Origin: Antiquaquibacter soli
GTDB lineage: Bacteria; Actinomycetota; Actinomycetes; Actinomycetales; Microbacteriaceae
NCBI RefSeq assembly: GCF_030580675.1
Contig: NZ_JAUQUB010000001.1
Coordinates: 248,001 to 312,000 of the forward strand
Direction: 5' to 3'
DNA length: 64,000 nt
Both the position numbers and the translations under genes were made by a program. The first letter of the stretch is position 1. Each line of letters starts with the position of its first letter. The notes beneath the pieces are model-generated. The model saw only the letters and a program-made list of their open reading frames with translations. It made no database searches and was not told the origin of the DNA. Shown one piece after another: positions 1 to 64,000 of the stretch.

Positions 1-75
1 CGAGGGCTCCCTCATCATCTGCTCGGCGTTCGTGTGGATGTAGTTCTCGAGCAGGCGCGTCCAGCGGTCCAGCAT
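1..75 (-). CDS. N-terminal fragment of an unidentified protein
   Basis: The first 25 codons of a gene running off the left edge. It starts at the ATG at 75 and reads MLDRWTRLLENYIHTNAEQ and on, with no stop before base 1. A GAGGAG ribosome binding site lies about five bases upstream of the ATG on the minus strand, which supports the start. The visible part is a polar helix with no motif I recognise, so no function is assigned. It is transcribed away from psuG across a roughly 100-base divergent intergenic region. Confidence 0.6.
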   Translation of the reverse strand, partial: MLDRWTRLLENYIHTNAEQMMREPS

Positions 76-178
76 CGTTGCTCCTCGGCGCCCCACGGCA
101 TCGGCCCGCGGCTTTGTGGTCGGCGGCAACTATTTTGACACGTTTCAATGTCGACGCGCGACATAGGCTGGTCGCACC

Positions 179-1090
179 ATGTCACAGCCCTTCGTCGTCT
201 CCGACGAGGTCGCCGCCGCGCTCGCCGACAAGCGCCCCGTCGTCGCCCTCGAGTCCACCATCATCAGCCACGGCCTGCCCCGCCCGCGCAACCACGAGGC
301 CGCGATCGAGTTCGAGCAGATCCTCCGCGAGCAGGATGTCACGCCCGCGACGATCGCGATCCTCGACGGGGTCCCGCGCATCGGCCTCGATGGGGAGGGC
401 GTGCGCCGCATCGCCGAGGACGACCTCGCCAAGGCGAGCGTGCGTGACATCCCGATCCTCGCCGCGCGGGGCGCGAGCGCCGCCACCACCGTCGCCGCCA
501 CGAGCCACCTCGCCGCTCTCGCCGGCGTCCGTGTCTTCGCGACCGGCGGTCTCGGCGGCGTGCACAAGGGGGCGAGCGAGTCGTTCGACGAGTCCGCCGA
601 CATCGACACGATCGCCGTCACCCCCATCACCGTCGTGAGCGCCGGGGTCAAGTCGGTGCTCGACATCGCCGCGACCCTCGAGCGGCTCGAGACCCTCAGC
701 ATCCCCGTGCTCGGCTTCGGCACTCGGGTGTTCCCGAGCTTCTGGCTGCGCGAGTCGGCGTACACGCTCGACTGGTCGGTCGACTCCGCCGAGGAGGTCG
801 CCGCAGTGATGAAGGCGCAGGACCAGCTCGGCCACGGCCAGGGCATCGTCGTCGCCAACCCGATACCCGCCGACCAGGCGTGGGAGCCCGAAGAGCACGA
901 CCGCGTGATCTCCGAGGCCTTCGAGCTCGCGGCCGCGGCGGGCGTCACCGGCAAGGCGGTGACCCCGTTCCTGCTCCTCAAGATCGTGGAGCTCTCCGGC
1001 GGTCGCAGCCTCGAGGTCAACCTCGACCTCGCGCGCAACAACGTGCGCGTCGCGGGACGCATCGCGACGGCCTGGAGCGCGATTGCCTGA
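179..1090 (+). CDS. psuG: Pseudouridine-5'-phosphate glycosidase
   Basis: Predicted to cleave pseudouridine 5'-phosphate reversibly to uracil and ribose 5-phosphate, the second step of pseudouridine salvage. The 303 residues match the usual family length and carry the family signatures ALESTIISHG near residue 25, FATGGLGGVHKG near 120, ITVVSAGVKSVLDI near 155 and GFGTRVFPSFW near 185. The ATG at 179 has no clear Shine-Dalgarno; a TAGGCT hexamer ends nine bases upstream, so the leader is probably very short. The last eight bases overlap the next gene, a PfkB kinase, forming a two-gene catabolic unit. No nucleoside transporter is seen beside it. Confidence 0.95.
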   Translation: MSQPFVVSDEVAAALADKRPVVALESTIISHGLPRPRNHEAAIEFEQILREQDVTPATIAILDGVPRIGLDGEGVRRIAEDDLAKASVRDIPILAARGASAATTVAATSHLAALAGVRVFATGGLGGVHKGASESFDESADIDTIAVTPITVVSAGVKSVLDIAATLERLETLSIPVLGFGTRVFPSFWLRESAYTLDWSVDSAEEVAAVMKAQDQLGHGQGIVVANPIPADQAWEPEEHDRVISEAFELAAAAGVTGKAVTPFLLLKIVELSGGRSLEVNLDLARNNVRVAGRIATAWSAIA

Positions 1091-1964
1091 GGTCGGGGCG
1101 GTGGCGGGCTCCGCCCGGCGCATCGTCTGCTTCGGAGACGTCATCGACGACATCGTCGTCGTGCCCCGCGGTCCCATCCGGGACGACACCGACACCCCGT
1201 CGAGGATCGAGCAGAGCCCCGGCGGCTCGGCCGCCAACACCGCGGCGTGGCTCGGGCACCTCGGCGCACCCGTCGACTTCGTGGGCATCGTCGGTCGCGG
1301 CGATGCGACCCGGCACGCCGACCGGCTGCCCGGGGTCGAGGTGCACCTCGCCGAGCATCCCGAGCTGCCGACGGGCACGATCGTCGTTCTCGTCGACGGG
1401 CAGCGCCGGCACATGCTCACCGAGCGGGGCGCCAACGCCGCCCTCACCGGCGAGCACGTGACGGATGCCCTGCTCGCCCACGCCGGAGTGCTGCACTTCA
1501 CCGGTCACACCCTCCTCAACGGCCCGGGCATCCCGCAGCTCGTAGACCGCGCCCGATCCGCGGGCGTCGACGTGTCGGTCTCGCCCGGTTCGGCCGGCTT
1601 CATCGCCGACTACGGGGTCGAGGAGTTCTCTCGAGCCATCGCGGGGGCGACGATCGTGTTCGCGAGCCTCGACGAGGGCCGGCTGCTCACCGGGCTCGAA
1701 TCGCCCGAAGAGGTCGCCGCGGCCCTGCCGTTCGACCACGTCGTGCTCACCCTCGGCACCGACGGCGTCATCGTGTCGCTCGGCGGCTCGTCGTTCGCGG
1801 TGCCCGCGGTGCTCGTCGACGTCGTCGACCCGACGGGAGCGGGCGACGCGTTCTGCGCCGGCTACCTTGCCGAGTGGACGCGGTCTCGGGATGCCCGTGC
1901 TGCCGCGGTCGCAGGAACCGAGGTGGCGGCGCGCGCCGTGGGCGCCATGGGCGCCCGGCCCTAG
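1083..1964 (+). CDS. psuK: PfkB-family carbohydrate kinase, probable pseudouridine kinase
   Basis: Ribokinase/PfkB-fold kinase, probably phosphorylating pseudouridine to feed PsuG. The N-terminal Gly-rich signature SPGGSAANTAAWLGHLGAPV and the C-terminal anion-hole motif DPTGAGDAFCAGYL, whose Asp in GAGD is the catalytic base, are both present. Substrate is inferred only from the overlap with psuG; by sequence alone it could be another sugar or nucleoside kinase. The start is uncertain: TTG at 1083 overlaps the psuG stop, and GTG at 1101 (287 residues) follows a weak GGTCGGGG. The stop codon shares a CTAG tetranucleotide with the stop of the convergent photolyase gene. Confidence 0.88.
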   Translation: MPEVGAVAGSARRIVCFGDVIDDIVVVPRGPIRDDTDTPSRIEQSPGGSAANTAAWLGHLGAPVDFVGIVGRGDATRHADRLPGVEVHLAEHPELPTGTIVVLVDGQRRHMLTERGANAALTGEHVTDALLAHAGVLHFTGHTLLNGPGIPQLVDRARSAGVDVSVSPGSAGFIADYGVEEFSRAIAGATIVFASLDEGRLLTGLESPEEVAAALPFDHVVLTLGTDGVIVSLGGSSFAVPAVLVDVVDPTGAGDAFCAGYLAEWTRSRDARAAAVAGTEVAARAVGAMGARP

Positions 1965-3307
1965 CCGCGGGACGCAGCCGCCGCCTTCACCGCCTCGTAC
2001 GCGTCGAGCGCCTCCTGCCGAGAGCGAGCGAGGTCGACGATCGGGTCGGGGTAGTCGGGCGTGCCGTACTCGGGCACCCACCGCCGGATGTACTCCGCGT
2101 CCGGGTCGAACTTCTTCGCCTGCAGCTCCGGGTTGAACACGCGGAAGTAGGGCGCGGCATCCGCCCCCGACCCGGCGACCCACTGCCAGCTCGCGGGGTT
2201 GTTGGCCTCGTCGGCGTCGACGAGGGTGTCCCAGAACCACTCCTCGCCCACCCGCCAGTCGACGAGGAGGTTCTTGATGAGGAAGCTCGCGACGACCATC
2301 CGCACGCGGTTGTGCATGTAGCCGGTGTGCCAGAGCTCGCGCATCCCCGCGTCGACGAGCGGGATGCCGGTACGCCCGTGCCGCCAGGCGGCGAGCACCT
2401 CGTCGCCGGGGTGCCCCCAGCCGAACGCATCGAACGCGGGGCGGAAGTTCTCGGTCGCGAGCCGCGGCCAGTGGAACAGGATGTGCCAGCTGAACTCGCG
2501 CCAGCCCACCTCGCTGAGGAACTTGGCCGAGTTCGCCGACACCCCGTGCACGCGATCCCACACCTGGAAGGGGCTGACCTCGCCGAAGCGCAGGTGGGGG
2601 CTGAGCCGACTGGTGGCCTCGACGGCGGGCTCGTCACGGCGGTGGTACCGCGAGAGGGCGCCGCCCATGAACGCGTCGAGGCGGTCGTGCGCGCCGCGCT
2701 CGCCGGGCGTCCAGGTGTCGCGCAAGCCGCCCGCCCAATCCGGCGTCGTCGGGAGCAGTCCCCAGCCGTCGAGCGATTCGCTCCCCGGGGCCCCGAGCAC
2801 GGCGCCGAGGTCGGGCACGCCGAGCGGCTCGCGCACGCCGCCCCGCTCGAGGCACGCGCGCCAGAAGGGCGTGAACACCTTGTAGGGGCCGCCGTCACCG
2901 GTCTGCACCGTCCACGGCTCGAAGAGCAGGTTGGCCTGGAAGCTCTCCACCTCGACGCCGGCGTCCCGCAGCGACGTCTTAATCCGTGCGTCGATCTCGC
3001 GCGCGGCGGAGTAGCGACGGTTCCAGTACACGGCGGTGGCGCCGAGCTCGTCGACGAGGGCGGGGATGACCCGCTCCGCCGGGCCTCGACGCAGCACGAG
3101 CATCCCGTCCAGAGACGCGTCGAGCGCGGCGAGGGAGTGGTGGAGCCACCACCGGCTCGCGGAACCGATCGGCCGGATGCCCGGGCTCTCGTCGTCCAGT
3201 ACGAACACCACGACGACCCCGTGGCCGCGGCTGACCGCCGCGGTGAGCGCCGGGTTGTCCGCGAGCCGCAGATCGTCCCGGAGCCAGACGAGGGTGGGGC
3301 CGGCCAC
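1961..3307 (-). CDS. phr: Deoxyribodipyrimidine photolyase
   Basis: Class I DNA photolyase that uses FADH- and blue light to split cyclobutane pyrimidine dimers. The 448 residues comprise an N-terminal antenna-binding Rossmann domain (LVWLRDDLRLADNPAL at the start) and a C-terminal helical FAD domain with GYMHNRVRMVVASFLIKNLL, the stretch DADEANNPASWQWVAGSG and FNPELQAKKFDPDAEYIR. These include the conserved Asn and Trp positions of active photolyases. The GTG start at 3307 shares one base with the stop codon of the upstream marR gene (TAGTG), indicating translational coupling. A cryptochrome role is less likely given the intact repair motifs. Confidence 0.95.
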   Translation of the reverse strand: MAGPTLVWLRDDLRLADNPALTAAVSRGHGVVVVFVLDDESPGIRPIGSASRWWLHHSLAALDASLDGMLVLRRGPAERVIPALVDELGATAVYWNRRYSAAREIDARIKTSLRDAGVEVESFQANLLFEPWTVQTGDGGPYKVFTPFWRACLERGGVREPLGVPDLGAVLGAPGSESLDGWGLLPTTPDWAGGLRDTWTPGERGAHDRLDAFMGGALSRYHRRDEPAVEATSRLSPHLRFGEVSPFQVWDRVHGVSANSAKFLSEVGWREFSWHILFHWPRLATENFRPAFDAFGWGHPGDEVLAAWRHGRTGIPLVDAGMRELWHTGYMHNRVRMVVASFLIKNLLVDWRVGEEWFWDTLVDADEANNPASWQWVAGSGADAAPYFRVFNPELQAKKFDPDAEYIRRWVPEYGTPDYPDPIVDLARSRQEALDAYEAVKAAAASRG

Positions 3308-3744
3308 TAGCCGTCCGTCACCGAGCGCCGCAGCTTATCGGTGAGTGCGGTGAGAGTGGCGAGTTCGTCGTCGGTCAGCACGTCCATGTGGCGGTGGATG
3401 GAGGTCGAGTGCGGGATCGCGACCTTGCGGAAGAGGGCGAAGCCCTCGTCGGTGAGGCAGACGATCGTGCCGCGGCCGTCACCGGGGTCGGCCTCTTTGC
3501 GCACCAGGCCGCGACCGGCGAGTCTGTCGACGAGCCGGCTGACGCTCGGCTGAGTGAGCAGCAGGTGCTTGTTGAGGTCGCGGATCCGCAGCGCGTGGTC
3601 GTCTTGGCGAGACAGATTGAAGAGCACGTCGTATTCGTTGAGGGAGAGCTCGTCGGGGAACTCGGACCCCAGCTGGCGGAGCACGGCGACCTGGGCGCGG
3701 AACAGCGCCTCCCAGGCGGCGACCGCCGCTGCCCTCTCACTCAC
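3307..3744 (-). CDS. MarR-family transcriptional regulator
   Basis: A 145-residue winged-helix repressor with the MarR pattern: the recognition segment LLLTQPSVSRLVDRLAGRGL at about residues 61-80 and wing residues RKEADPGDGRG directly after it. Its ligand is unknown. It is the promoter-proximal gene of an operon with photolyase, so it may control phr and itself. TAGAGT lies six bases before the GTG start at 3744, which fits a leaderless transcript. The intergenic DNA upstream carries a perfect 13-bp inverted repeat at 3841-3874 that may be a regulatory site or a terminator. Confidence 0.9.
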   Translation of the reverse strand: MSERAAAVAAWEALFRAQVAVLRQLGSEFPDELSLNEYDVLFNLSRQDDHALRIRDLNKHLLLTQPSVSRLVDRLAGRGLVRKEADPGDGRGTIVCLTDEGFALFRKVAIPHSTSIHRHMDVLTDDELATLTALTDKLRRSVTDG

Positions 3745-3840
3745 ACGACAACTCTATGCATTCGCACGGACATGCACGGTCGTGTCGGGGGAGCGGTAAC
3801 GGGCGCGAGATTCTGGATGGCAGGTGCCGTTAACAGGATT

Positions 3841-3874
3841 GAGGGTCGGTTCCAGAGGCTTGGAACCGACCCTC
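3841..3874. terminator. Perfect 13-bp hairpin between the LAATG protein gene and marR
   Basis: The arms GAGGGTCGGTTCC (3841-3853) and GGAACCGACCCTC (3862-3874) pair perfectly around an 8-base loop. The hairpin lies about 110 bases past the stop of the minus-strand surface-protein gene and about 100 bases upstream of marR. No long T tract follows on either strand, so a terminator role is inferred from position and stem strength. An operator is the alternative. The 3745-3986 interval is visibly more A+T-rich than its surroundings and holds no convincing gene. Confidence 0.55.
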
Positions 3875-3986
3875 TCCCTTGCACCAAGAGTGTCCTGCAA
3901 TCACATTCCGCTGAAGCTGCCACAGCAAACAACTTCTGCTCTAGAAATGTATAACGGAACGGTAACGCTGTCTAGTTATCGAAACG

Positions 3987-4730
3987 TTATTTTTCTGTGA
4001 GTTTGCTCAGGGCCGCGAACCGTCGATGCGCGAAGAGAGTGCCCCCGGCGAGGAGCAGGAGAATCCCGCCCGCCAGAACGGGCAGGGATGGGGATGCCCC
4101 GGTCGCAGCAAGCTCGGGAGACGGGATCGGGGACGGCGGTTGCTCCCCCTCTTCCCCTCCCAACGAGCCCCCGTGAAGAACGAGGGGGAGTCCCGCGAAG
4201 GTCGGTGCGCTGCTGGTGAGCGCATAGATCACTGTCTCTCGAGTAGCCGCGGCACCGAAAGCGACGGCAACGCGAAGGACGGCGGGCGGATCGGCCGCTG
4301 GCTCGTCCTGAGGGATCGTGCATCCCACCATCACCTGGGTGGTGCTCGCCGGACTGCTCGCCGGGGAGAAGGGTCCCTCGCCGATGCTGCAGCCGATCGA
4401 CACGGAGATGTTCTCGATCTCGACCGTGGTTCTCGTCGAGTCGACGGTGACCCCGGCGGGCAGTGCCAGCACGAGCGCCGCCGTTCCGGCTCGCAACTCG
4501 CTCGTCGACAGTTCGTACTCGATGATCACTGTCCTACCGCGACGCGGTTCGTCATCGGCCAGAGGTCCCCCGTCGTCGGCGGTGACGGCTGCGCTCGTCG
4601 CGTTGGTGGTCGGGTAGACCCACAGCGGCTCGACCCAATCGACGGCAGCCGCCGGCGTGGCGAGGATCAGGGTCGCGGCGATCGCGGCCGCGAGTCCGGA
4701 GAGAGCGAGGACCGGGCGCACTCGAGGCAT
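3987..4730 (-). CDS. Secreted surface protein with LAATG sorting signal
   Basis: A 247-residue exported protein: signal peptide at residues 1-29 ending in ATPAAA, then a beta-rich extracellular region (about 30-190), a Pro/Ser linker (PPSPIPSPE), the motif LAATG, a hydrophobic helix and a short tail with HRRF and K residues. This order is that of sortase substrates; LAxTG rather than LPxTG is the signal of class E sortases common in actinobacteria. No sortase gene is in the window. The extracellular part has no domain I can name. TAGGCT ends six bases before the ATG at 4730, so the mRNA is probably leaderless. Confidence 0.8.
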   Translation of the reverse strand: MPRVRPVLALSGLAAAIAATLILATPAAAVDWVEPLWVYPTTNATSAAVTADDGGPLADDEPRRGRTVIIEYELSTSELRAGTAALVLALPAGVTVDSTRTTVEIENISVSIGCSIGEGPFSPASSPASTTQVMVGCTIPQDEPAADPPAVLRVAVAFGAAATRETVIYALTSSAPTFAGLPLVLHGGSLGGEEGEQPPSPIPSPELAATGASPSLPVLAGGILLLLAGGTLFAHRRFAALSKLTEK

Positions 4731-4846
4731 GCGACGAGCCTACCGAGACGCGAACCTGTTGGGCACCGCGGGTCGCGGGGGTCGACTCGCGGCCCGCGAG
4801 GAGCGGAGCAGCGATCGGATGATCGACCCCCGCGCCACTGCGGGGA

Positions 4847-4876
4847 GGGTGGGGGCGGCCCGAACCGCCCCCACCC
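4847..4876. terminator. Strong GC-rich hairpin
   Basis: A perfect 12-bp stem, GGGTGGGGGCGG (4847-4858) with CCGCCCCCACCC (4865-4876), encloses a 6-base loop. It sits downstream of the winged-helix gene on the minus strand and upstream of the LAATG gene. There is no U tract, as is common for actinobacterial stem-only terminators. Confidence 0.6.
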
Positions 4877-4900
4877 GACTCCAGTCACGACCCTGACCGG

Positions 4901-4927
4901 GTGAGGCCCTTGGGGGATCGGCCTCAC
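4901..4927 (-). terminator. Second hairpin downstream of the winged-helix regulator
   Basis: The arms GTGAGGCC (4901-4908) and GGCCTCAC (4920-4927) pair perfectly around an 11-base loop. The hairpin starts about 40 bases after the stop of the minus-strand regulator gene, and the larger hairpin at 4847-4876 follows in the direction of transcription. The two probably act in tandem. Confidence 0.5.
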
Positions 4928-4967
4928 ACAAGGTGAGTACGGATGTCGCGTTCTATGACGCGCTGGC

Positions 4968-5681
4968 TCAGAAGAAGTCGGGACTCGGCGTGGAGGCCTG
5001 GCGGATCGAGACATCCGCGTGGCGGTCGAAGCGGTAGCCGACCCCGCGCACGGTGCGCACGATGTCCTCGTAGTCGCCGAGCTTGGCGCGCAGGCGGCGC
5101 ACGTGAACGTCGATCGTGCGCTCGTTGGGGATCTCGTCGTCGCCCGCCGACCACAGCGACGCGATGATCTCCGCGCGCTCGATCGTGCGGCCCTCGCGCA
5201 GAACGAGGTACTGGAGCAGCTCGAACTCCTTGTAGGTCAGGGCCGCGGGGTCGCCGTCGAGCACGACGCGCTTGCGCGAGATGTCGATCACGACGCCGGT
5301 GCGGTGCTTCGGGGAGGGCGCCTCCTCGGTGTGCCGATGCTGGGCGAGGGCAGCCGGGTCCTGGAGGGCGAGCCGCACGACGTCGACGTCGCGGCCACCC
5401 GCGCCGACGGGCGCAAGGGCGACGGCCGCGTAGGTCTCGGCGGCCGGAGCGAGGTCGCCCACGAGGGCCTTGAGCTGCTCGACGAGAGCGCCGAGGTCGG
5501 TGCCCGCGGCGGCGGCCTTCGCCTCGTCGATGCCGACATAGAGCACGAAGCCGCGCGCCTCGGTGCCGGTGGGAACGGCGCGGAGACGACGGGAATCGCC
5601 GGGCTGGGACGGGGCAGGCGCGGGCGCGGGCGCGGGGGAGACGGGAGCGAGCGGGGCGCGGTCGATGGTAGCGAGAGACAT
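4968..5681 (-). CDS. Winged-helix (OmpR-type) transcriptional regulator with non-receiver N-terminus
   Basis: 237 residues. The C-terminal 100 residues form an OmpR/PhoB-type winged helix: LTYKEFELLQYLVLREGRTI, then NERTIDVHVRRLRAKLGD and the wing IVRTVRGVGYRF. The N-terminus is not a phosphoacceptor receiver. It has a low-complexity Ala-Pro run (residues 12-25), then a small alpha/beta domain (about 43-115) with no conserved Asp/Lys receiver set. It is therefore a DNA-binding regulator whose input is unknown. An AAAGGACACAGGAC stretch before the ATG provides a ribosome binding site. No histidine kinase is adjacent. Confidence 0.82.
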   Translation of the reverse strand: MSLATIDRAPLAPVSPAPAPAPAPSQPGDSRRLRAVPTGTEARGFVLYVGIDEAKAAAAGTDLGALVEQLKALVGDLAPAAETYAAVALAPVGAGGRDVDVVRLALQDPAALAQHRHTEEAPSPKHRTGVVIDISRKRVVLDGDPAALTYKEFELLQYLVLREGRTIERAEIIASLWSAGDDEIPNERTIDVHVRRLRAKLGDYEDIVRTVRGVGYRFDRHADVSIRQASTPSPDFF

Positions 5682-6018
5682 GTGTCCTGTGTCCTTTGAG
5701 ACTCTGGGTGAAGGGCCCCGCGATGATGGGGTGGTGATCCTTCGGGTACTGCTGGAGGTGCGGTTCAGGCCGTTATGAGGGCTGCTGGACCGGAGTCACG
5801 TCGACGTGTGACTGGCGAGAAAGCCGATTACGCACACATTCGACAACACATGGACGCGCGGGAACCGATCACCTCAGGGGTGGTCAGGGCATACGCGCGA
5901 ACAGTCATGCCAGAACTATGCCACAGCTCGCGCGGGCAGACAAGCGGGATGCCCGTCATGAAGTCGCTCCCCGCGGCTCCCCTCAGGCAGATGGTTCCGC
6001 AACGATCAGGAGTACCCC
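5682..6018. promoter_or_regulatory. Intergenic region with a 12-bp palindrome
   Basis: A 337-base divergent region between the winged-helix gene (minus) and a membrane protein gene (plus). I see no supported gene in it. It contains the perfect palindrome CACGTCGACGTG at 5797-5808, flanked by AGT and TGACT so that the symmetry partly extends to 20 bases; this could be an operator for the adjacent regulator. An AGGAG site at 6008-6012 belongs to the gene starting at 6019. No clear -35/-10 pair stands out. Confidence 0.4.
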
Positions 6019-6558
6019 GTGACCGCAGAAGTCCTTTCGTCCGTGGTGGCCTACTGCCTCGCCCCGTTCGCCGCCGTGACGCTCGTCGCGGCCGGGCTCG
6101 CGGCGAGGATGCATCCGCCGCTCATCCCTCTCGGCGACCTCTCCATCCTCGGCCGCAGGTTCGTCTGGGCCGTGGGGGCGACCGCGGGGGCGGTCGTCAT
6201 CCTGGTGAGCGCCACGATCGAGCAGTACCTCGGCGCCGTATCCGTCACCGCCGAGGCCGCAGAACTGCCTCAGGCCCTCGTGACCCTCGCGTTCTGGTTC
6301 GGCGGTGCGTTCGGCACGATCCTGCTCGGCACCGACATGATCCGCTTGGGCCGGAGACGTCGATCGAACTGTCTCGACGCCGCCCTTCATCGCCTGCCGG
6401 TGCCGCCCGGTCGCGCTCGACGGGCACTCCGGTGGGTGCTCAGGACGTCGATCGCCTCATCCGTCTGGATCGTCATCGCGACGTACGTCGTACTTCCCTT
6501 GCTCGCCCTCGAGCTGGTCTGGGTGCTGCTGTTCGGGCGGCTCTACACCGTGCCGTAG
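6019..6558 (+). CDS. Unidentified four-helix membrane protein
   Basis: 179 residues, not recognised. Hydrophobic helices are visible at roughly residues 7-28, 48-68, 82-104 and 148-172, separated by a basic loop (RLGRRRRSN near 110 and RARRALRW near 138) that is probably cytoplasmic. The GTG start at 6019 has an AGGAG ribosome binding site six bases upstream, which fixes the start. The 3' end overlaps the convergent upp gene by 16 bases. There are no catalytic motifs, and the base composition matches the neighbours. Confidence 0.65.
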
Positions 6559-7175
6559 AGCCGGTCGCCCGCGTCGCCGAGGCCCGGCACGATGTAGCCG
6601 ACCTCGTTGAGCTTCTCGTCGAGTGCCCCGAGCACGATCGTCACCTCGCGGCCCTCGGTCGCCTTCTCGACGGCGGCGAGGCCCTCGGGTGCTCCGAGCA
6701 GGCACACGGCCGTGACATCCACCGCCCCTCGGTCGAAGAGGTAGTCGATCGCCGCGATGAGCGAACCTCCGGTGGCGAGCATCGGGTCGAGCACGAAGCA
6801 CTGGCGGTTCGAGAGGTCGTCGGGCAGCCGCTCCGCGTAGATGTCGGGCTGCAGCGTCTCCTCGTTGCGCACCATTCCGAGGAAACCCACCTCGGCGGTC
6901 GGCACGAGCTTGACCATGCCCTCGAGCATCCCGAGTCCGGCGCGCAGGATCGGCACCACGAGCGGCTTCGGGTCGCTGATCGCAAGTCCGGTCGTCTCGG
7001 CGACGGGGGTCTGGATCGTCACCTCGGTGGTGCGCACGCCGCGGGTCGCCTCGTAGGCGAGGAGTGTGACGAGCTCCTCGGCGAGGGCGCGGAAGGTCGG
7101 GGAGGGCGTGTTCTTGTCGCGGAGCACCGTGAGCTTGTGGGTGATGAGCGGGTGGTCGGCAACGTGGACTCGCAT
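6543..7175 (-). CDS. upp: Uracil phosphoribosyltransferase
   Basis: Converts uracil and PRPP to UMP in pyrimidine salvage. The 210-residue length is standard. Motifs: [12 protein letters not shown] near residue 76, the PRPP-binding loop [12 protein letters not shown] near 127 and the C-terminal [12 protein letters not shown] uracil-contact region. It could also use the uracil released by PsuG 5 kb upstream. The ATG at 7175 is only 14 bases from the divergent tadA start. On the minus strand TAGATT ends six bases before the ATG, consistent with a leaderless mRNA. Confidence 0.97.
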
Positions 7176-7187
7176 AGGCTCAATCTA
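7175..7187. promoter_or_regulatory. Compact divergent promoter of upp and tadA
   Basis: The start codons of upp (7175, minus) and tadA (7190, plus) are separated by 14 bases. TAGGCT at 7175-7180 reads toward tadA with nine bases to its GTG. TAGATT, the complement of 7182-7187, reads toward upp with six bases to its ATG. Both look like -10 hexamers, so the -10 elements of the two genes lie in one 13-base stretch and each -35 would fall inside the opposite gene. Confidence 0.5.
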
Positions 7188-7189
7188 CT

Positions 7190-7642
7190 GTGAACCGCTA
7201 CGAAGAGTGGATGCTCTCCGCCCTCGCAGAGGCGAGGCTCGCGCTCGGCACCGGGGACGTGCCCGTGGGCGCCGTCGTCGTCGACGACGCCGGTCGCGCG
7301 GTCGGCGCGGGACGGAACCTGCGCGAGCACACCGGCGACCCGACCGCCCACGCGGAGGTCGTCGCGATCCGGGAGGCCGCGGCATCCGTCGGGTCGTGGC
7401 GGCTCGACGGGCTCACGCTCGTCGTCACGCTCGAGCCGTGTGTGATGTGCGCGGGCGCGGTGCTGCAGTCGCGCATCACGCGCGTGGTCTTCGGCGCGTG
7501 GGACGAGAAGGCGGGGGCCGCCGGGAGCGTGCACGACGTGCTGCGCGACCGACGGCTGCCCCACCGCGTCGAGGTGATCGGGGGAGTGCTCGAGCGCGAG
7601 TGCGCCGAGCTGCTCACCGGCTTCTTCGACGGCAAGCGCTGA
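7190..7642 (+). CDS. tadA: tRNA-specific adenosine deaminase
   Basis: Deaminates A34 to inosine in tRNA-Arg(ACG). The 150 residues form a cytidine-deaminase fold with the zinc site HAE (about residues 54-56, Glu as proton shuttle) and PCVMC (about 84-88). The family feature NRYEEWMLSALAEARLA is at the N-terminus. A guanine or cytosine deaminase is less likely given the TLEPCVMCAGAV context. GTG start with no Shine-Dalgarno; see the shared promoter with upp. Confidence 0.93.
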   Translation: MNRYEEWMLSALAEARLALGTGDVPVGAVVVDDAGRAVGAGRNLREHTGDPTAHAEVVAIREAAASVGSWRLDGLTLVVTLEPCVMCAGAVLQSRITRVVFGAWDEKAGAAGSVHDVLRDRRLPHRVEVIGGVLERECAELLTGFFDGKR

Positions 7643-7655
7643 CCCTCAGCGGACG

Positions 7656-8009
7656 CTACCGCCAGAACACCGCCACGAGCACGTTGATGAGGGCGAGGCC
7701 GCCGGCCGCGTGGAAGAACGGCTTGATGCGGCCCCCGCGGCGCTGCGCCACGAAGGCGCCGATCGCGGCGGCGAGCACAGCGACCGCGATGATCGCCTTC
7801 GTCGCGATCTTCGCGTAGTTGAGATCGACGTCGGCGGCTTCGGCGAGACCGACGAGAGCGAGGCCGGAGACGACCTGGACGATCGCGCCGATGAGCACCG
7901 GCAGTACGGCGAAGTCGGACTGCTTGCGCATCTGGACGAGGAACGTGCCTACGATGACAGCCATGCCGAGAAGGTGGGCGGCGAGCAGGACCGAGTGGAG
8001 GATGACCAT
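7656..8009 (-). CDS. Conserved small membrane protein
   Basis: 117 residues with four predicted transmembrane helices (about 4-24, 33-54, 66-87 and 97-115) connected by short loops, one of them basic (AQRRGGRIKPF). No enzyme motif is visible and I do not recognise the family with confidence. The ATG at 8009 is preceded at six bases by CAGCAT, a near match to the -10 hexamer used across this window. The gene is convergent with tadA at a 13-base gap. Confidence 0.65.
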   Translation of the reverse strand: MVILHSVLLAAHLLGMAVIVGTFLVQMRKQSDFAVLPVLIGAIVQVVSGLALVGLAEAADVDLNYAKIATKAIIAVAVLAAAIGAFVAQRRGGRIKPFFHAAGGLALINVLVAVFWR

Positions 8010-8078
8010 GCCTCCATGCTGGCCACCTGCGGGCCGCTCGTCCAGACAGGCTGCCCTAACCCTGCGCTCCGGGTGCGG

Positions 8079-9041
8079 CTAGTCGGCGCCCTTGATGACG
8101 ATCGTGTCCGTCGCCGGGGTGGCCGCGCCCGGGGCCTGGTAGACGTCGGGCTCCAGGTAGATCACGCGCGCGGCGGGCACGGCGGCACGGATCGCGGACT
8201 CGACCGCGTCGATGCTGTGCGCGACATCCGCGAGCTTCGCTTTTGCGGCGAAGGCGATCTTCGCGGCGACCAGCAACTCGTCCGGGCCCAGGTAGAGGGT
8301 CTTCATGTGGATGAGGGCCTCGACGTCGGGGTGCGCGTTGATGGCGTCGCGGATGCGCGCGTCATCCTCGTCCGTCGCGCCTTCGCCCACGAGCAGGCTC
8401 TTGGTCTCGATGCCGAGCACGATGGCGACGACGACGAGCAGAACGCCGATGAAGAGCGTGCCGATGGCATCGAACAGGCCGTTGTGGGTGATGACGGTGA
8501 GGCCCACGCCGAGCAGGGCGAAGACGAGGCCGAGCAGGGCCGCGACATCCTCGAGCAGCACGACCGGGAGCTCGGGCTGCTTGGCCCGGCGAACGAACGC
8601 GATCCAGCTCAGCTTGCCGCGCGTGCGGTTCGACTCCTTGACGGCGGTGCGCAGCGAGAACGACTCGAGCCCGATGGCGATGAGGAGCACGACGATCGGG
8701 ATCCACCAGTTCTCGAGCGGGTGCGGGTTCGACAGCTTCTCGACGCCCTCGTAGATGGAGAACACACCACCCACGGAGAAGAGGATGATCGCGACCACGA
8801 ACGCGTACACGTAGCGCTCGCGGCCGTAGCCGAACGGATGCTCCCTGTCGGCCTTGCGACGGGCGCGGCGACCCCCGAGCAGCAGCAGGAGCTGGTTGCC
8901 CGAATCCGCGAGCGAGTGCACGCCCTCGGCGAGCATCGCGCTCGATCCGGAGAAGAACGCGGCGACGAACTTCGTGACCGCGATCCCGGTGTTGGCGATG
9001 AGCGCCGCGATGACAGCCCTGGTCCCACCCTCTGTGCTCAT
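8079..9041 (-). CDS. Cation diffusion facilitator transporter
   Basis: 320-residue CDF-family transporter that exports divalent metals (Zn, Mn, Fe or Co) using the proton gradient. Six hydrophobic helices are visible. Helix II carries HSLADSGNQ (residues 42-50), where the His and Asp are metal ligands of this subgroup. HPFGYGRERYVYAF follows at about 69-82. A cytoplasmic C-terminal domain (about 220-310) ends in a 20-residue tail. Metal specificity cannot be read from the sequence. The start codon shares a palindromic promoter with the divergent proC gene. Confidence 0.9.
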   Translation of the reverse strand: MSTEGGTRAVIAALIANTGIAVTKFVAAFFSGSSAMLAEGVHSLADSGNQLLLLLGGRRARRKADREHPFGYGRERYVYAFVVAIILFSVGGVFSIYEGVEKLSNPHPLENWWIPIVVLLIAIGLESFSLRTAVKESNRTRGKLSWIAFVRRAKQPELPVVLLEDVAALLGLVFALLGVGLTVITHNGLFDAIGTLFIGVLLVVVAIVLGIETKSLLVGEGATDEDDARIRDAINAHPDVEALIHMKTLYLGPDELLVAAKIAFAAKAKLADVAHSIDAVESAIRAAVPAARVIYLEPDVYQAPGAATPATDTIVIKGAD

Positions 9042-9048
9042 GCGGTCA

Positions 9049-9058
9049 ATCCTAGGAT
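9049..9058. promoter_or_regulatory. Palindromic bidirectional -10 element (cdf/proC)
   Basis: ATCCTAGGAT is a perfect 10-base palindrome that reads TAGGAT on both strands. On the plus strand it ends six bases before the proC GTG at 9065; on the minus strand it ends seven bases before the transporter ATG at 9041. Each reading is a plausible -10 hexamer that would put the transcription start on or next to the start codon, so both divergent genes would be leaderless. Confidence 0.6.
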
Positions 9059-9064
9059 GGTGCC

Positions 9065-9892
9065 GTGACCACGCTGCCTTCCATCGCCATCATCGGAGCC
9101 GGAGCGATGGGCGGTGCGATCCTGTCGGGGTTGCTCGCGCCGGACGTCGTGGTGGAGGGGGGCATCCGGGTCACGAATCGCACGGAGGCGAAGGCGGCCC
9201 TCGTGCGCGGCCCGCTCGTGGAGTCGTTCGCCCTCGAGCACACCCCCGACGGCAACGAGCGCGCGGTCCGCGGTGCCCGGATCGTCCTCATCGGAGTCAA
9301 ACCGGCGATGGTGCCCGAGACGCTCGCGTCCATCGCGGGCGCGCTCGAGCCGGACGCCCTCGTGATCAGCGTGGCCGCCGGCGTCACGACGCAGACCATG
9401 GAGTCGCTCGTGGCGAACCCGGTGCTGCGCGCCATGCCGAACACGCCCGCGATCGTCGGTCGGGCGGTCACCGGCCTCGCGGCTGGGGCGCGGGCCACGG
9501 AGGCTGACGTCGCCCTCGGCCGCGCGCTGTTCGAGACGGTCGGCACCGTGCTCGAGGTGCCGGAATCGCAGATCGACGCGCTCAGCACCGTGTCCGGCTC
9601 GGGGCCGGCCTACGTCTTCTACTTCGTCGAGGAGTTCACCGCGGCGGCCACCGGTCTCGGCTTCAGCCCGGAGGATGCGGGGATGCTCGTGCGCGAGACG
9701 TTCCTCGGCGCGATGCAGCTGCTCGCGTCATCCGGCGCCGACCCCGCCGAGCTCCGTCGGCAGGTGACGAGCCCGAAGGGGACCACCGAGCGGGCGGTCG
9801 CAGTGCTGCAGGATGCCGACCTCGAGGGCCTCTTCGCCCGGGCCACGGCGGCCGCGCTCGAGCGCGCGAAGGAGCTCGCCGCCGGCGCGTGA
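9065..9892 (+). CDS. proC: Pyrroline-5-carboxylate reductase
   Basis: Last step of proline biosynthesis: NAD(P)H-dependent reduction of 1-pyrroline-5-carboxylate. 275 residues with the N-terminal dinucleotide fold (IAIIGAGAMGGAIL), RAMPNTPA near residue 123 and the signature TVSGSGPAYVFYFVEEF near 177. The C-terminal region has RRQVTSPKGTTERAV, the conserved substrate/dimer segment. GTG start with no Shine-Dalgarno; the TAGGAT hexamer six bases upstream fits a leaderless mRNA. Confidence 0.96.
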   Translation: MTTLPSIAIIGAGAMGGAILSGLLAPDVVVEGGIRVTNRTEAKAALVRGPLVESFALEHTPDGNERAVRGARIVLIGVKPAMVPETLASIAGALEPDALVISVAAGVTTQTMESLVANPVLRAMPNTPAIVGRAVTGLAAGARATEADVALGRALFETVGTVLEVPESQIDALSTVSGSGPAYVFYFVEEFTAAATGLGFSPEDAGMLVRETFLGAMQLLASSGADPAELRRQVTSPKGTTERAVAVLQDADLEGLFARATAAALERAKELAAGA

Positions 9893-9964
9893 CGAACTCG
9901 GGGCTCGCTCATAGCCGATCGATAGGACGGGCATCCACGATCACTCCTGGAAAGGAGTGCACCC

Positions 9965-10258
9965 GTGGCACAGAACAAGAACGAAGCGCCCGCGGCCGAG
10001 CCGGTCGTCGTGGCTGAGACGTCCGCGCCGGCCCCCGCGCCGGCCCCCGCGTCGGCCCCGAGGAGGAATGGTCTCGTGATCGGCGCGCTCATCGGCGGAG
10101 GCGCCCTGGTAGGAGGACTGCTGTTCGGGGGCGGGGTGCTGCTCGGCGCGAACCTCCCCTCGGGCGGGCCCGGGGGTTTCAGCGTCGACGGGCAGTTCCC
10201 CGGAGGCGGCCCCGGGCAGAACGGCTTCCCCGGTCAGGGTGACACCGAGCAGCCGTAG
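9965..10258 (+). CDS. Small single-pass membrane protein with Ala-Pro and Gly-rich tails
   Basis: 97 residues, not a recognised family. An acidic/Ala-Pro N-terminus (APAPAPAPAS near residues 22-31) leads to a basic RRN stop, one Gly/Leu-rich helix (about 38-60) and a Gly/Pro/Gln-rich outer tail (GGGPGQNGFPGQG). An excellent ribosome binding site, GGAAAGGAG, precedes the GTG at 9965, so this is one of the few strongly Shine-Dalgarno-led genes here. It stands alone between proC and the convergent potassium operon. The composition suggests a surface-exposed or cell-wall-spanning accessory, but function is unknown. Confidence 0.65.
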   Translation: MAQNKNEAPAAEPVVVAETSAPAPAPAPASAPRRNGLVIGALIGGGALVGGLLFGGGVLLGANLPSGGPGGFSVDGQFPGGGPGQNGFPGQGDTEQP

Positions 10259-10279
10259 CGGTCGGGGCCAGCGCCGCCC

Positions 10280-10951
10280 CTAGCTCGCCAGAGAGGCGAA
10301 CTTCTCGATGTCGAGCGAGTTGCCGCTCACGATCACGAGGTCGTGGTTGGAGATCACGGTCTCCGGGGTCGCGTAGGTGAAGTCCTGACCCGGGCTCTTC
10401 ACGCCGACGACAGTGATGCCGTACTTCTTGCGCACTTGCGATTCGGCGAGCCTCATCCCGCGGATCGGCTTGGGCGGGTACATCTTCACGATGGCGAAGT
10501 CGTTCTCGAACTCGATGAAGTCGAGCATCCGGCCGCTCACCAGGTGGGCGACGCGCTCGCCGGCTTCCGCCTCCGGGTAGATGACGTGGTTGGCGCCGAT
10601 GCGGGCGAGGATCTTGCCGTGCGACTGGCTGATCGCCTTCGCCCAGATCTGCGGGATCTTGAGGTCGACGAGGTTCGCGGTGATGAGCACGGACGCTTCG
10701 ATGGATGACCCGACCGCGACAACAGCGATCTGGAAGTCCTGCGCTCCCACCTGCCGCAGTGCATCGATCGACCGGGCGTCGGCCTGGACTGCGTGCGTCA
10801 CGCGCTCGGACCACTTCTGCACGAGCGCGAGGTCCTCGTCGATCGCGAGCACCTCGCGGTCGAGCCGCTGAAGCTGACCGGCGGTGGCGGCGCCGAACCG
10901 GCCGAGGCCGATCACGAGCACGGGCGCGTTGTGCGGGATCTTGTCAACCAA
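10280..10951 (-). CDS. ktrA: Trk/Ktr potassium uptake regulatory subunit (RCK protein)
   Basis: 223-residue cytoplasmic gating subunit of a potassium transporter. The N-terminal RCK_N Rossmann domain has VLVIGLGRFGAATAGQL (residues 11-27) and the acidic ribose-binding position in EVLAIDEDLALV; the C-terminal RCK_C domain follows from about 140. It should bind nucleotide (ATP/ADP or NAD(H), plus c-di-AMP in related proteins) and control the TrkH/KtrB-like channel encoded just upstream. The TTG start at 10951 overlaps the end of the upstream gene by eight bases, indicating translational coupling. Confidence 0.9.
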   Translation of the reverse strand: MVDKIPHNAPVLVIGLGRFGAATAGQLQRLDREVLAIDEDLALVQKWSERVTHAVQADARSIDALRQVGAQDFQIAVVAVGSSIEASVLITANLVDLKIPQIWAKAISQSHGKILARIGANHVIYPEAEAGERVAHLVSGRMLDFIEFENDFAIVKMYPPKPIRGMRLAESQVRKKYGITVVGVKSPGQDFTYATPETVISNHDLVIVSGNSLDIEKFASLAS

Positions 10952-12371
10952 CGATGGGCCTCTCTTCCGGTCGTCTGAACATCCTGGGGTGCTGGCTCGC
11001 CGCGAGGGCGGCCGCGAGCGTCACGGTTCCGATGCGCCCGAAGAACATAGTGAAGGCGAGAACGTACTGCGCGGACTCGGGCGCCGAGCCGGTGAAGCCG
11101 GTCGACAGTCCGCACGTCGCGAACGCGCTGATCACGTCGAAGAGCACGTGGTCGAGCGGCGCATCATCGGTGAGCAGGAGGATGAGGATGCTCGACGCCG
11201 CGACCGTCGTCGCGCCCCACAGCACGACGCTCACGCCGAGTCGCAGCACGTCGCTCGGGATGCGCCGGTCGTACGCCTCCATGTCGTCGTGGCCGCGCGC
11301 CTCCGCGAACGCCGCGAGGAACAGGATCGCGAGGGTCGTCACCTTGATGCCGCCCGCGGTGGAGGCGGACCCGCCGCCGATGAACATGAGCATGTCGGTG
11401 ACGAGCAGGCTCGAGCCATCCAGCTGCCCGATGTCGATTGTGGAGAACCCGCCGGACCTCGCCATGGACGACAGGAAGAAGCTCTGCAGGATGCGCTGCC
11501 CCGGGTCGAGCTGGCCGAACGTCTTCGGGTTGTCGAACTCGAGGATGAAGTAGGCGAGCGCCCCGAGCACGAGCAGCAGGCCGAAGGTGAGGATGGTGAG
11601 CTTGACGTGCAGCGACCACTTGCGGGGCCGGCGCAGGTTCTTCGAGAGCACGTAGATCACGGGGAACCCGATCGCTCCCGCGATCACGCCCAGCATGATC
11701 GCGGACAGGAACCACACGTCGTCGGCATAGGGGGTGAGCCCCTCCGACGTCGGCAGGAAGCCGGTGTTCGTGAAGGCCATCGCTGAGATGTAGATCGACT
11801 GCCACGCGGCATCCAGCGCGGGGACGCCCTCGATGAGCATTCGCGGGAAGAGCAGCAGCGCGACGACGAGCTCGATGACGAGGGCGCTGATCGCGACGGT
11901 CAGGAGGAGGCTGCCGGTCTCCCCGAGCCGCACGGCCTGTCCCTCGGCGATAGGGCCCTTGCGGATGCGCAGCGGGTTCGCGTCCCCGGCGGCGAGGAGC
12001 TTCTGACGGAGTCCGAGCTTGCGGGAGATGACGAGGCCGAGGATGCTCGCGAGCGTCAGCACCCCGACGCCGCCGATCTCGACGCCGATGAAGATGATGG
12101 CGTGTCCGAACGGTGACCAGTAGGTGGCCATGTCGACGGTGGAGAGCCCGGTCACGCAAATGACGGAGACAGCCGTGAAGAGTGCGTCGACGAGGGGCGC
12201 GCGCTCGCCGGAGGTCGTCGCGATGGGCAGGGAGAAGAGGAGCGTGAAGACGAGGATGAGACCGGCGAAGATGACGATCGCGAAGCGGGCGGGGGTTGCG
12301 GCGACGAACCCGTCGATCCCGTCGCGAAGGCGCTCGTACAGCGTCGCCTTCGTGGTGGGCGCGGTGCGCAT
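10944..12371 (-). CDS. ktrB: Trk/Ktr potassium transporter membrane subunit
   Basis: 475-residue potassium-translocating subunit of the TrkH/KtrB family. Four P-loop repeats are visible, each with its selectivity-filter glycine: VICVTGLSTVD (about residue 71), MAFTNTGF (about 198), SMARSGGFST (about 308) and FATCGLSTGF (about 422). The channel-gate segment GGGSASTAGGIKVTT is present after the third repeat. First gene of a two-gene operon with the RCK subunit. The short length and repeat spacing fit KtrB better than the longer proteobacterial TrkH. Confidence 0.92.
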   Translation of the reverse strand: MRTAPTTKATLYERLRDGIDGFVAATPARFAIVIFAGLILVFTLLFSLPIATTSGERAPLVDALFTAVSVICVTGLSTVDMATYWSPFGHAIIFIGVEIGGVGVLTLASILGLVISRKLGLRQKLLAAGDANPLRIRKGPIAEGQAVRLGETGSLLLTVAISALVIELVVALLLFPRMLIEGVPALDAAWQSIYISAMAFTNTGFLPTSEGLTPYADDVWFLSAIMLGVIAGAIGFPVIYVLSKNLRRPRKWSLHVKLTILTFGLLLVLGALAYFILEFDNPKTFGQLDPGQRILQSFFLSSMARSGGFSTIDIGQLDGSSLLVTDMLMFIGGGSASTAGGIKVTTLAILFLAAFAEARGHDDMEAYDRRIPSDVLRLGVSVVLWGATTVAASSILILLLTDDAPLDHVLFDVISAFATCGLSTGFTGSAPESAQYVLAFTMFFGRIGTVTLAAALAASQHPRMFRRPEERPIVG

Positions 12372-12436
12372 CCCCTACCGTCCTTCCTCGACAGGTGGCA
12401 ATGGTACTCGCGGATGCCCGCCGGTAGCCTGATCCC

Positions 12437-12904
12437 ATGGCCGACATCTTCGACGTGATCTCCGATGCGACCCGCCGCGATCTGCTGCACGCCCTGTGGC
12501 AGCGCTACGTCTCCGCCGAGTCCGAGACCGGCGAGATCAGTGTGGGCGATCTCGTCGACCAGTTGGGCATCAGCCAGCCGACCGTGTCCAAGCACTTGAA
12601 GGTGCTCCGAGACCACGGTCTCGTCACGGTCCGCGAGGACGGCCAGCACCGCTATTACCGCCTGGATGCGACGCCCCTCGAGGTCGTCGAGGACTGGCTC
12701 ATCCCGTTCCTCAGCGCCGACTTCGACGACGAGCTCGACGCCGATGACGCCGGGGCGGCAACGGTGTTCTCGGCGTGGTCCGGCGCCGACGTGGGGGAGA
12801 CGATCGGGCGCCGCGTGGCGGAGGGAGCGCACCAGGCGCGCTCCGTCGCCGAGCAGGTGAGCCGTCGCATCCCAGTGCTCCGGCGTCGTCCGTTCCGTCG
12901 CTGA
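12437..12904 (+). CDS. ArsR-family transcriptional regulator
   Basis: 155 residues. Winged helix at residues 1-80 with the recognition helix GISQPTVSKHLKVLRDHGLV (43-62) and wing VREDGQHRYYRLD. The C-terminal 75 residues are an acidic segment (DFDDELDADDAG) and a basic helix ending in RRRPFRR, atypical for metal-sensing ArsR proteins; no ELCVCDL-type Cys metal site is seen. The effector is unknown. TAGCCT ends six bases before the ATG, predicting a leaderless mRNA. Confidence 0.85.
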   Translation: MADIFDVISDATRRDLLHALWQRYVSAESETGEISVGDLVDQLGISQPTVSKHLKVLRDHGLVTVREDGQHRYYRLDATPLEVVEDWLIPFLSADFDDELDADDAGAATVFSAWSGADVGETIGRRVAEGAHQARSVAEQVSRRIPVLRRRPFRR

Positions 12905-12932
12905 ATCGGGCTCATCGCGGGGCTGGACAGCG

Positions 12933-12957
12933 GGTAACACTAGCCCCTAGTGTTACC
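12933..12957. terminator. 11-bp perfect hairpin after arsR
   Basis: GGTAACACTAG (12933-12943) pairs with CTAGTGTTACC (12947-12957) across a 3-base loop, 28 bases after the arsR stop and 50 bases before the BldC-like gene. It may be a terminator. The GTAAC/GTTAC arms could equally be an operator for the downstream gene. Confidence 0.5.
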
Positions 12958-12959
12958 GA

Positions 12960-12986
12960 TTAGCACTCCAGTCACAGGAGTATTCC
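12960..12986. promoter_or_regulatory. Half-conserved CIRCE-like inverted repeat
   Basis: TTAGCACTC (12960-12968), nine bases, then GAGTATTCC (12978-12986). The HrcA operator CIRCE is TTAGCACTC-N9-GAGTGCTAA: here the left arm and spacer are exact, but only GAGT of the right arm is conserved. Located 20-47 bases upstream of the BldC-like start. Could be a degenerate HrcA site or coincidence. Confidence 0.3.
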
Positions 12987-13006
12987 GCTGAGAGGATCCC
13001 GGCCCG

Positions 13007-13198
13007 ATGTCTGACCTGTCCGACGTGCGTTTCCTCACGGTCGCCGAGGTGGCCGAGATGATGCGCGTCTCCAACATGACGGTCTACCGACTCGTGCATT
13101 CCGGAGACCTCCCGGCGGTGCGCTTCGGCCGGTCCTTCCGCATCCCCGAGTCCGCGGTCGCGGCGGCCATTCAGCCGCCGATCGCCGACGTCGGCTGA
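13007..13198 (+). CDS. BldC-like MerR/excisionase-type DNA-binding protein
   Basis: 63 residues, essentially one winged helix-turn-helix: FLTVAEVAEMMRVSNMTVYR (residues 9-28), then LVHSGDLPAVRFGRSFRIPE. This matches the BldC family, small MerR-like proteins that bind direct repeats cooperatively and control development or stress genes in actinobacteria. The adjacency to bS22 is, as far as I recall, conserved in the phylum. AGAGGAT upstream gives a moderate ribosome binding site. It has no effector domain, so activity is probably set by its expression level. Confidence 0.88.
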   Translation: MSDLSDVRFLTVAEVAEMMRVSNMTVYRLVHSGDLPAVRFGRSFRIPESAVAAAIQPPIADVG

Positions 13199-13231
13199 TC
13201 TGCGGTAGAATCGGACCTTGTTGTTTCCGCG

Positions 13232-13266
13232 GTTCTGACACGAACCGTCTGTTGTTCGTTCAGAAC
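13232..13266 (+). promoter_or_regulatory. Hairpin in the bS22 leader
   Basis: GTTCTGACACGAAC (13232-13245) pairs with GTTCGTTCAGAAC (13254-13266): 13 base pairs, one bulged C and an 8-base loop, ending 14 bases before the bS22 start. Position and strength suggest an mRNA leader structure rather than a terminator, since a gene follows immediately. TAGAAT at 13206-13211 may be the -10 of this transcript. Confidence 0.55.
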
Positions 13267-13280
13267 TGTCGAGGGTAACC

Positions 13281-13379
13281 ATGGGTTCAGTCATCAAGAA
13301 GCGCCGCAAGCGGATGGCCAAGAAGAAGCACCGCAAGCTGCTGCGCAAGACGCGTCACCAGCGTCGCAACAAGAAGTAA
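13281..13379 (+). CDS. Small ribosomal subunit protein bS22
   Basis: 32-residue, extremely basic protein beginning [20 protein letters not shown] and ending RRNKK. It matches the AURKAIP1/COX24-type actinobacterial protein found in mycobacterial 30S structures and named bS22. More than half of the residues are Lys or Arg, suiting rRNA contact near the decoding region. The ATG at 13281 follows a GAGGGTAACC stretch serving as ribosome binding site. The gene is convergent with the HAD-IB phosphatase, with three bases between the stops. Confidence 0.93.
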
Positions 13380-13382
13380 CTC

Positions 13383-14123
13383 CTACTTCTCGCGCTTGAG
13401 GCGCCTCTGCGCTTCCCGGATGCTCGACCGCTTGAGCGGCAGCACCTCCCAGCCCTGCTCGCGCGCGTGCGCGAGCAGCTTGGCGTCCGGGTTCACCACG
13501 ACGCGGTTGCCCACCATCGTGAGCAGCGGGATGTCGTTGCTCGAGTCGGAGTAGGCCCAGCACTCGGCGAGGCTCGCGCCGCGGGCATCCGCGAACTGCC
13601 GGGCGACGACCGCTTTCTCGTCGCCGTGCAGCACGTGCCCGTCGAGGGCGCCGGTGAACACGCCGTCGAGCGCCTCCACCTTCGTGCCGATCGACCCGGT
13701 GAGCCCGAGCCGTGACGAGATCACGTCGGCCACGAGCTGCGGGGTCGCCGTGACGAGCCACACCTCGTGGCCCTTCGCGAGGTGCTCCTTCGTGAGCGCG
13801 ACCGTCTCCGGCCACAGGTTGGGGGCGATGTCCCGGTCGTAGATGTCGTGGGCGAGGGCGATGAGGCCCTCCTCGGTGTGCCCGCTCACGAGCCCGAGCG
13901 CGCGCTCCTTCGCCTCGGCGAGGTGGCTGCGGTTCTCGCCCACCGCGAGGAAGCGGAACTGGTGCCACGCGAAGACCGCGATGTCCCGGAAGGAGATGAG
14001 GCCGCGCCGCCACGCCTCCCGGCCCACGTAGAAGACGCTCGCGCCGCGCATGAGGGTGTTGTCCACATCGAAGAACGCGAGCACGGGGGTCTCGCTGGTT
14101 CGGTGCGGCGCTGCGTCGGGCAT
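13383..14123 (-). CDS. HAD-IB family hydrolase
   Basis: 246-residue SerB-like phosphatase. Motif I FFDVDNTLMRG holds the nucleophile Asp and the general acid Asp (DxD). Motif II is the VTATP near residue 121, and motif III/IV lies in HGDEKAVVARQF to AYSDSSNDIPLL. These residues are intact, so it should be active on a small phosphomonoester or lipid phosphate; substrate unknown. I chose the ATG at 14123 over the longer in-frame start at 14300, because the extension is shadow sequence covering the divergent glutaredoxin gene. CAGACT lies eight bases upstream. Confidence 0.88.
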   Translation of the reverse strand: MPDAAPHRTSETPVLAFFDVDNTLMRGASVFYVGREAWRRGLISFRDIAVFAWHQFRFLAVGENRSHLAEAKERALGLVSGHTEEGLIALAHDIYDRDIAPNLWPETVALTKEHLAKGHEVWLVTATPQLVADVISSRLGLTGSIGTKVEALDGVFTGALDGHVLHGDEKAVVARQFADARGASLAECWAYSDSSNDIPLLTMVGNRVVVNPDAKLLAHAREQGWEVLPLKRSSIREAQRRLKREK

Positions 14124-14154
14124 CGCCCTCCAGTCTGGCAGATAGTGTGGAGGC

Positions 14155-14412
14155 GTGCCCCCCGTGCGTGTGACCCTGCTGAGCAAGCCGGGGTGCCACT
14201 TGTGCGACGACGCGCGGGATGCGGTGGCCGGCGTTCTCGCCGAGACCGGGGTCGAGGCATCCGTCGAGGAGCTCAACATCCTCGAGGACGAGGCGCTCAA
14301 CGCCCGCTACTGGGACGAGATCCCCGTGGTGCTCATCGACGACCGCGTGCACACCATCTGGCGCGTCGACCCCGCGCGACTGGCCACAGCACTGCAGGAG
14401 GCAGCCCGGTGA
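14155..14412 (+). CDS. Glutaredoxin-family protein
   Basis: 85-residue thioredoxin-fold protein with the redox motif CHLC (residues 14-17) after VTLLSKPG and the cis-Pro loop EIPVVLIDD near 55. Dithiol glutaredoxin-like protein of the DUF836 type; partners unknown (mycothiol replaces glutathione in this phylum). TAGTGT ends six bases before the GTG at 14155, predicting a leaderless mRNA. The stop overlaps the GTG start of the next gene (GTGA). Confidence 0.9.
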   Translation: MPPVRVTLLSKPGCHLCDDARDAVAGVLAETGVEASVEELNILEDEALNARYWDEIPVVLIDDRVHTIWRVDPARLATALQEAAR

Positions 14413-14708
14413 TCAAGCACATCGTGACGTGGAAGCTCTCGGCGGAGGACGCCGCGGGCAAGGCCGAGTCGGCCGCGGTCATCAAGTCCGAGCTCGAGGG
14501 GCTCGTGGGCGTCATCGACGAGATCGTCTCTCTCGAGGTTCGCGCGAACGAGGCATACGCGGACGTCAACTGGGACGTCGTGCTCATCGCCGAGTACGAG
14601 TCGCTCGCCGGACTCGACGCCTACCAGGTTCACCCCGCCCACCAGGCGGCCGCGGCGATCGTGCGGCAGCATGTCGCTGCTCGCGCCTCCGTCGACTTCG
14701 AGGTCTAG
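14409..14708 (+). CDS. Dabb-family stress-responsive barrel protein
   Basis: 99-residue ferredoxin-like alpha/beta barrel of the Dabb family: begins IKHIVTWKL and has VNWDVVLIAEYES and the conserved YQVHPAHQ. Such dimeric proteins are often found without known substrate; some are enzymes or heme-binding. The GTG start at 14409 overlaps the glutaredoxin stop, so the two are co-translated. The last 15 coding bases plus stop are repeated exactly 19 bases downstream. Confidence 0.88.
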   Translation: MIKHIVTWKLSAEDAAGKAESAAVIKSELEGLVGVIDEIVSLEVRANEAYADVNWDVVLIAEYESLAGLDAYQVHPAHQAAAAIVRQHVAARASVDFEV

Positions 14709-14729
14709 AGGGGACTTCGAGGTCTAGAG
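14694..14729. repeat. Tandem 17-bp duplication across a convergent gene junction
   Basis: GACTTCGAGGTCTAGAG occurs at 14694-14710 and again at 14713-14729, separated by GG. The first copy holds the Dabb stop codon; the second supplies, on the minus strand, the TAG stop of the convergent 98-residue protein. Confidence 0.85.
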
Positions 14730-15020
14730 CGCCTCGCGCGCGGGCAGATCGATCGGTCCGGTGAGGTTCTTCTTGATCGCGTCGCGTTCGGCGCTCAGGG
14801 ATGCCCGGGTCGAGTCATCCAGAGTCTCCATGCCTGTGAAGGGGTTGCCGAGCCCGCTCTTGGCCTGCACCGCGGCGGCGTAGGCGTCCGCCGCGGCGGC
14901 GACCTTCGCGCTCGCGCGCTGCGACTTCTTGAGCGACACAGCGGAGCCGCCGACGACCTCGGCGTGCTTCTTGAGCGCCTTCTTCAGATCCTTGAGTGCG
15001 GCGTCGATCTTCTTGGACAT
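14724..15020 (-). CDS. Conserved helical hypothetical protein
   Basis: 98 residues, not a named family I recognise. Lys/Ala-rich helices dominate (DAALKDLKKALKKHAEVVGG, then KVAAAADAYAAAVQAKSG), followed by a short region with GNPFTGMETLDDSTRASL. It is probably cytoplasmic and forms a helical bundle or coiled coil. CAGGAT lies six bases before the ATG at 15020. The stop codon lies inside the second copy of the tandem duplication at 14713-14729, so the C-terminus may have been altered recently. Confidence 0.65.
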   Translation of the reverse strand: MSKKIDAALKDLKKALKKHAEVVGGSAVSLKKSQRASAKVAAAADAYAAAVQAKSGLGNPFTGMETLDDSTRASLSAERDAIKKNLTGPIDLPAREAL

Positions 15021-15062
15021 GGGTCCATCCTGCCCCAGCTTCGGTTAACTGCCGCTGGGAGA

Positions 15063-15242
15063 TCAGCTCTCGTCGACGACGGTGGCGTCGGCGGCGTTCT
15101 TGCGGACCGACTCGATGCCGTTCTTCGCGCCGTCCTTCGAGGCGTAGCCCTCCGACATGGCGATGATCTCGCCGTTGCCGGCCTTGAGGACGAAGCGGAA
15201 CTCGCCCTTCTTGTCCTTCGAGATGACGAACTTCCCGGCCAT
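15063..15242 (-). CDS. YegP-family (DUF1508) protein
   Basis: 59-residue protein missed by length-filtered gene calling. It reads MAGKFVISKDKKGEFRFVLK, then AGNGEIIAMSEGYASKDGAK and NGIESVRKNA. This is the single-repeat DUF1508/YegP fold, a beta-beta-beta-alpha unit with the typical F-x-L-KA-NG-I and SEGY-SK-GA-NGI-SV-KNA pattern. Function is unknown in the family. The ATG at 15242 has a GAAAGGGGCC ribosome binding site. Confidence 0.9.
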   Translation of the reverse strand: MAGKFVISKDKKGEFRFVLKAGNGEIIAMSEGYASKDGAKNGIESVRKNAADATVVDES

Positions 15243-15322
15243 GGATCGGCCCCTTTCAGACGTGCGGTATCTGTCAGGGTCAGCCTAGGGGGATGCTCCG
15301 GCGCGCCGCTAGGGCGTGTGGG

Positions 15323-16687
15323 CTACGGAGTCAGGCGCGTCGGCCCGCGGAACAGGTACGTCGTCTCGCGCAGGTTCGGCAGGTGCAGCATGAGCATGAG
15401 CACTCGCGAGAGACCCATGCCGAAGCCACCGTGCGGCGGGGCGCCGAAGCGGAAGAAGTCGAGGTAGAACTCGAGCTCCTCCGGCTCGAGGCCCTTGTCC
15501 TTGGCCTGCTCGATGAGCACGTCGACGCGGTGCTCGCGCTGGGCCCCGGTGGAGATCTCGACTCCGTTGAACACGAGGTCGTAGCTGTTCGTGAGGCCCG
15601 GGTCATCCGCGTGCCGCATGTGGTAGAACGGCCGGATGCTCGACGCGTAGTCCGTGAGGAAGACGAACTCGTGGCCGAAGGTCTCCTTGACGTAGGCCGC
15701 GATCTGGCGCTCGCCCTCCGGGTCCATGTCGGCGTCGTTGCGCGGCACCGTGTAGCCGCGCTCCGCGACGATGCGCTTCGCCTCGGCGAGCGGGATGCGC
15801 GGGAACGGCGTGGTCGGCACGGTGACCTCCACGCCGAACGCGGCGAGGATCTCCTCCCCGTGCTTCTCCTTCACGGCGGTGAACCCGGCGACGATGAGCT
15901 CCTCGTGGAGTCGCATGACGTCTTCGTGGGAGTCGATCCAGCTGATCTCCGCATCGACGCTCGTGAACTCCGTCGCGTGACGGCTCGTGAAGCTCGGGTC
16001 GGCGCGGAACGCCGGAGCGATCTCGAACACCTTGCCGAAGCCGGCGGGCTGGGCCATCTGCTTGAAGAACTGCGGGCTCTGCGCGAGGTACGCCTTGCCC
16101 TCGAAGTACTCGACCTCAAAGAGCTCCGCCTTCGACTCGCTCGCGCTCGCCATCAGCTTGGGGGTGTGGATCTCGATGAAGTCGTGCTCGACCCAGTAGG
16201 TGCGCCAGGCGTGCTCGAGGGTGGTCTGCACGCGGAAGATGAGGTTGTTCTTCGGCTGGCGCAGGTCGAGGAAGCGCCAGTCCATGCGCTTGTCGACGCC
16301 CGTGTCGTCCGCGATCGGGGTCTCGGGGTTGGCGGCGGCAGCGATCGCGATGTCGTCGAGCTTGATCTCGACGCCGCCGAGCTTCACGCGTTCGTCGTGC
16401 TTGAGCTCGCCGGTGGCGGTGAGGAAGGTGCCCACACTCAAGCTGGAAATCACGTCCGCAAGTGGATCCTCGCTCGCAAGCTCGCTCGGCGCTGGCGTCG
16501 CGGGATCGCTTTGCGATCCTCCTAGCTCCAGCGCGCGCGGATGCACGAGCTGAACCGCCCCGGACTCGTCGCGCAGCACGACGAACTGCACCTTCTTCTG
16601 GTCGCGCACCGTATCGACCCAGCCGGAGACGGAGACGGGTCCGTCGGTCGCGGCGGCCAGGTTCTTGATGAGGGTGCGTTCAGTCAC
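15323..16687 (-). CDS. aspS: Aspartyl-tRNA synthetase, archaeal/non-discriminating type
   Basis: 454-residue class IIb synthetase. N-terminal OB fold (residues 1-105); catalytic domain with motif 2 FEIAPAFRADPSFTSRHATEFT-like segment near residue 225 and motif 3 GGFGMGLSRVLMLML near 425. The length and lack of a bacterial GAD insertion identify the archaeal type, which often also charges tRNA-Asn for GatCAB. The GTG at 16687, with TACACT six bases upstream, predicts a leaderless start. Oddity: residues about 53-77 form a low-complexity insertion in the OB fold. Confidence 0.93.
   Translation of the reverse strand: MTERTLIKNLAAATDGPVSVSGWVDTVRDQKKVQFVVLRDESGAVQLVHPRALELGGSQSDPATPAPSELASEDPLADVISSLSVGTFLTATGELKHDERVKLGGVEIKLDDIAIAAAANPETPIADDTGVDKRMDWRFLDLRQPKNNLIFRVQTTLEHAWRTYWVEHDFIEIHTPKLMASASESKAELFEVEYFEGKAYLAQSPQFFKQMAQPAGFGKVFEIAPAFRADPSFTSRHATEFTSVDAEISWIDSHEDVMRLHEELIVAGFTAVKEKHGEEILAAFGVEVTVPTTPFPRIPLAEAKRIVAERGYTVPRNDADMDPEGERQIAAYVKETFGHEFVFLTDYASSIRPFYHMRHADDPGLTNSYDLVFNGVEISTGAQREHRVDVLIEQAKDKGLEPEELEFYLDFFRFGAPPHGGFGMGLSRVLMLMLHLPNLRETTYLFRGPTRLTP
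16457..16531. repeat. Palindrome-bearing in-frame insertion within aspS
   Basis: A stretch of about 75 bases encoding Gly/Ser/Pro/Ala-rich residues between VQLVHP and the conserved ISSLSVGTF. It contains the perfect hairpin GGATCGC-TTT-GCGATCC (16503-16519) and the repeated GCTCGC words near 16471-16488. Homologues as I know them have only a few residues here. Boundaries are approximate. Confidence 0.45.
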
Positions 16688-16707
16688 CCCAGAAGTGTAG
16701 TTCGGCG

Positions 16708-17064
16708 CTAGGAGACGGCGCGCATGGGCTGCAGCTCGGGCTCCCAGCGCAGTCCCCAGCCGACGAGCGGCTGGAGCGCCTGCATGAGGTCGGCGCCGCG
16801 CTCGGTGAGGGTGTAGCGGATCTGGACCGGCGTCGTAGGGATGACCTCGCGGTCGATGAGCCGGTTGCGCTCGAGCTCCTTGAGGCGCTGGGAGAGCAGC
16901 CGGTCGGAGAGGCCTTCGACGCGGGCGAGGATCTCGCTGAAACGGTGCGAGCCGAGGTTGATGGCCATGAGGATGGCAGGGCTCCAGCGCTTGCCGACCA
17001 GCTCGAAGGAGTCCTGGAAGCGGCGGCACTGCTCGTCGTAGATGTGGTCGATCTTCAGAGTCAC
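16708..17064 (-). CDS. HxlR-family transcriptional regulator
   Basis: 118-residue winged-helix regulator of the HxlR/DUF24 type: CRRFQDSFELVGKRWSPAIL (Cys13 is the position used as thiol sensor in redox-responsive members), recognition region RFSEILARVEGLSDRLLSQR, wing PVQIRYTLTERG. The GTG start at 17064 lies inside a palindrome (17060-17082) that is probably its own operator. It is divergent from the LLM/FAD oxidase fusion, which is therefore its likely target; a quinone or electrophile signal would fit the family but is inference. Confidence 0.9.
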   Translation of the reverse strand: MTLKIDHIYDEQCRRFQDSFELVGKRWSPAILMAINLGSHRFSEILARVEGLSDRLLSQRLKELERNRLIDREVIPTTPVQIRYTLTERGADLMQALQPLVGWGLRWEPELQPMRAVS

Positions 17065-17082
17065 TTACCTATTGTAAGTGAC
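17060..17082. promoter_or_regulatory. HxlR-type operator palindrome
   Basis: GTCACTTAC (17060-17068), CTATT, GTAAGTGAC (17074-17082): a perfect 9-bp inverted repeat with a 5-base spacer, followed by a further CTTAC half-site at 17082-17086. The ACTTAC/GTAAGT arms resemble known HxlR-family sites. It covers the hxlR start codon and lies 48 bases from the divergent oxidase start, so it can control both genes. Confidence 0.7.
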
Positions 17083-17129
17083 TTACCGGGTGATTGAGGT
17101 CCGTGTTCTCGCGGAGGATGCTGGGGAGC

Positions 17130-19382
17130 ATGCCAGATTACGGACACGCGCTTCAGTTCGGCACGTTCATCACCCCCACGAATGCGGCGCCTCAGCAGCC
17201 TGTCGCCCTCGCCCAGCTCACCGAGCAGCTCGGCCTCGACCTCGTCACATTTCAAGACCACCCTTACCAGCCGGCCTTCCTCGACACCTGGACCCTGATG
17301 TCCTGGGTCGCGGCGAGCACGGAGCGAGTGCACATCTCCGGGAATGTGCTCAACCTGCCGCTGCGGCAGCCGGCCGTACTGGCTCGCGCCGTGGCATCCC
17401 TCGACCTGCTCTCGGGCGGGCGCATCGAACTCGGGCTGGGGGCCGGCGCCTTCTGGGACGCCATCGGGGCGATGGGCGAGCCGCGGCTGACCATCGGAGA
17501 GGGGGTCACCGCGCTCGGCGAGGCGATCGACGTCATCCGGGGCATCTGGGATGCCGGGAACCGAACGCCGCTGCGCACCGACGGCCAGTTCCACGCGGTC
17601 AACGGGGCCAAGCGCGGTCCCGCTCCCGCCCACGACGTGCCGATCTGGCTCGGCGCGTACAAGCCGAGGATGCAGCGCCTCATCGGTGCGAAGGCCGACG
17701 GCTGGCTCCCCTCGCTGCCCTACCTTCAGCCGGGCGACCTCGAGGCGGGCAACGAGCGGATCGACGCCGCCGCGGTGGAGGCGGGCCGGGACCCCCGAGA
17801 GATCCGGCGCCTTCTCAACCTCGGCAACTCCGCGAGCGCTGCGCAGCTCGTCGACCTCGCCCTCGAGCACGGCGTGAGCACGTTCATCCTCGGCAGCGAC
17901 GACCCGGCGGCCATGGAGCGCTTCGCGGAGGTCGCGGCGGAAGTGCGCGAGCAGGTGGCGGCCGAGCGGGCATCCCGCGGCACAGAGCAGGGCCCGGTGC
18001 GCTCCCCGCAGGCTCTCGCGAAGCGCCGCCCCGGCATCGACTACGACGGACTGCCAGCGTCGCTCGCGGAGGACGCGGTAGAACCGGGCGACTCGCGCTA
18101 CTCGCGGGTGCAGAACAACTACATGCGCGGCGGCGACCCCGGCCTCGTGCTGCGCCCGGCGACGGTGGAGCAGGTGCAGGACGCCGTGCTCTTCGCCGCG
18201 CGGCACCGCGACGTCCCCTTCGGCGTGCGCAGCGGCGGACACGGCGTCAGCGGCCGGTCGACCAACGACGGCGGCATCGTCCTCGACCTCGGCAGGCTGA
18301 ACCGCATCGAGGTGATCGACGAGGATGCCCGGCTCGTGCGCATCGGACCGGGCGCGCGCTGGGGCGAGGTCGCCCGCGCGCTCGAGCCGCACGGCTGGGC
18401 GATCAGCTCGGGCGACTACGGGGGAGTGGGTGTCGGCGGCCTCGCGACCGCGGGCGGCGTCGGGTTCCTCGGCCGCGAGCACGGCCTCACGATCGATCAC
18501 GTGCGCGCCGTCGAGCTCGTTCTCGCCGACGGGTCGGCGGTGCGGGCATCCGCGACCGAGAACGCGGACCTGTTCTGGGCGGTCCGTGGTGCCGGGGCGG
18601 CGATCGGCGTGGTGACGTCGTTCGAATTCGAGGCCGCGGAGGTCGGCGATATCGGGTGGGTGCAGCTCGCCTACGACGCGAGCGACCTGGAGGCCTTTCT
18701 CGAGAACTGGGGGGATGCCCAGGAGAACGCGCCGCGCGATGTCACGACCTTCATCCTGATCGGTCGCCCGAGCCCGGGGCAGCCGACGGTCGCGCAGCTC
18801 TACGGCGTCGTCGACAGCTCCGACCCCGACACGATCATCGAACGGCTGCAGCCGTTCGCCCAGATCGCCCCGCTCGTGCAGCAGCAGGTGCAGCTCGTGC
18901 CGTACGCGCAGGTCATGGCGAACGCGCAGCCCGGCGACCACCAGGGCCGCGGTGAGCCCCTCGCCCGATCGGGCCTCCTGCAGAGCGTGACGCCGGCAGC
19001 GGCATCCGATCTCGCCGACTTCATCCGTGGCGGCGCCCCGTACTTCTTCCAGGTGCGCGCGGTCGGCGGCGCGGTCGGCGACGTCGACGAGGATGCCACG
19101 GCCTACTCGCATCGCGAGGCGAACTTCGCCCTCACGGCCCTCGGTTCCAGCCGCGCGGCCCTCGACGCGGCATGGGACACGCTCGTCGGACCGCACACGG
19201 AGGGGATGTACTGGAGCTTCAACTCGGACGCCCGACCCGAGCGGGTCGCGGAGGCGTTCCCGCCCGCGACCCTCGCGAGGCTGCTCGCCCTGAAGGCCCG
19301 GGTCGACCCGACGGGGCTGTTCCGGGACAACCTCGTGCTCACGCCGGAGCTCGCGGAGGCGCCCGGTTTCGACGCCGCGTAG
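17130..19382 (+). CDS. Fusion of LLM-class flavin oxidoreductase and FAD-linked (BBE-type) oxidase
   Basis: 750-residue two-enzyme fusion. Residues about 1-290 are a luciferase-like monooxygenase domain (FGTFITPTNAA, GGRIELGLGAGAFWDAI, ADGWLPSLPYL). After a linker, residues about 315-740 are a PCMH-type FAD domain with RSGGHGVSGRS (His371 is the usual 8-alpha-histidyl FAD site), GVGVGGLATAGGVGFLGR, and a C-terminal BBE segment (TGLFRDNLVL). The second covalent-site Cys of bicovalent members is replaced by Asp (GDYGG). I prefer the ATG at 17130 (MPDYGHALQFG); TTG 17094 and ATG 17118 are alternatives. Divergent from hxlR, a likely repressor. Confidence 0.88.
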   Translation: MPDYGHALQFGTFITPTNAAPQQPVALAQLTEQLGLDLVTFQDHPYQPAFLDTWTLMSWVAASTERVHISGNVLNLPLRQPAVLARAVASLDLLSGGRIELGLGAGAFWDAIGAMGEPRLTIGEGVTALGEAIDVIRGIWDAGNRTPLRTDGQFHAVNGAKRGPAPAHDVPIWLGAYKPRMQRLIGAKADGWLPSLPYLQPGDLEAGNERIDAAAVEAGRDPREIRRLLNLGNSASAAQLVDLALEHGVSTFILGSDDPAAMERFAEVAAEVREQVAAERASRGTEQGPVRSPQALAKRRPGIDYDGLPASLAEDAVEPGDSRYSRVQNNYMRGGDPGLVLRPATVEQVQDAVLFAARHRDVPFGVRSGGHGVSGRSTNDGGIVLDLGRLNRIEVIDEDARLVRIGPGARWGEVARALEPHGWAISSGDYGGVGVGGLATAGGVGFLGREHGLTIDHVRAVELVLADGSAVRASATENADLFWAVRGAGAAIGVVTSFEFEAAEVGDIGWVQLAYDASDLEAFLENWGDAQENAPRDVTTFILIGRPSPGQPTVAQLYGVVDSSDPDTIIERLQPFAQIAPLVQQQVQLVPYAQVMANAQPGDHQGRGEPLARSGLLQSVTPAAASDLADFIRGGAPYFFQVRAVGGAVGDVDEDATAYSHREANFALTALGSSRAALDAAWDTLVGPHTEGMYWSFNSDARPERVAEAFPPATLARLLALKARVDPTGLFRDNLVLTPELAEAPGFDAA

Positions 19383-19392
19383 AATTACGGGC

Positions 19393-20022
19393 GTGCCCGC
19401 AGAATTCGTCCGACTCGTCCGCCACGGCGAGGTCCACAACCCGGACGGGATCCTCTACGGCCGCATCCCCGGCTACCACCTGAGCGAGCTCGGGCACCGG
19501 ATGGCGGCGATGGCCGCGGAGAGCCTGCGCGGGCGCGATGTCGTGAAGCTCGTGGCATCCCCGCTCCAGCGCACGCAGGAGTCCGCGCAGCCGTGGGCCG
19601 ACCTCTTCGGGCTCCCCATCGAGACGGACGAGCGCATCATCGAGCCGCACAACTGGTTCGAGGGCACCCGGATGCGCCGGCGCCTGCGCAACCCCGTCTC
19701 GTGGCCGCGCCTCGCGAACCCGCTGCGCCCGAGCTGGGGCGAGCCCTACGACTCCGTGAAGAAGCGGATGTTCGCCGCCATCGACGACGCGTGGGCCTCC
19801 GTGGACTCGGGAGAGGTCGTGCTCGTGAGCCACCAGATGCCCATCGTGATGGTCGCGCGCAGCGTCGCCGGCCGCGCCCCCTTCCACGACCCGCGCAAGC
19901 GCCGGTGCACCCTGTCGAGCATCACGACGCTGCGCCGCGAGGGGGAGCGCTTCGTCGAGGTGGACTATCAGGAACCTGCGAGAGAGTTGCTCGCAGCATC
20001 CATCGATCTGGGAGCAGTGTGA
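19393..20022 (+). CDS. Histidine phosphatase (phosphoglycerate mutase-like) family protein
   Basis: 209 residues with the phosphohistidine motif VRLVRHGEVHNP (His11 region), SPLQRTQESAQPW near 55 and the second catalytic His in VSHQMPIVM near 149. It belongs to the phosphatase group that heads the cytochrome c maturation operon in actinobacteria (position of mycobacterial Rv0525); its substrate is not known. TAGAAT ends seven bases before the GTG at 19393. The stop overlaps the start of the TlpA-like gene. Confidence 0.9.
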   Translation: MPAEFVRLVRHGEVHNPDGILYGRIPGYHLSELGHRMAAMAAESLRGRDVVKLVASPLQRTQESAQPWADLFGLPIETDERIIEPHNWFEGTRMRRRLRNPVSWPRLANPLRPSWGEPYDSVKKRMFAAIDDAWASVDSGEVVLVSHQMPIVMVARSVAGRAPFHDPRKRRCTLSSITTLRREGERFVEVDYQEPARELLAASIDLGAV

Positions 20023-20606
20023 ATCTCCGCGTCCTCGCGGCCGCCGGCGCGGTCGCCCTCCTGATCGCCGGCTGCACCTCGAACGGCTCGCTCGAAGAGC
20101 AGTACGCCGACGGCTCGGGGCAGGGGTACATCTCCGGCGACGGCGCGTACACGGAGATCCCGGCCGCCGATCGCGGCGCACCCATCGTCTTCGAGGGCGT
20201 CGACGAGCACGGCGACTCGATCTCGAGCGACTCGCTCGCCGGCCAGGTCTACGTCGTGAACTTCTGGTACGCGGGATGCCCGCCCTGCCGCGTCGAGGCC
20301 CCCGACCTCGCCGCGCTCGCCACCGACTACGAGGGCGAGGTGCCCTTCATCGGGGTGAACGTGACCGACTCGGCCGACGTCGCGATCACCTTCGCGGAGA
20401 AGTTCGGCGTGCCCTACCCGAGCATCATCGACGCGAGCACGGCTTCCGTGCAGCTCGCGTTCGCGGGTGCGGTCGCGCCCAACGCCGTGCCCACGACGCT
20501 CGTGGTCGACGGGGAGGGGCGCGTGGCGGCCCGCATCTCCGGGCTGCTGCGGGATCAGAGCATCCTGAAGTCCATGGTCGACACCGTTCTGGCGGAGGAC
20601 GACTAG
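20019..20606 (+). CDS. TlpA-family thiol:disulfide oxidoreductase lipoprotein
   Basis: 195-residue extracytoplasmic thioredoxin-like protein. The signal peptide ends in the lipobox LIAGC (Cys20). The redox site is NFWYAGCPPCRVEAP near residue 85 and the cis-Pro loop NAVPTTLVVD near 160. It should reduce apocytochrome c haem-binding cysteines using electrons relayed by CcdA, encoded next. GTG start at 20019 overlaps the previous stop by four bases (GTGA); the end overlaps the ccdA start (TAGTG). Confidence 0.93.
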   Translation: MNLRVLAAAGAVALLIAGCTSNGSLEEQYADGSGQGYISGDGAYTEIPAADRGAPIVFEGVDEHGDSISSDSLAGQVYVVNFWYAGCPPCRVEAPDLAALATDYEGEVPFIGVNVTDSADVAITFAEKFGVPYPSIIDASTASVQLAFAGAVAPNAVPTTLVVDGEGRVAARISGLLRDQSILKSMVDTVLAEDD

Positions 20607-21340
20607 TGGGCCCTGGCGAGCTCGTGAGCCAGGGCAGCCTGGCCGTCGCGCTGCCCATCGCGCTCGCGGCGGGGCTGCTCGCGTTCCTCTCGCCGTGCGT
20701 GCTGCCGCTCGTGCCGGGCTACCTCGGTTACGTCTCCGGCGTGACCGACGGCGGGGATGCCCGGCGCTCGCGCACCGTGCTGGGTGCGGCCCTGTTCGTG
20801 CTCGGCTTCAGCATCGTGTTCCTCGGGGTCGTCGTACTCGGCTCGACGGTGGGCGTCTTCCTGCTGCAGTGGGGCGGCGTCATCGAGCGGGTCGCCGGCG
20901 CGATCGTCATCCTCATGGGGCTCGTGTTCATCGGCCAGGTGACTTTCCTGCAGCGCACGATCAAGCCGCGGTGGCAGCCGGCCACGGGCCTCGCGGGGGC
21001 GCCGCTGCTCGGCGCGGTCTTCGCGATCGGCTGGACGCCGTGCATCGGTCCGACGCTCGTCGCCGTCACGTCGCTCGCGAGCTACCAGGGCGACCCGGGG
21101 CGAGCGCTCGTCGTCGGGCTGTTCTACTGCCTGGGGCTCGGCATCCCCTTCGTCCTCGTCGCGCTCGGCCTCGGCTGGGTGTCCGGCTCGGTCGCGTGGG
21201 TGAAGAAGCACATCCGCCTCATCAACATCGTCGGCGGCGCGCTGCTCGTCGTCATCGGCGTGCTCATGGTGACGGGGCTGTGGGGCCTCGCGATGAGCGA
21301 GCTCGGGGCGGTGATCGGTGGATTCCTCCCGGCCCTCTGA
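20606..21340 (+). CDS. ccdA: Cytochrome c biogenesis protein CcdA
   Basis: 244-residue DsbD-type membrane protein with six helices that moves electrons from cytoplasmic thioredoxin to the TlpA-like protein. The two redox cysteines are in LAFLSPCVLPLVPGYLGY near residue 31 and AIGWTPCIGPTL near 143, the paired positions expected. The start is the GTG at 20606, sharing a base with the preceding stop. Its 3' end overlaps resB by 23 bases, so the operon is tightly coupled. Confidence 0.94.
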   Translation: MGPGELVSQGSLAVALPIALAAGLLAFLSPCVLPLVPGYLGYVSGVTDGGDARRSRTVLGAALFVLGFSIVFLGVVVLGSTVGVFLLQWGGVIERVAGAIVILMGLVFIGQVTFLQRTIKPRWQPATGLAGAPLLGAVFAIGWTPCIGPTLVAVTSLASYQGDPGRALVVGLFYCLGLGIPFVLVALGLGWVSGSVAWVKKHIRLINIVGGALLVVIGVLMVTGLWGLAMSELGAVIGGFLPAL

Positions 21341-22931
21341 CCACTTCGACGCGCGGGAGCCGCGCGACTCCGGCACGGTGACGCAGCCGCGTCTCGGACC
21401 CATCGGCTACCTGCGCTTCGCCTGGCGGCTGCTGACGAGCATGCGCACCGCGCTCGTGCTGCTCCTGCTGCTCGCGATCGCCGCGATCCCCGGGTCGCTC
21501 GTGCCGCAGACCTCGTCGGACCCGAACGGTGTCGTGCAGTACAAGGCGGAGAACCCCGACCTCGCGGCCGTGCTCGACTGGTTCGGCGTCTTCAACACGT
21601 ACACCTCGGTGTGGTTCTCGGCGATCTACATCCTCCTGTTCATCTCGCTCATCGGCTGCGTCATCCCGCGCACCAAGCACCACTTCGATGCACTGCGCGC
21701 CCGGCCGCCGAAGACGCCCGCTCGACTCGCGCGCCTCGAGGGCTTCACGACGCGGTCGAGCCCGACGGATGCCGCACTCGCGATCGACGAGGCCGAGTCG
21801 CTCCTGCGCTCGCAGCGCTACCGGGTGCAGCGCTACGACGACCCTTCGGGTGGAGCCTTCTCGGTCTCGGCGGAGCGCGGCTACCTCCGCGAGACCGGCA
21901 ACCTCGTGTTCCATACCGCCCTCATCGGCGTGCTCCTGTCGGTCGGTGTGGCGGGCGGGTTCGGGTACTCGGGCCAGCGCGTCGTGGTCGAAGGGCAAGC
22001 GTTCGCCAACTCGCTCGCGAGCTACGACTCGTTCCTGCCGCAGCGCTTCTTCAGTGAGTCCGAGCTCGTGCCGTTCACGATCCAGCTCGACGAGTTCGAC
22101 GCGGTGTACGAAGAGGACAACATCGAGGCGTACGGGGCGCCCACGGACTTCACCGCGCACGTCACGACCACGATGCGGGGACAGGACCCGAAGCAGCAGC
22201 AGATCAAGGTGAACGAGCCCCTCGGCATCGGCGGCACGTCGGTGTACCTCCTCGGCAACGGGTACGCGCCGCACGTCGTCATCCGCGACCCCGAGGGCGA
22301 AGTGGTGTTCTCGCAGCCGGTCGCGTTCCTGCCCCAGGACTCGAACCTGTTCAGCGTCGGCGTCATCAAGGTGCCCGACGGCCTCGAGGAGCAGCTGGGC
22401 ATCCGCGGTCTGTTCTATCCGACGACGTTCCCGCTCGCGAACGGCGCGTTCGCGTCGAGCCACCCCGACCTGCGCGACCCCACCCTCACGCTCGAGGTCT
22501 TCGCCGGCGACCTCGGCCTCGACAACGGCCAGGCGACGAACGCCTACGCGCTCAACACCGACTCGCTCACCGAGATCGCGGGGCGCAACGCCGATTCTCC
22601 GACGATCGAGCTCAAGTCCGGCGACATCGCCGAGCTCCCGAACGGACTCGGAACGATCGAGCTGCTCGACATCCCGCGGTTCGTCTCGCTCGACGTGCAC
22701 CACGACCCCTCGCAGTTGTGGGTGCTGCTCTTCGCCGCGCTCGTCGTCGCGGGGCTCGTCACGAGCCTCTTCGTCGCGCGCCGCCGTGTGTGGGTGAAGG
22801 CCGTCGTCGCCGAGGACGGGACCGTAACCCTCGAGTACGCGGGCCTCGCCCGCGGCGACGACCCGCGGTTGGAGGAGGCGGTCGCCGACCTCGCCGACCG
22901 CCATATCGAAAGGCTTAAGGTGGACTCGTGA
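21318..22931 (+). CDS. resB: Cytochrome c biogenesis protein ResB
   Basis: 537-residue component of the system II cytochrome c synthase. Helices at about 40-60, 95-115 and 190-210, a large extracytoplasmic domain (about 215-465) and a final helix (about 470-490) match ResB. N-terminal RFAWRLLTSMRTALVLLLLL and ETGNLVFHTALIG, which holds the conserved helix His, are visible. It works with CcsB to attach haem. GTG start at 21318. Confidence 0.94.
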   Translation: MDSSRPSDHFDAREPRDSGTVTQPRLGPIGYLRFAWRLLTSMRTALVLLLLLAIAAIPGSLVPQTSSDPNGVVQYKAENPDLAAVLDWFGVFNTYTSVWFSAIYILLFISLIGCVIPRTKHHFDALRARPPKTPARLARLEGFTTRSSPTDAALAIDEAESLLRSQRYRVQRYDDPSGGAFSVSAERGYLRETGNLVFHTALIGVLLSVGVAGGFGYSGQRVVVEGQAFANSLASYDSFLPQRFFSESELVPFTIQLDEFDAVYEEDNIEAYGAPTDFTAHVTTTMRGQDPKQQQIKVNEPLGIGGTSVYLLGNGYAPHVVIRDPEGEVVFSQPVAFLPQDSNLFSVGVIKVPDGLEEQLGIRGLFYPTTFPLANGAFASSHPDLRDPTLTLEVFAGDLGLDNGQATNAYALNTDSLTEIAGRNADSPTIELKSGDIAELPNGLGTIELLDIPRFVSLDVHHDPSQLWVLLFAALVVAGLVTSLFVARRRVWVKAVVAEDGTVTLEYAGLARGDDPRLEEAVADLADRHIERLKVDS

Positions 22932-23872
22932 CCGGCACCCTCGACTCGTACTCACTCGTCGCCATCTACTCGGCGATGGCGGTCTACACGATCGCGTTCA
23001 TCATGTTCACGCTCGACCTGTCGCGCCGGTCGGCGGCGACGCCGTCGGTCGCCGCGGTCGCGCAGAGCGCCTCGGTGGGCGGCGGAACCGCGGTGCTCGA
23101 GAAGACGGATGCCCCGGCCCCTGCCAAGGGACCGCGCTACCTGCGCGCCGCGATGGCGCTCACGGTGCTCGCGTGGCTGCTCCAGGTCTCCGGTGTGGTG
23201 CTGCGCGGCATCGCCGCCGAGCGGGTGCCGTGGGCCAACATGTTCGAGTTCTCGATCACGGCCACGTCGATCATCGTCGGCGTGTTCCTCCTGGTGCAGT
23301 TCTGGCAGGACCTGCGCTTCCTCGGCGCGTTCATCACCGGTTTCGCCCTCATCGCCCTCGGCGTCGCGACCGTCAACTTCTACGTCGACGTCGTGCCGCT
23401 GCCGCCGGCCCTGCAGTCGACGTGGCTCGTCATCCACGTGTTCGTCGCGACGCTTGGCACGGGCTTCTTCGCCCTCGGCGCGGGGCTCTCGATTGTGCAG
23501 CTCCTGCAGGCCCGACGCGAGGCAACGAAGTCGGGGCTGAAGTTCTTGAGCACCCTGCCCGATGCGGTTCGCCTCGAGACGCTCGCCTACCGCGTCAACG
23601 TCGTGGGCTTCGTGTTCTGGACCTTCACCCTCATCGCCGGTGCCATCTGGGCGGAGCGCGCGTGGGGCCGTTACTGGGGCTGGGACACGAAAGAGGTCTG
23701 GACGTTCATCATCTGGGTCATCTTCGCCGGCTACATCCACGCGCGAGCGACGAAGGGATGGCGCGGCTCCCGCTCGGCGTGGCTCGCCATCATCGGCTTC
23801 ACCGCCGTGCTCTTCAACTTCACGATCGTGAACCTGTTCTTCAAGGGGCTGCACGCGTATAGCGGGCTGTAG
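22928..23872 (+). CDS. ccsB: Cytochrome c biogenesis protein CcsB (CcsA/ResC type)
   Basis: 314-residue haem-handling subunit of system II. Eight hydrophobic helices and the tryptophan-rich haem-binding WWD segment WGRYWGWDTKEVWTFIIW near residue 245 are present, with conserved histidines in VIHVFVATLG and AGYIHARAT. GTG start at 22928 overlaps the resB stop (GTGA). It is the last gene of the five-gene operon; no strong terminator follows before the convergent menC. Confidence 0.95.
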   Translation: MTGTLDSYSLVAIYSAMAVYTIAFIMFTLDLSRRSAATPSVAAVAQSASVGGGTAVLEKTDAPAPAKGPRYLRAAMALTVLAWLLQVSGVVLRGIAAERVPWANMFEFSITATSIIVGVFLLVQFWQDLRFLGAFITGFALIALGVATVNFYVDVVPLPPALQSTWLVIHVFVATLGTGFFALGAGLSIVQLLQARREATKSGLKFLSTLPDAVRLETLAYRVNVVGFVFWTFTLIAGAIWAERAWGRYWGWDTKEVWTFIIWVIFAGYIHARATKGWRGSRSAWLAIIGFTAVLFNFTIVNLFFKGLHAYSGL

Positions 23873-23895
23873 GCGCGGGTAGACGTCCTGGCGCC

Positions 23896-24873
23896 CTAGC
23901 CGACCAGCTCCCAACAGCGCTCGAGCCGCGCGAACCACCAGTCCGCGCGCTCAGGGGGTGCGGCGAACTCGTGGAGGAGCTCCGGCTGGGCGGCGACGCG
24001 GCGCACGGGTAGCTGCCCGGCACGAGGGAGGAGCGGGTCATCCGTCACGTCCACCGCGAGGAGGGCTGCGGTGCCGAGCCCGCAGTCGAACTCGAGGTCG
24101 GGGAGTGCGGCCGCGAGGTGCAACCCCATCGAGATGCCCACCGAGGTGTCGAGGGCGCTCGAGATGACGGCCGGCAGCCCGGCCTCCCGCACGATCGACA
24201 GGGCGCGGGCGATGCCGCCGAGCGGCTGCGCCTTGAGCACGAGGATGTCGGCGGCCCCCGCCCGCGCGACGGCGAGCGGGTCCTCCGCCTTGCGCACCGA
24301 CTCGTCCGCCGCGATCGGGATGCCCATGTACTTCACCCGGCGGCGCAGCTCCCCGAGCTCCTCGACGGTCGCGCACGGCTGCTCGACGTACTCGAGGTCG
24401 AACTCGGCGAGCGCGTGGACGGCGTGCTCCGCCTCGTCGACGTTCCAGGCCCCGTTCGCGTCCACGCGCACCCGGCCCTCAGGTCCGAGGGCGGTCCGGG
24501 CCGCGGCGACCCGAGCGACGTCGTCGGCGAGGGACTGGCCGCGCTCGGCGACCTTCACTTTGGCGGTGCGGCAGCCGGGGAAGTGCGCGAGGATGCCCTC
24601 CACCTCAGCGGCGGGCACAGCGGGGACGGTCGCATTGACGCGCACGCTGTCGCGGCGCGGGGCCGGGGCATCCCGCCACCCGAAGTCGAGCGCCGCGGCG
24701 AGCCACGCCGCCGACTCAGCGTCGTCGTACTCGACGAAGGGCGAGAACTCCGTCCACCCCGCGGGCCCTTCGAACAGCATCGCCTCGCGGTGGTCGAGGC
24801 CCCGGAACCTCGATCTCAACGGGAGCGACACCACGCGCGCCGTCTCGAGCACCTCACCCAGTCGCGGTCCCAT
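23896..24873 (-). CDS. menC: o-Succinylbenzoate synthase
   Basis: 325-residue enolase-superfamily enzyme that dehydrates SHCHC to o-succinylbenzoate in menaquinone synthesis. Active-site elements are present: AKVKVAERG (KxK), VRVDANGAWN, LEYVEQP, IAADES and LVLKAQPLGG supplying the Lys pair and the three acidic Mg ligands. I chose the ATG at 24873, which has CAGACT six bases upstream like other leaderless starts here; an ATG at 24903 is in frame but adds a non-conserved stretch. It is convergent with ccsB and divergent from the rest of the men cluster. Confidence 0.94.
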   Translation of the reverse strand: MGPRLGEVLETARVVSLPLRSRFRGLDHREAMLFEGPAGWTEFSPFVEYDDAESAAWLAAALDFGWRDAPAPRRDSVRVNATVPAVPAAEVEGILAHFPGCRTAKVKVAERGQSLADDVARVAAARTALGPEGRVRVDANGAWNVDEAEHAVHALAEFDLEYVEQPCATVEELGELRRRVKYMGIPIAADESVRKAEDPLAVARAGAADILVLKAQPLGGIARALSIVREAGLPAVISSALDTSVGISMGLHLAAALPDLEFDCGLGTAALLAVDVTDDPLLPRAGQLPVRRVAAQPELLHEFAAPPERADWWFARLERCWELVG

Positions 24874-24915
24874 TCGACCAGTCTGGCAAGGCCGGGCCTC
24901 CATTAGGGTGATTTC

Positions 24916-25320
24916 GTGACTGTCCCCGGCGAGCTCGACAAGGTGCCGATCAAGGTCGTGCCCATCTACTTCGAGCCCGTGGTCGAGTTCGAACCCCTCG
25001 AGCCGGAGACCGTCGTCGAGCCGGAGCAGAAGGATGCTCCGCGCCGCAGCACCCGGATCGTCGGGGCGCTCTCGCTGCTCGGCGCCGTGGTCGCCGCCGT
25101 CCTCACCGGGGTGGGCGTCGCCGTCGCCTCGGGCGGGGCGTACGACGCGGGGACCGTGATCGCCTGGGTCGCGATCGTGCTGTCGGCTGTCGCCGTGCTG
25201 GGCGGCCTCGTGGCGGCTGTCGCGCGCTGGGGCCGGCCGTGGGGCATCGCGGCTGTCATCGTCGGCGTCGCTGCCAACCCGTGGGTGCTCGCAACGGTCC
25301 TCGGCGCCCTCGCGGGCTGA
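24916..25320 (+). CDS. Unidentified membrane protein in the men locus
   Basis: 134 residues. An acidic, Pro/Glu-rich cytoplasmic N-terminus (about 1-45) precedes three hydrophobic helices (about 48-72, 80-100 and 108-130). No motif is recognised. TAGGGT ends six bases before the GTG at 24916, so the mRNA is probably leaderless. It lies between menC and menB, but nothing in the sequence ties it to quinone synthesis. Confidence 0.65.
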   Translation: MTVPGELDKVPIKVVPIYFEPVVEFEPLEPETVVEPEQKDAPRRSTRIVGALSLLGAVVAAVLTGVGVAVASGGAYDAGTVIAWVAIVLSAVAVLGGLVAAVARWGRPWGIAAVIVGVAANPWVLATVLGALAG

Positions 25321-25345
25321 CTTGGAGCGCGCCTAGGCTTAGGCC

Positions 25346-26242
25346 ATGGCCGCCGTCTCCGAGCTCTTCGATCCCCACCTGTGGCGCGAGGTCGACGGGT
25401 TCGACTCCCTCACCGACATCACCTACCACCACGACGCGACGGGCCGCGTGGCGCGGGTCGCGTTCGACCGGCCCGAGGTGCGCAACGCCTTCCGCCCGCA
25501 CACCGTCGACGAGCTGTACCGCGCCCTCGACCACGCGCGGATGAACCCGCGCATCGGCGTCGTGCTCATCACCGGCAACGGGCCGAGCCCGAAGGACGGC
25601 GGTTGGGCGTTCTGCTCCGGTGGCGACCAGCGCATCCGGGGCCGCGACGGGTACCAGTACGAGGGCGACGGGGACGCCGCTGCGTCGACGGGCCGCCTGC
25701 ACATCCTCGAGGTCCAGCGCCTGATCCGCACCATGCCGAAGGTCGTCATCGCGGTCGTGCCCGGTTGGGCGGCCGGCGGCGGACACTCCCTGCACGTCGT
25801 GTGCGACCTCACGATCGCCTCGCGCGAGCACGCCATGTTCAAGCAGACGGATGCCGACGTCGGCTCCTTCGACGCCGGCTACGGCAGCGCCTACCTCGCC
25901 CGACAGGTCGGCCAGAAGTTCGCGCGCGAGATCTTCTTCCTCGGCCAGGCCTACGACGCGCAGCGCGCCTACGACATGAACGCGATCAACGCGGTCGTGC
26001 CGCACGCCGAGCTCGAGAAGACCGCGTACGAGTGGGCGGAGACGATCCTCGGCAAGTCGCCGACGGCGATCCGGATGCTCAAGTTCGCCTTCAACCTGCA
26101 GGACGACGGGCTCATGGGCCAGCAGGTGTTCGCGGGCGAGGCGACCCGGCTCGCCTACGGCACCGACGAGGCGGTCGAGGGCCGCGACGCGTTCCTCGAG
26201 AAGCGTGCGCCCGACTGGCGCCCGTTTCCCTGGCAGTTCTGA
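25346..26242 (+). CDS. menB: 1,4-Dihydroxy-2-naphthoyl-CoA synthase
   Basis: 298-residue crotonase-fold enzyme that cyclises o-succinylbenzoyl-CoA. Motifs: RVAFDRPEVRNAFRPHTVDE, the CoA/oxyanion loop WAFCSGGDQRIRGR near residue 90 and VPGWAAGGGHSLHVVCDL near 140; TDADVGSFDAGYGSAYLARQ holds the MenB catalytic Asp/Ser/Tyr set. TAGGCT ends six bases before the ATG. Its stop overlaps the menE start (TGATG). Confidence 0.96.
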   Translation: MAAVSELFDPHLWREVDGFDSLTDITYHHDATGRVARVAFDRPEVRNAFRPHTVDELYRALDHARMNPRIGVVLITGNGPSPKDGGWAFCSGGDQRIRGRDGYQYEGDGDAAASTGRLHILEVQRLIRTMPKVVIAVVPGWAAGGGHSLHVVCDLTIASREHAMFKQTDADVGSFDAGYGSAYLARQVGQKFAREIFFLGQAYDAQRAYDMNAINAVVPHAELEKTAYEWAETILGKSPTAIRMLKFAFNLQDDGLMGQQVFAGEATRLAYGTDEAVEGRDAFLEKRAPDWRPFPWQF

Positions 26243-27360
26243 TGACCCGCCCGTTGTTGGTCGTCCTCGCCGAGCCGCTCGCCGTCCATGACGCCCTGCG
26301 GGATGCCCTGGCCGGCACCGGACCGGCGATCCTCCCGCACCCCGCGCCCTCGAGCGTCGCGGGCCGGGTGCCCGACACGGTGCCGCAGAAGGTCGCGGTC
26401 GTCGTGGAGACGAGCGGTTCCACGGGTCGGCCGAAGCGCGTGGCCCTGAGCGCGGACGCCCTGCTCGCGAGCGCCGCGGCATCCGACACCGCACTCGGCG
26501 GGCCGGGGCAGTGGATGCTCGCCCTCCCCGCCCACTACATCGCCGGCATCAACGTGCTCGTGCGCTCGCTCGCCGCCGAGACGCTGCCCGTCTTCCTCGA
26601 CCCGACCGGGTTCACGGCGGAGCGCTTCGTCGAGGCGTGCGAGCGGTTCGTGCATCCGCGGCGGTTCGTGTCGCTCGTGCCGGCGCAGCTCGCGCGACTG
26701 CTCGACAGCGAGGAGGCGGTCGCACAGTTGCAGGGCTTCGCGACGATCCTCGTCGGGGGCCAGGCGATCCCCGCCGGTCTCGCCGATCGGGCACTGCTGG
26801 CGGGAGTGCGCATCACGCGCACCTACGGCTCGAGCGAGACGAGCGGAGGCTGCGTCTACGACGGCCGCCCCATCGGCGACACCCGCGTGCGCATCACGGA
26901 CGGGCGGGTCGAGCTCGCCGGCAGCGTGCTCGCCGAGGAGTACCTCGACGACCCGCGCCGCACGGCGTTCGCGTTCCGCGAGGAGCACGGCGACCGCTGG
27001 TACCGCACCGACGACGCCGGCGAGCTCGTCGACGGCGTGCTGCGCGTGCTCGGCCGGCTCGACGACGTCATCGTCTCCGGCGGCGTCAAGGTCGCGCTGC
27101 CCGCCGTCGAGGAGACGGTGCGCGGGATGCCCGGCCTCGAGTCCGCCGTCGTGGTGGCCGCGCCCCACCCCGAGTGGGGCGAGGCGCCCGTCGTCGTGAC
27201 GGAGCATCCCGCCGACCTCGACGCGGTGCGGGATGCCGTGTCCGCGCGACTGGGGAGGCCGGCCGCGCCGGCGCGCATCCTGCACGTCGACCGCATCCCG
27301 ATGCTGCCGTCGGGGAAGCCGGATCGGCTCGCGATCGCGGCGCTCGTCATCGGCGGTTAG
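26242..27360 (+). CDS. menE: o-Succinylbenzoate-CoA ligase
   Basis: 372-residue adenylate-forming enzyme activating o-succinylbenzoate with ATP and CoA. The P-loop TSGSTGRPKRVAL near residue 56, TYGSSETSGGCVYDG near 194, YRTDDAGEL and the C-terminal GGVKVALPAVEE hinge and LPSGKPDR Lys are present. It is shorter at the N-terminus than canonical MenE, as is normal for actinobacterial versions. The ATG shares its A with the menB TGA. Confidence 0.94.
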   Translation: MTRPLLVVLAEPLAVHDALRDALAGTGPAILPHPAPSSVAGRVPDTVPQKVAVVVETSGSTGRPKRVALSADALLASAAASDTALGGPGQWMLALPAHYIAGINVLVRSLAAETLPVFLDPTGFTAERFVEACERFVHPRRFVSLVPAQLARLLDSEEAVAQLQGFATILVGGQAIPAGLADRALLAGVRITRTYGSSETSGGCVYDGRPIGDTRVRITDGRVELAGSVLAEEYLDDPRRTAFAFREEHGDRWYRTDDAGELVDGVLRVLGRLDDVIVSGGVKVALPAVEETVRGMPGLESAVVVAAPHPEWGEAPVVVTEHPADLDAVRDAVSARLGRPAAPARILHVDRIPMLPSGKPDRLAIAALVIGG

Positions 27361-27389
27361 CGCAAAGCACCCGCCACTACACTGACTCC

Positions 27390-28409
27390 GTGGCATCCCC
27401 GAAGCAGCAGCGCATCGACCCCAAGACCGTCCCCGCGCCGAAGAAGGCGCCGGCGAAGAAGCCCGCCTCGGGCAAGAGCGGCCGCCCTGGGGGTCGGCCT
27501 CCGGGAGTCGCCCCGGTGAAGAAGGCGACCCTCGGCGACTGGATCGGAGCCGCCCGGCCGTTTACGCTGCCGCTCTCGATCGCGCCCGTCGCCGCAGGCA
27601 CCGGCATCGCCTACCTGGTGACTCTCGGTGAGGGCGGCCCGGGCTGGCACTGGCTGCGCGCGCTCGCGTGCCTCGCGGTCGCCGTGTCGCTGCAGATCGG
27701 CGTCAACTTCGCCAACGACTACTCGGACGGGGTGCGCGGCACAGACAAGCACCGCTCCGGACCCCGACGGCTGACCGCGTCGGGTGCGGCGAAGCCCCGC
27801 ACGGTGCTCGCCGTCGCCCTCGTCTTCTTCGCTCTTGCGGCCGTGGCCGGCGCCATCATCACGATCCGCACCGAGCAGTGGTGGCTCTTCGCTGTGGGCG
27901 CCGCGGCGATCGTCGCCGCATGGTTCTACACGGGCGGCAAGCGGCCCTACGGCTACTACGCGCTCGGCGAGCTCTTCGTCTTCGTGTTCTTCGGGCTCGT
28001 CGCGACCGTCGGCACGACGTACGTCATCGCGTTCCAGTTGCCGCTCGACGCGTGGCTCGCCGGAACGGCGATCGGCCTCATCGCGTGCGCTGCGCTCATG
28101 GTCGGCAACATCCGCGACCGCGAGCAGGACAAGCTCGCGGGCAAGCGGACGCTCGCCGTGCTCATGGGGGATCGGGCATCCCGCATCGTCTTCACGGTGC
28201 TGATCCTCGTGCCGTTCGGCATCCTCGTGTACTTCCACCTGCTGTACCTGAACGCGTACCTGGTGTTCTTCGCCCTGCTCGCGGCAGTACCGGCAGCCGT
28301 CATCACCCTCTTCGCCAAGACGCCGGGCGAGCTCGTCATCGCACTGCGACTCACGGGGCTCACCGCCCTCGTCTACGGGGTCGGAGTGGGCTGGGCGGTC
28401 GGCTTCTAG
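27390..28409 (+). CDS. menA: 1,4-Dihydroxy-2-naphthoate polyprenyltransferase
   Basis: 339-residue UbiA-family membrane prenyltransferase that joins DHNA to the polyprenyl chain. The first Asp-rich motif NFANDYSDGVRGTD (near residue 110) and the second NIRDREQDKLAGKRTL (near 240) bind Mg-diphosphate. About eight helices follow. Unusual: a 50-residue basic, Pro/Lys-rich N-terminal extension (KAPAKKPASGKSGRPGGR region). TACACT ends six bases before the GTG at 27390, predicting a leaderless start. Confidence 0.94.
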   Translation: MASPKQQRIDPKTVPAPKKAPAKKPASGKSGRPGGRPPGVAPVKKATLGDWIGAARPFTLPLSIAPVAAGTGIAYLVTLGEGGPGWHWLRALACLAVAVSLQIGVNFANDYSDGVRGTDKHRSGPRRLTASGAAKPRTVLAVALVFFALAAVAGAIITIRTEQWWLFAVGAAAIVAAWFYTGGKRPYGYYALGELFVFVFFGLVATVGTTYVIAFQLPLDAWLAGTAIGLIACAALMVGNIRDREQDKLAGKRTLAVLMGDRASRIVFTVLILVPFGILVYFHLLYLNAYLVFFALLAAVPAAVITLFAKTPGELVIALRLTGLTALVYGVGVGWAVGF

Positions 28410-28418
28410 CCGCCGCGG

Positions 28419-28661
28419 TCACCCCTCCCGCACGTCCTCCACCTCGGCGTCGACGTCGCGGGCGGGGGCATCCCGCCGCTGAGCGATGTCGAGCGCGACG
28501 CGCTCCCGCAGCCGGCCGAAGAAGATGTACGACACGCACAGGCCGATGACGGCGGCGAGGATCGCCGACAGCCACCACTCGATGCCGAGGAGCATGAGCA
28601 CGGCGAACGCCGCCGCGAAGAGTCCGACGCGGAGCAGGCTGTAGGCCACCCAGGGTTTCAC
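28419..28661 (-). CDS. DUF4229 membrane protein
   Basis: 80 residues with two helices (about 7-26 and 31-50) joined by EWWLS, then a charged cytoplasmic tail (RLRERVALDIAQRRD). This matches the DUF4229 family, which sits next to men genes in many actinobacteria. TACACT ends seven bases before the GTG at 28661. Role unknown; it faces menA convergently with nine bases between the stops. Confidence 0.8.
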   Translation of the reverse strand: MKPWVAYSLLRVGLFAAAFAVLMLLGIEWWLSAILAAVIGLCVSYIFFGRLRERVALDIAQRRDAPARDVDAEVEDVREG

Positions 28662-28716
28662 GCCCCCCAGTGTAGGCGCGCAGGGTCCATGCAGCCTGGA
28701 CGCCTAAAATGGCCCC

Positions 28717-29046
28717 ATGGGACGATTGCTGGTCTTCGGCGTCGTGGCACTCGTGCTCGACGTCTTCGCGATCGTCGACGTCGTCATCATCGACCGGTCG
28801 CGGGTTCGCGCCTTCCCGAAGGCCGTGTGGATCGTCATCATCCTCGCGGTGCCGTTCGTCGGCGCCCTCCTGTGGTTCATCGTCGGCCGCTCGTGGGGTG
28901 GCGGCAAGCCGGAGCGCCGCGTGGTGGCCCCGGACGACGACCCCGCGTTCCTGCGCAACCTCCGGCTCCAGGAGGACCAGGACGAGCGCATCCGTCGGCT
29001 CGAGCAGGAGCTCGCCGACCTCGACGATGACAACCCCAAGGACTGA
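28717..29046 (+). CDS. PLD nuclease N-terminal (PLDc_N) domain protein
   Basis: 109 residues: two helices (about 4-24 and 37-58) with the PLDc_N pattern [26 protein letters not shown], then an acidic coiled tail ([19 protein letters not shown]). This domain occurs as a membrane anchor in cardiolipin synthases and also as free small proteins like this one. TAAAAT ends six bases before the ATG. The 3' end overlaps menD by 20 bases in another frame, so it is the lead gene of a menD transcript. Confidence 0.85.
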
Positions 29047-30718
29047 GGCGCCGGCCACGACCTTCGCCGTGGCCCTGCTGGAGGAGTTCGTGCGCCTGGG
29101 CGTGCGCGACGTCGTGCTCGGCCCCGGCTCGCGCTCGCAGGCGCTCGCACTCGCGGCGGCGGAGTTCGAGCGGGTCGGACGCCTCCGGCTGCGGGTTCGC
29201 ATCGACGAGCGCGTGGGCGGGTTCCTCGCGCTCGGTATCGCCGTCGAGACTCGGGCTCCGGTCATCCTCATCACCACCTCCGGAACGGCCGTCGCCAACC
29301 TGCACCCGGCGGTGCTCGAGGCGCACCACTCGGGCGTCCCGCTCATCGTCATCACGGCCGACCGCCCGGACTCGCTCCGCGGCATCGGCTCGAACCAGAC
29401 CACCGAGCAACCGGGCATCTTCGGCTCCGCCGTGCGCCGGACGTGGGACGTCGCGCCCCCGACCGGACAGCCGGGGGAGACGGATGCCGCGGCCGTCCTC
29501 GCCCGGGATGCCGTCGCCGCGGCGACCGGCCCCGTGCACCTCAACCTCGCGTTCGCCGAACCTCTCTCATCGCCGTTCGCGCTTCCGGATGCCCCGGCGC
29601 CGGTCACCACCTCGATCGCCGACACCCTGCCGGCGCCGACTGCGTTCCCTGAGGTGGTCCCGTCCCTTGAGACCCTCGAAGCCAACGCCCCCGAGGCTTA
29701 CGCTCTCCACTCCGTCCCCGGCACCGTCGTCGTCGCGGGCACCCTCGCGGGTCCTCGCGCCGAGGAGGTCGCGCGCGAGCTCGGTGCCCCTCTGCTCGCC
29801 GAGGTCACGAGCGGCGCCCACTACGGCCCCCACCTCGTCGTCGCGTACCGCGAGCTGCTGCACGCGGCGAACTTCGGCGACCGCATCTCCCGCGTGATCG
29901 TCTTCGGCCACCCCACCCTCAGCCGCGAGGTGCCCGCCCTCATCCAGCGCGACGGCGTCGAGACGATCGTCGTGCGCCACGGCTCCGCGGAGGACTACAA
30001 CCCGGGGCACCGGGTGGTCCGCTTCGTGGACGCCGTCACCGTCGTCGGCGAGCCGGAGCCACCCTCGTGGGCCGGTCGCTGGGTGAGTGCATCCCGAGCC
30101 CTCATCGGCGACGTCGACACGGCACCGGATATCGAGGCGGATGCCGGAGCCCACGCGAAGTCGGAGCTCGCCGCCGTGCGCGCCGAGGTGACCCGCCGCA
30201 CGCTCGTCGAGGCGGTGTGGCGCGCGACGTGGCCGCACGACCGGCTCGTGCTCGGGGCATCCCGGCTCATCCGCGAGGCCGACAAGGTGCTGCCCGGCAA
30301 GCGCATCACCGTGCACGCCAACCGCGGGCTCGCCGGCATCGACGGCACCATCTCGACCGCGCTCGGCATCGCCCTGTCGAGCACCGATCGCGGCACGACG
30401 CGTGCGCTCGTGGGCGACCTGACGTTCCTGCACGACGTGGGCGCGCTGCTCTTCGGCGAGGGGGAGGTGCGGCCGCGCATCCAGGTCGTGGTCGGCAACG
30501 ACGGGGGCGGCACGATCTTCGACGCGCTCGAGGTGGCGGAGTCCGCGGGGCCTGGGTTCGAGCGGGTGCTGTACACGCCGCAGCACGCCCCGATCGAGGC
30601 GCTCGCCGCCGCCTACGGCTGGGAGTACCGCCGCGCCGACACCCGCGGCCAGCTTGACCAAGCGCTCACGGCGTCGTCCGGGCCGACGATCGTGGAGGTT
30701 CCGCTGCCGCGTCGGTAA
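29027..30718 (+). CDS. menD: SEPHCHC synthase
   Basis: 563-residue thiamine-diphosphate enzyme adding the succinyl-semialdehyde unit from 2-oxoglutarate to isochorismate. N-terminal PYR domain with [16 protein letters not shown] and [13 protein letters not shown] (the catalytic Glu), [14 protein letters not shown] and [20 protein letters not shown]-terminal PP domain with [16 protein letters not shown] binding Mg-ThDP. The ATG at 29027 is inside the preceding gene, indicating coupling. Confidence 0.96.
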
Positions 30719-30727
30719 CGTGGGCGC

Positions 30728-31549
30728 ATGAGCGCACTGGAGCCGGTCGGCGAGGGATTCGTCCTCGCGGACGTCGACCCGAAGTCCACACCCGGGGTCG
30801 CCGACCGCGCAGATGCCGAGGCACAGCTCGAGGCGAATCACGACGAGCTCGGCTCCCTGCAGGAGCGGCTGTGGGCCGAGTCGAAGTTCGGCGGCACCCG
30901 CAGCGTGCTGCTCGTGCTGCAGGCCATGGATACGGCGGGCAAGGGCGGGATCATCCGCCACGTCGTCGGCGGGGTCGACCCGCAGGGAGTCACGATCCAC
31001 GCGTTCAAGGCGCCGACCGAGGAGGAGAAGCGGCACGACTTCCTGTGGCGCGTCCGCCGGGAGCTGCCACCGCCCGGCATCATCGGCGTCTTCGATCGCT
31101 CCCACTACGAGGACGTGCTCATCCACCGGGTTCGCGGATTCTCCACGCCCGAGCAGATCGAGGAGCGGTACGGCATCATCACCGACTTCGAGCGCGAGCT
31201 CGTGGCATCCGGCACGCGAGTCATCAAGGTGATGCTGCACATCTCGAAGGACGAGCAGAAGGCACGCCTGACCGAGCGGCTCGAACGCCCCGACAAGCAC
31301 TGGAAGTACAACCCCGGCGACGTCGACGAGCGGATGCTCTGGCCGGCGTACCAGCAGGCGTACCAGATCGCCCTCACCCGCACCTCGACGCCCCAGGCAC
31401 CGTGGTTCGTGGTGCCCGCCGACCGCAAGTGGTACGCCCGCTGGGCGGTGCAGTCGCTGCTGCTGGATGCCCTGCGCGAGCTGAACCCGCAGTGGCCCAC
31501 CGCGGACTACGACGTCGAGGCGGAGAAGAAGCGGCTCGCGGCGACCTGA
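30728..31549 (+). CDS. Polyphosphate kinase 2 family protein
   Basis: 273-residue PPK2 enzyme transferring phosphate between polyphosphate and nucleotides. Walker A LQAMDTAGKGGIIRHV (near residue 64), the lid FLWRVRRELP and Walker B GVFDRSHYEDVL (near 121) are intact. The single-domain length suits class I or III, which usually regenerate NDP/NTP; direction is not readable. TAACGT ends six bases before the ATG. It is embedded in the menaquinone locus and convergent with menF. Confidence 0.93.
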   Translation: MSALEPVGEGFVLADVDPKSTPGVADRADAEAQLEANHDELGSLQERLWAESKFGGTRSVLLVLQAMDTAGKGGIIRHVVGGVDPQGVTIHAFKAPTEEEKRHDFLWRVRRELPPPGIIGVFDRSHYEDVLIHRVRGFSTPEQIEERYGIITDFERELVASGTRVIKVMLHISKDEQKARLTERLERPDKHWKYNPGDVDERMLWPAYQQAYQIALTRTSTPQAPWFVVPADRKWYARWAVQSLLLDALRELNPQWPTADYDVEAEKKRLAAT

Positions 31550-31552
31550 CGT

Positions 31553-31587
31553 TCAACTGAGCGCGTCGATCAGCTCAGTGCGTCGAT
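31553..31587 (-). repeat. Duplicated menF tail coding IDALS-stop twice
   Basis: On the minus strand 31587-31570 reads ATCGACGCACTGAGCTGA and 31570-31553 reads ATCGACGCGCTCAGTTGA, a 17-base period. Both spell Ile-Asp-Ala-Leu-Ser-stop, in different frames, and their three differences are all at synonymous third positions. Only the first copy is in frame with menF. Confidence 0.8.
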
Positions 31588-32721
31588 CACCGGGCGCAGC
31601 TTCAGACCCGTCTCGGCGAGCTCCGCGTCGGGATCGCTGTCGGCGACGATGCCCGCGCCCGCCCACGCGGTGACCGCGCCGTCGGGGGTGATGCGCGCGC
31701 AGCGCAAGGCGATCGCCCACTCGCCGTCGCCAGCGGCGTCCACCCAGCCGACGGGACCGGCATAGCGGTCGCGGTCGAGCGGCTCGAGCTCGGCGATGAG
31801 CTCGAGTGCGGCATCCGTCGGGGTGCCGCCGACGGCGGCGGTGGGATGCAGGGCCGCGACGAGGTCGAGCACCGAGCGACCCGGCGCGAGGGCGCCGCGA
31901 ACGTCGGTGGCGAGGTGGCGGAGGTTCGGCAGGGTGAGGATGAACGGGTCGGTGTGCGAGACGTCGGCGGCGAGCGGCGCGATCGTCTCGAGTACCGAGC
32001 GCACCGCGAACTCGTGCTCGGAACGGTTCTTCGCACTCGAGAGCGGCGCGGCGTCGTCGAGGGCGGGCGCGGCCGTGCCTGCGAGCACGCGCGCGGTGAC
32101 CTCGCCGCGCGAGACCCGCACGAGCGTCTCGGGGCTCGCGCCGAGCATCCCGTCGACGGCGAACGCCCACGTGTCGGGGTAGGCGGCGGCCAGGCGGGCG
32201 AGCGTCGCGCGGCGGTCGGAGTCGGGCGGGATGCTCCCGCCGAGGTCCCGCGCCAGCACGACCTTGCTCGCGCGCCCCGCCGCGATCGCCCGGGTAGCGG
32301 CGGCGACGGCATCGCGATACGCGGCCGCGGTTACGGCGCCGGGCGAGAGCTCGGCCGTCGGCGCGGCACCGAGGGGGGTGCGCTCGGCGGCGGCGGCCCC
32401 GACCGTGGTGACCCACGACCGGCCGTCGCGGCGGCCGACAACGACGGCCGGCACGACGAGCTCCTGGGGGCGGTCGCGGCGGAAGGGGAACGAACCGAAC
32501 GCGACGAGGCCGGAGCCCGGCATCCCGACCGAATCGTCGACGAGCGCGGCATCGGCGAGGGCCGTCCACGACGCGGCGGGCACCCGCACCGCCTCTCCGA
32601 GCCCGACGATCCCGTCGCCGCGGCGGAGGAACGCGAGGGGGGCATCCGGCGACGTCCACTCGAGCAGTTCGCCGGCGTCGTCGAGTGCGACGGTGCGCAC
32701 CTCGAGCACCGGCAGTTTCAC
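31570..32721 (-). CDS. menF: Isochorismate synthase
   Basis: 383-residue chorismate-binding enzyme making isochorismate, the first menaquinone step. The catalytic domain shows SKVVLARDL (general base Lys), AGTAAPALDD, SAKNRSEHEFAV, LHPTAAVGGTP and RYAGPVGWVDA. An entC-type role for a siderophore is possible by sequence, but the men context favours menF. TACGCT ends seven bases before the GTG at 32721. Its 3' tail is duplicated. Confidence 0.93.
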   Translation of the reverse strand: MKLPVLEVRTVALDDAGELLEWTSPDAPLAFLRRGDGIVGLGEAVRVPAASWTALADAALVDDSVGMPGSGLVAFGSFPFRRDRPQELVVPAVVVGRRDGRSWVTTVGAAAAERTPLGAAPTAELSPGAVTAAAYRDAVAAATRAIAAGRASKVVLARDLGGSIPPDSDRRATLARLAAAYPDTWAFAVDGMLGASPETLVRVSRGEVTARVLAGTAAPALDDAAPLSSAKNRSEHEFAVRSVLETIAPLAADVSHTDPFILTLPNLRHLATDVRGALAPGRSVLDLVAALHPTAAVGGTPTDAALELIAELEPLDRDRYAGPVGWVDAAGDGEWAIALRCARITPDGAVTAWAGAGIVADSDPDAELAETGLKLRPVIDALS

Positions 32722-32780
32722 GGAATCCAGCGTACTCCCGGCTCCGAACCCCCTCAGTGAGACCGCCTAGACTTGGATCC

Positions 32781-33569
32781 GTGGCCAGAGCGGATATGAA
32801 CAAGCAGGCGAGCGACGTCTCGGGCATGTTCGACGGCGTGGCCCGCCGGTACGACCGCACCAATACGGTGCTCTCGGGCGGCAACGACATCCTGTGGCGG
32901 GCCGCCACGGTGCGCGCCGTCGCCCCCGTCGCCGGGGAGCGGATCCTGGATGTCGCGGCGGGTACCGGCACGAGCTCCGCCGCCCTCGCGCGCACGGGAG
33001 CCCGCGTCGTCGCCGTCGACTTCTCGCCCGGCATGATCGCCGAGGGGCGGCGTCGGCACAAGAAGATCGAGTTCATCGAAGCCGACGCGGAGAAGCTGCC
33101 GTTCGGCGACGACGAGTTCGACGCCGTCACCATCAGCTTCGGGCTGCGGAACGTGAACGATCCGAAGCGGGCGCTCAGCGAGATGTACCGCGTGCTCAAG
33201 CCCGGTGGCCGCCTCGTGGTGTGCGAGTTCTCGAAGCCCCCCGTCGCCATCCTTCGCGCCGGCTACCACGCCTACCTCAAGTACGTGCTGCCGATCGTCG
33301 CCGACCGGGCTAGCTCCAACCCCGAGGCCTACACCTACCTCGCCGAGTCGATCCGTGAGTGGCCCGATCAGGGGGAGCTCAGCCAGTGGATCCGCGGGGC
33401 AGGATTCATCCGCGTCGCATACCGCAACCTCACGGGCGGCGTCGTCGCGCTGCACCGTGGTCGCAAGCCCGTGGATGCGACGGTGCTCGCCTCCGTCGCC
33501 AAGCGCAAGGGCGCGGCTACCCGCACGAAGACCACCTCGACCCCGGCGGCTGCGCCGACGGTCGAGTAG
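32781..33569 (+). CDS. menG: Demethylmenaquinone methyltransferase
   Basis: 262-residue SAM-dependent methyltransferase of the UbiE/MenG family, the last step of menaquinone synthesis. SAM motif ILDVAAGTGTSSAAL near residue 52, then LPFGDDEFDAVTISFGLRN and VLKPGGRLVVCEFSKP, are diagnostic. The C-terminal 30 residues are a Thr/Ala/Lys tail absent from shorter homologues. TAGACT ends seven bases before the GTG at 32781, so I prefer this start over the ATG at 32796. Confidence 0.95.
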   Translation: MARADMNKQASDVSGMFDGVARRYDRTNTVLSGGNDILWRAATVRAVAPVAGERILDVAAGTGTSSAALARTGARVVAVDFSPGMIAEGRRRHKKIEFIEADAEKLPFGDDEFDAVTISFGLRNVNDPKRALSEMYRVLKPGGRLVVCEFSKPPVAILRAGYHAYLKYVLPIVADRASSNPEAYTYLAESIREWPDQGELSQWIRGAGFIRVAYRNLTGGVVALHRGRKPVDATVLASVAKRKGAATRTKTTSTPAAAPTVE

Positions 33570-33594
33570 CACCACCAGAGAGAGCCGGCCCGAA

Positions 33595-34656
33595 GTGACC
33601 CCTGCACGCCGCAGCAACACCCTGAGCTCGTCACTCGGGCTGGGTGAGAAGCTCTTCGCCTCGAGCGACGAGCGCCGCTTCGCCGAGGCGATCGAGGAGG
33701 GGCTCGAGCGCGTGGAGGCCGGGCTGCTCGAGGCCATGTCGTTCGCCGACGAGATCGCGGATGTCACGAGCCGCTACCTCCTGGAGGCGGGCGGCAAGCG
33801 CGTGCGCCCCGTGCTCACCCTGCTCGCCGCTCAGCTGGGCGAGGGCAACAACGACGACGTGATTGCGGCGGCCCAGTCGATCGAGATCACCCACGTGGCA
33901 TCCCTGTATCACGACGACGTCATGGACGAGGCGGAGATGCGTCGCGGGGTTCCCACCGCACAGAACGTGTGGGGCAACTCGGTGGCGATACTCACCGGCG
34001 ACCTGCTCTTCGCCCGAGCGAGCCGCATCGGCTCGACCCTCGGCGACCGCGCTCTTGCCCTGCAGGCGGAGACCTTCGAGCGGCTGTGCCTCGGGCAGCT
34101 GCACGAGACCATCGGTCCGCGCGTCGACGACGACCCCATCGAGCACTACCTGCAGGTGCTCGCCGACAAGACCGGCTCACTCATCTCCGCGGCGGCGCAG
34201 GTCGGCGTCATCTTCTCCAACGCCCCCGAGGAGTACCGCCCGGCGGTCGCGGCGTTCGGCGAGCGGATCGGCATCGCGTTCCAGCTCATCGATGACGTCA
34301 TCGACCTCGCCGGCTCCGGCGCGGACACGGGCAAGACGCCGGGCACGGACCTGCGCGCCGGCGTCGCCACTCTGCCGCTGCTGTACCTGCGGCGCGCGGC
34401 CGAGACCGACCCGGAGGCAGCAGGCCTGCTGCGCCGCATCGAACTCGACACGACCTCGTTCGCCGGCGAGATCGACGAGGCCGACCTGACGGCGGCGATC
34501 GCCGAGCTGCGAGCCCACCCCGTGACCCAGCAGACGCTCGAGGAGGCGCGCCGCTGGTCGGACTCCGCCGTCGCCGCCCTCGCGCCGCTGCCGGAGGGCC
34601 CCGTGAAGAAGGCCCTCACCAAGTTCGCCGAGACCATCGTGGAAAGAAGTAAATGA
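33595..34656 (+). CDS. Polyprenyl diphosphate synthase (menaquinone side chain)
   Basis: 353-residue trans-isoprenyl diphosphate synthase. First Asp-rich motif LYHDDVMDEAEMRRG (near residue 104), GGKRVRPVL before it and second motif FQLIDDVIDLAG (near 237). Small residues before the first motif suggest a long-chain product, probably C35-C45 for menaquinone, inferred from the position after menG. GTG start at 33595 with a GAGAGAG-type ribosome binding site. Its stop overlaps the next start (ATGA). Confidence 0.93.
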   Translation: MTPARRSNTLSSSLGLGEKLFASSDERRFAEAIEEGLERVEAGLLEAMSFADEIADVTSRYLLEAGGKRVRPVLTLLAAQLGEGNNDDVIAAAQSIEITHVASLYHDDVMDEAEMRRGVPTAQNVWGNSVAILTGDLLFARASRIGSTLGDRALALQAETFERLCLGQLHETIGPRVDDDPIEHYLQVLADKTGSLISAAAQVGVIFSNAPEEYRPAVAAFGERIGIAFQLIDDVIDLAGSGADTGKTPGTDLRAGVATLPLLYLRRAAETDPEAAGLLRRIELDTTSFAGEIDEADLTAAIAELRAHPVTQQTLEEARRWSDSAVAALAPLPEGPVKKALTKFAETIVERSK

Positions 34657-36008
34657 GCAAACTACGCCTGGCCATCGTCGGTGCGGGGCCGGCCGGCATC
34701 TACGCCGCCGACATCCTCCTCAAGGCCGAGAAGCAGTTCGACGTGTCGATCGACCTGTTCGAGCAGCTCCCCGCGCCCTACGGCCTCGTCCGCTACGGTG
34801 TCGCGCCGGATCATCCGCGCATCAAGGGCATCATCACGGCGCTGCGCGAAGTGCTCGACACCGGTCAGATCCGCCTCTTCGGCAACGTGCTCTATGGCCG
34901 CGACATCACGCTCGCCGACCTGAAGGACCACTACAACGCCGTCATCTTCTCGACGGGAGCGATCCGGGATGCTCCGCTCGATATCCCCGGAATCGACCTC
35001 CCCGGCAGCTATGGCGCCGCCGACTTCGTGAGCTGGTACGACGGGCATCCCGACTTCCCGCGCGAGTGGCCGCTCACCGCCACCTCGACCGCCGTGATCG
35101 GCAACGGCAACGTCGCGCTCGACGTCGCCCGCATCCTCGCGAAGCACGCGGACGACCTGCTGCCCACTGAGATCCCCGCGAACGTGTACGAGGGGCTCAA
35201 GGCATCCCCGGTCACCGATGTCCACGTGTTCGGCCGCCGCGGCCCGATGCAGGTGAAGTTCACTCCGCTCGAGCTGCGCGAGCTCGGCGAGCTCGACGAC
35301 GTCGACATGGTCGTCTACGAGGAGGACTTCGAGTACGACGAGGCCTCGAAGCTCGCCATCGAGACCAACAAGCAGATCATGGTCATCGACCGGATCTTCC
35401 GGAAGTGGCGGGATGAGCCGCAGACCGGGGCATCCCGTCGCCTGCACCTGCACTTCTTCGCCAAGCCCGTGGAGGTCGTCGCCGGCGCCGACGGTTCGGT
35501 CGCGGCGTTCCGGTACGAGCGCACCGAGCCGGATGGCGAGGGCGGCGTGCGCGGCACGGGCGAGATCCGCGAGGTCGAGGTGCAGTCGCTGTACCGGGCG
35601 GTGGGGTACTTCGGCTCGCCACTCGACGGCATCCCGTTCGACGAGCGGCGCGGAGTCATCCCGAACCGCGAGGGCCAGGTGCTGGATGACGCGGACGAGC
35701 CCGTCAACGGCGTCTACGCGACCGGCTGGATCAAGCGCGGACCGGTGGGGCTCATCGGCCACACGAAGTCCGACGCCATGGAGACCGTTCGGCACGTGAT
35801 CAACGACCAGGCGAACTGGTGGAGCCCCGAGCATCCCGAGGAGGAGGCCGTCGTCGAGCTGCTGCGCAGCCGCGGTGTCGAGTTCACGAACCTCGACGGC
35901 TGGCACAACCTCGACGAGCACGAGATCGCGCTCGGTGAGCCCGAGGGTCGCGCGCGCATCAAGGTCGTGGCGCGCGACGAGATGGTGCGGGTCTCGAACA
36001 AGTCCTAG
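34653..36008 (+). CDS. fprA: FAD-dependent ferredoxin-NADP reductase, FprA type
   Basis: 451-residue adrenodoxin-reductase-like flavoenzyme moving electrons between NADPH and ferredoxin. FAD motif LAIVGAGPAGIYAADILL at the N-terminus, LPAPYGLVRYGVAPDHP, the NADP motif VIGNGNVALDVARIL near residue 147 and YATGWIKRGPVGLIGHTKSD near 350 are all typical. It is coupled to the polyprenyl synthase by an ATGA overlap, an unusual operon partner. A nested palindrome follows 11 bases after the stop. Confidence 0.94.
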   Translation: MSKLRLAIVGAGPAGIYAADILLKAEKQFDVSIDLFEQLPAPYGLVRYGVAPDHPRIKGIITALREVLDTGQIRLFGNVLYGRDITLADLKDHYNAVIFSTGAIRDAPLDIPGIDLPGSYGAADFVSWYDGHPDFPREWPLTATSTAVIGNGNVALDVARILAKHADDLLPTEIPANVYEGLKASPVTDVHVFGRRGPMQVKFTPLELRELGELDDVDMVVYEEDFEYDEASKLAIETNKQIMVIDRIFRKWRDEPQTGASRRLHLHFFAKPVEVVAGADGSVAAFRYERTEPDGEGGVRGTGEIREVEVQSLYRAVGYFGSPLDGIPFDERRGVIPNREGQVLDDADEPVNGVYATGWIKRGPVGLIGHTKSDAMETVRHVINDQANWWSPEHPEEEAVVELLRSRGVEFTNLDGWHNLDEHEIALGEPEGRARIKVVARDEMVRVSNKS

Positions 36009-36018
36009 CTCTCTGCGC

Positions 36019-36076
36019 CGAGTGTTCCGATATGGCCGCCTCCGAGGCGTCTGAAGCGGCACTTTCGGAACACTCG
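36019..36076. repeat. Nested palindrome E1 (58 bp)
   Basis: Perfect outer arms CGAGTGTTCCGA (36019-36030) and TCGGAACACTCG (36065-36076) enclose 34 bases that themselves contain a GCCGC/GCGGC inverted repeat. It lies between fprA and the TPR protein gene, both plus strand, so it may terminate fprA, but the branched shape is not a normal terminator. Confidence 0.65.
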
Positions 36077-36098
36077 CGCTGTGTGGTCTGATTCAGGC

Positions 36099-36767
36099 AT
36101 GACCGATCGACTCGACCCCGCACGGCTCGCCGAGCTGTGGGACTTCGACGACCCGGATGCCTCGGCCGAGCGCTTCCGCGCCGAGTCCACCGCCGTGGGT
36201 CCGATCGCCGCCGCCGAACTCGCCACCCAGCTGGCGCGGGCGCTCGGCCTCGCCGGGCGTCGAGCCGAGGCGGAGGGCATCCTCGACGACCTGCCCGATG
36301 AACCGGTCGTGCGGGTGCGCGCGGCCCTCGAGCGCGGCAGGCTGCTCAACTCGGCCGGGTCGCCCGGCGACGCGGTGCCCTACTTCGAGGACGCCCTCGA
36401 GCTCGCGATCGCCGAAGGAGAGGACTACCTGGCGGTGGATGCAGCACACATGCTCGCGATCGCGGACACCTCTCGCTCGGGCGAGTGGACCGAGCGGGGC
36501 ATCCACCTCGTCGAGGCGTCGCAGGATGCCCGCACCCGCCGCTGGCTCGTCGGGCTGCACAACAACCGGGGCTGGACCCTCTTCGACGAGGGCGACCTGG
36601 ATGCTGCGCTCGCCGAGTTCGAGCTCGCCGCCGCGGCTGCCGCCGAGCACGGCTCCGAGGAGCAGCGCCGCTACGCGGCCGAAGCCGTCGCGGAGGCCCA
36701 GCAGGCGATCACTCGGCGACCGAGCGGGATGTCCCGCGCTACTGCACGGCGGCAGTCAACCGCATGA
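36099..36767 (+). CDS. Tetratricopeptide-repeat-like protein
   Basis: 222 residues with helical TPR-type repeats: ARALGLAGRRAEAEGILDDL, GRLLNSAGSPGDAVPYFEDA and NNRGWTLFDEGDLDAALAEF. Such proteins act as scaffolds; the partner is unknown. I chose the ATG at 36099; an in-frame start 18 bases upstream adds MWSDSG only. The C-terminus ([15 protein letters not shown]) runs 29 bases into the convergent cardiolipin synthase gene. Confidence 0.8.
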   Translation: MTDRLDPARLAELWDFDDPDASAERFRAESTAVGPIAAAELATQLARALGLAGRRAEAEGILDDLPDEPVVRVRAALERGRLLNSAGSPGDAVPYFEDALELAIAEGEDYLAVDAAHMLAIADTSRSGEWTERGIHLVEASQDARTRRWLVGLHNNRGWTLFDEGDLDAALAEFELAAAAAAEHGSEEQRRYAAEAVAEAQQAITRRPSGMSRATARRQSTA

Positions 36768-38226
36768 CGTTGTCGAGCGTCGCGGCCGCGCGCGACCGCG
36801 CGAGCCACTCGTCGAGGGTGAGCTCGTGGCTCACCTCGCGGTAGCTCTGCTCCACCTCGCGGAGGTCGTCGACGAAGTCACGGCTGCGCACCATCACCGA
36901 GATCTCGAGGTTGAGGCTGAACGAGCGCATGTCCATGTTGCTCGAGCCGATCACGGCGACGTCGTCGTCGATCGTGAAATGCTTCGAGTGCAGCACCGTC
37001 GGCTTCGGGTAGAGGAAGATGCGCACCCCCGCGCGCAGCAGCTCCTCGTAGTAGCTGCGCTGGGCGTGGAAGACCATGAACTGGTCGCCGATCTCCGACA
37101 CGAAGAGTTGCACGTCGAGGCCGGACTGCGCTGCCGTCGTGATGGCGTAGAGCATCGAGTCATCCGGCACGAAGTAGGGGCTCGTGATGATGACCTTGTG
37201 CTGCGCCGCGTACACGAGCGAGTTGAACAGCCGCAGGTTGTTCTCGCCCTTGAAACCCGGGCCCGACGGCACGACCTGCGCATCCAGGGGCTCACGGGTG
37301 AGCACGGGCGTGGCATCCGGAACCTCGCGAATCAGCAACTCGTCCGTCTCGCTGTACCAGTCGGTCACGAAGAGGGCGTTGATGCCGGCAACGATCGGCC
37401 CTTCGAAGCGGACCATGAGGTCCTTCCAGTGCAGGCCCCGGCGCTGGTTGCTCTTCTTGTCGTAGCTCGAGTCGATCATGTTCTGCGAGCCGGTGAAGGC
37501 GACCGCCCCGTCGACGACGAGGAGCTTCCGGTGGTTGCGCAGGTCGGGGCGCTGCCACTTCCCCCGAAGGGGCTGCACCGGCAGCATGACGTGCCAGAGC
37601 GCGCCCATGCGCGTGAGCCGCTTGATCGTGCGCCGGTACGCCGACGTCCGCAGGCTCGCGATGTGGTCGAGGAGCACCCGCACCGTCACGCCGCGCTCGA
37701 TCGCCTGCTCGAGCGCGACGAAGAAGGGCTCGGTCGTGTGGTCGGCGGCGAGGATGTAGAACTCCGCGTGCACCGTCGTCTTCGCGGTGTCGACGGCGCG
37801 CGCCATCGCCGCGATCGTGAGGTCGTAGTCGGGATACAGAGTCGCGCTGTTGCCGCCAACGAGCGGCATCGCCCCGAGGTTGCGGTTGAGTTCGACGATC
37901 GGGTCGAGCCACGCCGGCCAGCGCGGGTGGTCCTTCGATACCTGGTCGATGCCGTCCGTGGTCTCCAGGATGTACTTGTTGATCTGCGATTGCCGCTGCC
38001 GCCGCTTCTTGGGAAGCCGGTGGCTGCCGAGCAGCAGGAACAGGATGATGCCGACGTAGGGGATGAAGAAGATCGCCAGCAGCCACGCGAGTGCCGTCTG
38101 CGGACGGCGGTTGCGGGGGATGTAGATGACCGCGAGGACCCGGATGGTGATGTCGCCCGCCAGGAGCGCGAAAGCGAGCAGCAGCGAGAGGACGCCGGTC
38201 GCCGGGTCCGCGGTCTCGACGGTCAC
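36739..38226 (-). CDS. cls: Cardiolipin synthase
   Basis: 495-residue phospholipase D-type enzyme making cardiolipin. Two N-terminal helices with a PLDc_N pattern ([20 protein letters not shown]) are followed by two HKD motifs: [20 protein letters not shown] near residue 232 and [20 protein letters not shown] near 415, both intact. GTG start at 38226 overlaps the yajQ stop (GTGA), so the two form an operon. Confidence 0.94.
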
Positions 38227-38711
38227 CGGAAGTTCACGAACTGGAGCGCCACGTCGAGGTCCTTGCCCTTCAGCAGCGCCATGGTCGCCTGGAGGTCGTC
38301 GCGGCTCTTGGACTGCACGCGCAGCTCGTCGCCCTGGATCTGCGACTTCACCGACTTCGGGCCCTCGTCGCGGATGATCTTCGAGATCTTCTTGGCGTCC
38401 TCCGACGAGATGCCGTTCTTGAGCGACACCTCGATGCGGTACTCCTTGCCGCTCGCGTAGGGCTCACCGGCGTCGAGGGCGCGAAGCGAGATGCCGCGCT
38501 TGATGAACTTCTGTTCGACGACCTCGAGCACGGCCTTCACGCGCTCCTCAGCGCTGGCTTTGAGCAGCAGCTTCTCGCCGCTCCACTCGGCCGATGCGCC
38601 GACGCCCTTGAAGTCGTACCGCTGCGCGATCTCCTTCTGCGCCTGGTTGACCGCGTTGTCGGCCTCCATCTTGTCGACCTTGCTGACGATATCGAACGAG
38701 GAATCTGCCAT
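38223..38711 (-). CDS. YajQ-family nucleotide-binding protein
   Basis: 162 residues of the YajQ/DUF520 family: begins [21 protein letters not shown], with [20 protein letters not shown] and [20 protein letters not shown], two tandem ferredoxin-like folds. Some homologues bind c-di-GMP as regulators and others bind nucleotides or tRNA; which applies here is unknown. c-di-GMP enzymes do occur 3 kb away. TACCAT ends six bases before the ATG at 38711. Confidence 0.92.
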
Positions 38712-38774
38712 GCGGCCATGGTAGCGGGGGAGGGGCGCGCCCGCCCCTGCGCCGGTGCCAGTACCCGCCCTATG

Positions 38775-38856
38775 CCGAAACGACGGAGATCGGGGTCCCG
38801 CCGCACGCCAGGACTGGGCGGGAGGAACCTCTGCGTCGGGATCTCCGTCGTTTCGG
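38775..38856. repeat. Nested palindrome E2 (82 bp)
   Basis: Outer arms CCGAAACGACGGAGATC (38775-38791) and GATCTCCGTCGTTTCGG (38840-38856) are perfect over 17 bp. The 48 bases between contain a second inverted repeat, CCCGCC with GGCGGG. It lies between divergent genes, so it is not a terminator. It directly abuts the tandem repeat at 38855. Confidence 0.75.
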
Positions 38857-38940
38857 AAGGTGCGGAACGCGCGGAAGGTGCGGAAAGCGCGAAGGTGCGG
38901 AAAGCGCAGAGGGGGCGAACGCGCGGAAGGTGGGGACGGG
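38855..38940. repeat. Degenerate 17-18 bp tandem repeat array
   Basis: Five consecutive units starting at 38855, 38873, 38891, 38908 and 38925. The first two, GGAAGGTGCGGAACGCGC and GGAAGGTGCGGAAAGCGC, differ at one position. The third is one base shorter, and the fourth and fifth are more diverged. No gene covers the array; it sits in the promoter-side region of the transglycosylase gene. Confidence 0.75.
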
Positions 38941-38979
38941 CTCCGAAACCGGTCAGGCGCGCGTGGTAGGAACGAGTAC

Positions 38980-39741
38980 ATGGTCGCGCGCTGGGTCCCG
39001 TTCGCTGCCGCCGGGGGCGCGGTGGTCGTCGCCGGGGTGCTCGCGACGGTTCTGCTGGTACCCCGCGTGCCAGAGGTGCTGCCGGATGCTGCGGAGCCGG
39101 ATGCCCCGGCCGTGACGTATCCCGACCAGGCACCGCCGCCCGCGCTCGCCGCCGAACCCACGGGCCCGGGCGCCATCGGGGTGGTGGACCCGGCGTGGGT
39201 GGATGCCACGGCTGCCGCCACGGGCATCCCGCGCGAAGCCGTCCTGGCGTACGGCGCCGCCGTGATCGGGGCGGAGGAGATCTTCCCCGGCTGCGGACTC
39301 GGCTGGAACACCCTCGCCGGCATCGGCTACACCGAGAGCGACCACGGCCGGCACGGCGGAGCGTCGTTCGACGCCAACGGCCACGCGTCGCCCGAGATCT
39401 TCGGGGTTCCGCTCGACGGCGTCGACACCGCACACATCCCGGACACGGACGGCGGCGAGTTCGACGGCACGGCCGACATCGACCGCGCGATCGGGCCGAT
39501 GCAGCTCATCCCGCAGACGTGGCGCAGCTGGCCGAGCGACGGCAACGGCGACCTCGTGCCCGACCCGCACAACATCTACGACTCTGCGGTCGCCGCCGCC
39601 AACTACCTGTGCCACGCGACGACGTCGTTCACGACGGAGCAGGGCTGGGCTGAGGGGGTCGCCGCGTACAACACAGCGACGAGCTACGCGCAGACGGTCG
39701 CGACGGCGGCGCAGCGGTACTACGACGAGACGAGCGGCTAG
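38980..39741 (+). CDS. Secreted lytic transglycosylase-like protein
   Basis: 253 residues. N-terminal signal anchor (about 7-28), a Pro/Ala linker and a goose-lysozyme-like domain: [15 protein letters not shown] contains the catalytic Glu, and [20 protein letters not shown] and [13 protein letters not shown] match MltB-like actinobacterial members. It should cleave peptidoglycan glycan strands. AGGAAC upstream of the ATG at 38980 is a plausible ribosome binding site. The stop codon shares a CTAG with the convergent lacI-type gene. Confidence 0.88.
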
Positions 39742-40751
39742 CCCGGTCGCGTCGTGCTCGAGCGAACGATGAGTTCGAACGGCAGCGCCGTGTTGCTGGG
39801 GTCGCTGCCACGGTGCCCCGGGTTGAGCTGGTCCATGACGAGGTCGACGGCCATCCGGCCCTGCAGTGCGGGGAACTGCGCGATCGTGGAGAGCCCGAAG
39901 AACTCGCTGAACTCGTGGTCGTCGACGCCGATCACGGACACATCGTCGGGGACGTGCAGTCCGAGGTCGCGCGCGGCGAGGATGGTCCCGATCGCCATCT
40001 CGTCCGACGCCGCGAACACGGCCGTGGGCCGCTTGCGCGGGTTGCCGAGCAGCTGCTTGGCTGCCGCGTAGCCGCCCTGCAGTGTGAAGTCGGCGGCCTC
40101 GAACAGGTCGGGGTCGGGCCGGATGCCCGCTGCCGTGAGCGCCTCCTCGTAGCCGACCCGCCGCTTCGACGGCACGTGGAAGTCCATCTCGGAGTCGCTG
40201 TTGCCGCCGATGTGGGCGATGGAGCGGTGCCCGAGCGCGATGAGGTGCTCGGTCGCGAGCCGCGCCACGGCGATGTCGTCGATGGACAGCGTGCGCACGC
40301 CCTCGATGGACCCGCCGACGCCGACGATCGGCTTGCCGAGTTCGTGCAGCCGGCCGACCTCGCCCTCGGTGAGTTCGAGCGCGATGGCGATCACCGCATC
40401 CACTCGCTTGCGCAGGAGGAAGTGCTCGAAGACGCTCGTCCGCTCGTCGCCGCCTCCGGACAGGTTGTACAGGGTCAGGTCGTAGCCGTGGCTGAGCAGC
40501 GCGCTCTCCGCCCCCTCGAGAACCGCCCCGTAGAACCAGCGGTTGAGGAACGGGATGACCACGCCGACGTTCTTCATCCGCCCGGTCGCGAGTGCCGAGG
40601 CGTGTGACGACACGACGTACCCGAGCTCGAGCGCCGCCCGGTGGACGCGCTCGCGCGTCGCCTCCGACACGTGTCCGTTGCCGCTCAGGGCGCGCGAGAC
40701 GGTGGCCGTGGATACCCCGGCCAGCTGGGCTACCTCGTTGATTCCCGGCAT
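39738..40751 (-). CDS. LacI-family transcriptional regulator
   Basis: 337 residues. N-terminal helix-turn-helix INEVAQLAGVSTATVSRALS plus the hinge helix SSHASALATGRMKNVGVVIP; then a periplasmic-binding-protein-like sensor domain (ADEM-type AVFAASDEMAIGT, VSVIGVDDHEFSEF). The ligand is probably a sugar but unknown. I chose the ATG at 40751; a TTG at 40760 adds three residues. A TGCAAGCGCTTGCA-type operator at 50386 would suit this family, but the regulator and operator are 9.6 kb apart. Confidence 0.92.
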   Translation of the reverse strand: MPGINEVAQLAGVSTATVSRALSGNGHVSEATRERVHRAALELGYVVSSHASALATGRMKNVGVVIPFLNRWFYGAVLEGAESALLSHGYDLTLYNLSGGGDERTSVFEHFLLRKRVDAVIAIALELTEGEVGRLHELGKPIVGVGGSIEGVRTLSIDDIAVARLATEHLIALGHRSIAHIGGNSDSEMDFHVPSKRRVGYEEALTAAGIRPDPDLFEAADFTLQGGYAAAKQLLGNPRKRPTAVFAASDEMAIGTILAARDLGLHVPDDVSVIGVDDHEFSEFFGLSTIAQFPALQGRMAVDLVMDQLNPGHRGSDPSNTALPFELIVRSSTTRPG

Positions 40752-40866
40752 GAGGCCCAATCGTAGTGTCTGGCGCGTCGGCGCCCGTGGTCGCAGCGGC
40801 CCGTTGCGTCTTGTATCCTTGTTCAGCGCGTTCGCTCAGATGAATACATGTGGTCGGAAGCGCCCT

Positions 40867-40948
40867 GGCAAGTTACCCAAGCGGCCAAAGGGAGCTGACT
40901 GTAAATCAGCCGTTTTCAACTTCGGGGGTTCGAATCCCTCACTTGCCA
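40867..40948 (+). tRNA. tRNA-Tyr (GTA)
   Basis: 82-base class II tRNA: acceptor stem GGCAAGT/ACTTGCC, anticodon GTA within CTGACTGTAAATCAG, a long variable arm (CCGTTTTCAACTTCG) and the T-arm GGGGGTTCGAATCCCTC. CCA is not encoded. TATCCT at 40814-40819 may be the promoter -10. The 3' end from the T-loop onward, with its terminator, is repeated 179 bases downstream. Confidence 0.95.
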
Positions 40949-41003
40949 CTCATGAGTAAAGCCCCGCCGCGTGCGGGGCTTTACTCATGAGTGCCCAGTG
41001 CGT
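40930..41003 (+). repeat. 74-bp direct repeat, copy 1 (tRNA-Tyr 3' end plus terminator)
   Basis: Begins at TCGAATCCC in the T-loop and ends at GTGCGT after the terminator. It matches 41109-41182 with one mismatch (A at 40997, G at 41176). Confidence 0.9.
40947..40993 (+). terminator. tRNA-Tyr terminator
   Basis: A 21-bp perfect stem: CACTCATGAGTAAAGCCCCGC at 40947-40967 begins at the last tRNA base pair and pairs with 40973-40993, leaving a 5-base loop. The right arm contains GGGGCTTTA. Confidence 0.85.
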
Positions 41004-41108
41004 CGCGCCGAACGCCCAGGGCCCCGACCGGCGCAGTCCGGCGCATCGCCGTCCGAGAATCGCGCACCCTGCCTGTGACCGCGATGCGGCGGCGGCACCG
41101 GTTGGGCG
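41004..41108. other. 105-bp spacer between the tRNA-Tyr 3'-end repeats
   Basis: No coding capacity. It contains, in order, GGGCCC (41019), GCAGTCCG (41033), GCGGCGG (41086) and GGGCG directly before the repeat junction. The same words occur in the same order after tRNA-Met (50736-50822). It may be a remnant of an integrated element or a small repeat element. Confidence 0.45.
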
Positions 41109-41182
41109 TCGAATCCCTCACTTGCCACTCATGAGTAAAGCCCCGCCGCGTGCGGGGCTTTACTCATGAGTGCCCGGTGCGT
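41109..41182 (+). repeat. 74-bp direct repeat, copy 2 (partial tRNA-Tyr plus second terminator)
   Basis: Repeats the tRNA-Tyr T-loop-to-3' end and its terminator hairpin (now at 41126-41172). It lacks the 5' part of the tRNA, so it is not a functional gene. The base before TCGAATCCC is G here rather than the T of the real T-arm. Confidence 0.9.
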
Positions 41183-41183
41183 G

Positions 41184-41597
41184 TCACTTCGACGCGGCTC
41201 CCGACCCCAGCTTCACGTGCAGCTCCTCGATGAGCTCCAGCTGGCGACGGCAGATCTCGGTGAGGTCCTCGAGCTCCTTCTTGGCGGCGCGGTTGGTGTC
41301 GTAGTCGTGCTGCGCCAGGGCGGCGGCGATCGCATCCTGCCGCTTGGCGGCGATGAGAAGGATGGCCCCCTGCAGGCCCGCGATCATGCTCAGGAACAGG
41401 TTGAGCAGGATGTACGGGTAGGGGTCCCACGCGATCCCGCTCGCGTTGACGATCGCCCACAGTGCCATGAAGGCGACGAAGAGGCCGATGAAGGTCCACG
41501 AGCCCATGCCGTTGCGCAGCCGGTCGGCGGCGCGCTGCCCGCGGCTGAGGGAGTCGCGGTGGGCGGTGTGCCAGTTCGAGAGAGGTCGAGTGCTCAT
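41184..41597 (-). CDS. DUF1003 membrane protein
   Basis: 137 residues of the DUF1003 family: RLRNGMGSWTFIGLFVAFMA then ASGIAWDPYPYILLNLFLSM and AKRQDAIAAALAQHDYDTNR, giving two helices and a helical cytoplasmic tail. Role unknown in the family. TAGCAT ends six bases before the ATG at 41597, predicting leaderless translation. The stop lies just one base beyond the second tRNA-Tyr repeat copy. Confidence 0.9.
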   Translation of the reverse strand: MSTRPLSNWHTAHRDSLSRGQRAADRLRNGMGSWTFIGLFVAFMALWAIVNASGIAWDPYPYILLNLFLSMIAGLQGAILLIAAKRQDAIAAALAQHDYDTNRAAKKELEDLTEICRRQLELIEELHVKLGSGAASK

Positions 41598-41647
41598 GGC
41601 GGGATGCTACGCCCCGCTGCACCTCGTCGCCCGGGCCGTTGGGCCCG

Positions 41648-43552
41648 CTAGGCGTCCACGACGCGCTCGAGCAGGGCATCCGTCAGTTCCTGCCCGGCGG
41701 TGGGGTCGCCCGCGTGCACGGCTCGGTGCAGCAGCTCCTCCTCCGAACCGGCGAGGAAGGCCGTCAGCGGGCAGTCGGCGAGGGGCGGATGCTCCGGCCC
41801 GTTGCCGCTCGTGTGCGTCCAGTGGAACGCGAGTGCCCCCAGCGCGGTCGTGAGCACGCCCTCCCGGTACGGTGAGTCGAAGCCGCGGACCCAGTCGCGG
41901 ACGTGCTCCGGGGCCATCGGCGGGGCGAACAGGTAGCCCTGCCCGGAGCCCGCGCCCAGCACCGCTGAGACCTCGAGGCGCTCCATGTCCTCGATGCCCT
42001 CGACGACGACGCCGTAGCCGAAGTCCTCGCCGAGCTTCGTGATCGCGGCGAAGAGGGTGAGCACCTGGAGCGGCCGGCTGTGCACCTGGTCGAAGAATCG
42101 GCGGTCGATCTTGATGACGTCGAACGGGAGCTCGGTGATGCGCTTGAGGGTGGAGAAGCCCGAGCTCAGGTCGTCGAGGTGGATCTTGACGCCGAGCTGC
42201 ACGAGCTCGCTCACCGCCTGGTCGCTCGCGGCGAGGTCGATCTCCTGGGTCTCGAGCAGTTCCAGGCCGAGTCGGTGCGGCTCCATGCGGTGCCGCTGCA
42301 GGGCATCCCGAACCCACACGGCGCTGTCGGGGGTCGTGAGGAGCTCGGGCGGGATGTTGACGGACACGTTGAGAACGATCCCCTCGCGCTCCCACTGCGA
42401 CGCCCAGTCGAGCGCCTGGTCGAGTCCTTCGCGGAAGACTTGGAGGAGCTGGCCGCGGGAGAACGTGGGCAGGAACCGGTCGGGCGACTCGATCTCGCCG
42501 TCGGTGCGCTGCAGCCGCGCGAGCGCCTCGACCTGCCGCACCCGGCCCGAGTGCAGGTCGACGATCGGCTGCATGTACATCACGAGGTCGCCGGGCAGGG
42601 CTTCGGCGGCCACCGGGATGTCTTGCGGGCCGGCGGCCTCCCACCAGTGGGCGGAGCTCGGCGACTCCTTCGCACGGTAGAGGGCCGCGTCGGCGAGCCG
42701 GAGCAGGTCCCGGCTCGTCGACGCATCCTTGGGGAACAGCGCGACGCCGAGGCTCATGCCGACGTTCACCATCGCGCGCCCTTCGACCTCGATCGGCACC
42801 TCGACGGCGGTGTGCACCCCGGCGAGAATGCGCTGCAGGTCGTCGAGCGCGGTCGTCGCGGAGAGGTCGGAGAAGACGAGCACGAACTCGTCGCCGCCGA
42901 GCCGGGCGATGTAGTCCCCGCGGCGCAGGAGCTCGCGCATCCGCTTCGCGAACTCGACGAGCACGAGGTCGCCCGAGGCGTGCCCGTAGTCGTCGTTGAC
43001 GAGCTTGAAGTCGTCGAGGTCGATCATCGCGACGGCGACCGTCGTGCCGTCCTCGGCCGCCTCGGCGAGCTCGGCGCGCAAGTGGCGGCGCAGTCCCTCG
43101 CGGTTCGGCAGGCCCGTGAGCTGGTCGTGGCTCGCGTCGTGCGACGCCCGGTCGCGCTCCTCGACGATGTCGGTGACGTCGCGCTGCACGCTGACGTAGT
43201 GCGTCAGGATGCCCCGCTCGTCCTTCAGCGGGGTGATCGTCAACCGGTTCCAGAACGGGGAGCCGTCCTTGCGGTAGTTGAGGATCGTCCCCTGGTAGGC
43301 CTGCTGGTCGCGGAGGGCCTCGCGCATGCGCTGCAGCTCGCTCGGCGAGGTGCCCTCGCCCTGCAAGAACCGGCAGTTGCGGCCCAGCACCTCGGCGGGG
43401 TTGTAGCCGGTGATGGCCGTGAAGGCGTCGTTGGCGTAGATCGTGTCGCCGCGCGCGTCGGTGATGAGGGAGCCTTCGGAGACGCTCCGCAGCGCGAGCG
43501 CGAGGAGCGACTCGGGGACGGGCGGGGTGGCGGGGGTGCCGGCGTCGGTCAT
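41648..43552 (-). CDS. LOV-GGDEF-EAL blue-light-type c-di-GMP enzyme
   Basis: 634 residues. The N-terminal PAS domain (about 12-130) has the flavin-adduct motif GRNCRFLQG (Cys60), the signature of LOV photoreceptors. The GGDEF domain (about 143-300) has intact GGDEF (219-223) and an RxxD inhibitory site (R210-D213). The EAL domain (about 318-555) has EAL (342-344), NVSVN, ELLE, DDLSSGFSTLK, KIDRRFF, VVEGIED and GQGYLF, so both synthesis and hydrolysis of c-di-GMP look possible. About 75 extra residues follow the EAL domain. Its ATG overlaps the stop of the BcsA-like gene (ATGA), coupling light, c-di-GMP and a PilZ synthase. Confidence 0.93.
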   Translation of the reverse strand: MTDAGTPATPPVPESLLALALRSVSEGSLITDARGDTIYANDAFTAITGYNPAEVLGRNCRFLQGEGTSPSELQRMREALRDQQAYQGTILNYRKDGSPFWNRLTITPLKDERGILTHYVSVQRDVTDIVEERDRASHDASHDQLTGLPNREGLRRHLRAELAEAAEDGTTVAVAMIDLDDFKLVNDDYGHASGDLVLVEFAKRMRELLRRGDYIARLGGDEFVLVFSDLSATTALDDLQRILAGVHTAVEVPIEVEGRAMVNVGMSLGVALFPKDASTSRDLLRLADAALYRAKESPSSAHWWEAAGPQDIPVAAEALPGDLVMYMQPIVDLHSGRVRQVEALARLQRTDGEIESPDRFLPTFSRGQLLQVFREGLDQALDWASQWEREGIVLNVSVNIPPELLTTPDSAVWVRDALQRHRMEPHRLGLELLETQEIDLAASDQAVSELVQLGVKIHLDDLSSGFSTLKRITELPFDVIKIDRRFFDQVHSRPLQVLTLFAAITKLGEDFGYGVVVEGIEDMERLEVSAVLGAGSGQGYLFAPPMAPEHVRDWVRGFDSPYREGVLTTALGALAFHWTHTSGNGPEHPPLADCPLTAFLAGSEEELLHRAVHAGDPTAGQELTDALLERVVDA

Positions 43553-45825
43553 GAGGCCCGGGGCTCCTCGCGGTCGAACTGCAACCCGGCGACGAAGCGA
43601 CCGCGGCGGCGCTGCACCCAGCGCACCTGTGCCCGCGCCGTAGCCGAACCGCCGAGGGTGACGTCGTACGTCTCGCCCGACGCGAGAGGGCGGGGCGATC
43701 GGATGCGGGCTCCGCCGTAGCTGAGATCCTCCAGGTGAACGGTGATGGGCGTCGCGGCGATGCCCGGCGCCTGCAGCTGGGCGACGCCGCGGGCGGTGAC
43801 GCGCAGCTCCGACCGCAGGCTCGGGCTCACCCGCCGAGCGGCCCCCGTGAGGGTGCGGGCGGCGGCCGTCGCCATCCGCGCCCCCTCCTCGCGGTCGTGG
43901 CGCACCCAGTCGGGGGAGGCCGTGATGGCGGCCATCACGGCAATGGACTGCGCCGGGGTGAGGGAGCCGAAGGAAAGGCCGGCGAGGAGGGCATCCGTCG
44001 ACTCGCTCACCCAGCGCACCTCTGCCGGCACGGAGCCGATGCCCTCGATGTCGAGCTCGGCATGCTCGAGCAGGCGGCGCGTCGCGTCCGTCGTCGAGAA
44101 CGCGGTCGACCAGGGCAGCGCGATCCGCGCTCCCGAGAAGCTCAGGTCGAGCACCTGACCGCGCACGGGCGCTCCGTCCCACAGCCGCGCCGCGACGGGC
44201 AGGCTCACGTCGGTGCGCTCGGTGGCGCGCTGACGCGGTCGCTCGAGGCAGACGAGCACGGCCATCGTGAGACCGACGATGTTGTAGAGGGTCCAGAACG
44301 TCGAGATCACGAGCGAATTGATCGTGAACGACCCCGCGTTGAGGACGTAGGCGTTGAGGAGGCCGTAGACCGAGGCGGCGAGCAGCACGAGGTGGGGCAG
44401 CGCGAGCCCCCAGCGGAAGTTGAGCTTCTCGGTCGAGACGCCCTTCGGCGTCACCGCGAACCGCTTCGTCGAGAAGCCCACCCATTCGCCGATCACCGCG
44501 AGGGCGATCGTCGGCGACATGGCGATCTCGTAGATGTGCGTCCAGGTGAAGCTGCGCCGGCCCTGAGAGACGGCGTTCATGCTCACGAAGCTCGCGAGGA
44601 AGTAGGGCAGCCAGATCATCACGAGCGACGGCACGTCGGCGTGCACGACCGGGATGCCGAAGATCAGGTAGAGCAGCGGCGCGACGATGAAGACGAGCTT
44701 CGCGATGCCGAAGTGCCAGTAGATGATGCCGTCGGTGTACAGCCACTTCTGCATCGCGGTGAGCCCGCGGAGGGTGAGCGGGTTCCACTTGCGGGCGGTC
44801 TGGATGTTGCCGCGCGCCCACCTCGTGCGCTGCGTGAGCAGGTCGCCGAAGTTCTCGGGCGCGAGCCCCGCGGCGACGACGTCGGGAACGAAGCGGGTGC
44901 GCCACTTCTTGGCCTGCAGCAGCATCCCCGTCGCCATGTCCTCGGTGATGACGCCGGTCGCGAACCCGCCGATCGAGTCGAGCGCCGCGCGGCGGAACAC
45001 CGTGTTGCTGCCGACGTACATGACGGCGTTGAAGGGCTCCTTGCCCGGCTGGAGGGTGCGCATGAAGTAGTCCTGCTCGTTCGGCAGCATGTCGCCGGCG
45101 AAGAGGTTGTACTGGAACGCGTCCTCGTTGTGGAAGGCTTGCGGCGCCTGCACGAAGCCGACCTTCCGATCGGCGAAGTAGCCGACAGTCTTCTCCAGGA
45201 AGTCGGCCGTCGGGATCATGTCGGCGTCGAGCGTGACGATGAGCTCGCCCGTCGAGTGGGCCATCGCGTTGTTGAGGTTGCCCGCCTTCGCGTGCGAGTG
45301 GTCCTCGCGCTGCAGGTGCACGGCGCCGTAGCGCTCGGCGAGCTCCTTCACCGCGGGGCGGCTGCCGTCGTCGCACAGGTAGACCGTGACCGTGCCCGGG
45401 TAGCGCATCCCCATCGCCCCCGCGAGGGTCGGCTCGAGCACGGTGACCGACTCGCTATAGGTGGCGATGTAGACGTCGACACTCGGGATGCTCGACAGTG
45501 CGTCGAGCGTCGGTCGCCGCCGCTCCGACCGCTGCCACCCGATGACGGTCGAGGCGGCGAGCTGCACGAGCCCCACGATTTCGGCGACGACGAGCACGAT
45601 GCCGGCGATGCGACCGGCCAGGTTGTCCTCGGGGATGGTGAACGCCACGCGCCACGTGATGTACACCAGCGCGCTCCCCAGTGAGACCGCGAGCGCCGGG
45701 CGTCGGATGGATCCCGGTCGCCTCCGACCGACCACCCACAGCACAGCGAGAACTGCGACGACGACCCCCGCGTAGACGCCCGACCACGGCCAGAAGACCG
45801 GGTCCGTCCAGACGATCGGCTCCAT
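43549..45825 (-). CDS. bcsA: Cellulose synthase-like glycosyltransferase with two PilZ-like domains
   Basis: 758-residue processive family 2 glycosyltransferase. Helices, then catalytic motifs DDG (152-154), DAD (200-202), TED (294-296) and QRTRW (332-336); the BcsA gating-loop motif FAVTPKG occurs after the helical bundle. The C-terminus has RPRQR and DLSFSG, the RxxxR and DxSxxG c-di-GMP ligands of PilZ, followed by a second PilZ-like unit with DLSYGG. I infer a c-di-GMP-activated beta-glucan or related polysaccharide synthase. No bcsB, bcsC or cellulase gene is adjacent. Start at ATG 45825; the longer in-frame reading has no support. Confidence 0.88.
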   Translation of the reverse strand: MEPIVWTDPVFWPWSGVYAGVVVAVLAVLWVVGRRRPGSIRRPALAVSLGSALVYITWRVAFTIPEDNLAGRIAGIVLVVAEIVGLVQLAASTVIGWQRSERRRPTLDALSSIPSVDVYIATYSESVTVLEPTLAGAMGMRYPGTVTVYLCDDGSRPAVKELAERYGAVHLQREDHSHAKAGNLNNAMAHSTGELIVTLDADMIPTADFLEKTVGYFADRKVGFVQAPQAFHNEDAFQYNLFAGDMLPNEQDYFMRTLQPGKEPFNAVMYVGSNTVFRRAALDSIGGFATGVITEDMATGMLLQAKKWRTRFVPDVVAAGLAPENFGDLLTQRTRWARGNIQTARKWNPLTLRGLTAMQKWLYTDGIIYWHFGIAKLVFIVAPLLYLIFGIPVVHADVPSLVMIWLPYFLASFVSMNAVSQGRRSFTWTHIYEIAMSPTIALAVIGEWVGFSTKRFAVTPKGVSTEKLNFRWGLALPHLVLLAASVYGLLNAYVLNAGSFTINSLVISTFWTLYNIVGLTMAVLVCLERPRQRATERTDVSLPVAARLWDGAPVRGQVLDLSFSGARIALPWSTAFSTTDATRRLLEHAELDIEGIGSVPAEVRWVSESTDALLAGLSFGSLTPAQSIAVMAAITASPDWVRHDREEGARMATAAARTLTGAARRVSPSLRSELRVTARGVAQLQAPGIAATPITVHLEDLSYGGARIRSPRPLASGETYDVTLGGSATARAQVRWVQRRRGRFVAGLQFDREEPRAS

Positions 45826-45916
45826 CAGCGAACCACCCCCCACAGCGCCTCCCCCGGCACCGTGGGGCCATGGTACTCCCGGCCGCTCGCGTCGCGCCCC
45901 CACCTAAGCTGGGGGC

Positions 45917-46714
45917 ATGGCTCACGACCTCCTCGATCTCGCCCGAACCGTCGCGCTCGAGGCGGGAGCCCTCGCGGCGCGGCGCCGATCGGAGGGCGTC
46001 GAGGTCGCCGCGAGCAAGTCCACCGCGGTCGACATCGTCACTGAGGCGGACCGCGAGACGGAGGCGCTCATCCGCGGGATGCTCGCCGACGCCCGCCCCG
46101 ATGACGGCTTCTACGGCGAGGAGAGCGGCGCGGATAAAGGCTCGAGCGGCCTCACCTGGCTCGTCGACCCGATCGACGGCACCGTCAACTTCCTCTACGG
46201 ACTGCCGCACTACGCGGTGAGCATCGCGGTCGTCGAGGGCGACCCCGACCCGCTCACCTGGCGGGGCGTCGCGGGCTGCGTCTACAACCCCGCCTCCGGC
46301 GAGCTGTTCACCGGCCTCGCCGGGCAGGGCGCGTGGCTCGGCTCGGAGCGACTGCAGGTCGCGCCGCCCGTCGAGCTCGCGCAGTCGCTCGTCTACACCG
46401 GCTTCGCGTACGCCGCAGAGACGCGCGCCCACCAGGGGGAGGTCGTCGCTCGGCTCCTGCCGCTCGTGCGCGACATCCGGCGCCTCGGCACCGCGAGCCT
46501 CGACCTGTGCTTCGTCGCCGCCGGTCGCGCGAACGCCTACTTCGAGCGCACCCTCAGCCCGTGGGACCACGCCGCCGGAGCGATCGTCGCCCGCGAAGCC
46601 GGAGCGGTCGTCAAGGGACTCGGGGATGCCGCGCCCAGCCGCGACTTCATCCTCGCCGCCCACCCCGCGCTCGCCGCCGAGCTCGAACCCCTCCTCGTTC
46701 GATTGGGCGTCTGA
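45917..46714 (+). CDS. Inositol monophosphatase-family protein
   Basis: 265-residue Mg-dependent, Li-sensitive-type phosphatase. Motifs: GEESG near residue 68, WLVDPIDGTVNFLYG near 83 with the metal-binding Asp pair, and SPWDHAAGAIVAREAGA near 216. Substrates may be inositol phosphate, histidinol phosphate or NADP; not distinguishable here. TAAGCT ends six bases before the ATG at 45917. Confidence 0.93.
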   Translation: MAHDLLDLARTVALEAGALAARRRSEGVEVAASKSTAVDIVTEADRETEALIRGMLADARPDDGFYGEESGADKGSSGLTWLVDPIDGTVNFLYGLPHYAVSIAVVEGDPDPLTWRGVAGCVYNPASGELFTGLAGQGAWLGSERLQVAPPVELAQSLVYTGFAYAAETRAHQGEVVARLLPLVRDIRRLGTASLDLCFVAAGRANAYFERTLSPWDHAAGAIVAREAGAVVKGLGDAAPSRDFILAAHPALAAELEPLLVRLGV

Positions 46715-46860
46715 GCCCCGCGCTGCGGCTTGGCGAGTCGCGGGCAGGCGGGTTACCCTTTACCTATCCGTTATCTGCGCGTCGCTTACCCGATCGCTCG
46801 ATACGCCCCGAAGACTCAGGCCCGTGGCTCCGCCGCGCGGCTGCTCTAGAGGAGAACCCC

Positions 46861-47757
46861 ATGTCAGTGCGCGAGCATGACGTGGTCGACGACGCCCCCC
46901 TGCTCCCCACCGGTGCCCCGCCGCTCAGCCGGCGTCAGGCGCGGGAGCTCGAGGAGGCGTCGCGCGCGCGGATGCCCCGCCGCTCCGTCGAGCGCCGCGA
47001 GCGGGCATCCCGCCGCCCCGCCGGCCGGCCGGTGCAAGCTCGCGCCCTGACGGCACCGCACGCCCCGCAGAGCGCCCCGCGCAAGCTCCTCTCCGTCGGG
47101 GCACTGTTCGGGGCGGGCATCCTGCTCATCGGCATGTCGGTGCCGGCGAACGCATTCATGGGGGAGGCCACCGCGCTCGCCCCCGCGGTGTCGACGACGA
47201 AGGCCCCCGGGCAGGAGCTCGAGGTGTCCGCCGAGGCCCTGTCGGCCGCTCCCGTGCGAGACGGGTTCGAGGTCATGTCGTACGCGCAGCAGCTGCAGCT
47301 CAAGTACGCGAACTCCGCCCCGGCGTACACGGCGACGTTCGGCGCGATCCGCTGGCCGTTCCCCTACGCGGTGACGATCACCGACCGATTCGGCCCCCGG
47401 CCCATCGAGGTCTCCGGCTCCCCGTTCCACAACGGCATCGACTTCACTCCCGGCGAGGGCACGCCGATCTACGCGATCGCCGACGGCGTCGTCACCGCCC
47501 ACGCCGAGGACCAGTGGGGCTTCGGCAACCACGTCATCATCCAGCACAACATCCCCGGTCAGAACGTCGAGACGCTCTACGCCCACATGCAGTACGGCAC
47601 GAGCCCGCTCGTCGTCGGCCAGGAGATCAAGGTCGGCGACTTCATCGGCCTCGTCGGTGACACCGGCAACTCCTACGGAGCCCACCTGCACTTCGAGGTG
47701 CACATCGACAAGGTGCCCGTCGACCCCTTCGCCTGGCTGACGGCCAACGCCGTCTAG
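46861..47757 (+). CDS. M23 (lysostaphin-type) metallopeptidase, first of a tandem pair
   Basis: 298 residues. A charged cytoplasmic N-terminus of about 70 residues, a signal helix (LLSVGALFGAGILLIGMSVP, cleavage near ANA) and a C-terminal peptidase domain with zinc ligands in FHNGIDFTPG (HxxxD) and HLHFEV (HxH). It should cut peptide cross-links of the cell wall. GAGGAG seven bases before the ATG is a good ribosome binding site. TACCCT at 46754 may be the -10 of a leadered transcript. A close paralogue follows at 47802. Confidence 0.92.
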   Translation: MSVREHDVVDDAPLLPTGAPPLSRRQARELEEASRARMPRRSVERRERASRRPAGRPVQARALTAPHAPQSAPRKLLSVGALFGAGILLIGMSVPANAFMGEATALAPAVSTTKAPGQELEVSAEALSAAPVRDGFEVMSYAQQLQLKYANSAPAYTATFGAIRWPFPYAVTITDRFGPRPIEVSGSPFHNGIDFTPGEGTPIYAIADGVVTAHAEDQWGFGNHVIIQHNIPGQNVETLYAHMQYGTSPLVVGQEIKVGDFIGLVGDTGNSYGAHLHFEVHIDKVPVDPFAWLTANAV

Positions 47758-47801
47758 TCCACCGCCGTGGCGGCTCGCCGGGTGCCGGGTTACCCTGGAC
47801 C

Positions 47802-48584
47802 GTGGTCGACGACGCGAATCCCCTGAGCCGGCGCCGGGCGCGCGAGCTGCTCGCGGTCACCCACGAGCGGCGGGATGCTGTCATCCAGGTAACCCGGATG
47901 CGGTCGCGGAAGCTGCTCTCGATCGGCGCCCTCGTCGGCGCCGCCGCCCTCCTCATCGGCACGTCCGTGCCGGCGAGCGCGTTCCGCAACCCGTCGACGG
48001 GGCTCGCGCCCGAGTTCACCGCGACCCCCGCGGATGCGCAAGCGCTCGAGGTCTCGTCCGACGCGGTCGCCGCCGCTCCCGTGCGCGACGGCTTCGAGGT
48101 GCTGTCGTACGCGGAGCAGCTGCGGCAGCTCTACGCGAGCGCCCCCTCCACGTTCACGGCGACGAGCGGGCCGATCCGTTGGCCCTTCCCGTACACGGTC
48201 GTGATGACCGACCGCTTCGGCCCGCGCCCGGAAGGGTCATCCGGGTCGGCGTTCCACAACGGCCTCGACTTCACGCCCGGCGGTGGCACGCCCATCTACG
48301 CGATCGCGGACGGCGTCGTCTCGCTGCAGGTCGAGGATCAGGGCGGCTTCGGCAACCACGTCATCATCCAGCACCAGATCCCGGGGCAGAACGTCGCGAG
48401 CCTCTACGCGCACATGCAGTACGGCACGAGCCCGCTGCGCACCGGCGACACCGTGCGCGTCGGCGACTTCATCGGACTCGTCGGCAACACAGGCGACTCG
48501 TACGGCAACCACCTGCACTTCGAGATCCGCATCGACGGCGTGCCCGTCGACCCGTTCGCGTGGCTCAGCGCGAACGCGGTGTAG
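47802..48584 (+). CDS. M23 (lysostaphin-type) metallopeptidase, second of a tandem pair
   Basis: 260-residue paralogue of the preceding gene: the peptidase domains agree almost residue for residue (RWPFPYTVVMTDRFGPRP, FHNGLDFTPGGGTPIYAIAD, HLHFEI), while the N-terminal cytoplasmic part is about 40 residues shorter. Zinc ligands are intact. The GTG at 47802 has no Shine-Dalgarno, but GGGTTACCCT ends five bases upstream; the same 10 bases occur before the first gene, where a leader follows. Promoter duplication with loss of the leader is likely. The stop abuts that of the convergent glucosidase with no gap. Confidence 0.92.
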   Translation: MVDDANPLSRRRARELLAVTHERRDAVIQVTRMRSRKLLSIGALVGAAALLIGTSVPASAFRNPSTGLAPEFTATPADAQALEVSSDAVAAAPVRDGFEVLSYAEQLRQLYASAPSTFTATSGPIRWPFPYTVVMTDRFGPRPEGSSGSAFHNGLDFTPGGGTPIYAIADGVVSLQVEDQGGFGNHVIIQHQIPGQNVASLYAHMQYGTSPLRTGDTVRVGDFIGLVGNTGDSYGNHLHFEIRIDGVPVDPFAWLSANAV

Positions 48585-50357
<1,773 letters not shown>

Positions 50358-50363
50358 CCCCAC

Positions 50364-50401
50364 ACGATACGGTATTTCGCCTGTGCTGCAAGCGCTTGCA
50401 G
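50364..50401 (-). promoter_or_regulatory. LacI-type operator and promoter of the alpha-glucosidase gene
   Basis: The perfect 16-bp palindrome CTGCAAGCGCTTGCAG (50386-50401) has the central CG and TGCAAGCGCTTGCA core typical of LacI-family operators. On the minus strand it contains TTGCAG, a -35 candidate, followed 16 bases later by TATCGT (50369-50364) as -10 and then, six bases on, the ATG. Repressor binding would block the -35. Confidence 0.75.
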
Positions 50402-50520
50402 TTCTCGAGCGGGCGAAGGTTCACGAGCCGGTAACACGTGTCGCTCGGGCGGGGTTCGGGGGATGCCCGTGCGGGTGCTAGTCTCTTACGGTGCCAAATC
50501 GGCCTGATGCCGTGCTGCGC

Positions 50521-50592
<72 letters not shown>

Positions 50593-50621
50593 CGAACATC
50601 CGGCTCCACCCGGATGCTCGT

Positions 50622-50695
50622 GGCTGAGTAGCTCAGTTGGTGAGAGCGCACGACTCATAATCGTGAGGTCGCGGGTTCGAGTCCCGCCTCAGCTA
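50622..50695 (+). tRNA. tRNA-Met (CAT, elongator-type)
   Basis: 74-base cloverleaf: acceptor GGCTGAG/CTCAGCT (closing G-T pair), D-arm GCTCAGTTGGTGAGAGC, anticodon stem CACGA/TCGTG with CAT, T-arm GCGGG/CCCGC. The anticodon stem lacks the three G-C pairs of initiator tRNA, so elongator; a CAT-reading tRNA-Ile cannot be excluded. CCA is not encoded. The segment from the T-loop to the 3' end is repeated at 50823. Confidence 0.93.
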
Positions 50696-50733
50696 CGAAA
50701 AACGCGCTCCGCATTCGCGGGGCGCTTTTTTCG
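50696..50733 (+). terminator. tRNA-Thr/Met operon terminator
   Basis: CGAAAAACGCGCTCCGC (50696-50712) pairs with GCGGGGCGCTTTTTTCG (50717-50733) with one mismatch and one G-T pair. A run of six T in the right arm makes it a classical intrinsic terminator, rare in this window. Confidence 0.9.
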
Positions 50734-50822
50734 TATCTGTGGCTCGGACCTCGACCCGCTGGGCCCACGCGGGCAGTCCGATGCGCCGCGTTCAGCGGCG
50801 GATCGGCGGCCGTCGCGGGGCG

Positions 50823-50843
50823 TCGAGTCCCGCCTCGGCTACG
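50823..50843 (+). repeat. Copied 3' end of tRNA-Met
   Basis: TCGAGTCCCGCCTCGGCTAC and one further base repeat the tRNA-Met segment 50677-50697 with one mismatch (20 of 21). The copy starts at the same T-loop position as the tRNA-Tyr copy and is likewise preceded by GGGGCG. No terminator copy accompanies it. Confidence 0.75.
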
Positions 50844-50881
50844 GGATGCGCCGCGCCGCGTCGTCCTCTCCCGTCGACCGC

Positions 50882-51754
50882 TCACCGCGTCCCGGTCACC
50901 GAGTCCACCGCGACCTCCGCGATGCGGTCTTCCATGTCCTCCTCGTGACCAGTGACGGTGACGACGGCGTCTTCGACCACGATGACGAACTGGCCGTACC
51001 GTCCCTCGAGTCGCCATGCGTCCTCGCCGGGACCGCCCCAGGTGGCCAGGCCGTAGCGGTCCATCGGGGCGGGTCGCCCGGTCTCGACCCAGTCCCCGTG
51101 CATCCTGTCGATCCACGCCGCGGGGACGATCGACGTGCCGTTGCACCGGCCGCGGTCAAGCAGCAGGTCGCCGATCCTTGCGACTTCCTTCGTGCGGAGC
51201 TCCAACCCGGTTCCGCCAACGATCCACCCGAGAGGGCAGCGGTGCCACTGCGGGTTTTCGATCCCCAGAGGTTCGAAGAGCCGGGGCATCAAGTAGTCCC
51301 GAACATCCCCGACGAATGTCGCAAGCATCCGCATGGCGACGTAGGTGCTGGCATCCGAGTACTGGAACACCCTCCCGCGGGAGGGTCGGCGGAGCATTTC
51401 AGCTGCGAGGTCGGGCCACGGCACGGGCTCGTCCCCAAACCATAGGAAGTCGATCCCGCTTGTCATCGTCAGCAGCCGGCGCAGGGTCACGTCGCCGACG
51501 CCCGGACCGAGCTCGAACTCGGGGAACGTCTCCGCGATTGTGGTCTCGAGAGTGATGGGGTACTCCTCGGTGGCCAGGCCGACTGCAAGCGCGCAGACTC
51601 CCTTCGACAGCGAGAAGAGATTCTCGCGGTCATCGCTGCGCCATCGGTGCCCTGCGCGCGAGGTGCCGATCCGGATCTCGACGCCGTACACGCCGAGCTG
51701 CTCTCGGTCGACCGCGGCGGCGAACGCACGCAGCGCCTCCTGTGCTCGCGTCAT
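50882..51754 (-). CDS. Serine beta-lactamase-like hydrolase
   Basis: 290-residue serine hydrolase of the class C beta-lactamase/esterase fold. Catalytic SxxK is SLSK in NLFSLSKGVCAL (near residue 48), and the second motif YSD in VFQYSDASTYVA (near 131). No signal peptide is seen, so it is probably cytoplasmic and an esterase or peptidase rather than a resistance enzyme. I chose the ATG at 51754 with an AGGA site; an upstream in-frame start at 51829 adds 25 less typical residues. A palindrome element lies about 140 bases upstream. Confidence 0.85.
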   Translation of the reverse strand: MTRAQEALRAFAAAVDREQLGVYGVEIRIGTSRAGHRWRSDDRENLFSLSKGVCALAVGLATEEYPITLETTIAETFPEFELGPGVGDVTLRRLLTMTSGIDFLWFGDEPVPWPDLAAEMLRRPSRGRVFQYSDASTYVAMRMLATFVGDVRDYLMPRLFEPLGIENPQWHRCPLGWIVGGTGLELRTKEVARIGDLLLDRGRCNGTSIVPAAWIDRMHGDWVETGRPAPMDRYGLATWGGPGEDAWRLEGRYGQFVIVVEDAVVTVTGHEEDMEDRIAEVAVDSVTGTR

Positions 51755-51895
51755 GTTCCTATCATCCAAGATCGTCGGGCGTACGTGCGCGTGATCTCTG
51801 GTCACCTCGATGAAGCCGCCGATACCCATCAGGCTGGAGTTCGGGCGGACAGCTCACGATCGGGAGGTCGCGGGGGACCGCCTCGCGCCGCACCA

Positions 51896-51956
51896 ACTCA
51901 GGATGAACCGGGGATCGGGCTGCCCCGCGGCCCCCAACCGCGTGCTCATCCTGAGT
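51896..51956. repeat. Nested palindrome E3 (61 bp)
   Basis: Outer arms ACTCAGGATGA (51896-51906) and TCATCCTGAGT (51946-51956) are perfect over 11 bp. The 39-base interior contains CGGGG/CCCCG. It lies 33 bases past the stop of the minus-strand marR gene, so it may serve as its terminator. The architecture resembles E1 and E2, although the arm sequences differ. Confidence 0.6.
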
Positions 51957-51988
51957 GCGTGCGACGAACGACGAGGAGGTAACGAGGG

Positions 51989-52426
51989 TCAACCCCGCAG
52001 CGAGGTGACCATGCTGCGGAGCACTCGCAGCGCCGTGTCCCGGTCGGAGTTGGACAGGGCGGCGAGCATCCGGTCCTCGACTCCGCGGACGGCGGCGCTC
52101 GCGAGGGCGAGGCGCTCCCGACCGAGGGGGGTCAGGGTCGTCGGTAGCGCCTTGCCGACGGGTGCCTCCGTGGCCCGCACCACCTGGCCCTCGCGCTCGA
52201 GGGACTGCAGCAGCACGTTCATGGACTGGCGGGTGACGAAGGCGCCGCGCGCGAGCTCGGAGTTGGAGAGACCGGGTCGCTGGGCGAGCAGCTCGAGGCA
52301 CGAGTAGTGGGTGACGGTCATCCCGAGCGGGCGCAGCACGTCCTCCATCTCGACGCGCAGGGCGGTCGCGGCCTCCTTCAGGAGGTAGCCGAGCGAGGTG
52401 TCGAGTTCGATCACGTCTTGACCCAT
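51989..52426 (-). CDS. MarR-family transcriptional regulator
   Basis: 145 residues: LRPLGMTVTHYSCLELLAQR, the recognition helix region GAFVTRQSMNVLLQSLEREG and wing RATEAPVGKALPTTLT. Standard MarR dimer fold; ligand unknown. Its ATG at 52426 lies within the first of two TGTCAG-N4-CTGACA palindromes, so it very likely represses itself and the divergent VOC-family gene at 52483. Confidence 0.92.
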   Translation of the reverse strand: MGQDVIELDTSLGYLLKEAATALRVEMEDVLRPLGMTVTHYSCLELLAQRPGLSNSELARGAFVTRQSMNVLLQSLEREGQVVRATEAPVGKALPTTLTPLGRERLALASAAVRGVEDRMLAALSNSDRDTALRVLRSMVTSLRG

Positions 52427-52466
52427 GTCAGTAGTCTGACATAGTCTGCATGTCAGAAAACTGACA
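52426..52466. promoter_or_regulatory. Paired MarR operators
   Basis: Two perfect 16-bp inverted repeats, TGTCAGTAGTCTGACA at 52426-52441 and TGTCAGAAAACTGACA at 52451-52466, differ only in the 4-base spacer and are centred 25 bases apart. They fill the gap between the divergent marR and VOC genes and overlap the marR start codon. Confidence 0.85.
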
Positions 52467-52482
52467 CAGAAAGCAGGACATC

Positions 52483-52851
52483 ATGCCCGTCACCGGCCCC
52501 GACTTCATCTCCCTCCAGGTGAGCGACCTGGATGCCTCGCGCGAGTTCTACGAGCACTACCTCGGTCTCGTCCGCTCGCCCGCCGGCCCGCCCCACGCCG
52601 TCGTGTTCGACACGCAGCCCATCGCGTTCGCGCTGCGGGACGTCGTGCCCGGCACCGACCTGGCGTCGGCCGAGCATCCCGGCGTCGGTACCGCGGTGTG
52701 GATGCACGCGACCGGGGTGCAGGAGATCCACGACGCGCTCGCGGCGGACGGCCATCCCATTACCGCCGCTCCCATCGACGGACCGTTCGGCCGCACGTTC
52801 ACGTTCGCCGACCCGGACGGCTACCGCATCACCCTCCACGAGGGGCGGTAA
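52483..52851 (+). CDS. VOC-family (glyoxalase/bleomycin resistance) protein
   Basis: 122 residues with the paired beta-alpha-beta-beta-beta fold: FISLQVSDLDASREFYEHYL at the start and RTFTFADPDGYRITLHE at the end. Metal ligands of glyoxalase I are only partly recognisable. May detoxify or bind a small hydrophobic compound sensed by the adjacent MarR protein. ATG at 52483 after AGCAGGACATC. It is probably co-transcribed with or read into the SRPBCC gene nine bases downstream. Confidence 0.88.
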   Translation: MPVTGPDFISLQVSDLDASREFYEHYLGLVRSPAGPPHAVVFDTQPIAFALRDVVPGTDLASAEHPGVGTAVWMHATGVQEIHDALAADGHPITAAPIDGPFGRTFTFADPDGYRITLHEGR

Positions 52852-52860
52852 CGTGAAGAG

Positions 52861-53277
52861 GTGGTTCGCGACTCGGTGAGGGTGACGACCGAGATCGGTG
52901 CGCCCGCCGAGCTCGTCTGGCGGTACCTGACCGCCGACCGGGACGAGTGGTGGCCGGAGATGCAGTTTGACCCCGTCGTCGGATCACCGCTTCTCGAGAC
53001 GTGGACGGACGACGGCCAGCGCTACAGCGCGACCGGCACGGTCACCGGCTGTGTCGAGTCGCGGCTACTCGCGTTCCACTGGATCGAGGCGAGTTGGGCG
53101 CAACCGCTCGATGTCGAGATCCGCCTCACTGCGCGAGGGAAGTCCACCGCGGTGACGCTCACCGAGACCGGATTCGCCCTCGCGCAGACGTCCCCGTTGC
53201 TGCCCGACGAGCACGAGGAGGGGTGGCGCCACCACCTGTCGCGGCTCGCCCGGATGAGCGAGACCGGCAGTATCTGA
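52861..53277 (+). CDS. SRPBCC-family (AHSA1-like) protein
   Basis: 138 residues of the START/Bet v1-like ligand-binding fold: RVTTEIGAPAELVWRYLTAD at the N-terminus, SATGTVTGCVESRLLAFHWI in the middle and HLSRLARM in the final helix. Probably binds a hydrophobic small molecule; role unknown. TAACGT ends six bases before the GTG at 52861, so the gene also seems to have its own leaderless promoter downstream of the VOC gene. Confidence 0.85.
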   Translation: MVRDSVRVTTEIGAPAELVWRYLTADRDEWWPEMQFDPVVGSPLLETWTDDGQRYSATGTVTGCVESRLLAFHWIEASWAQPLDVEIRLTARGKSTAVTLTETGFALAQTSPLLPDEHEEGWRHHLSRLARMSETGSI

Positions 53278-53300
53278 TTGCTCCCGCGGCCGCGGCCGGC

Positions 53301-53975
53301 TCACCTCCGCCGCGAGCGCAGCGGATGGGGCGACCACGCGTAGATCTGCGAGCACGCGAGGGCGAGCCACGCGAACTGGGCCAGCACCGCGACCCAGAGC
53401 AGCGCGACCCCGGCGGGTCCGCTCGACAGCGCTGCGCCGCCCGCGAATCCGACGAGCACGAGCACGCCGAGCACGACGCTGAGGACGGCGCGAGGGCGGT
53501 TGCCGATGCTGCGGCTCCACGCCGCGTGGGCGAACGCCGCACACGCGATGGCCACGAAGCCGAGCGCGCCGAAGAGCAGGTGCAGGATGCCGCTGAGGCT
53601 GAAGTCGCCACCGGAGGAGCCGGGCGGGAAGTCCGCCACCGGGTCGGGGGCGAAGATCGCGCTGAGGATGAGCCCACCGCCGTACACGACGGTGAGAGCG
53701 CCCATCGCGAGACCGCGGCCGTTGCGGACCGCGCGAAGGATGCCGACCGCCGCCACGATCACCATGAGACCGGTGAGGATGAGGTTGGTGCGCTGCAGCC
53801 AGCCGAGCTCGCCGAGCATGAGCAGGGACAGCGCATGGCGTGTGAGATCGAACCCGGGCCGGGTAAGGGCGAGCACGAGGCCGATCACCACGTAGAACGG
53901 GCCCGCCACGACCCCCCAACCGAGAAGGCTGCGGGTGATCGCCGCGCTGGTGTCGAGATCGGGATCTTTCGGCAT
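53301..53975 (-). CDS. DUF998 membrane protein
   Basis: 224 residues with six hydrophobic helices and the DUF998 pattern (GVVAGPFYVVIGLVLALTRP, FDLTRHALSLLMLGELGWLQ, ILHLLFGALGFVAIACAAFA). Function unknown. I chose the ATG at 53975 (PKDPDLDTS), preceded by AAAGGTGG; the longer reading begins inside the operator. Divergent from a tetR-type gene with a shared palindrome, so it is probably the regulated target. Confidence 0.87.
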   Translation of the reverse strand: MPKDPDLDTSAAITRSLLGWGVVAGPFYVVIGLVLALTRPGFDLTRHALSLLMLGELGWLQRTNLILTGLMVIVAAVGILRAVRNGRGLAMGALTVVYGGGLILSAIFAPDPVADFPPGSSGGDFSLSGILHLLFGALGFVAIACAAFAHAAWSRSIGNRPRAVLSVVLGVLVLVGFAGGAALSSGPAGVALLWVAVLAQFAWLALACSQIYAWSPHPLRSRRR

Positions 53976-53988
53976 GGGCCACCTTTTC

Positions 53989-54004
53989 TGCACTCGGGAG
54001 TGCA
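53989..54004. promoter_or_regulatory. TetR-type operator
   Basis: TGCACTC-GG-GAGTGCA is a perfect 7-bp inverted repeat, with another TGCACT half-site at 54009-54014. It lies between the divergent DUF998 and tetR-type genes, 13 bases from the DUF998 start, and is the best candidate for the regulator's binding site. Confidence 0.7.
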
Positions 54005-54063
54005 ATACTGCACTGCGGGCCTACGCTAGTGGTTCGCAGCGAGCGGGCACAAGGGGAGGGGCG

Positions 54064-54687
54064 ATGGGCGAGCAGGAGGACCCCCGAGTCACCCGCTCGC
54101 GCGGGCGCATCCTCGAGTCGGCGCGTACGGTGTTCCTTCGCGAGGGCTACCTCGGTACGACCCTGGATCAGGTCGCGGTCGAGTCGGGCGTGGCGAAGCG
54201 CACCATCTACAACCTCTACGCCGACAAGGACGACCTCTTTCGCGCGACGATCCTGAGCGCGATCGAGATCGCCGATCGCTTCGCCGCGTCGATCGCTGCC
54301 GATGTCGTCGAGGTCGACAGCGTGGAGGACCTTCCGAGCATCGCCGAGCGCTTGGCCGAGGCCACTTTGCTCGGCCCCGCCCTTCCTCTGCGGCGACTGC
54401 TCGTGATGGAGTCGCGCCGGTTCCCCGACCTCGTGAGCGAGTACCGACGGCGCGCTCCCGAAGCGGTGATGAGCGCCCTCTCCGAGCTGTTCCGTCGCGC
54501 TGGTCGCGCGGGATCGCTCGACATCCGGGACCCCCGACTGGCGGCCGAGCACTTCGCGTTCCTGATCATGGGTGCCGACCTGGATCGGGGCATGTTCACG
54601 GGTCAGCATCCCCCGCGCACGGCGGTCACTGCTCTAGCGCGCGACGGAGCCGAGGCCTTCCTCCGCGCCTACCGGGTGTCGGACTAG
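54064..54687 (+). CDS. TetR-family transcriptional regulator
   Basis: 207 residues. N-terminal helix-turn-helix RILESARTVFLREGYLGTTL then DQVAVESGVAKRTIYNLYAD (residues 15-54) is typical; the C-terminal helical domain has FPDLVSEYRRRAPEAVMSAL, of the TetR_C_33/AefR-like kind. Ligand unknown. AGGGGAGGGG just upstream of the ATG at 54064 is a strong ribosome binding site and excludes the longer in-frame reading from 53935. Confidence 0.92.
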   Translation: MGEQEDPRVTRSRGRILESARTVFLREGYLGTTLDQVAVESGVAKRTIYNLYADKDDLFRATILSAIEIADRFAASIAADVVEVDSVEDLPSIAERLAEATLLGPALPLRRLLVMESRRFPDLVSEYRRRAPEAVMSALSELFRRAGRAGSLDIRDPRLAAEHFAFLIMGADLDRGMFTGQHPPRTAVTALARDGAEAFLRAYRVSD

Positions 54688-54706
54688 CGGGCGTACCATG
54701 ACCGGC

Positions 54707-55003
54707 ATGTGCCGGAACATCCGCTGCCTCCACAACTTCGAGCCCGCCACTACCGACGACGAGGTGCGCGAGGCCGCGCTCCAGTTCGTGCGCAAGGTGA
54801 GCGGGTCGACCAGGCCGTCGAGAGCGAACGCCGCTGCTGTCGAGCAGGCGATCGACGAGATCGCGGCGGCGACGAGGCGGATGCTCGACCAGCTCGTCAC
54901 GACCGCACCCCCGAAGAGCCGGGAGGCGGAGGCCCTGAAGGGGCGGGCTCGGCACGAGAAGCGGATGGAGCGCGAGGTGAGAATCCGCACCGCAGCATCC
55001 TGA
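54707..55003 (+). CDS. DUF2277 protein
   Basis: 98 residues of the DUF2277 family: begins MCRNIRCLHNFEPATTDDEV and continues AALQFVRKVSG, then a basic helical tail (KGRARHEKRMERE). Families like this are widespread but of unknown role; the two N-terminal cysteines may bind metal. I chose the ATG at 54707, where the family consensus starts and TACCAT lies seven bases upstream, rather than the ATG at 54698. Confidence 0.9.
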   Translation: MCRNIRCLHNFEPATTDDEVREAALQFVRKVSGSTRPSRANAAAVEQAIDEIAAATRRMLDQLVTTAPPKSREAEALKGRARHEKRMEREVRIRTAAS

Positions 55004-55019
55004 TGTGTACAGTGTTTAC

Positions 55020-55814
55020 ATGCTAACACCGATCGCCGGGAGTGTGTGGGTCCGCGAGAGCGAGTTCCTGCAGTCGAACACCACAATCGTGCGCGGCCCG
55101 CGCGGGCTGCTGCTCATCGACCCGGGTATTACCGAGACCGAGCTCGCCGCGCTCGCCGAGGAGCTGCGCGAGCTCGGCCCGGTGGTTGCGGCGTTCTCGA
55201 CGCACCCGGACTGGGATCACGCGCTGTGGCATCCCGCCCTCGGCGACGCCCCCCGATTCGCGACGGCGGCGGGTGCACGCGTGCTGGGCGACTTCCTTGC
55301 ATTGCCCGACTGGCGCGAGGTCATCGTCGACTTCCTTCCGCCCGAGCACCTCGACGAGATCCCGCTCGAGACCCTCGCGGGACTCGCCGCCCTCCCCGAG
55401 GGCGCGACGAGCCTGCCCTGGGATGGCCCTGCCCTTCGCTTGATCGAGCACTGCGGTCACGCCGAGGGTCACGCCGCCGTGCTCATCGAGCACGCGGGGG
55501 TGCTCGTCGCCGGCGACATGCTCTCCGACACCCTCATCCCCTTCCTCGACGGCGGCGCGGCGGACCCGGTCGGCGACTACCTCGAGGGGCTGCGCCGCAT
55601 AGAAGAGGTAGCGGATGCCGTGCGCACGGTCATCCCGGGCCACGGCTCGGTCGGCACCGACGTGCGCGCACGCATCGCCCTCGACCGCGCCTACCTCGAG
55701 GCGCTCCGCGACGGACGCGACCCCGCCGATGACCCGCGCCTGGCCCCCAGCGCGCCGCACGCGGACTGGCTGCCCGACGTCCACGCCGCGCAACTCGGGA
55801 ATCTTCGCGGCTGA
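55020..55814 (+). CDS. MBL-fold metallo-hydrolase
   Basis: 264-residue metallo-beta-lactamase-fold hydrolase. Metal motif STHPDWDHALWH (near residue 60; the first His of HxHxDH is replaced by Thr), EHCGHAEGHAAVL near 145, VAGDMLSD near 167 and IPGHGSVG near 205. Substrate not predictable. TACAGT ends six bases before the ATG at 55020, which is why I prefer it over the ATG at 55005. Confidence 0.87.
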   Translation: MLTPIAGSVWVRESEFLQSNTTIVRGPRGLLLIDPGITETELAALAEELRELGPVVAAFSTHPDWDHALWHPALGDAPRFATAAGARVLGDFLALPDWREVIVDFLPPEHLDEIPLETLAGLAALPEGATSLPWDGPALRLIEHCGHAEGHAAVLIEHAGVLVAGDMLSDTLIPFLDGGAADPVGDYLEGLRRIEEVADAVRTVIPGHGSVGTDVRARIALDRAYLEALRDGRDPADDPRLAPSAPHADWLPDVHAAQLGNLRG

Positions 55815-56738
55815 CTAGCGCCCGAGCACCGTACGCGGGCTGAACCCGAACATCGAGCGGTACGCCTCGGCGAACTTGCTCGGGTTGGTGAACCCCCACC
55901 GGCCCGCGATCGAGGTCACCGTGTCTCGAGCGGGGTCGCCCCGAAGCAGGTCGACGTGCACCGACGCGAGCCGACCCGAGCGCAAGTGCTGTGCAGGAGT
56001 CCAGCCGGCTACCGAGTGGGCCGCGTACACGCTGCGCAGTTCCGCGAGGCTCACCCCCGCGGCTCGTGCGATGTCCGCCTCGGTGACCGGCACGTCGAGA
56101 TTGGCGTCGACGAATTCGGTGGCACGCCGATACGCCGCCACGGAGCCGCGCGCAGTCGTCGACCGCGACTCCGTGTCGCCTCGCAGGCGGAACGCCTCGA
56201 GCGCCATGATCGCCAGCGCCTGGTATGCGGCCGCACGGCTCATGTCGTTGTCGAGCGCGGCGGTCTGGATGACGGTGCTCACCGTCTCCGCCCACAATCG
56301 CGAGTACTTCGGCGACGCGGGCCGCGATCCCTCGTAGTCGATGCGCGTCCGGCGGCCGTAGTACCCCTCGGCGAAGTCCTCGAGCGCGGGAAGGTCCAAC
56401 GTCACCGTGGTGACCCCTGTCCTGCCGGTGAGACGACTCCCCATCAGTTTGCCCGGCTCGAAGAGGGCGGGAGCGGTCGACAGGTCGCCCGACTCCTCGC
56501 CGCTCCTCCAGCGATACCCGGGAGTGCTGAAGCCGACAGTCACGACCCGCACATCGGCCTGGATGCTGAACTCGCCCTCGAGCGCCACCTTGCTGACCGC
56601 GAACCGCGGGTCCCCCGCACTGCGCTCACGATAGCCGCCGACACCGGAGAGGGCGACATCGCCGTAGCGCTCCCGGAGGCGACGTTCGGCGTGTGCTGCG
56701 GTGGGGGCCTCCACCGTTGAGCGGAAGAACCGGTCCAC
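55815..56738 (-). CDS. AraC-family transcriptional regulator
   Basis: 307 residues. The C-terminal 100 residues contain two helix-turn-helices: VTEADIARAAGVSLAELRSV and VTSIAGRWGFTNPSKFAEAY with RSMFGFSPRTVL, the AraC signature. The N-terminal region (about 1-190) is a ligand or dimerisation domain like that of AraC_binding_2 regulators. Target unknown. TAGAAT ends six bases before the GTG at 56738. The stop is immediately adjacent to that of the convergent MBL gene. Confidence 0.92.
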   Translation of the reverse strand: MDRFFRSTVEAPTAAHAERRLRERYGDVALSGVGGYRERSAGDPRFAVSKVALEGEFSIQADVRVVTVGFSTPGYRWRSGEESGDLSTAPALFEPGKLMGSRLTGRTGVTTVTLDLPALEDFAEGYYGRRTRIDYEGSRPASPKYSRLWAETVSTVIQTAALDNDMSRAAAYQALAIMALEAFRLRGDTESRSTTARGSVAAYRRATEFVDANLDVPVTEADIARAAGVSLAELRSVYAAHSVAGWTPAQHLRSGRLASVHVDLLRGDPARDTVTSIAGRWGFTNPSKFAEAYRSMFGFSPRTVLGR

Positions 56739-56824
56739 CCGGTCATTCTAAGCGGCGCCCCTGACAGCACTCGCAGGCGCGTCGCCGAGCTTCCCGTGGT
56801 CGGCCCGCCCGCCCCGTCCCGTGG

Positions 56825-57493
56825 CTACCCGATCCCGATGAACGGGATCATCAAGGTCAGCACGAGGCACACGACGAAGATCACGGTAGCGACTCCGGCG
56901 AGCATGATCGTGGTGCGCTGGTTGCGCACGACCGCTGCGACACCGAGCAGGAAGAGCGAGATCGCCATGAGGACCGTGTAGAGGGTGAGGTTGTCGCTGT
57001 GGGTGTTGGCCACGTCGCCGTCGGCGATCGTGGCGGTCGCCTGGTCCTTCGTCTCGGCGTAGGAGCCGAAGAGCGCCGCCTGGTAGTCCTCGTTGCTCTG
57101 CGGGTCGTACCAGAACTCGGGGTCGGCCTCATTCTGCTCGTCGGCCCAGTCGATGGCGGCCTGTAGCTCGGGAGAGACGTACTGGAACACGAGGGTGTCG
57201 TACTTCTCCTGCGCCCCGGGAACGCCGGCCGCGGCATCCAGCTCGAGCTCGGTCAGCCGGGAGAGCAGCTGGCCGTCCTGAACGTACTGCTGGTTCGCTT
57301 CGAGGTAGAGCGACTCCGCCTCCGTCGACAGGTTCGACCCGATCGTGTACTGCTGCGTCATCTTGCCGTCCCACAGCGCGCCCTGGAACGTCGCATACGC
57401 GACGGCGATGGAGACGAGACCGAGCAGGACCGCGACGATCAGCTCGATGTGGGTGTGGAGGAAGGACTGCTTCTCGGGTGCTGCTGTGCTCAA
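56825..57493 (-). CDS. Unidentified membrane protein with extracytoplasmic helical domain
   Basis: 222 residues: one helix (about 15-38), an acidic extracytoplasmic region of about 125 residues with helical Glu/Gln-rich segments (TEAESLYLEANQQYVQDGQL), then two helices (about 170-190 and 195-220). Not a recognised family. The start is TTG at 57493, because AGGAG lies five bases upstream; the longer reading to 57583 lacks such support. Confidence 0.65.
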   Translation of the reverse strand: MSTAAPEKQSFLHTHIELIVAVLLGLVSIAVAYATFQGALWDGKMTQQYTIGSNLSTEAESLYLEANQQYVQDGQLLSRLTELELDAAAGVPGAQEKYDTLVFQYVSPELQAAIDWADEQNEADPEFWYDPQSNEDYQAALFGSYAETKDQATATIADGDVANTHSDNLTLYTVLMAISLFLLGVAAVVRNQRTTIMLAGVATVIFVVCLVLTLMIPFIGIG

Positions 57494-57630
57494 CGGGGCT
57501 CCTGGATCGGGTCGGGACTGCGCCAGTCTAGGGGTCTGCCAGGCGCCGGATCGTCGAGTCCACCGCCCCAAAGCGGGGCGCAATCCACAGGCCGTCAGCG
57601 CGGTCTGCCGGTCGCCGCCATACTGGCCCC

Positions 57631-58410
57631 GTGTCCGCCTCCGCTCCCGCCCCCCGCTCGTCGTCCGATCGCTTCGGCATCCTTCTGGAGCGGCGGGATG
57701 ACGCCGACTTCCCCTTCTACGACGGGCGCCCCGTGCGGCTGCCCGCGTGGCGGTGGATGCTCGCGCTCGCCGGCTGCGTCGTCGCGTACCTCACCCTCGT
57801 CCTGCCGCCCGTCGCGACACCCGAGCAGGGACTCGCGGTTCGGCTGATCGCCACCGGCATCGGCGTGGGGTCGGTCGTGGTCGCGTGGGGCAGGCACGCG
57901 GCATCCCTCGTCCGCCGCCCGCGCTGGGCCGACCTGGGTGTGCTCGCGGTGTTCTTGCTCCTGACGATCATCAGCAACGCGGTGGTGGGGCTCCTCTTCG
58001 CCGCCGCCGGGGTGTCCACCAACGCCAATTCGATCGAGAGCACCCTTCTGGACCCCGACCCGGTCGAGCGCGTGCTCTTCTTCATCGGGTTTCCCGTGCA
58101 GATGGTGCTCGAGCAGCTGCTGATCACGGTGCCGTTCCTCGCCGGCCTCGCGGCGATCAGCGCGGCCGGCGTGAGCCGCAAGCCGGCCGTCGTCGTCTCG
58201 ACGCTCGGTGCGGCCGTGCTGTTCGGCCTCCTCCACCTCCACGCCTACGACTGGAACGTGCTTCAGTGCGTTCTCGCGATCGGCGTCATCTCGACGCTCA
58301 TGCACCTGACCTACGTGCGCACCAAGAACATCCTCGTGGCGTGGGCGTTCCACGTGCTGTACGACCTCGCATCCTTCGCCGTCATCATGGCGGGGCCGTC
58401 ACCGGCCTAG
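57631..58410 (+). CDS. CPBP-type intramembrane protease homologue with degenerate motif
   Basis: 259 residues, about seven helices. The last third resembles the CPBP (Abi, Rce1-like) family: motif 2 GLLHLHAYDW (FxxxH-like) and motif 3 WAFHVLYDLASF are visible. The first motif, normally EExxxR, appears here only as VLEQLL near residue 168, lacking the second Glu and the Arg. It may be an inactive or divergent member. CATACT six bases before the GTG at 57631 is a weak -10. Confidence 0.7.
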   Translation: MSASAPAPRSSSDRFGILLERRDDADFPFYDGRPVRLPAWRWMLALAGCVVAYLTLVLPPVATPEQGLAVRLIATGIGVGSVVVAWGRHAASLVRRPRWADLGVLAVFLLLTIISNAVVGLLFAAAGVSTNANSIESTLLDPDPVERVLFFIGFPVQMVLEQLLITVPFLAGLAAISAAGVSRKPAVVVSTLGAAVLFGLLHLHAYDWNVLQCVLAIGVISTLMHLTYVRTKNILVAWAFHVLYDLASFAVIMAGPSPA

Positions 58411-58416
58411 GGGTCC

Positions 58417-58635
58417 TCAGCCTGCGAACGCCGCCTTCGCCTCACCGAGAGTGGCGAACACGCCGAGCCGCTGGGCGAAACGGATGGCCGTGAATCCGGA
58501 ATCGTCGCGCTCGATCATCCCGGCGAATTCGCCGCCGATCTTGCCGACCCACAGGCCGGCCTGGACGACGGTCCACTGGATGGATGCCCCGGCGCGAGTC
58601 GCTTCGGGGCCGCTCGTGGGCTGCGCGATCGTCAT
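58417..58635 (-). CDS. Small conserved hypothetical protein
   Basis: 72 residues, beta-rich: SIQWTVVQAGLWVGKIGGEF then AGMIERDDSGFTAIRFAQRL and GVFATLGEAKAAF. No family assigned. AAGGAG eight bases before the ATG at 58635 is a good ribosome binding site, which supports a real gene rather than the long overlapping reading on this strand. Convergent with the CPBP-type gene at a six-base gap. The 234 bases upstream, before the protease gene, hold no supported gene. Confidence 0.65.
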   Translation of the reverse strand: MTIAQPTSGPEATRAGASIQWTVVQAGLWVGKIGGEFAGMIERDDSGFTAIRFAQRLGVFATLGEAKAAFAG

Positions 58636-58869
58636 GGCTGGCTCCTTCAAGTGATGCGACGGACGCCAGGACGCTCTGGGTGCGGTGCGGGGGAGGTACT
58701 GCTGCTGTGTACAGATGAGTCTGCCCCTGACCGCCGATGCTGTCGAGGCCTGCGGGGTAACTCGAAGCAACACGAAGGCGAACTCATGGTGCAAGGCCCG
58801 CGCAAGCTCGGCGTCAGGCCGCGGCAGCACCCTCGAATCGTCCCCACGAGTTCGAGAAAGAAGACACCC

Positions 58870-60369
58870 ATGCAGTTCACTTCCAGGCCGCTCGCCGCCG
58901 CCGCGGTGCTCGCGACCGCCGCCGCCGCGTTGACGGGTTGCGTCGCATCCGACCCGGTCGTCGGGTTCGAGGACATCAAGTCCGCCACCATCCAGCTCGA
59001 GGCGCACGGCGCCTTCGTGCCGATCGGCACGCTCGACACCGTCGGGTTCGGCGGGCGCGGCTCCGGCTTCCTCATCTCCAGCGACGGCCTCGCCGTCACC
59101 AACAACCACGTCGTCACCGGCGCCGGCACCCTCGAGGTCTGGCGCGGGGGGTCGAGCGACTCCACGACCGCCCAGGTGCTCGGTGCATCCGAGTGCCTCG
59201 ATCTCGCTGTCGTCCGCGTCTCCGGTACCAACCTCCCGCACTTCGGGTGGTACGAGGGCGAGATCGAGGCGGGCATCGATGTCGTCGCGGCGGGCTTCCC
59301 GCTCGGCGACCCCAACTTCACCGTCACGAAGGGCATCGTCTCGAAGGCGGACATCCCCCAGGAGAACTCGTGGGCGTCACTCGACCACGTCATCGAGCAC
59401 GACGCCCGCATCCGCGGCGGCAACTCGGGTGGCCCGCTCGTCGCCGAGAACGGCCGCGTCGTGGGCATCAACTATGCGGGCGAGAACGAGCTCGACTACG
59501 CCTTCGCCATCCACCGCGACCAGGTGCTCCCGGTGATCGAACGGCTCGCGAAGGGCGAGCGCGTGCTCTCGCTCGGCCTCAACCTGGAGGCGATCGCGCC
59601 GACGGAGGACGGTGAGCCGCTCGGCGTCTGGGTCCGTTCCGTGCAGGCGGGCAGCCCCGCGGACGAGGCGGGCATCATCGCTGGCGACGTCATCACCGAG
59701 CTCGGCGGCGTGGCCCTGTCCCGCGAGGGCACGCTCGAGGAGTACTGCGACGTTCTCGCCACCCAGGGGGTCGAGTCCACCATCGATGTCGGCGTCTACC
59801 GGCCGAGCGAGGGCGCGAGCTACCTCGGCCAGGTGAACGGCGATCCGATCGAGCTCGTCGACGCGGGCGCCCCGGCCGACCCCGAGGCCCCCGCACCCGA
59901 GACGCCCGGTGGCTTCGTCACGGTGACGGATTCGAGCGGCAGCGTGAGTGTGTCGGTTCCGGCGGCGTGGACGGAGACGTTCGGCGACCCGATCACCATC
60001 ATCGGCGGGCAGTACCTGAGCATCACGGCGACCCCCGACCTCGACGCGTACATGTCGGGCTTCGAGGTGCCCGGGGTGACCGTGGCGGCGACGGATGACA
60101 CGAGCGGGGGCATCCAGCCCGCCCTCAATGCCTACGCGGACTTCACCGATGTCTGCGCGACGTCCGAGCCCGGCGACTACGACGACGGGCTGTACGCCGG
60201 CGAGTACCTCTACTTCACGGGCTGTGGCGGCACCGCCGACTTCCTCGTGCTCTCGACGCTCGCCGCGGACGGCAGCCACCTGCTGCTCGTCACCGTGCAG
60301 ATGATCTCGGAGACCGACAAGTCCGAGAACCTGGAGCAGATCCTGTCGAGCTTCCAGGCGGTGCTCTAG
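58870..60369 (+). CDS. Trypsin-like S1C serine protease lipoprotein with PDZ domain
   Basis: 499 residues. Lipoprotein signal (lipobox ALTGC, Cys24), HtrA-like protease domain with TNNHVV (His), CLDLAVV (Asp) and RGGNSGGPLV (Ser) all intact, then a PDZ domain (about 245-325) and a separate C-terminal beta domain (about 350-499) with a CGG-containing segment near 450. It acts outside the membrane in protein quality control or signalling. The ATG at 58870 starts the signal peptide; the longer reading has no signal. A strong hairpin follows the stop. Confidence 0.9.
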   Translation: MQFTSRPLAAAAVLATAAAALTGCVASDPVVGFEDIKSATIQLEAHGAFVPIGTLDTVGFGGRGSGFLISSDGLAVTNNHVVTGAGTLEVWRGGSSDSTTAQVLGASECLDLAVVRVSGTNLPHFGWYEGEIEAGIDVVAAGFPLGDPNFTVTKGIVSKADIPQENSWASLDHVIEHDARIRGGNSGGPLVAENGRVVGINYAGENELDYAFAIHRDQVLPVIERLAKGERVLSLGLNLEAIAPTEDGEPLGVWVRSVQAGSPADEAGIIAGDVITELGGVALSREGTLEEYCDVLATQGVESTIDVGVYRPSEGASYLGQVNGDPIELVDAGAPADPEAPAPETPGGFVTVTDSSGSVSVSVPAAWTETFGDPITIIGGQYLSITATPDLDAYMSGFEVPGVTVAATDDTSGGIQPALNAYADFTDVCATSEPGDYDDGLYAGEYLYFTGCGGTADFLVLSTLAADGSHLLLVTVQMISETDKSENLEQILSSFQAVL

Positions 60370-60381
60370 CGGGATGCTCCG

Positions 60382-60416
60382 GCCGGCCCGATCCGCGTGG
60401 TGCGGGTCGGGCCGGC
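60382..60416 (+). terminator. Terminator of the S1C protease gene
   Basis: GCCGGCCCGATCCGC (60382-60396) pairs with GCGGGTCGGGCCGGC (60402-60416) over 15 bp with a single T-G pair and a 5-base loop, 12 bases after the stop codon. No U tract. Confidence 0.8.
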
Positions 60417-60479
60417 TCGCGCCGTCGGCCCTGTGCACAACTCGCTCGCGGAGCGCGGCATCCCGCGTACCGTCGCGGG

Positions 60480-60749
60480 GTGACCGCGCGCGACGTCGTT
60501 TTCTCCTTCCTGGTTGGTCTTCTGGTGTTCGCCCTCGCGCTGGGGGTGACGGGAGTGGTCCTGATCCAGATCGAGGTGGGTGCCATCGCCCTTCGCCCCG
60601 AGCTCGAGAACTGGGTGCTGCCGGGAGCCGGTGCGCTGCCGCGAGCCCTCGCGATCTCGACTCTTCCGGGCGCCGTCGCGCTCGCCGTAACGGCAGCACT
60701 GTGCCTGCGGCCGAGGGCGCGGATGTCGGTGGGTGCGGAGAGAATTTAG
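60480..60749 (+). CDS. Small two-helix membrane protein
   Basis: 89 residues with two hydrophobic helices (about 6-30 and 55-77) and a basic C-terminus (LRPRARMSVG). No family recognised. TACCGT ends six bases before the GTG at 60480, giving a leaderless-type start. Located between two terminators, so it is transcribed alone. Confidence 0.6.
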   Translation: MTARDVVFSFLVGLLVFALALGVTGVVLIQIEVGAIALRPELENWVLPGAGALPRALAISTLPGAVALAVTAALCLRPRARMSVGAERI

Positions 60750-60771
60750 GAAACACCGCGACACGCCGAAA

Positions 60772-60817
60772 CACTAGATCTAGTGGAATGACATTCGTGT
60801 GATTCGGGTTATATAGT
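60772..60817 (+). promoter_or_regulatory. Promoter and palindrome of the 27-residue peptide gene
   Basis: The 14-bp palindrome CACTAGATCTAGTG (60772-60785) sits just before TGACAT (60789-60794) and, after 17 bases, TATAGT (60812-60817). This is the cleanest -35/-10 pair in the window. A small CACCG/CGGTG hairpin (60825-60843) follows in the leader. The palindrome is placed to act as an operator. Confidence 0.7.
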
Positions 60818-60872
60818 GGAGACCCACCGGCAGACAGTCGGTGAATTCCAAGAAGACTTGAAGGGGGATCCC

Positions 60873-60956
60873 ATGGAGAACGAGACCGACACCATTGGCG
60901 GCTACGCGGTCCCGATGGACCCGATGGATCTTCTGCAGTGCGACAGCTGCCAGTAG
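60873..60956 (+). CDS. Orphan 27-residue peptide ending in CDSCQ
   Basis: Open frame of 28 codons: starts MENETDTIGGYAVP and ends PMDPMDLLQCDSCQ. AGGGGG five bases before the ATG is a strong ribosome binding site, and a consensus promoter lies upstream and a 15-bp terminator downstream, so a free-standing expressed peptide is likely. The acidic N-terminal part and Cys/Ser-containing C-terminus resemble a RiPP precursor (leader plus core), but no modifying enzyme or exporter is nearby. Alternatives: a CxxC metal-binding peptide, or a leader peptide attenuating the next gene. Codons are less G+C-biased than in the neighbours. Confidence 0.6.
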   Translation: MENETDTIGGYAVPMDPMDLLQCDSCQ

Positions 60957-60978
60957 GCAGTCAGCACCCACAAGATTC

Positions 60979-61013
60979 GAAGCCCCGGCGACCGTGATGG
61001 TCGCCGGGGCTTC
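60979..61013 (+). terminator. Terminator after the small peptide gene
   Basis: GAAGCCCCGGCGACC (60979-60993) pairs perfectly with GGTCGCCGGGGCTTC (60999-61013) over 15 bp with loop GTGAT, 22 bases past the peptide stop and 30 bases before the next gene. Confidence 0.88.
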
Positions 61014-61043
61014 ACCGTTACGGGCCGTGGCTAGGCTCGACGC

Positions 61044-61871
61044 GTGGCACTCACACGCATCAAGCTCGGACGCCGGGAGGACCTCGGCGCAGATTGCGCG
61101 AACTGTTTCGGGCTGTGCTGCGTCGCCCTCGCCTTCAGTCGATCGAGCGACTTCCCCGTCGACAAACCCGCTGGCGAGCCGTGCCTCAACCTTGACGACT
61201 CCGACGCATGTCGCATCCACGATCGACTGCGGGCCGACGGATACGCGGGCTGCACCACCTTCGACTGCTTCGGTGCGGGCCAGAAGGTCTCGTACCACAC
61301 CTTCGGCGGGCGATCGTGGCGGCACGATCCGCGCCTTCGCGACAGCATGTTCTCGGCCTTCTCGACCGTGCGACGGCTGCACGAGCTGCTGTGGTACCTC
61401 GATCAGGCGATCGACCTCGCACCCTCCGCGGAACTCGTCACTCACTTCGGTCGCGTCAAAGGTCTGAGCGACGGGGATGCCCCGGCTCTGGCATCCCTCG
61501 ATGTCGACGCCGAGTACGACACCGCTCGCCCTCTCCTGCTCAGCGCGAGCAGGACGATCCGTCAGGGACATGGGTCTCCGACGCTGAGCGACCGACTGCA
61601 TCCCGGCGCCGACCTGTCGGGCGCGCGCCTGGAGGGTGCGGACCTGCGCGGTGCCGAACTTCGCGGGGCGCTCCTGATCGGTGCCGATCTCAGCAACGCC
61701 GACCTGCGCTGGTGCGAGCTCCTGGGCGCCGATCTTCGCGGCGCGGACCTGTCCGGCGCGCGACTCAGCTCGGCTGTCTACCTGGCGCAAGGGCAACTCG
61801 ACAGCGCCCGAGGCGACAGACGAACCGAGCTTCCCGACGGTTTCCTCCGTCCACGTCACTGGGCACTCTAG
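61044..61871 (+). CDS. Cys-cluster and pentapeptide-repeat protein
   Basis: 275 residues. The N-terminus has a CxxCxxxCC cluster (CANCFGLCC, about residues 18-26) with more cysteines at about 48, 56, 69 and 74, resembling YkgJ-type metal-binding domains. Residues about 100-170 are helical. The C-terminal part (about 185-260) is a run of around a dozen pentapeptides of the A(D/N)LxG type, which fold as a right-handed quadrilateral helix like gyrase-protecting proteins. TAGGCT ends six bases before the GTG at 61044. Function unknown; the adjacency to the Cys-containing peptide is notable. Confidence 0.8.
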   Translation: MALTRIKLGRREDLGADCANCFGLCCVALAFSRSSDFPVDKPAGEPCLNLDDSDACRIHDRLRADGYAGCTTFDCFGAGQKVSYHTFGGRSWRHDPRLRDSMFSAFSTVRRLHELLWYLDQAIDLAPSAELVTHFGRVKGLSDGDAPALASLDVDAEYDTARPLLLSASRTIRQGHGSPTLSDRLHPGADLSGARLEGADLRGAELRGALLIGADLSNADLRWCELLGADLRGADLSGARLSSAVYLAQGQLDSARGDRRTELPDGFLRPRHWAL

Positions 61872-61881
61872 GCTTGACCCC

Positions 61882-62283
61882 GTGCCAGTGAACCCAGATC
61901 TCGTGGGCCGTCAGTTCCCGCCGACGGCGCCCTATCTCGTCGGGCGGGAGAAAGTTCGCGAGTTCGCCCGCGCCGTGCTCGCGACCGACACCGACCTCGT
62001 TCCGGCGACCTTCCCGGTCGTGATCCAGGAGGCGACGCTCGCGCAGCTGCTCGCCGAGCCGGATGCCGGCATCGACTTCTCGCGGGTGGTCCACGGCGAG
62101 CAGCGCTTCAGCTACTCGCGGCCGATCGTCATCGGCGACGAACTGACCGCGACCCTGTCGGTCACCTCGGTGAAGACCCTCGGCGGCAACGCCATGGTCA
62201 CGGCGGCGTCAGAGATGGTGGATGCCGGCGGCGAGCACGTCGTGACGGCGATCTCCACCCTCGTGGTGAGGGGGGACGAGTGA
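61882..62283 (+). CDS. MaoC N-terminal-type dehydratase subunit (HadA-like)
   Basis: 133-residue hot-dog-fold protein of the FAS1-like dehydratase domain: VNPDLVGRQFPPTAPYLVGR at the start, HGEQRFSYSRPIVIGDELTA in the middle. It lacks the catalytic Asp/His and should pair with the MaoC subunit encoded next, as HadA does with HadB, to dehydrate 3-hydroxyacyl thioesters. TAGGCT ends seven bases before the GTG at 61882. The stop overlaps the next start. Confidence 0.9.
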   Translation: MPVNPDLVGRQFPPTAPYLVGREKVREFARAVLATDTDLVPATFPVVIQEATLAQLLAEPDAGIDFSRVVHGEQRFSYSRPIVIGDELTATLSVTSVKTLGGNAMVTAASEMVDAGGEHVVTAISTLVVRGDE

Positions 62284-62684
62284 GCGGCTACACGGTCGGC
62301 GAGGTCGTCGCCGAGCACACCTACGGACTGACCCGCGACACGCTCGTTCGCTACGCCGGGGCATCCGGCGACTTCAACCCCATCCATTACCGCGACGACG
62401 TCGCCGCCTCGGTGGGCCTGCCCGGTGTGCTCGCGCACGGCATGCTCACGATGGGCTTCGCCGTGCAGCCGGTGGTCGAGTGGATCGGCGACCGCGGCTG
62501 GGTGAGCGACTACCAGACCCGGTTCACCCGACCTGTCGTCGTCGACCCGATCGAGGGCGCGTCGGTAACTGTCGTCGCGACGATCGGAGCGGTCGAGGAG
62601 GGCGCCCTGCGGGTCGACCTCACCGTCACCTACGACTCGGCGACCGTGCTCGGCAAGGCGCAGGTGCGCGTCACCCTCTCCTGA
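62280..62684 (+). CDS. MaoC-family dehydratase subunit (HadB-like)
   Basis: 134-residue hot-dog-fold hydratase with the active-site motif YAGASGDFNPIHYRDDVAAS (Asp and His of the hydratase-2 motif) and LPGVLAHGMLTMG. Catalytic partner of the preceding subunit. GTG start at 62280 overlaps the previous stop (GTGA), and its stop overlaps murB (TGATG), so three genes are translated as a unit. The same order next to murB is conserved in other actinobacteria. Confidence 0.92.
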   Translation: MSGYTVGEVVAEHTYGLTRDTLVRYAGASGDFNPIHYRDDVAASVGLPGVLAHGMLTMGFAVQPVVEWIGDRGWVSDYQTRFTRPVVVDPIEGASVTVVATIGAVEEGALRVDLTVTYDSATVLGKAQVRVTLS

Positions 62685-63700
62685 TGGACCTCTCCGAGCT
62701 CACGACGATCCGCGTCGGCGGACCGGCCCGCGAGCTTGTGCGCGCCGGGTCGCAGCAGGAGCTCGTGGATGCCGCACTCACCGCCTGGGCGGGAGGCGAC
62801 GAGTGGCTCGTGCTCGGCGGCGGGTCGAACGTGGTCGTCTCCGACGACGGGTTCGACGGCACGGTCATCCTCGCCGAGTCCCGCGGAATCGAGCGACTGC
62901 CGGGCGACGGCGTCCGGCTGCGGGTGCAGGCGGGGGAGAACTGGGACGCCCTCGTCGCGCACACGGTCGCGAACGGGTGGTCGGGCATCGAGGCGCTCTC
63001 CGGCATCCCCGGTTCGAGCGGCGCCGCACCCATGCAGAACATCGGCGCATACGGGCAGGACCTCGCCCAGTCGCTCGTCGCGATCGACTTCCTCGACTAC
63101 CTCAGCGGCGACGTCGAGCGGGTGACCGCCGATGAGCTCGAGCTCGGCTACCGGACCTCGTCGCTCAAGCGCGGTCGACAGGGCGTCGTGCTCGCCATCG
63201 AGCTGCAGCTCGAGGAGTCCGACACCACCGTGGCCGGTTACGACCAGCTCGCCACCGCTCTCGGGGTCGCCGTCGGCGACCGCGTGCCCACCCGGGAGGT
63301 GCGGCGGCACGTGCTCGCCCTCCGGGCATCGAAGGGCATGGTGCTGGATGCTTCCGACACCGATTCTGTGAGCTGCGGGTCGTTCTTCACCAACCCCATC
63401 GTGCCCGAGAACGTCGGTCGCTCCCTGCCGATGGACGCCCCGCGCTGGCTCGAGCCGGACGACGTGAACGTGAAGCTGTCGGCCGCGTGGCTGATCGAGC
63501 GGGCGGGCATCCGTCGCGGCTTCTCCCTGCCGGGGTCGCGCGCCGCGATCTCCACCAAGCACACGCTCGCGATCACCAACCGCGGGGGAGCGACCGCCGC
63601 GGAGATCGCGGAGCTGTCGCGGTACGTGCGGTCGCGCGTGATGGCGGAGTTCGGCATCCTGCTCCACCCGGAGCCGGTCGCCGTCGACGTCGAGCTCTAG
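62684..63700 (+). CDS. murB: UDP-N-acetylmuramate dehydrogenase
   Basis: 338-residue FAD enzyme reducing enolpyruvyl-UDP-GlcNAc to UDP-MurNAc in peptidoglycan synthesis. FAD domain motifs LTTIRVGGPA, LVLGGGSNVVVSDDGF and LSGIPGSSGAAPMQNIGAYG; catalytic Ser in SVSCGSFFTNP; C-terminal AAWLIERAGI and ISTKHTLAITNRGGA. Type I MurB by domain order. ATG shares its A with the upstream TGA. Confidence 0.96.
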   Translation: MDLSELTTIRVGGPARELVRAGSQQELVDAALTAWAGGDEWLVLGGGSNVVVSDDGFDGTVILAESRGIERLPGDGVRLRVQAGENWDALVAHTVANGWSGIEALSGIPGSSGAAPMQNIGAYGQDLAQSLVAIDFLDYLSGDVERVTADELELGYRTSSLKRGRQGVVLAIELQLEESDTTVAGYDQLATALGVAVGDRVPTREVRRHVLALRASKGMVLDASDTDSVSCGSFFTNPIVPENVGRSLPMDAPRWLEPDDVNVKLSAAWLIERAGIRRGFSLPGSRAAISTKHTLAITNRGGATAAEIAELSRYVRSRVMAEFGILLHPEPVAVDVEL

Positions 63701-63713
63701 CCCCGCCCCGCCG

Positions 63714-64000
63714 TTAGAGCAGTCCCAGCTCCATCGCCTTCGTGACCGCTCGCGTGCGGTCGTTCACGCCGAGTTTCTCGAACGCGTGCAGAAGGTGGGT
63801 CTTCACGGTCGCCTCGCTCACGAAGAGCGTCGCCGCGATCGCCGGGTTGCTCTGGCCCTGCGCCACGAGCCGCAGCACCTCCGTCTCGCGCGCGCTGAGC
63901 GAGACCGTCGGACGCGCCGAGCGACCCACGAGGAGCGCCGCGATCGACGGGGCCAGCACCACTTCGCCACCCGCGACCGACCGGATGCCCGCGAGGATCT
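63714..64000 (-). CDS. LuxR/NarL-type response regulator, C-terminal part
   Basis: The last 94 codons of a gene entering from the right edge. The visible region is a LuxR helix-turn-helix: SLSARETEVLRLVAQGQSN, then PAIAATLFVSEATVKTHLLH and FEKLGVNDRTRAVTKA. Upstream residues ILAGIRSVAGGEVVLAPSI match the linker of NarL-type response regulators, so a receiver domain is probably outside the window. Convergent with murB. Confidence 0.9.
   Translation of the reverse strand, partial: ILAGIRSVAGGEVVLAPSIAALLVGRSARPTVSLSARETEVLRLVAQGQSNPAIAATLFVSEATVKTHLLHAFEKLGVNDRTRAVTKAMELGLL

Follow-up and report, generated by a model that had tools for sequence, protein, structure and literature searches.

What a free-standing frame of 27 codons with a full set of expression signals might encode is the question raised by one locus of the window, i.e. 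the whole 64,000-nucleotide stretch of Antiquaquibacter soli DNA analysed here. The initial annotation had considered a RiPP precursor, a CxxC metal-binding peptide, a product acting unmodified or in trans, and a Cys-codon leader peptide. The analysis described below indicates that the product of the gene is very probably the C-terminal redox tail of the host class I ribonucleotide reductase (RNR), made as a separate peptide.

A complete and conserved small gene

The gene extends over 60873..60956 of the + strand, from the ATG at 60873 to the TAG at 60956, and encodes the 27-aa peptide MENETDTIGGYAVPMDPMDLLQCDSCQ, in which C23 and C26 form a CxxC motif near the C-terminus; its conserved core, VPMDPMDLLQCDSCQ, occupies 60909..60953 (+). 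On the same strand, a palindrome (60771..60786) is followed by a -35 element, TGACAT (60789..60794, as read from the sequence; the promoter scan sets the hexamer one base earlier), a 17-nt spacer, a -10 element, TATAGT (60812..60817), and a ribosome binding site, AAGGGGG (60861..60867). The promoter scan gave 1 site in 4 kb versus 0.1 expected, and AGGAGG-like sites were seen by eye in relatives at roughly the position of the window ribosome binding site. Downstream of the frame, also on the + strand, a perfect 15-bp hairpin (60979..61013, arms 60979-60993 and 60999-61013) forms a probable U-less terminator, with a stability of -38.5 kcal/mol over 75 nt by RNAfold, and a comparable G+C-rich hairpin was found at most 90 nt away in 6 of the 7 relatives folded. 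The palindrome, promoter, strong ribosome binding site, 27 codons and 15-bp hairpin described at the outset are all present at 60771-61013. The leader hairpin is also there, but proved weak on folding; likewise, the supposed terminator is a perfect hairpin that folds well, but it has no U-run, which is why the terminator scan listed none at the locus.

Orthologues of the peptide were found in 25 of the 26 other genomes of the genus and across the Microbacteriaceae. The 15-codon core showed a pN/pS of 0.085 (55 distinct sequences from 103 loci), a value with a downward bias, since protein similarity was the means of collecting the loci, and lowered by the 80 family loci (the best 80 of 432 relatives) that were fetched with a pattern requiring the Cys pair. 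Both Cys residues of the CxxC were present in 103/103 orphan cores, an invariance that comes in part from this selection of loci. The earlier view of a gene beyond chance expectation therefore holds, both by retention of the frame in the genus and by a substitution pattern that shows codon constraint; the window gene is real, complete and under selection.

The place of the orphan gene is also conserved, as it stands upstream of maoC-maoC-murB. Among 107 other loci, searched with low-complexity filtering off and with a positive control, the first maoC was kept at 98, the second at 97 and murB at 94. These 107 include four linked or other copies (L087, L096, L122 and L072) that were excluded from the core, box and linked/orphan-type counts (L025 was also left out of the pN/pS set); some strains are represented twice, and each flank of 27 loci spans only about 1.5 kb. 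In this strain, a pentapeptide-repeat protein whose N-terminal part is rich in Cys is encoded at 61044-61871, between the orphan and maoC.

The proposal of a Cys-codon leader peptide that controls this Cys-rich gene drew on the hairpin 3' of the frame, with the gene after it. None of the 107 other loci kept the Cys-rich gene, the HtrA-like gene or the small membrane gene, so that, of the loci compared, only the one in this strain has these three genes. The synteny thus contradicts the proposal and removes it, there being no conserved downstream gene of this kind for an attenuator to regulate at those loci, and protein-level conservation spans the entire core, beyond the Cys codons. The probability of a leader peptide is therefore close to nil.

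The core corresponds to the C-terminal tail of NrdA

When the host genome was searched with the peptide, a second copy was found on contig C12, between nrdA and nrdB, where genes were called by codon usage, the DNA being G+C-rich; the window copy lies on contig C1, unlinked to nrdA. The 823-aa host NrdA, the nearest solved relative of which is 5im3, scored far over the NF005101 cut-off, and NrdB was over that of NF007186. No RNR large subunit beyond this NrdA was found in the host genome with PF02867, and no class III NrdD with PF13597. As a separate observation, the NrdB at L032 8885-9877 carries EEANHCMSFEY; its Phe presumably occupies the place expected for the radical Tyr of class Ia, which suggests a class Ic-like cofactor.

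The host NrdA ends in ...PARRGFGGLGA and contains four Cys residues, at 227, 305, 441 and 456, none of them in the last 367 residues; C227 and C456, assigned by motif, are taken here to be the active-site pair. Since the last Cys is at 456, the tail CxxC of a class I enzyme is missing. In ordinary class I RNR, this CxxC is carried on a flexible tail of NrdA that re-reduces the active site and is recharged by thioredoxin or glutaredoxin, and this swinging tail, which enters the active site, is a textbook feature of the enzyme. Available passages of the literature describe an attached tail that reduces the disulfide of the active site and then relies on a redoxin for its own recharging (PMC5704485), with CxxC in most class I NrdA tails and CxxxxC in that of E. 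coli (PMC9669993).

In related families, the motif was found attached to NrdA. Among 297 genomes sampled from the order, it was detected at E<=0.001 in 28, namely the host, G189 and 26 genomes of other families, and in 25 of these 26 it forms the end of the NrdA frame itself (24 of the 25 loci L341-L365, plus L030; the remaining genome is G400, L365). For example, the NrdA of G421 reads ...QGPARRGFGGLQPHVDVIDGEECPVDPMERLQCESCQ, that is, the segment where the Microbacteriaceae NrdA stops, followed by the tail. On sequence grounds, the core of the orphan is homologous to this fused tail (e.g. CPVDPMEALQCESCQ). In the Microbacteriaceae, in contrast, a CxxC was found at none of 108 NrdA C-termini, and any Cys in only one, in a frameshifted stretch (L238). 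These C-termini came from 28 plus 80 further family genomes, with two fused loci of other families (L239 and L240) left out; one (L224) is cut by a contig end. The frame of L238 is broken (G035, 86% complete): its nrdA extends beyond the usual stop, perhaps through a sequencing indel. Unlike the usual tail, the peptide is thus not a covalent part of NrdA, with the window copy unlinked and 0/108 NrdA C-termini bearing the motif; it is encoded by a separate gene that may also be unlinked, is often multi-copy and occurs on mobile elements. The PDB alignment of the fused NrdA ends before the tail, and none joins the tail to a solved one, so that position, the CxxC itself and the fusions within the order are what ties the peptide to the known CxxC tail.

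These data also bear on a RiPP precursor or metal-binding CxxC peptide, an idea that fits the short length, acidic N-terminal part and Cys/Ser-containing C-terminus of the product. The same core forms the C-terminus of NrdA elsewhere, and the conserved neighbours found were maoC, maoC and murB, with no adjacent maturation enzyme among them; NCBIfam and PHROGs gave no family match and Pfam just two sub-threshold hits. This origin is extremely improbable, and the RiPP and leader-peptide readings most likely both fail.

Linked and orphan copies

A detached tail gene was found directly 3' of nrdA in 74 of the 80 further family genomes, and most genomes hold an orphan copy besides the linked one. 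Relative to nrdA, the linked tail is in frame 2 in 61 cases, in frame 0 in 8 and in frame 1 in 5. Its own start lies at -1 to +10 of the nrdA stop in 69/74 and overlaps the stop in 56. That recoding, by frameshift or stop bypass, might fuse the linked copy to NrdA, with the tail acting in cis and the orphan as a spare with another role, would agree with the prevalence of frame 2 and with an upstream stretch that is often open. However, all three relative frames occur, which a single conserved frameshift cannot explain; the positions of the starts, the lack of a common slippery site on inspection by eye, and five genomes with only unlinked copies argue in the same direction. Recoding is thus a very improbable explanation, and the start pattern suits translational coupling better. 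Programmed frameshifting as such was considered for the linked copy and rejected as unlikely, given the mixed frames.

Both types of tail can be told apart by the residue that precedes LQC: 101 of 104 orphans have L, M or F there, whereas 58 of 74 linked tails have D or E; the window copy is of the orphan type.

Co-occurrence of the tail with NrdA

In a set of 60 genomes that included the host, a tail was present in 30/30 with a close NrdA (>=73% identity), being free in 28 and fused in 2, whereas the other 30 gave no tail match better than E 0.7. The fused tail of G058 was found at E 0.34 in one search and at 1.8e-9 in the order-wide search. G043 and G053, with NrdA at 42% and 40% identity, were without a tail match in the 60-genome search. 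The sole genome of the genus that lacks the peptide, G020, has only a distant large subunit (28% identity). This subunit is probably class Ib, and an RNR swap perhaps took tail and NrdA together.

When 249 genomes of the family were compared, the peptide (E<=0.01) was present in 110/110 with NrdA (E<=1e-150) and in 4/139 without it; Fisher P values for this co-occurrence overstate independence, because the genomes are related. The four exceptions are a weak match in G060 (E 0.0083), a 16-codon frame in G189, and G161 and G219, which are without any PF02867 match and therefore probably incomplete. The G189 frame (L333, SCPVDSMDELNCDSCQ), in a genome without this NrdA, could be a remnant or have a missed start.

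An NrdR-like operator shared by the orphan and nrdA

The palindrome of the orphan promoter, ACACTAGATCTAGTGG (60771..60786, +), had been listed among the expression signals. It is indeed present but not an isolated element, as it forms a pair of NrdR-like boxes with the -10 region, and the pair is also found at nrdA. Box 1 scored 13/16 and box 2 (TCGGGTTATATAGTGG, 60804..60819, +, overlapping the -10 element) 10/16 against the NrdR consensus. Both are separated by 17 bp, and nrdA shows an equal layout with 16 bp; the half-site ATATAGTG is common to box 2 and the nrdA upstream region, and the octamer GACACGCC (60760..60767, +) recurs, by eye, just upstream of the nrdA operator. A gene for NrdR is present in the host genome.

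Box pairs of at least 21/32 against this consensus were found in 104/104 orphan promoters and in 0/104 shuffles; some strains are represented twice, and the promoters comprise 86 distinct upstream sequences. In a narrower box search, 1 of 103 promoters was scored as without a pair and L112 at 17, and the wider search pairs 104/104. A pattern derived from the orphan and nrdA sites matched only these two promoters in 3.2 Mb, with 0 in the control. NrdR boxes are described as 16-bp palindromes with a usual spacing of 15-16 bp, binding being seen at 14-17 bp (PMC12051234, in the portion available). The two palindromic boxes and spacers of 17 bp (orphan) and 16 bp (nrdA) lie within this accepted range (excerpts of PMC12051234 and PMC9110341). 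Unlike that regulon, the putative target here is a lone tail gene, which NrdR would control by binding the orphan boxes as it would those of nrdA.

Genomes with only unlinked tails

The linked tail was absent from 6 of the 80 further genomes, one of which, G230, corresponds to a contig end. In the other five (G102, G224, G171, G064 and G186), nrdB comes right after a tail-less nrdA, and only unlinked tails were found. Four of these genomes are 96-100% complete, and G224 is 88% complete in 200 contigs. NrdD (PF13597) was detected in none of the five, and no other PF02867 match was found in four of them, G186 having a second. In G064, a genome of 0.9 Mb, about 33 kb separate the single tail from nrdA. 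Similar box pairs are seen by eye at the chromosomal orphans of the five genomes, and an extra plasmid copy in G171 has none. As read from these genomes, the tail can act solely in trans there, which fits the earlier suggestion of a product that acts unmodified or in trans; the five are natural tests of tail supply in trans.

A proposed route for electrons to NrdA

We propose that the peptide would carry electrons from a redoxin to the active site of NrdA. Catalysis by NrdA would oxidise the active-site cysteine pair C227/C456. In this family NrdA ends short of its tail, and the tail, of about 25 residues, would be made as a separate peptide from the linked and the window genes, with translation of the former beginning at the nrdA stop or close to it. 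The peptide would dock on NrdA, perhaps via YxVPVDPM and the RRGFG segment that remains at the end of NrdA. Acting in trans, it would reduce the disulfide of the active site and, once oxidised, be recharged by a redoxin. Docking, electron transfer and the redoxin partner are the parts that we infer. Since the orphan promoter shares the paired NrdR-like operator with nrdA, NrdR would tune the supply of the tail in step with that of NrdA and NrdB, and several gene copies may keep the diffusible tail in excess.

A small product with an operator common with nrdA, often multi-copy and phage-borne, could instead be a regulator or assembly factor of RNR, such as a competitor or brake, and not an electron shuttle. 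However, the peptide has the very CxxC that is missing from NrdA and is homologous to the fused tail, and a pure brake leaves the tail-less NrdA of genomes with only unlinked copies unaccounted for. A regulatory role is hence left with a small probability, and the electron-carrier role is the one preferred here.

The tail of yeast Rnr1 reportedly acts in trans, in work attributed to Zhang in 2007. A separate chain with this function is known from P. aeruginosa, where NrdJb gives NrdJa its thiol exchange, according to available passages of PMC4520616. The likeness, seen here at the sequence level, is a catalytic subunit that needs a thiol-exchange part made as a separate polypeptide. In contrast, the NrdJa/NrdJb system is of class II, and NrdJb has folded domains (PMC9669993, in the portion available), whereas the host system would comprise a class I NrdA with an NrdB partner and a 27-aa tail that is also unlinked and duplicated. 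No description of a free class I RNR tail was found in open-licence PMC full text; split RNRs are already known, and a free, dispersed and mobile class I tail peptide would be the new element. The tail appears detached throughout the NrdA-bearing Microbacteriaceae and is encoded only elsewhere in some genomes. If true, this would be a natural trans-complementation system in which to test how the tail reaches the active site and by what it is recharged.

Phage and plasmid copies

Viral contigs were scanned for the tail, and the best 80 of 422 relatives were fetched, of which 79 gave a readable tail. None of these 79 was fused to NrdA or had NrdA in its flanks (<=5 kb on each side), none showed a box pair when tested, and NrdB was found in the flanks of three. 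Nine proteins from eight of the 80 loci were compared with phage families, and eight matched; terminase or portal matches came from three loci, and helicase, primase or exonuclease genes in four. In Pontimonas phage phiPsal1 (E 0.02) and Clavibacter phage CMP1 (E 0.04), which make up the L367/L368 pair, a readable tail frame lies in an unannotated gap just after the holin gene. The match in Pseudanabaena phage Pan2 (E 0.02) is an annotated hypothetical gene, and phage CN1A gave a weak match (E 5).

Splitting of NrdA coding capacity between frames is known from nrdA-a/nrdA-b of Aeromonas phage Aeh1, and many split phage RNR genes are interrupted by introns, inteins or endonucleases, as stated in the passages available from PMC3653736. 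The viral loci found here differ in that the tail is seen without NrdA in the flanks.

Such copies would presumably be of benefit to phages, and we propose that phages may carry the tail to raise dNTP supply free of NrdR. It seems reasonably likely that the catalytic tail of an essential enzyme became a diffusible, exchangeable electron-carrier peptide, with separate genes in one family, an orphan under an NrdR-like operator, and phage and plasmid copies (the viral ones tested being without the operator) that could feed the host RNR during their own replication. To our knowledge, no phage-borne metabolic gene for the supply of DNA precursors would be smaller.

Extra tail genes were observed at L033, L034, L035 and L036, with divergent pairs about 500 bp apart in L033, L035 and L036; the contig that holds those of L033 is 45 kb long and has a ParA-like gene, identified by eye. 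Nineteen plasmid records matched the tail, at E 3e-5 to 0.1. On a Leifsonia plasmid (L369), a 33-aa tail peptide, WP_223361114.1, is encoded at 3983-4084 beside conjugation genes. The tail reading would explain a set of tiny genes that are unannotated or misnamed. WP_223361114.1 is named 'ribonucleotide-diphosphate reductase subunit beta', which is likely a misnaming.
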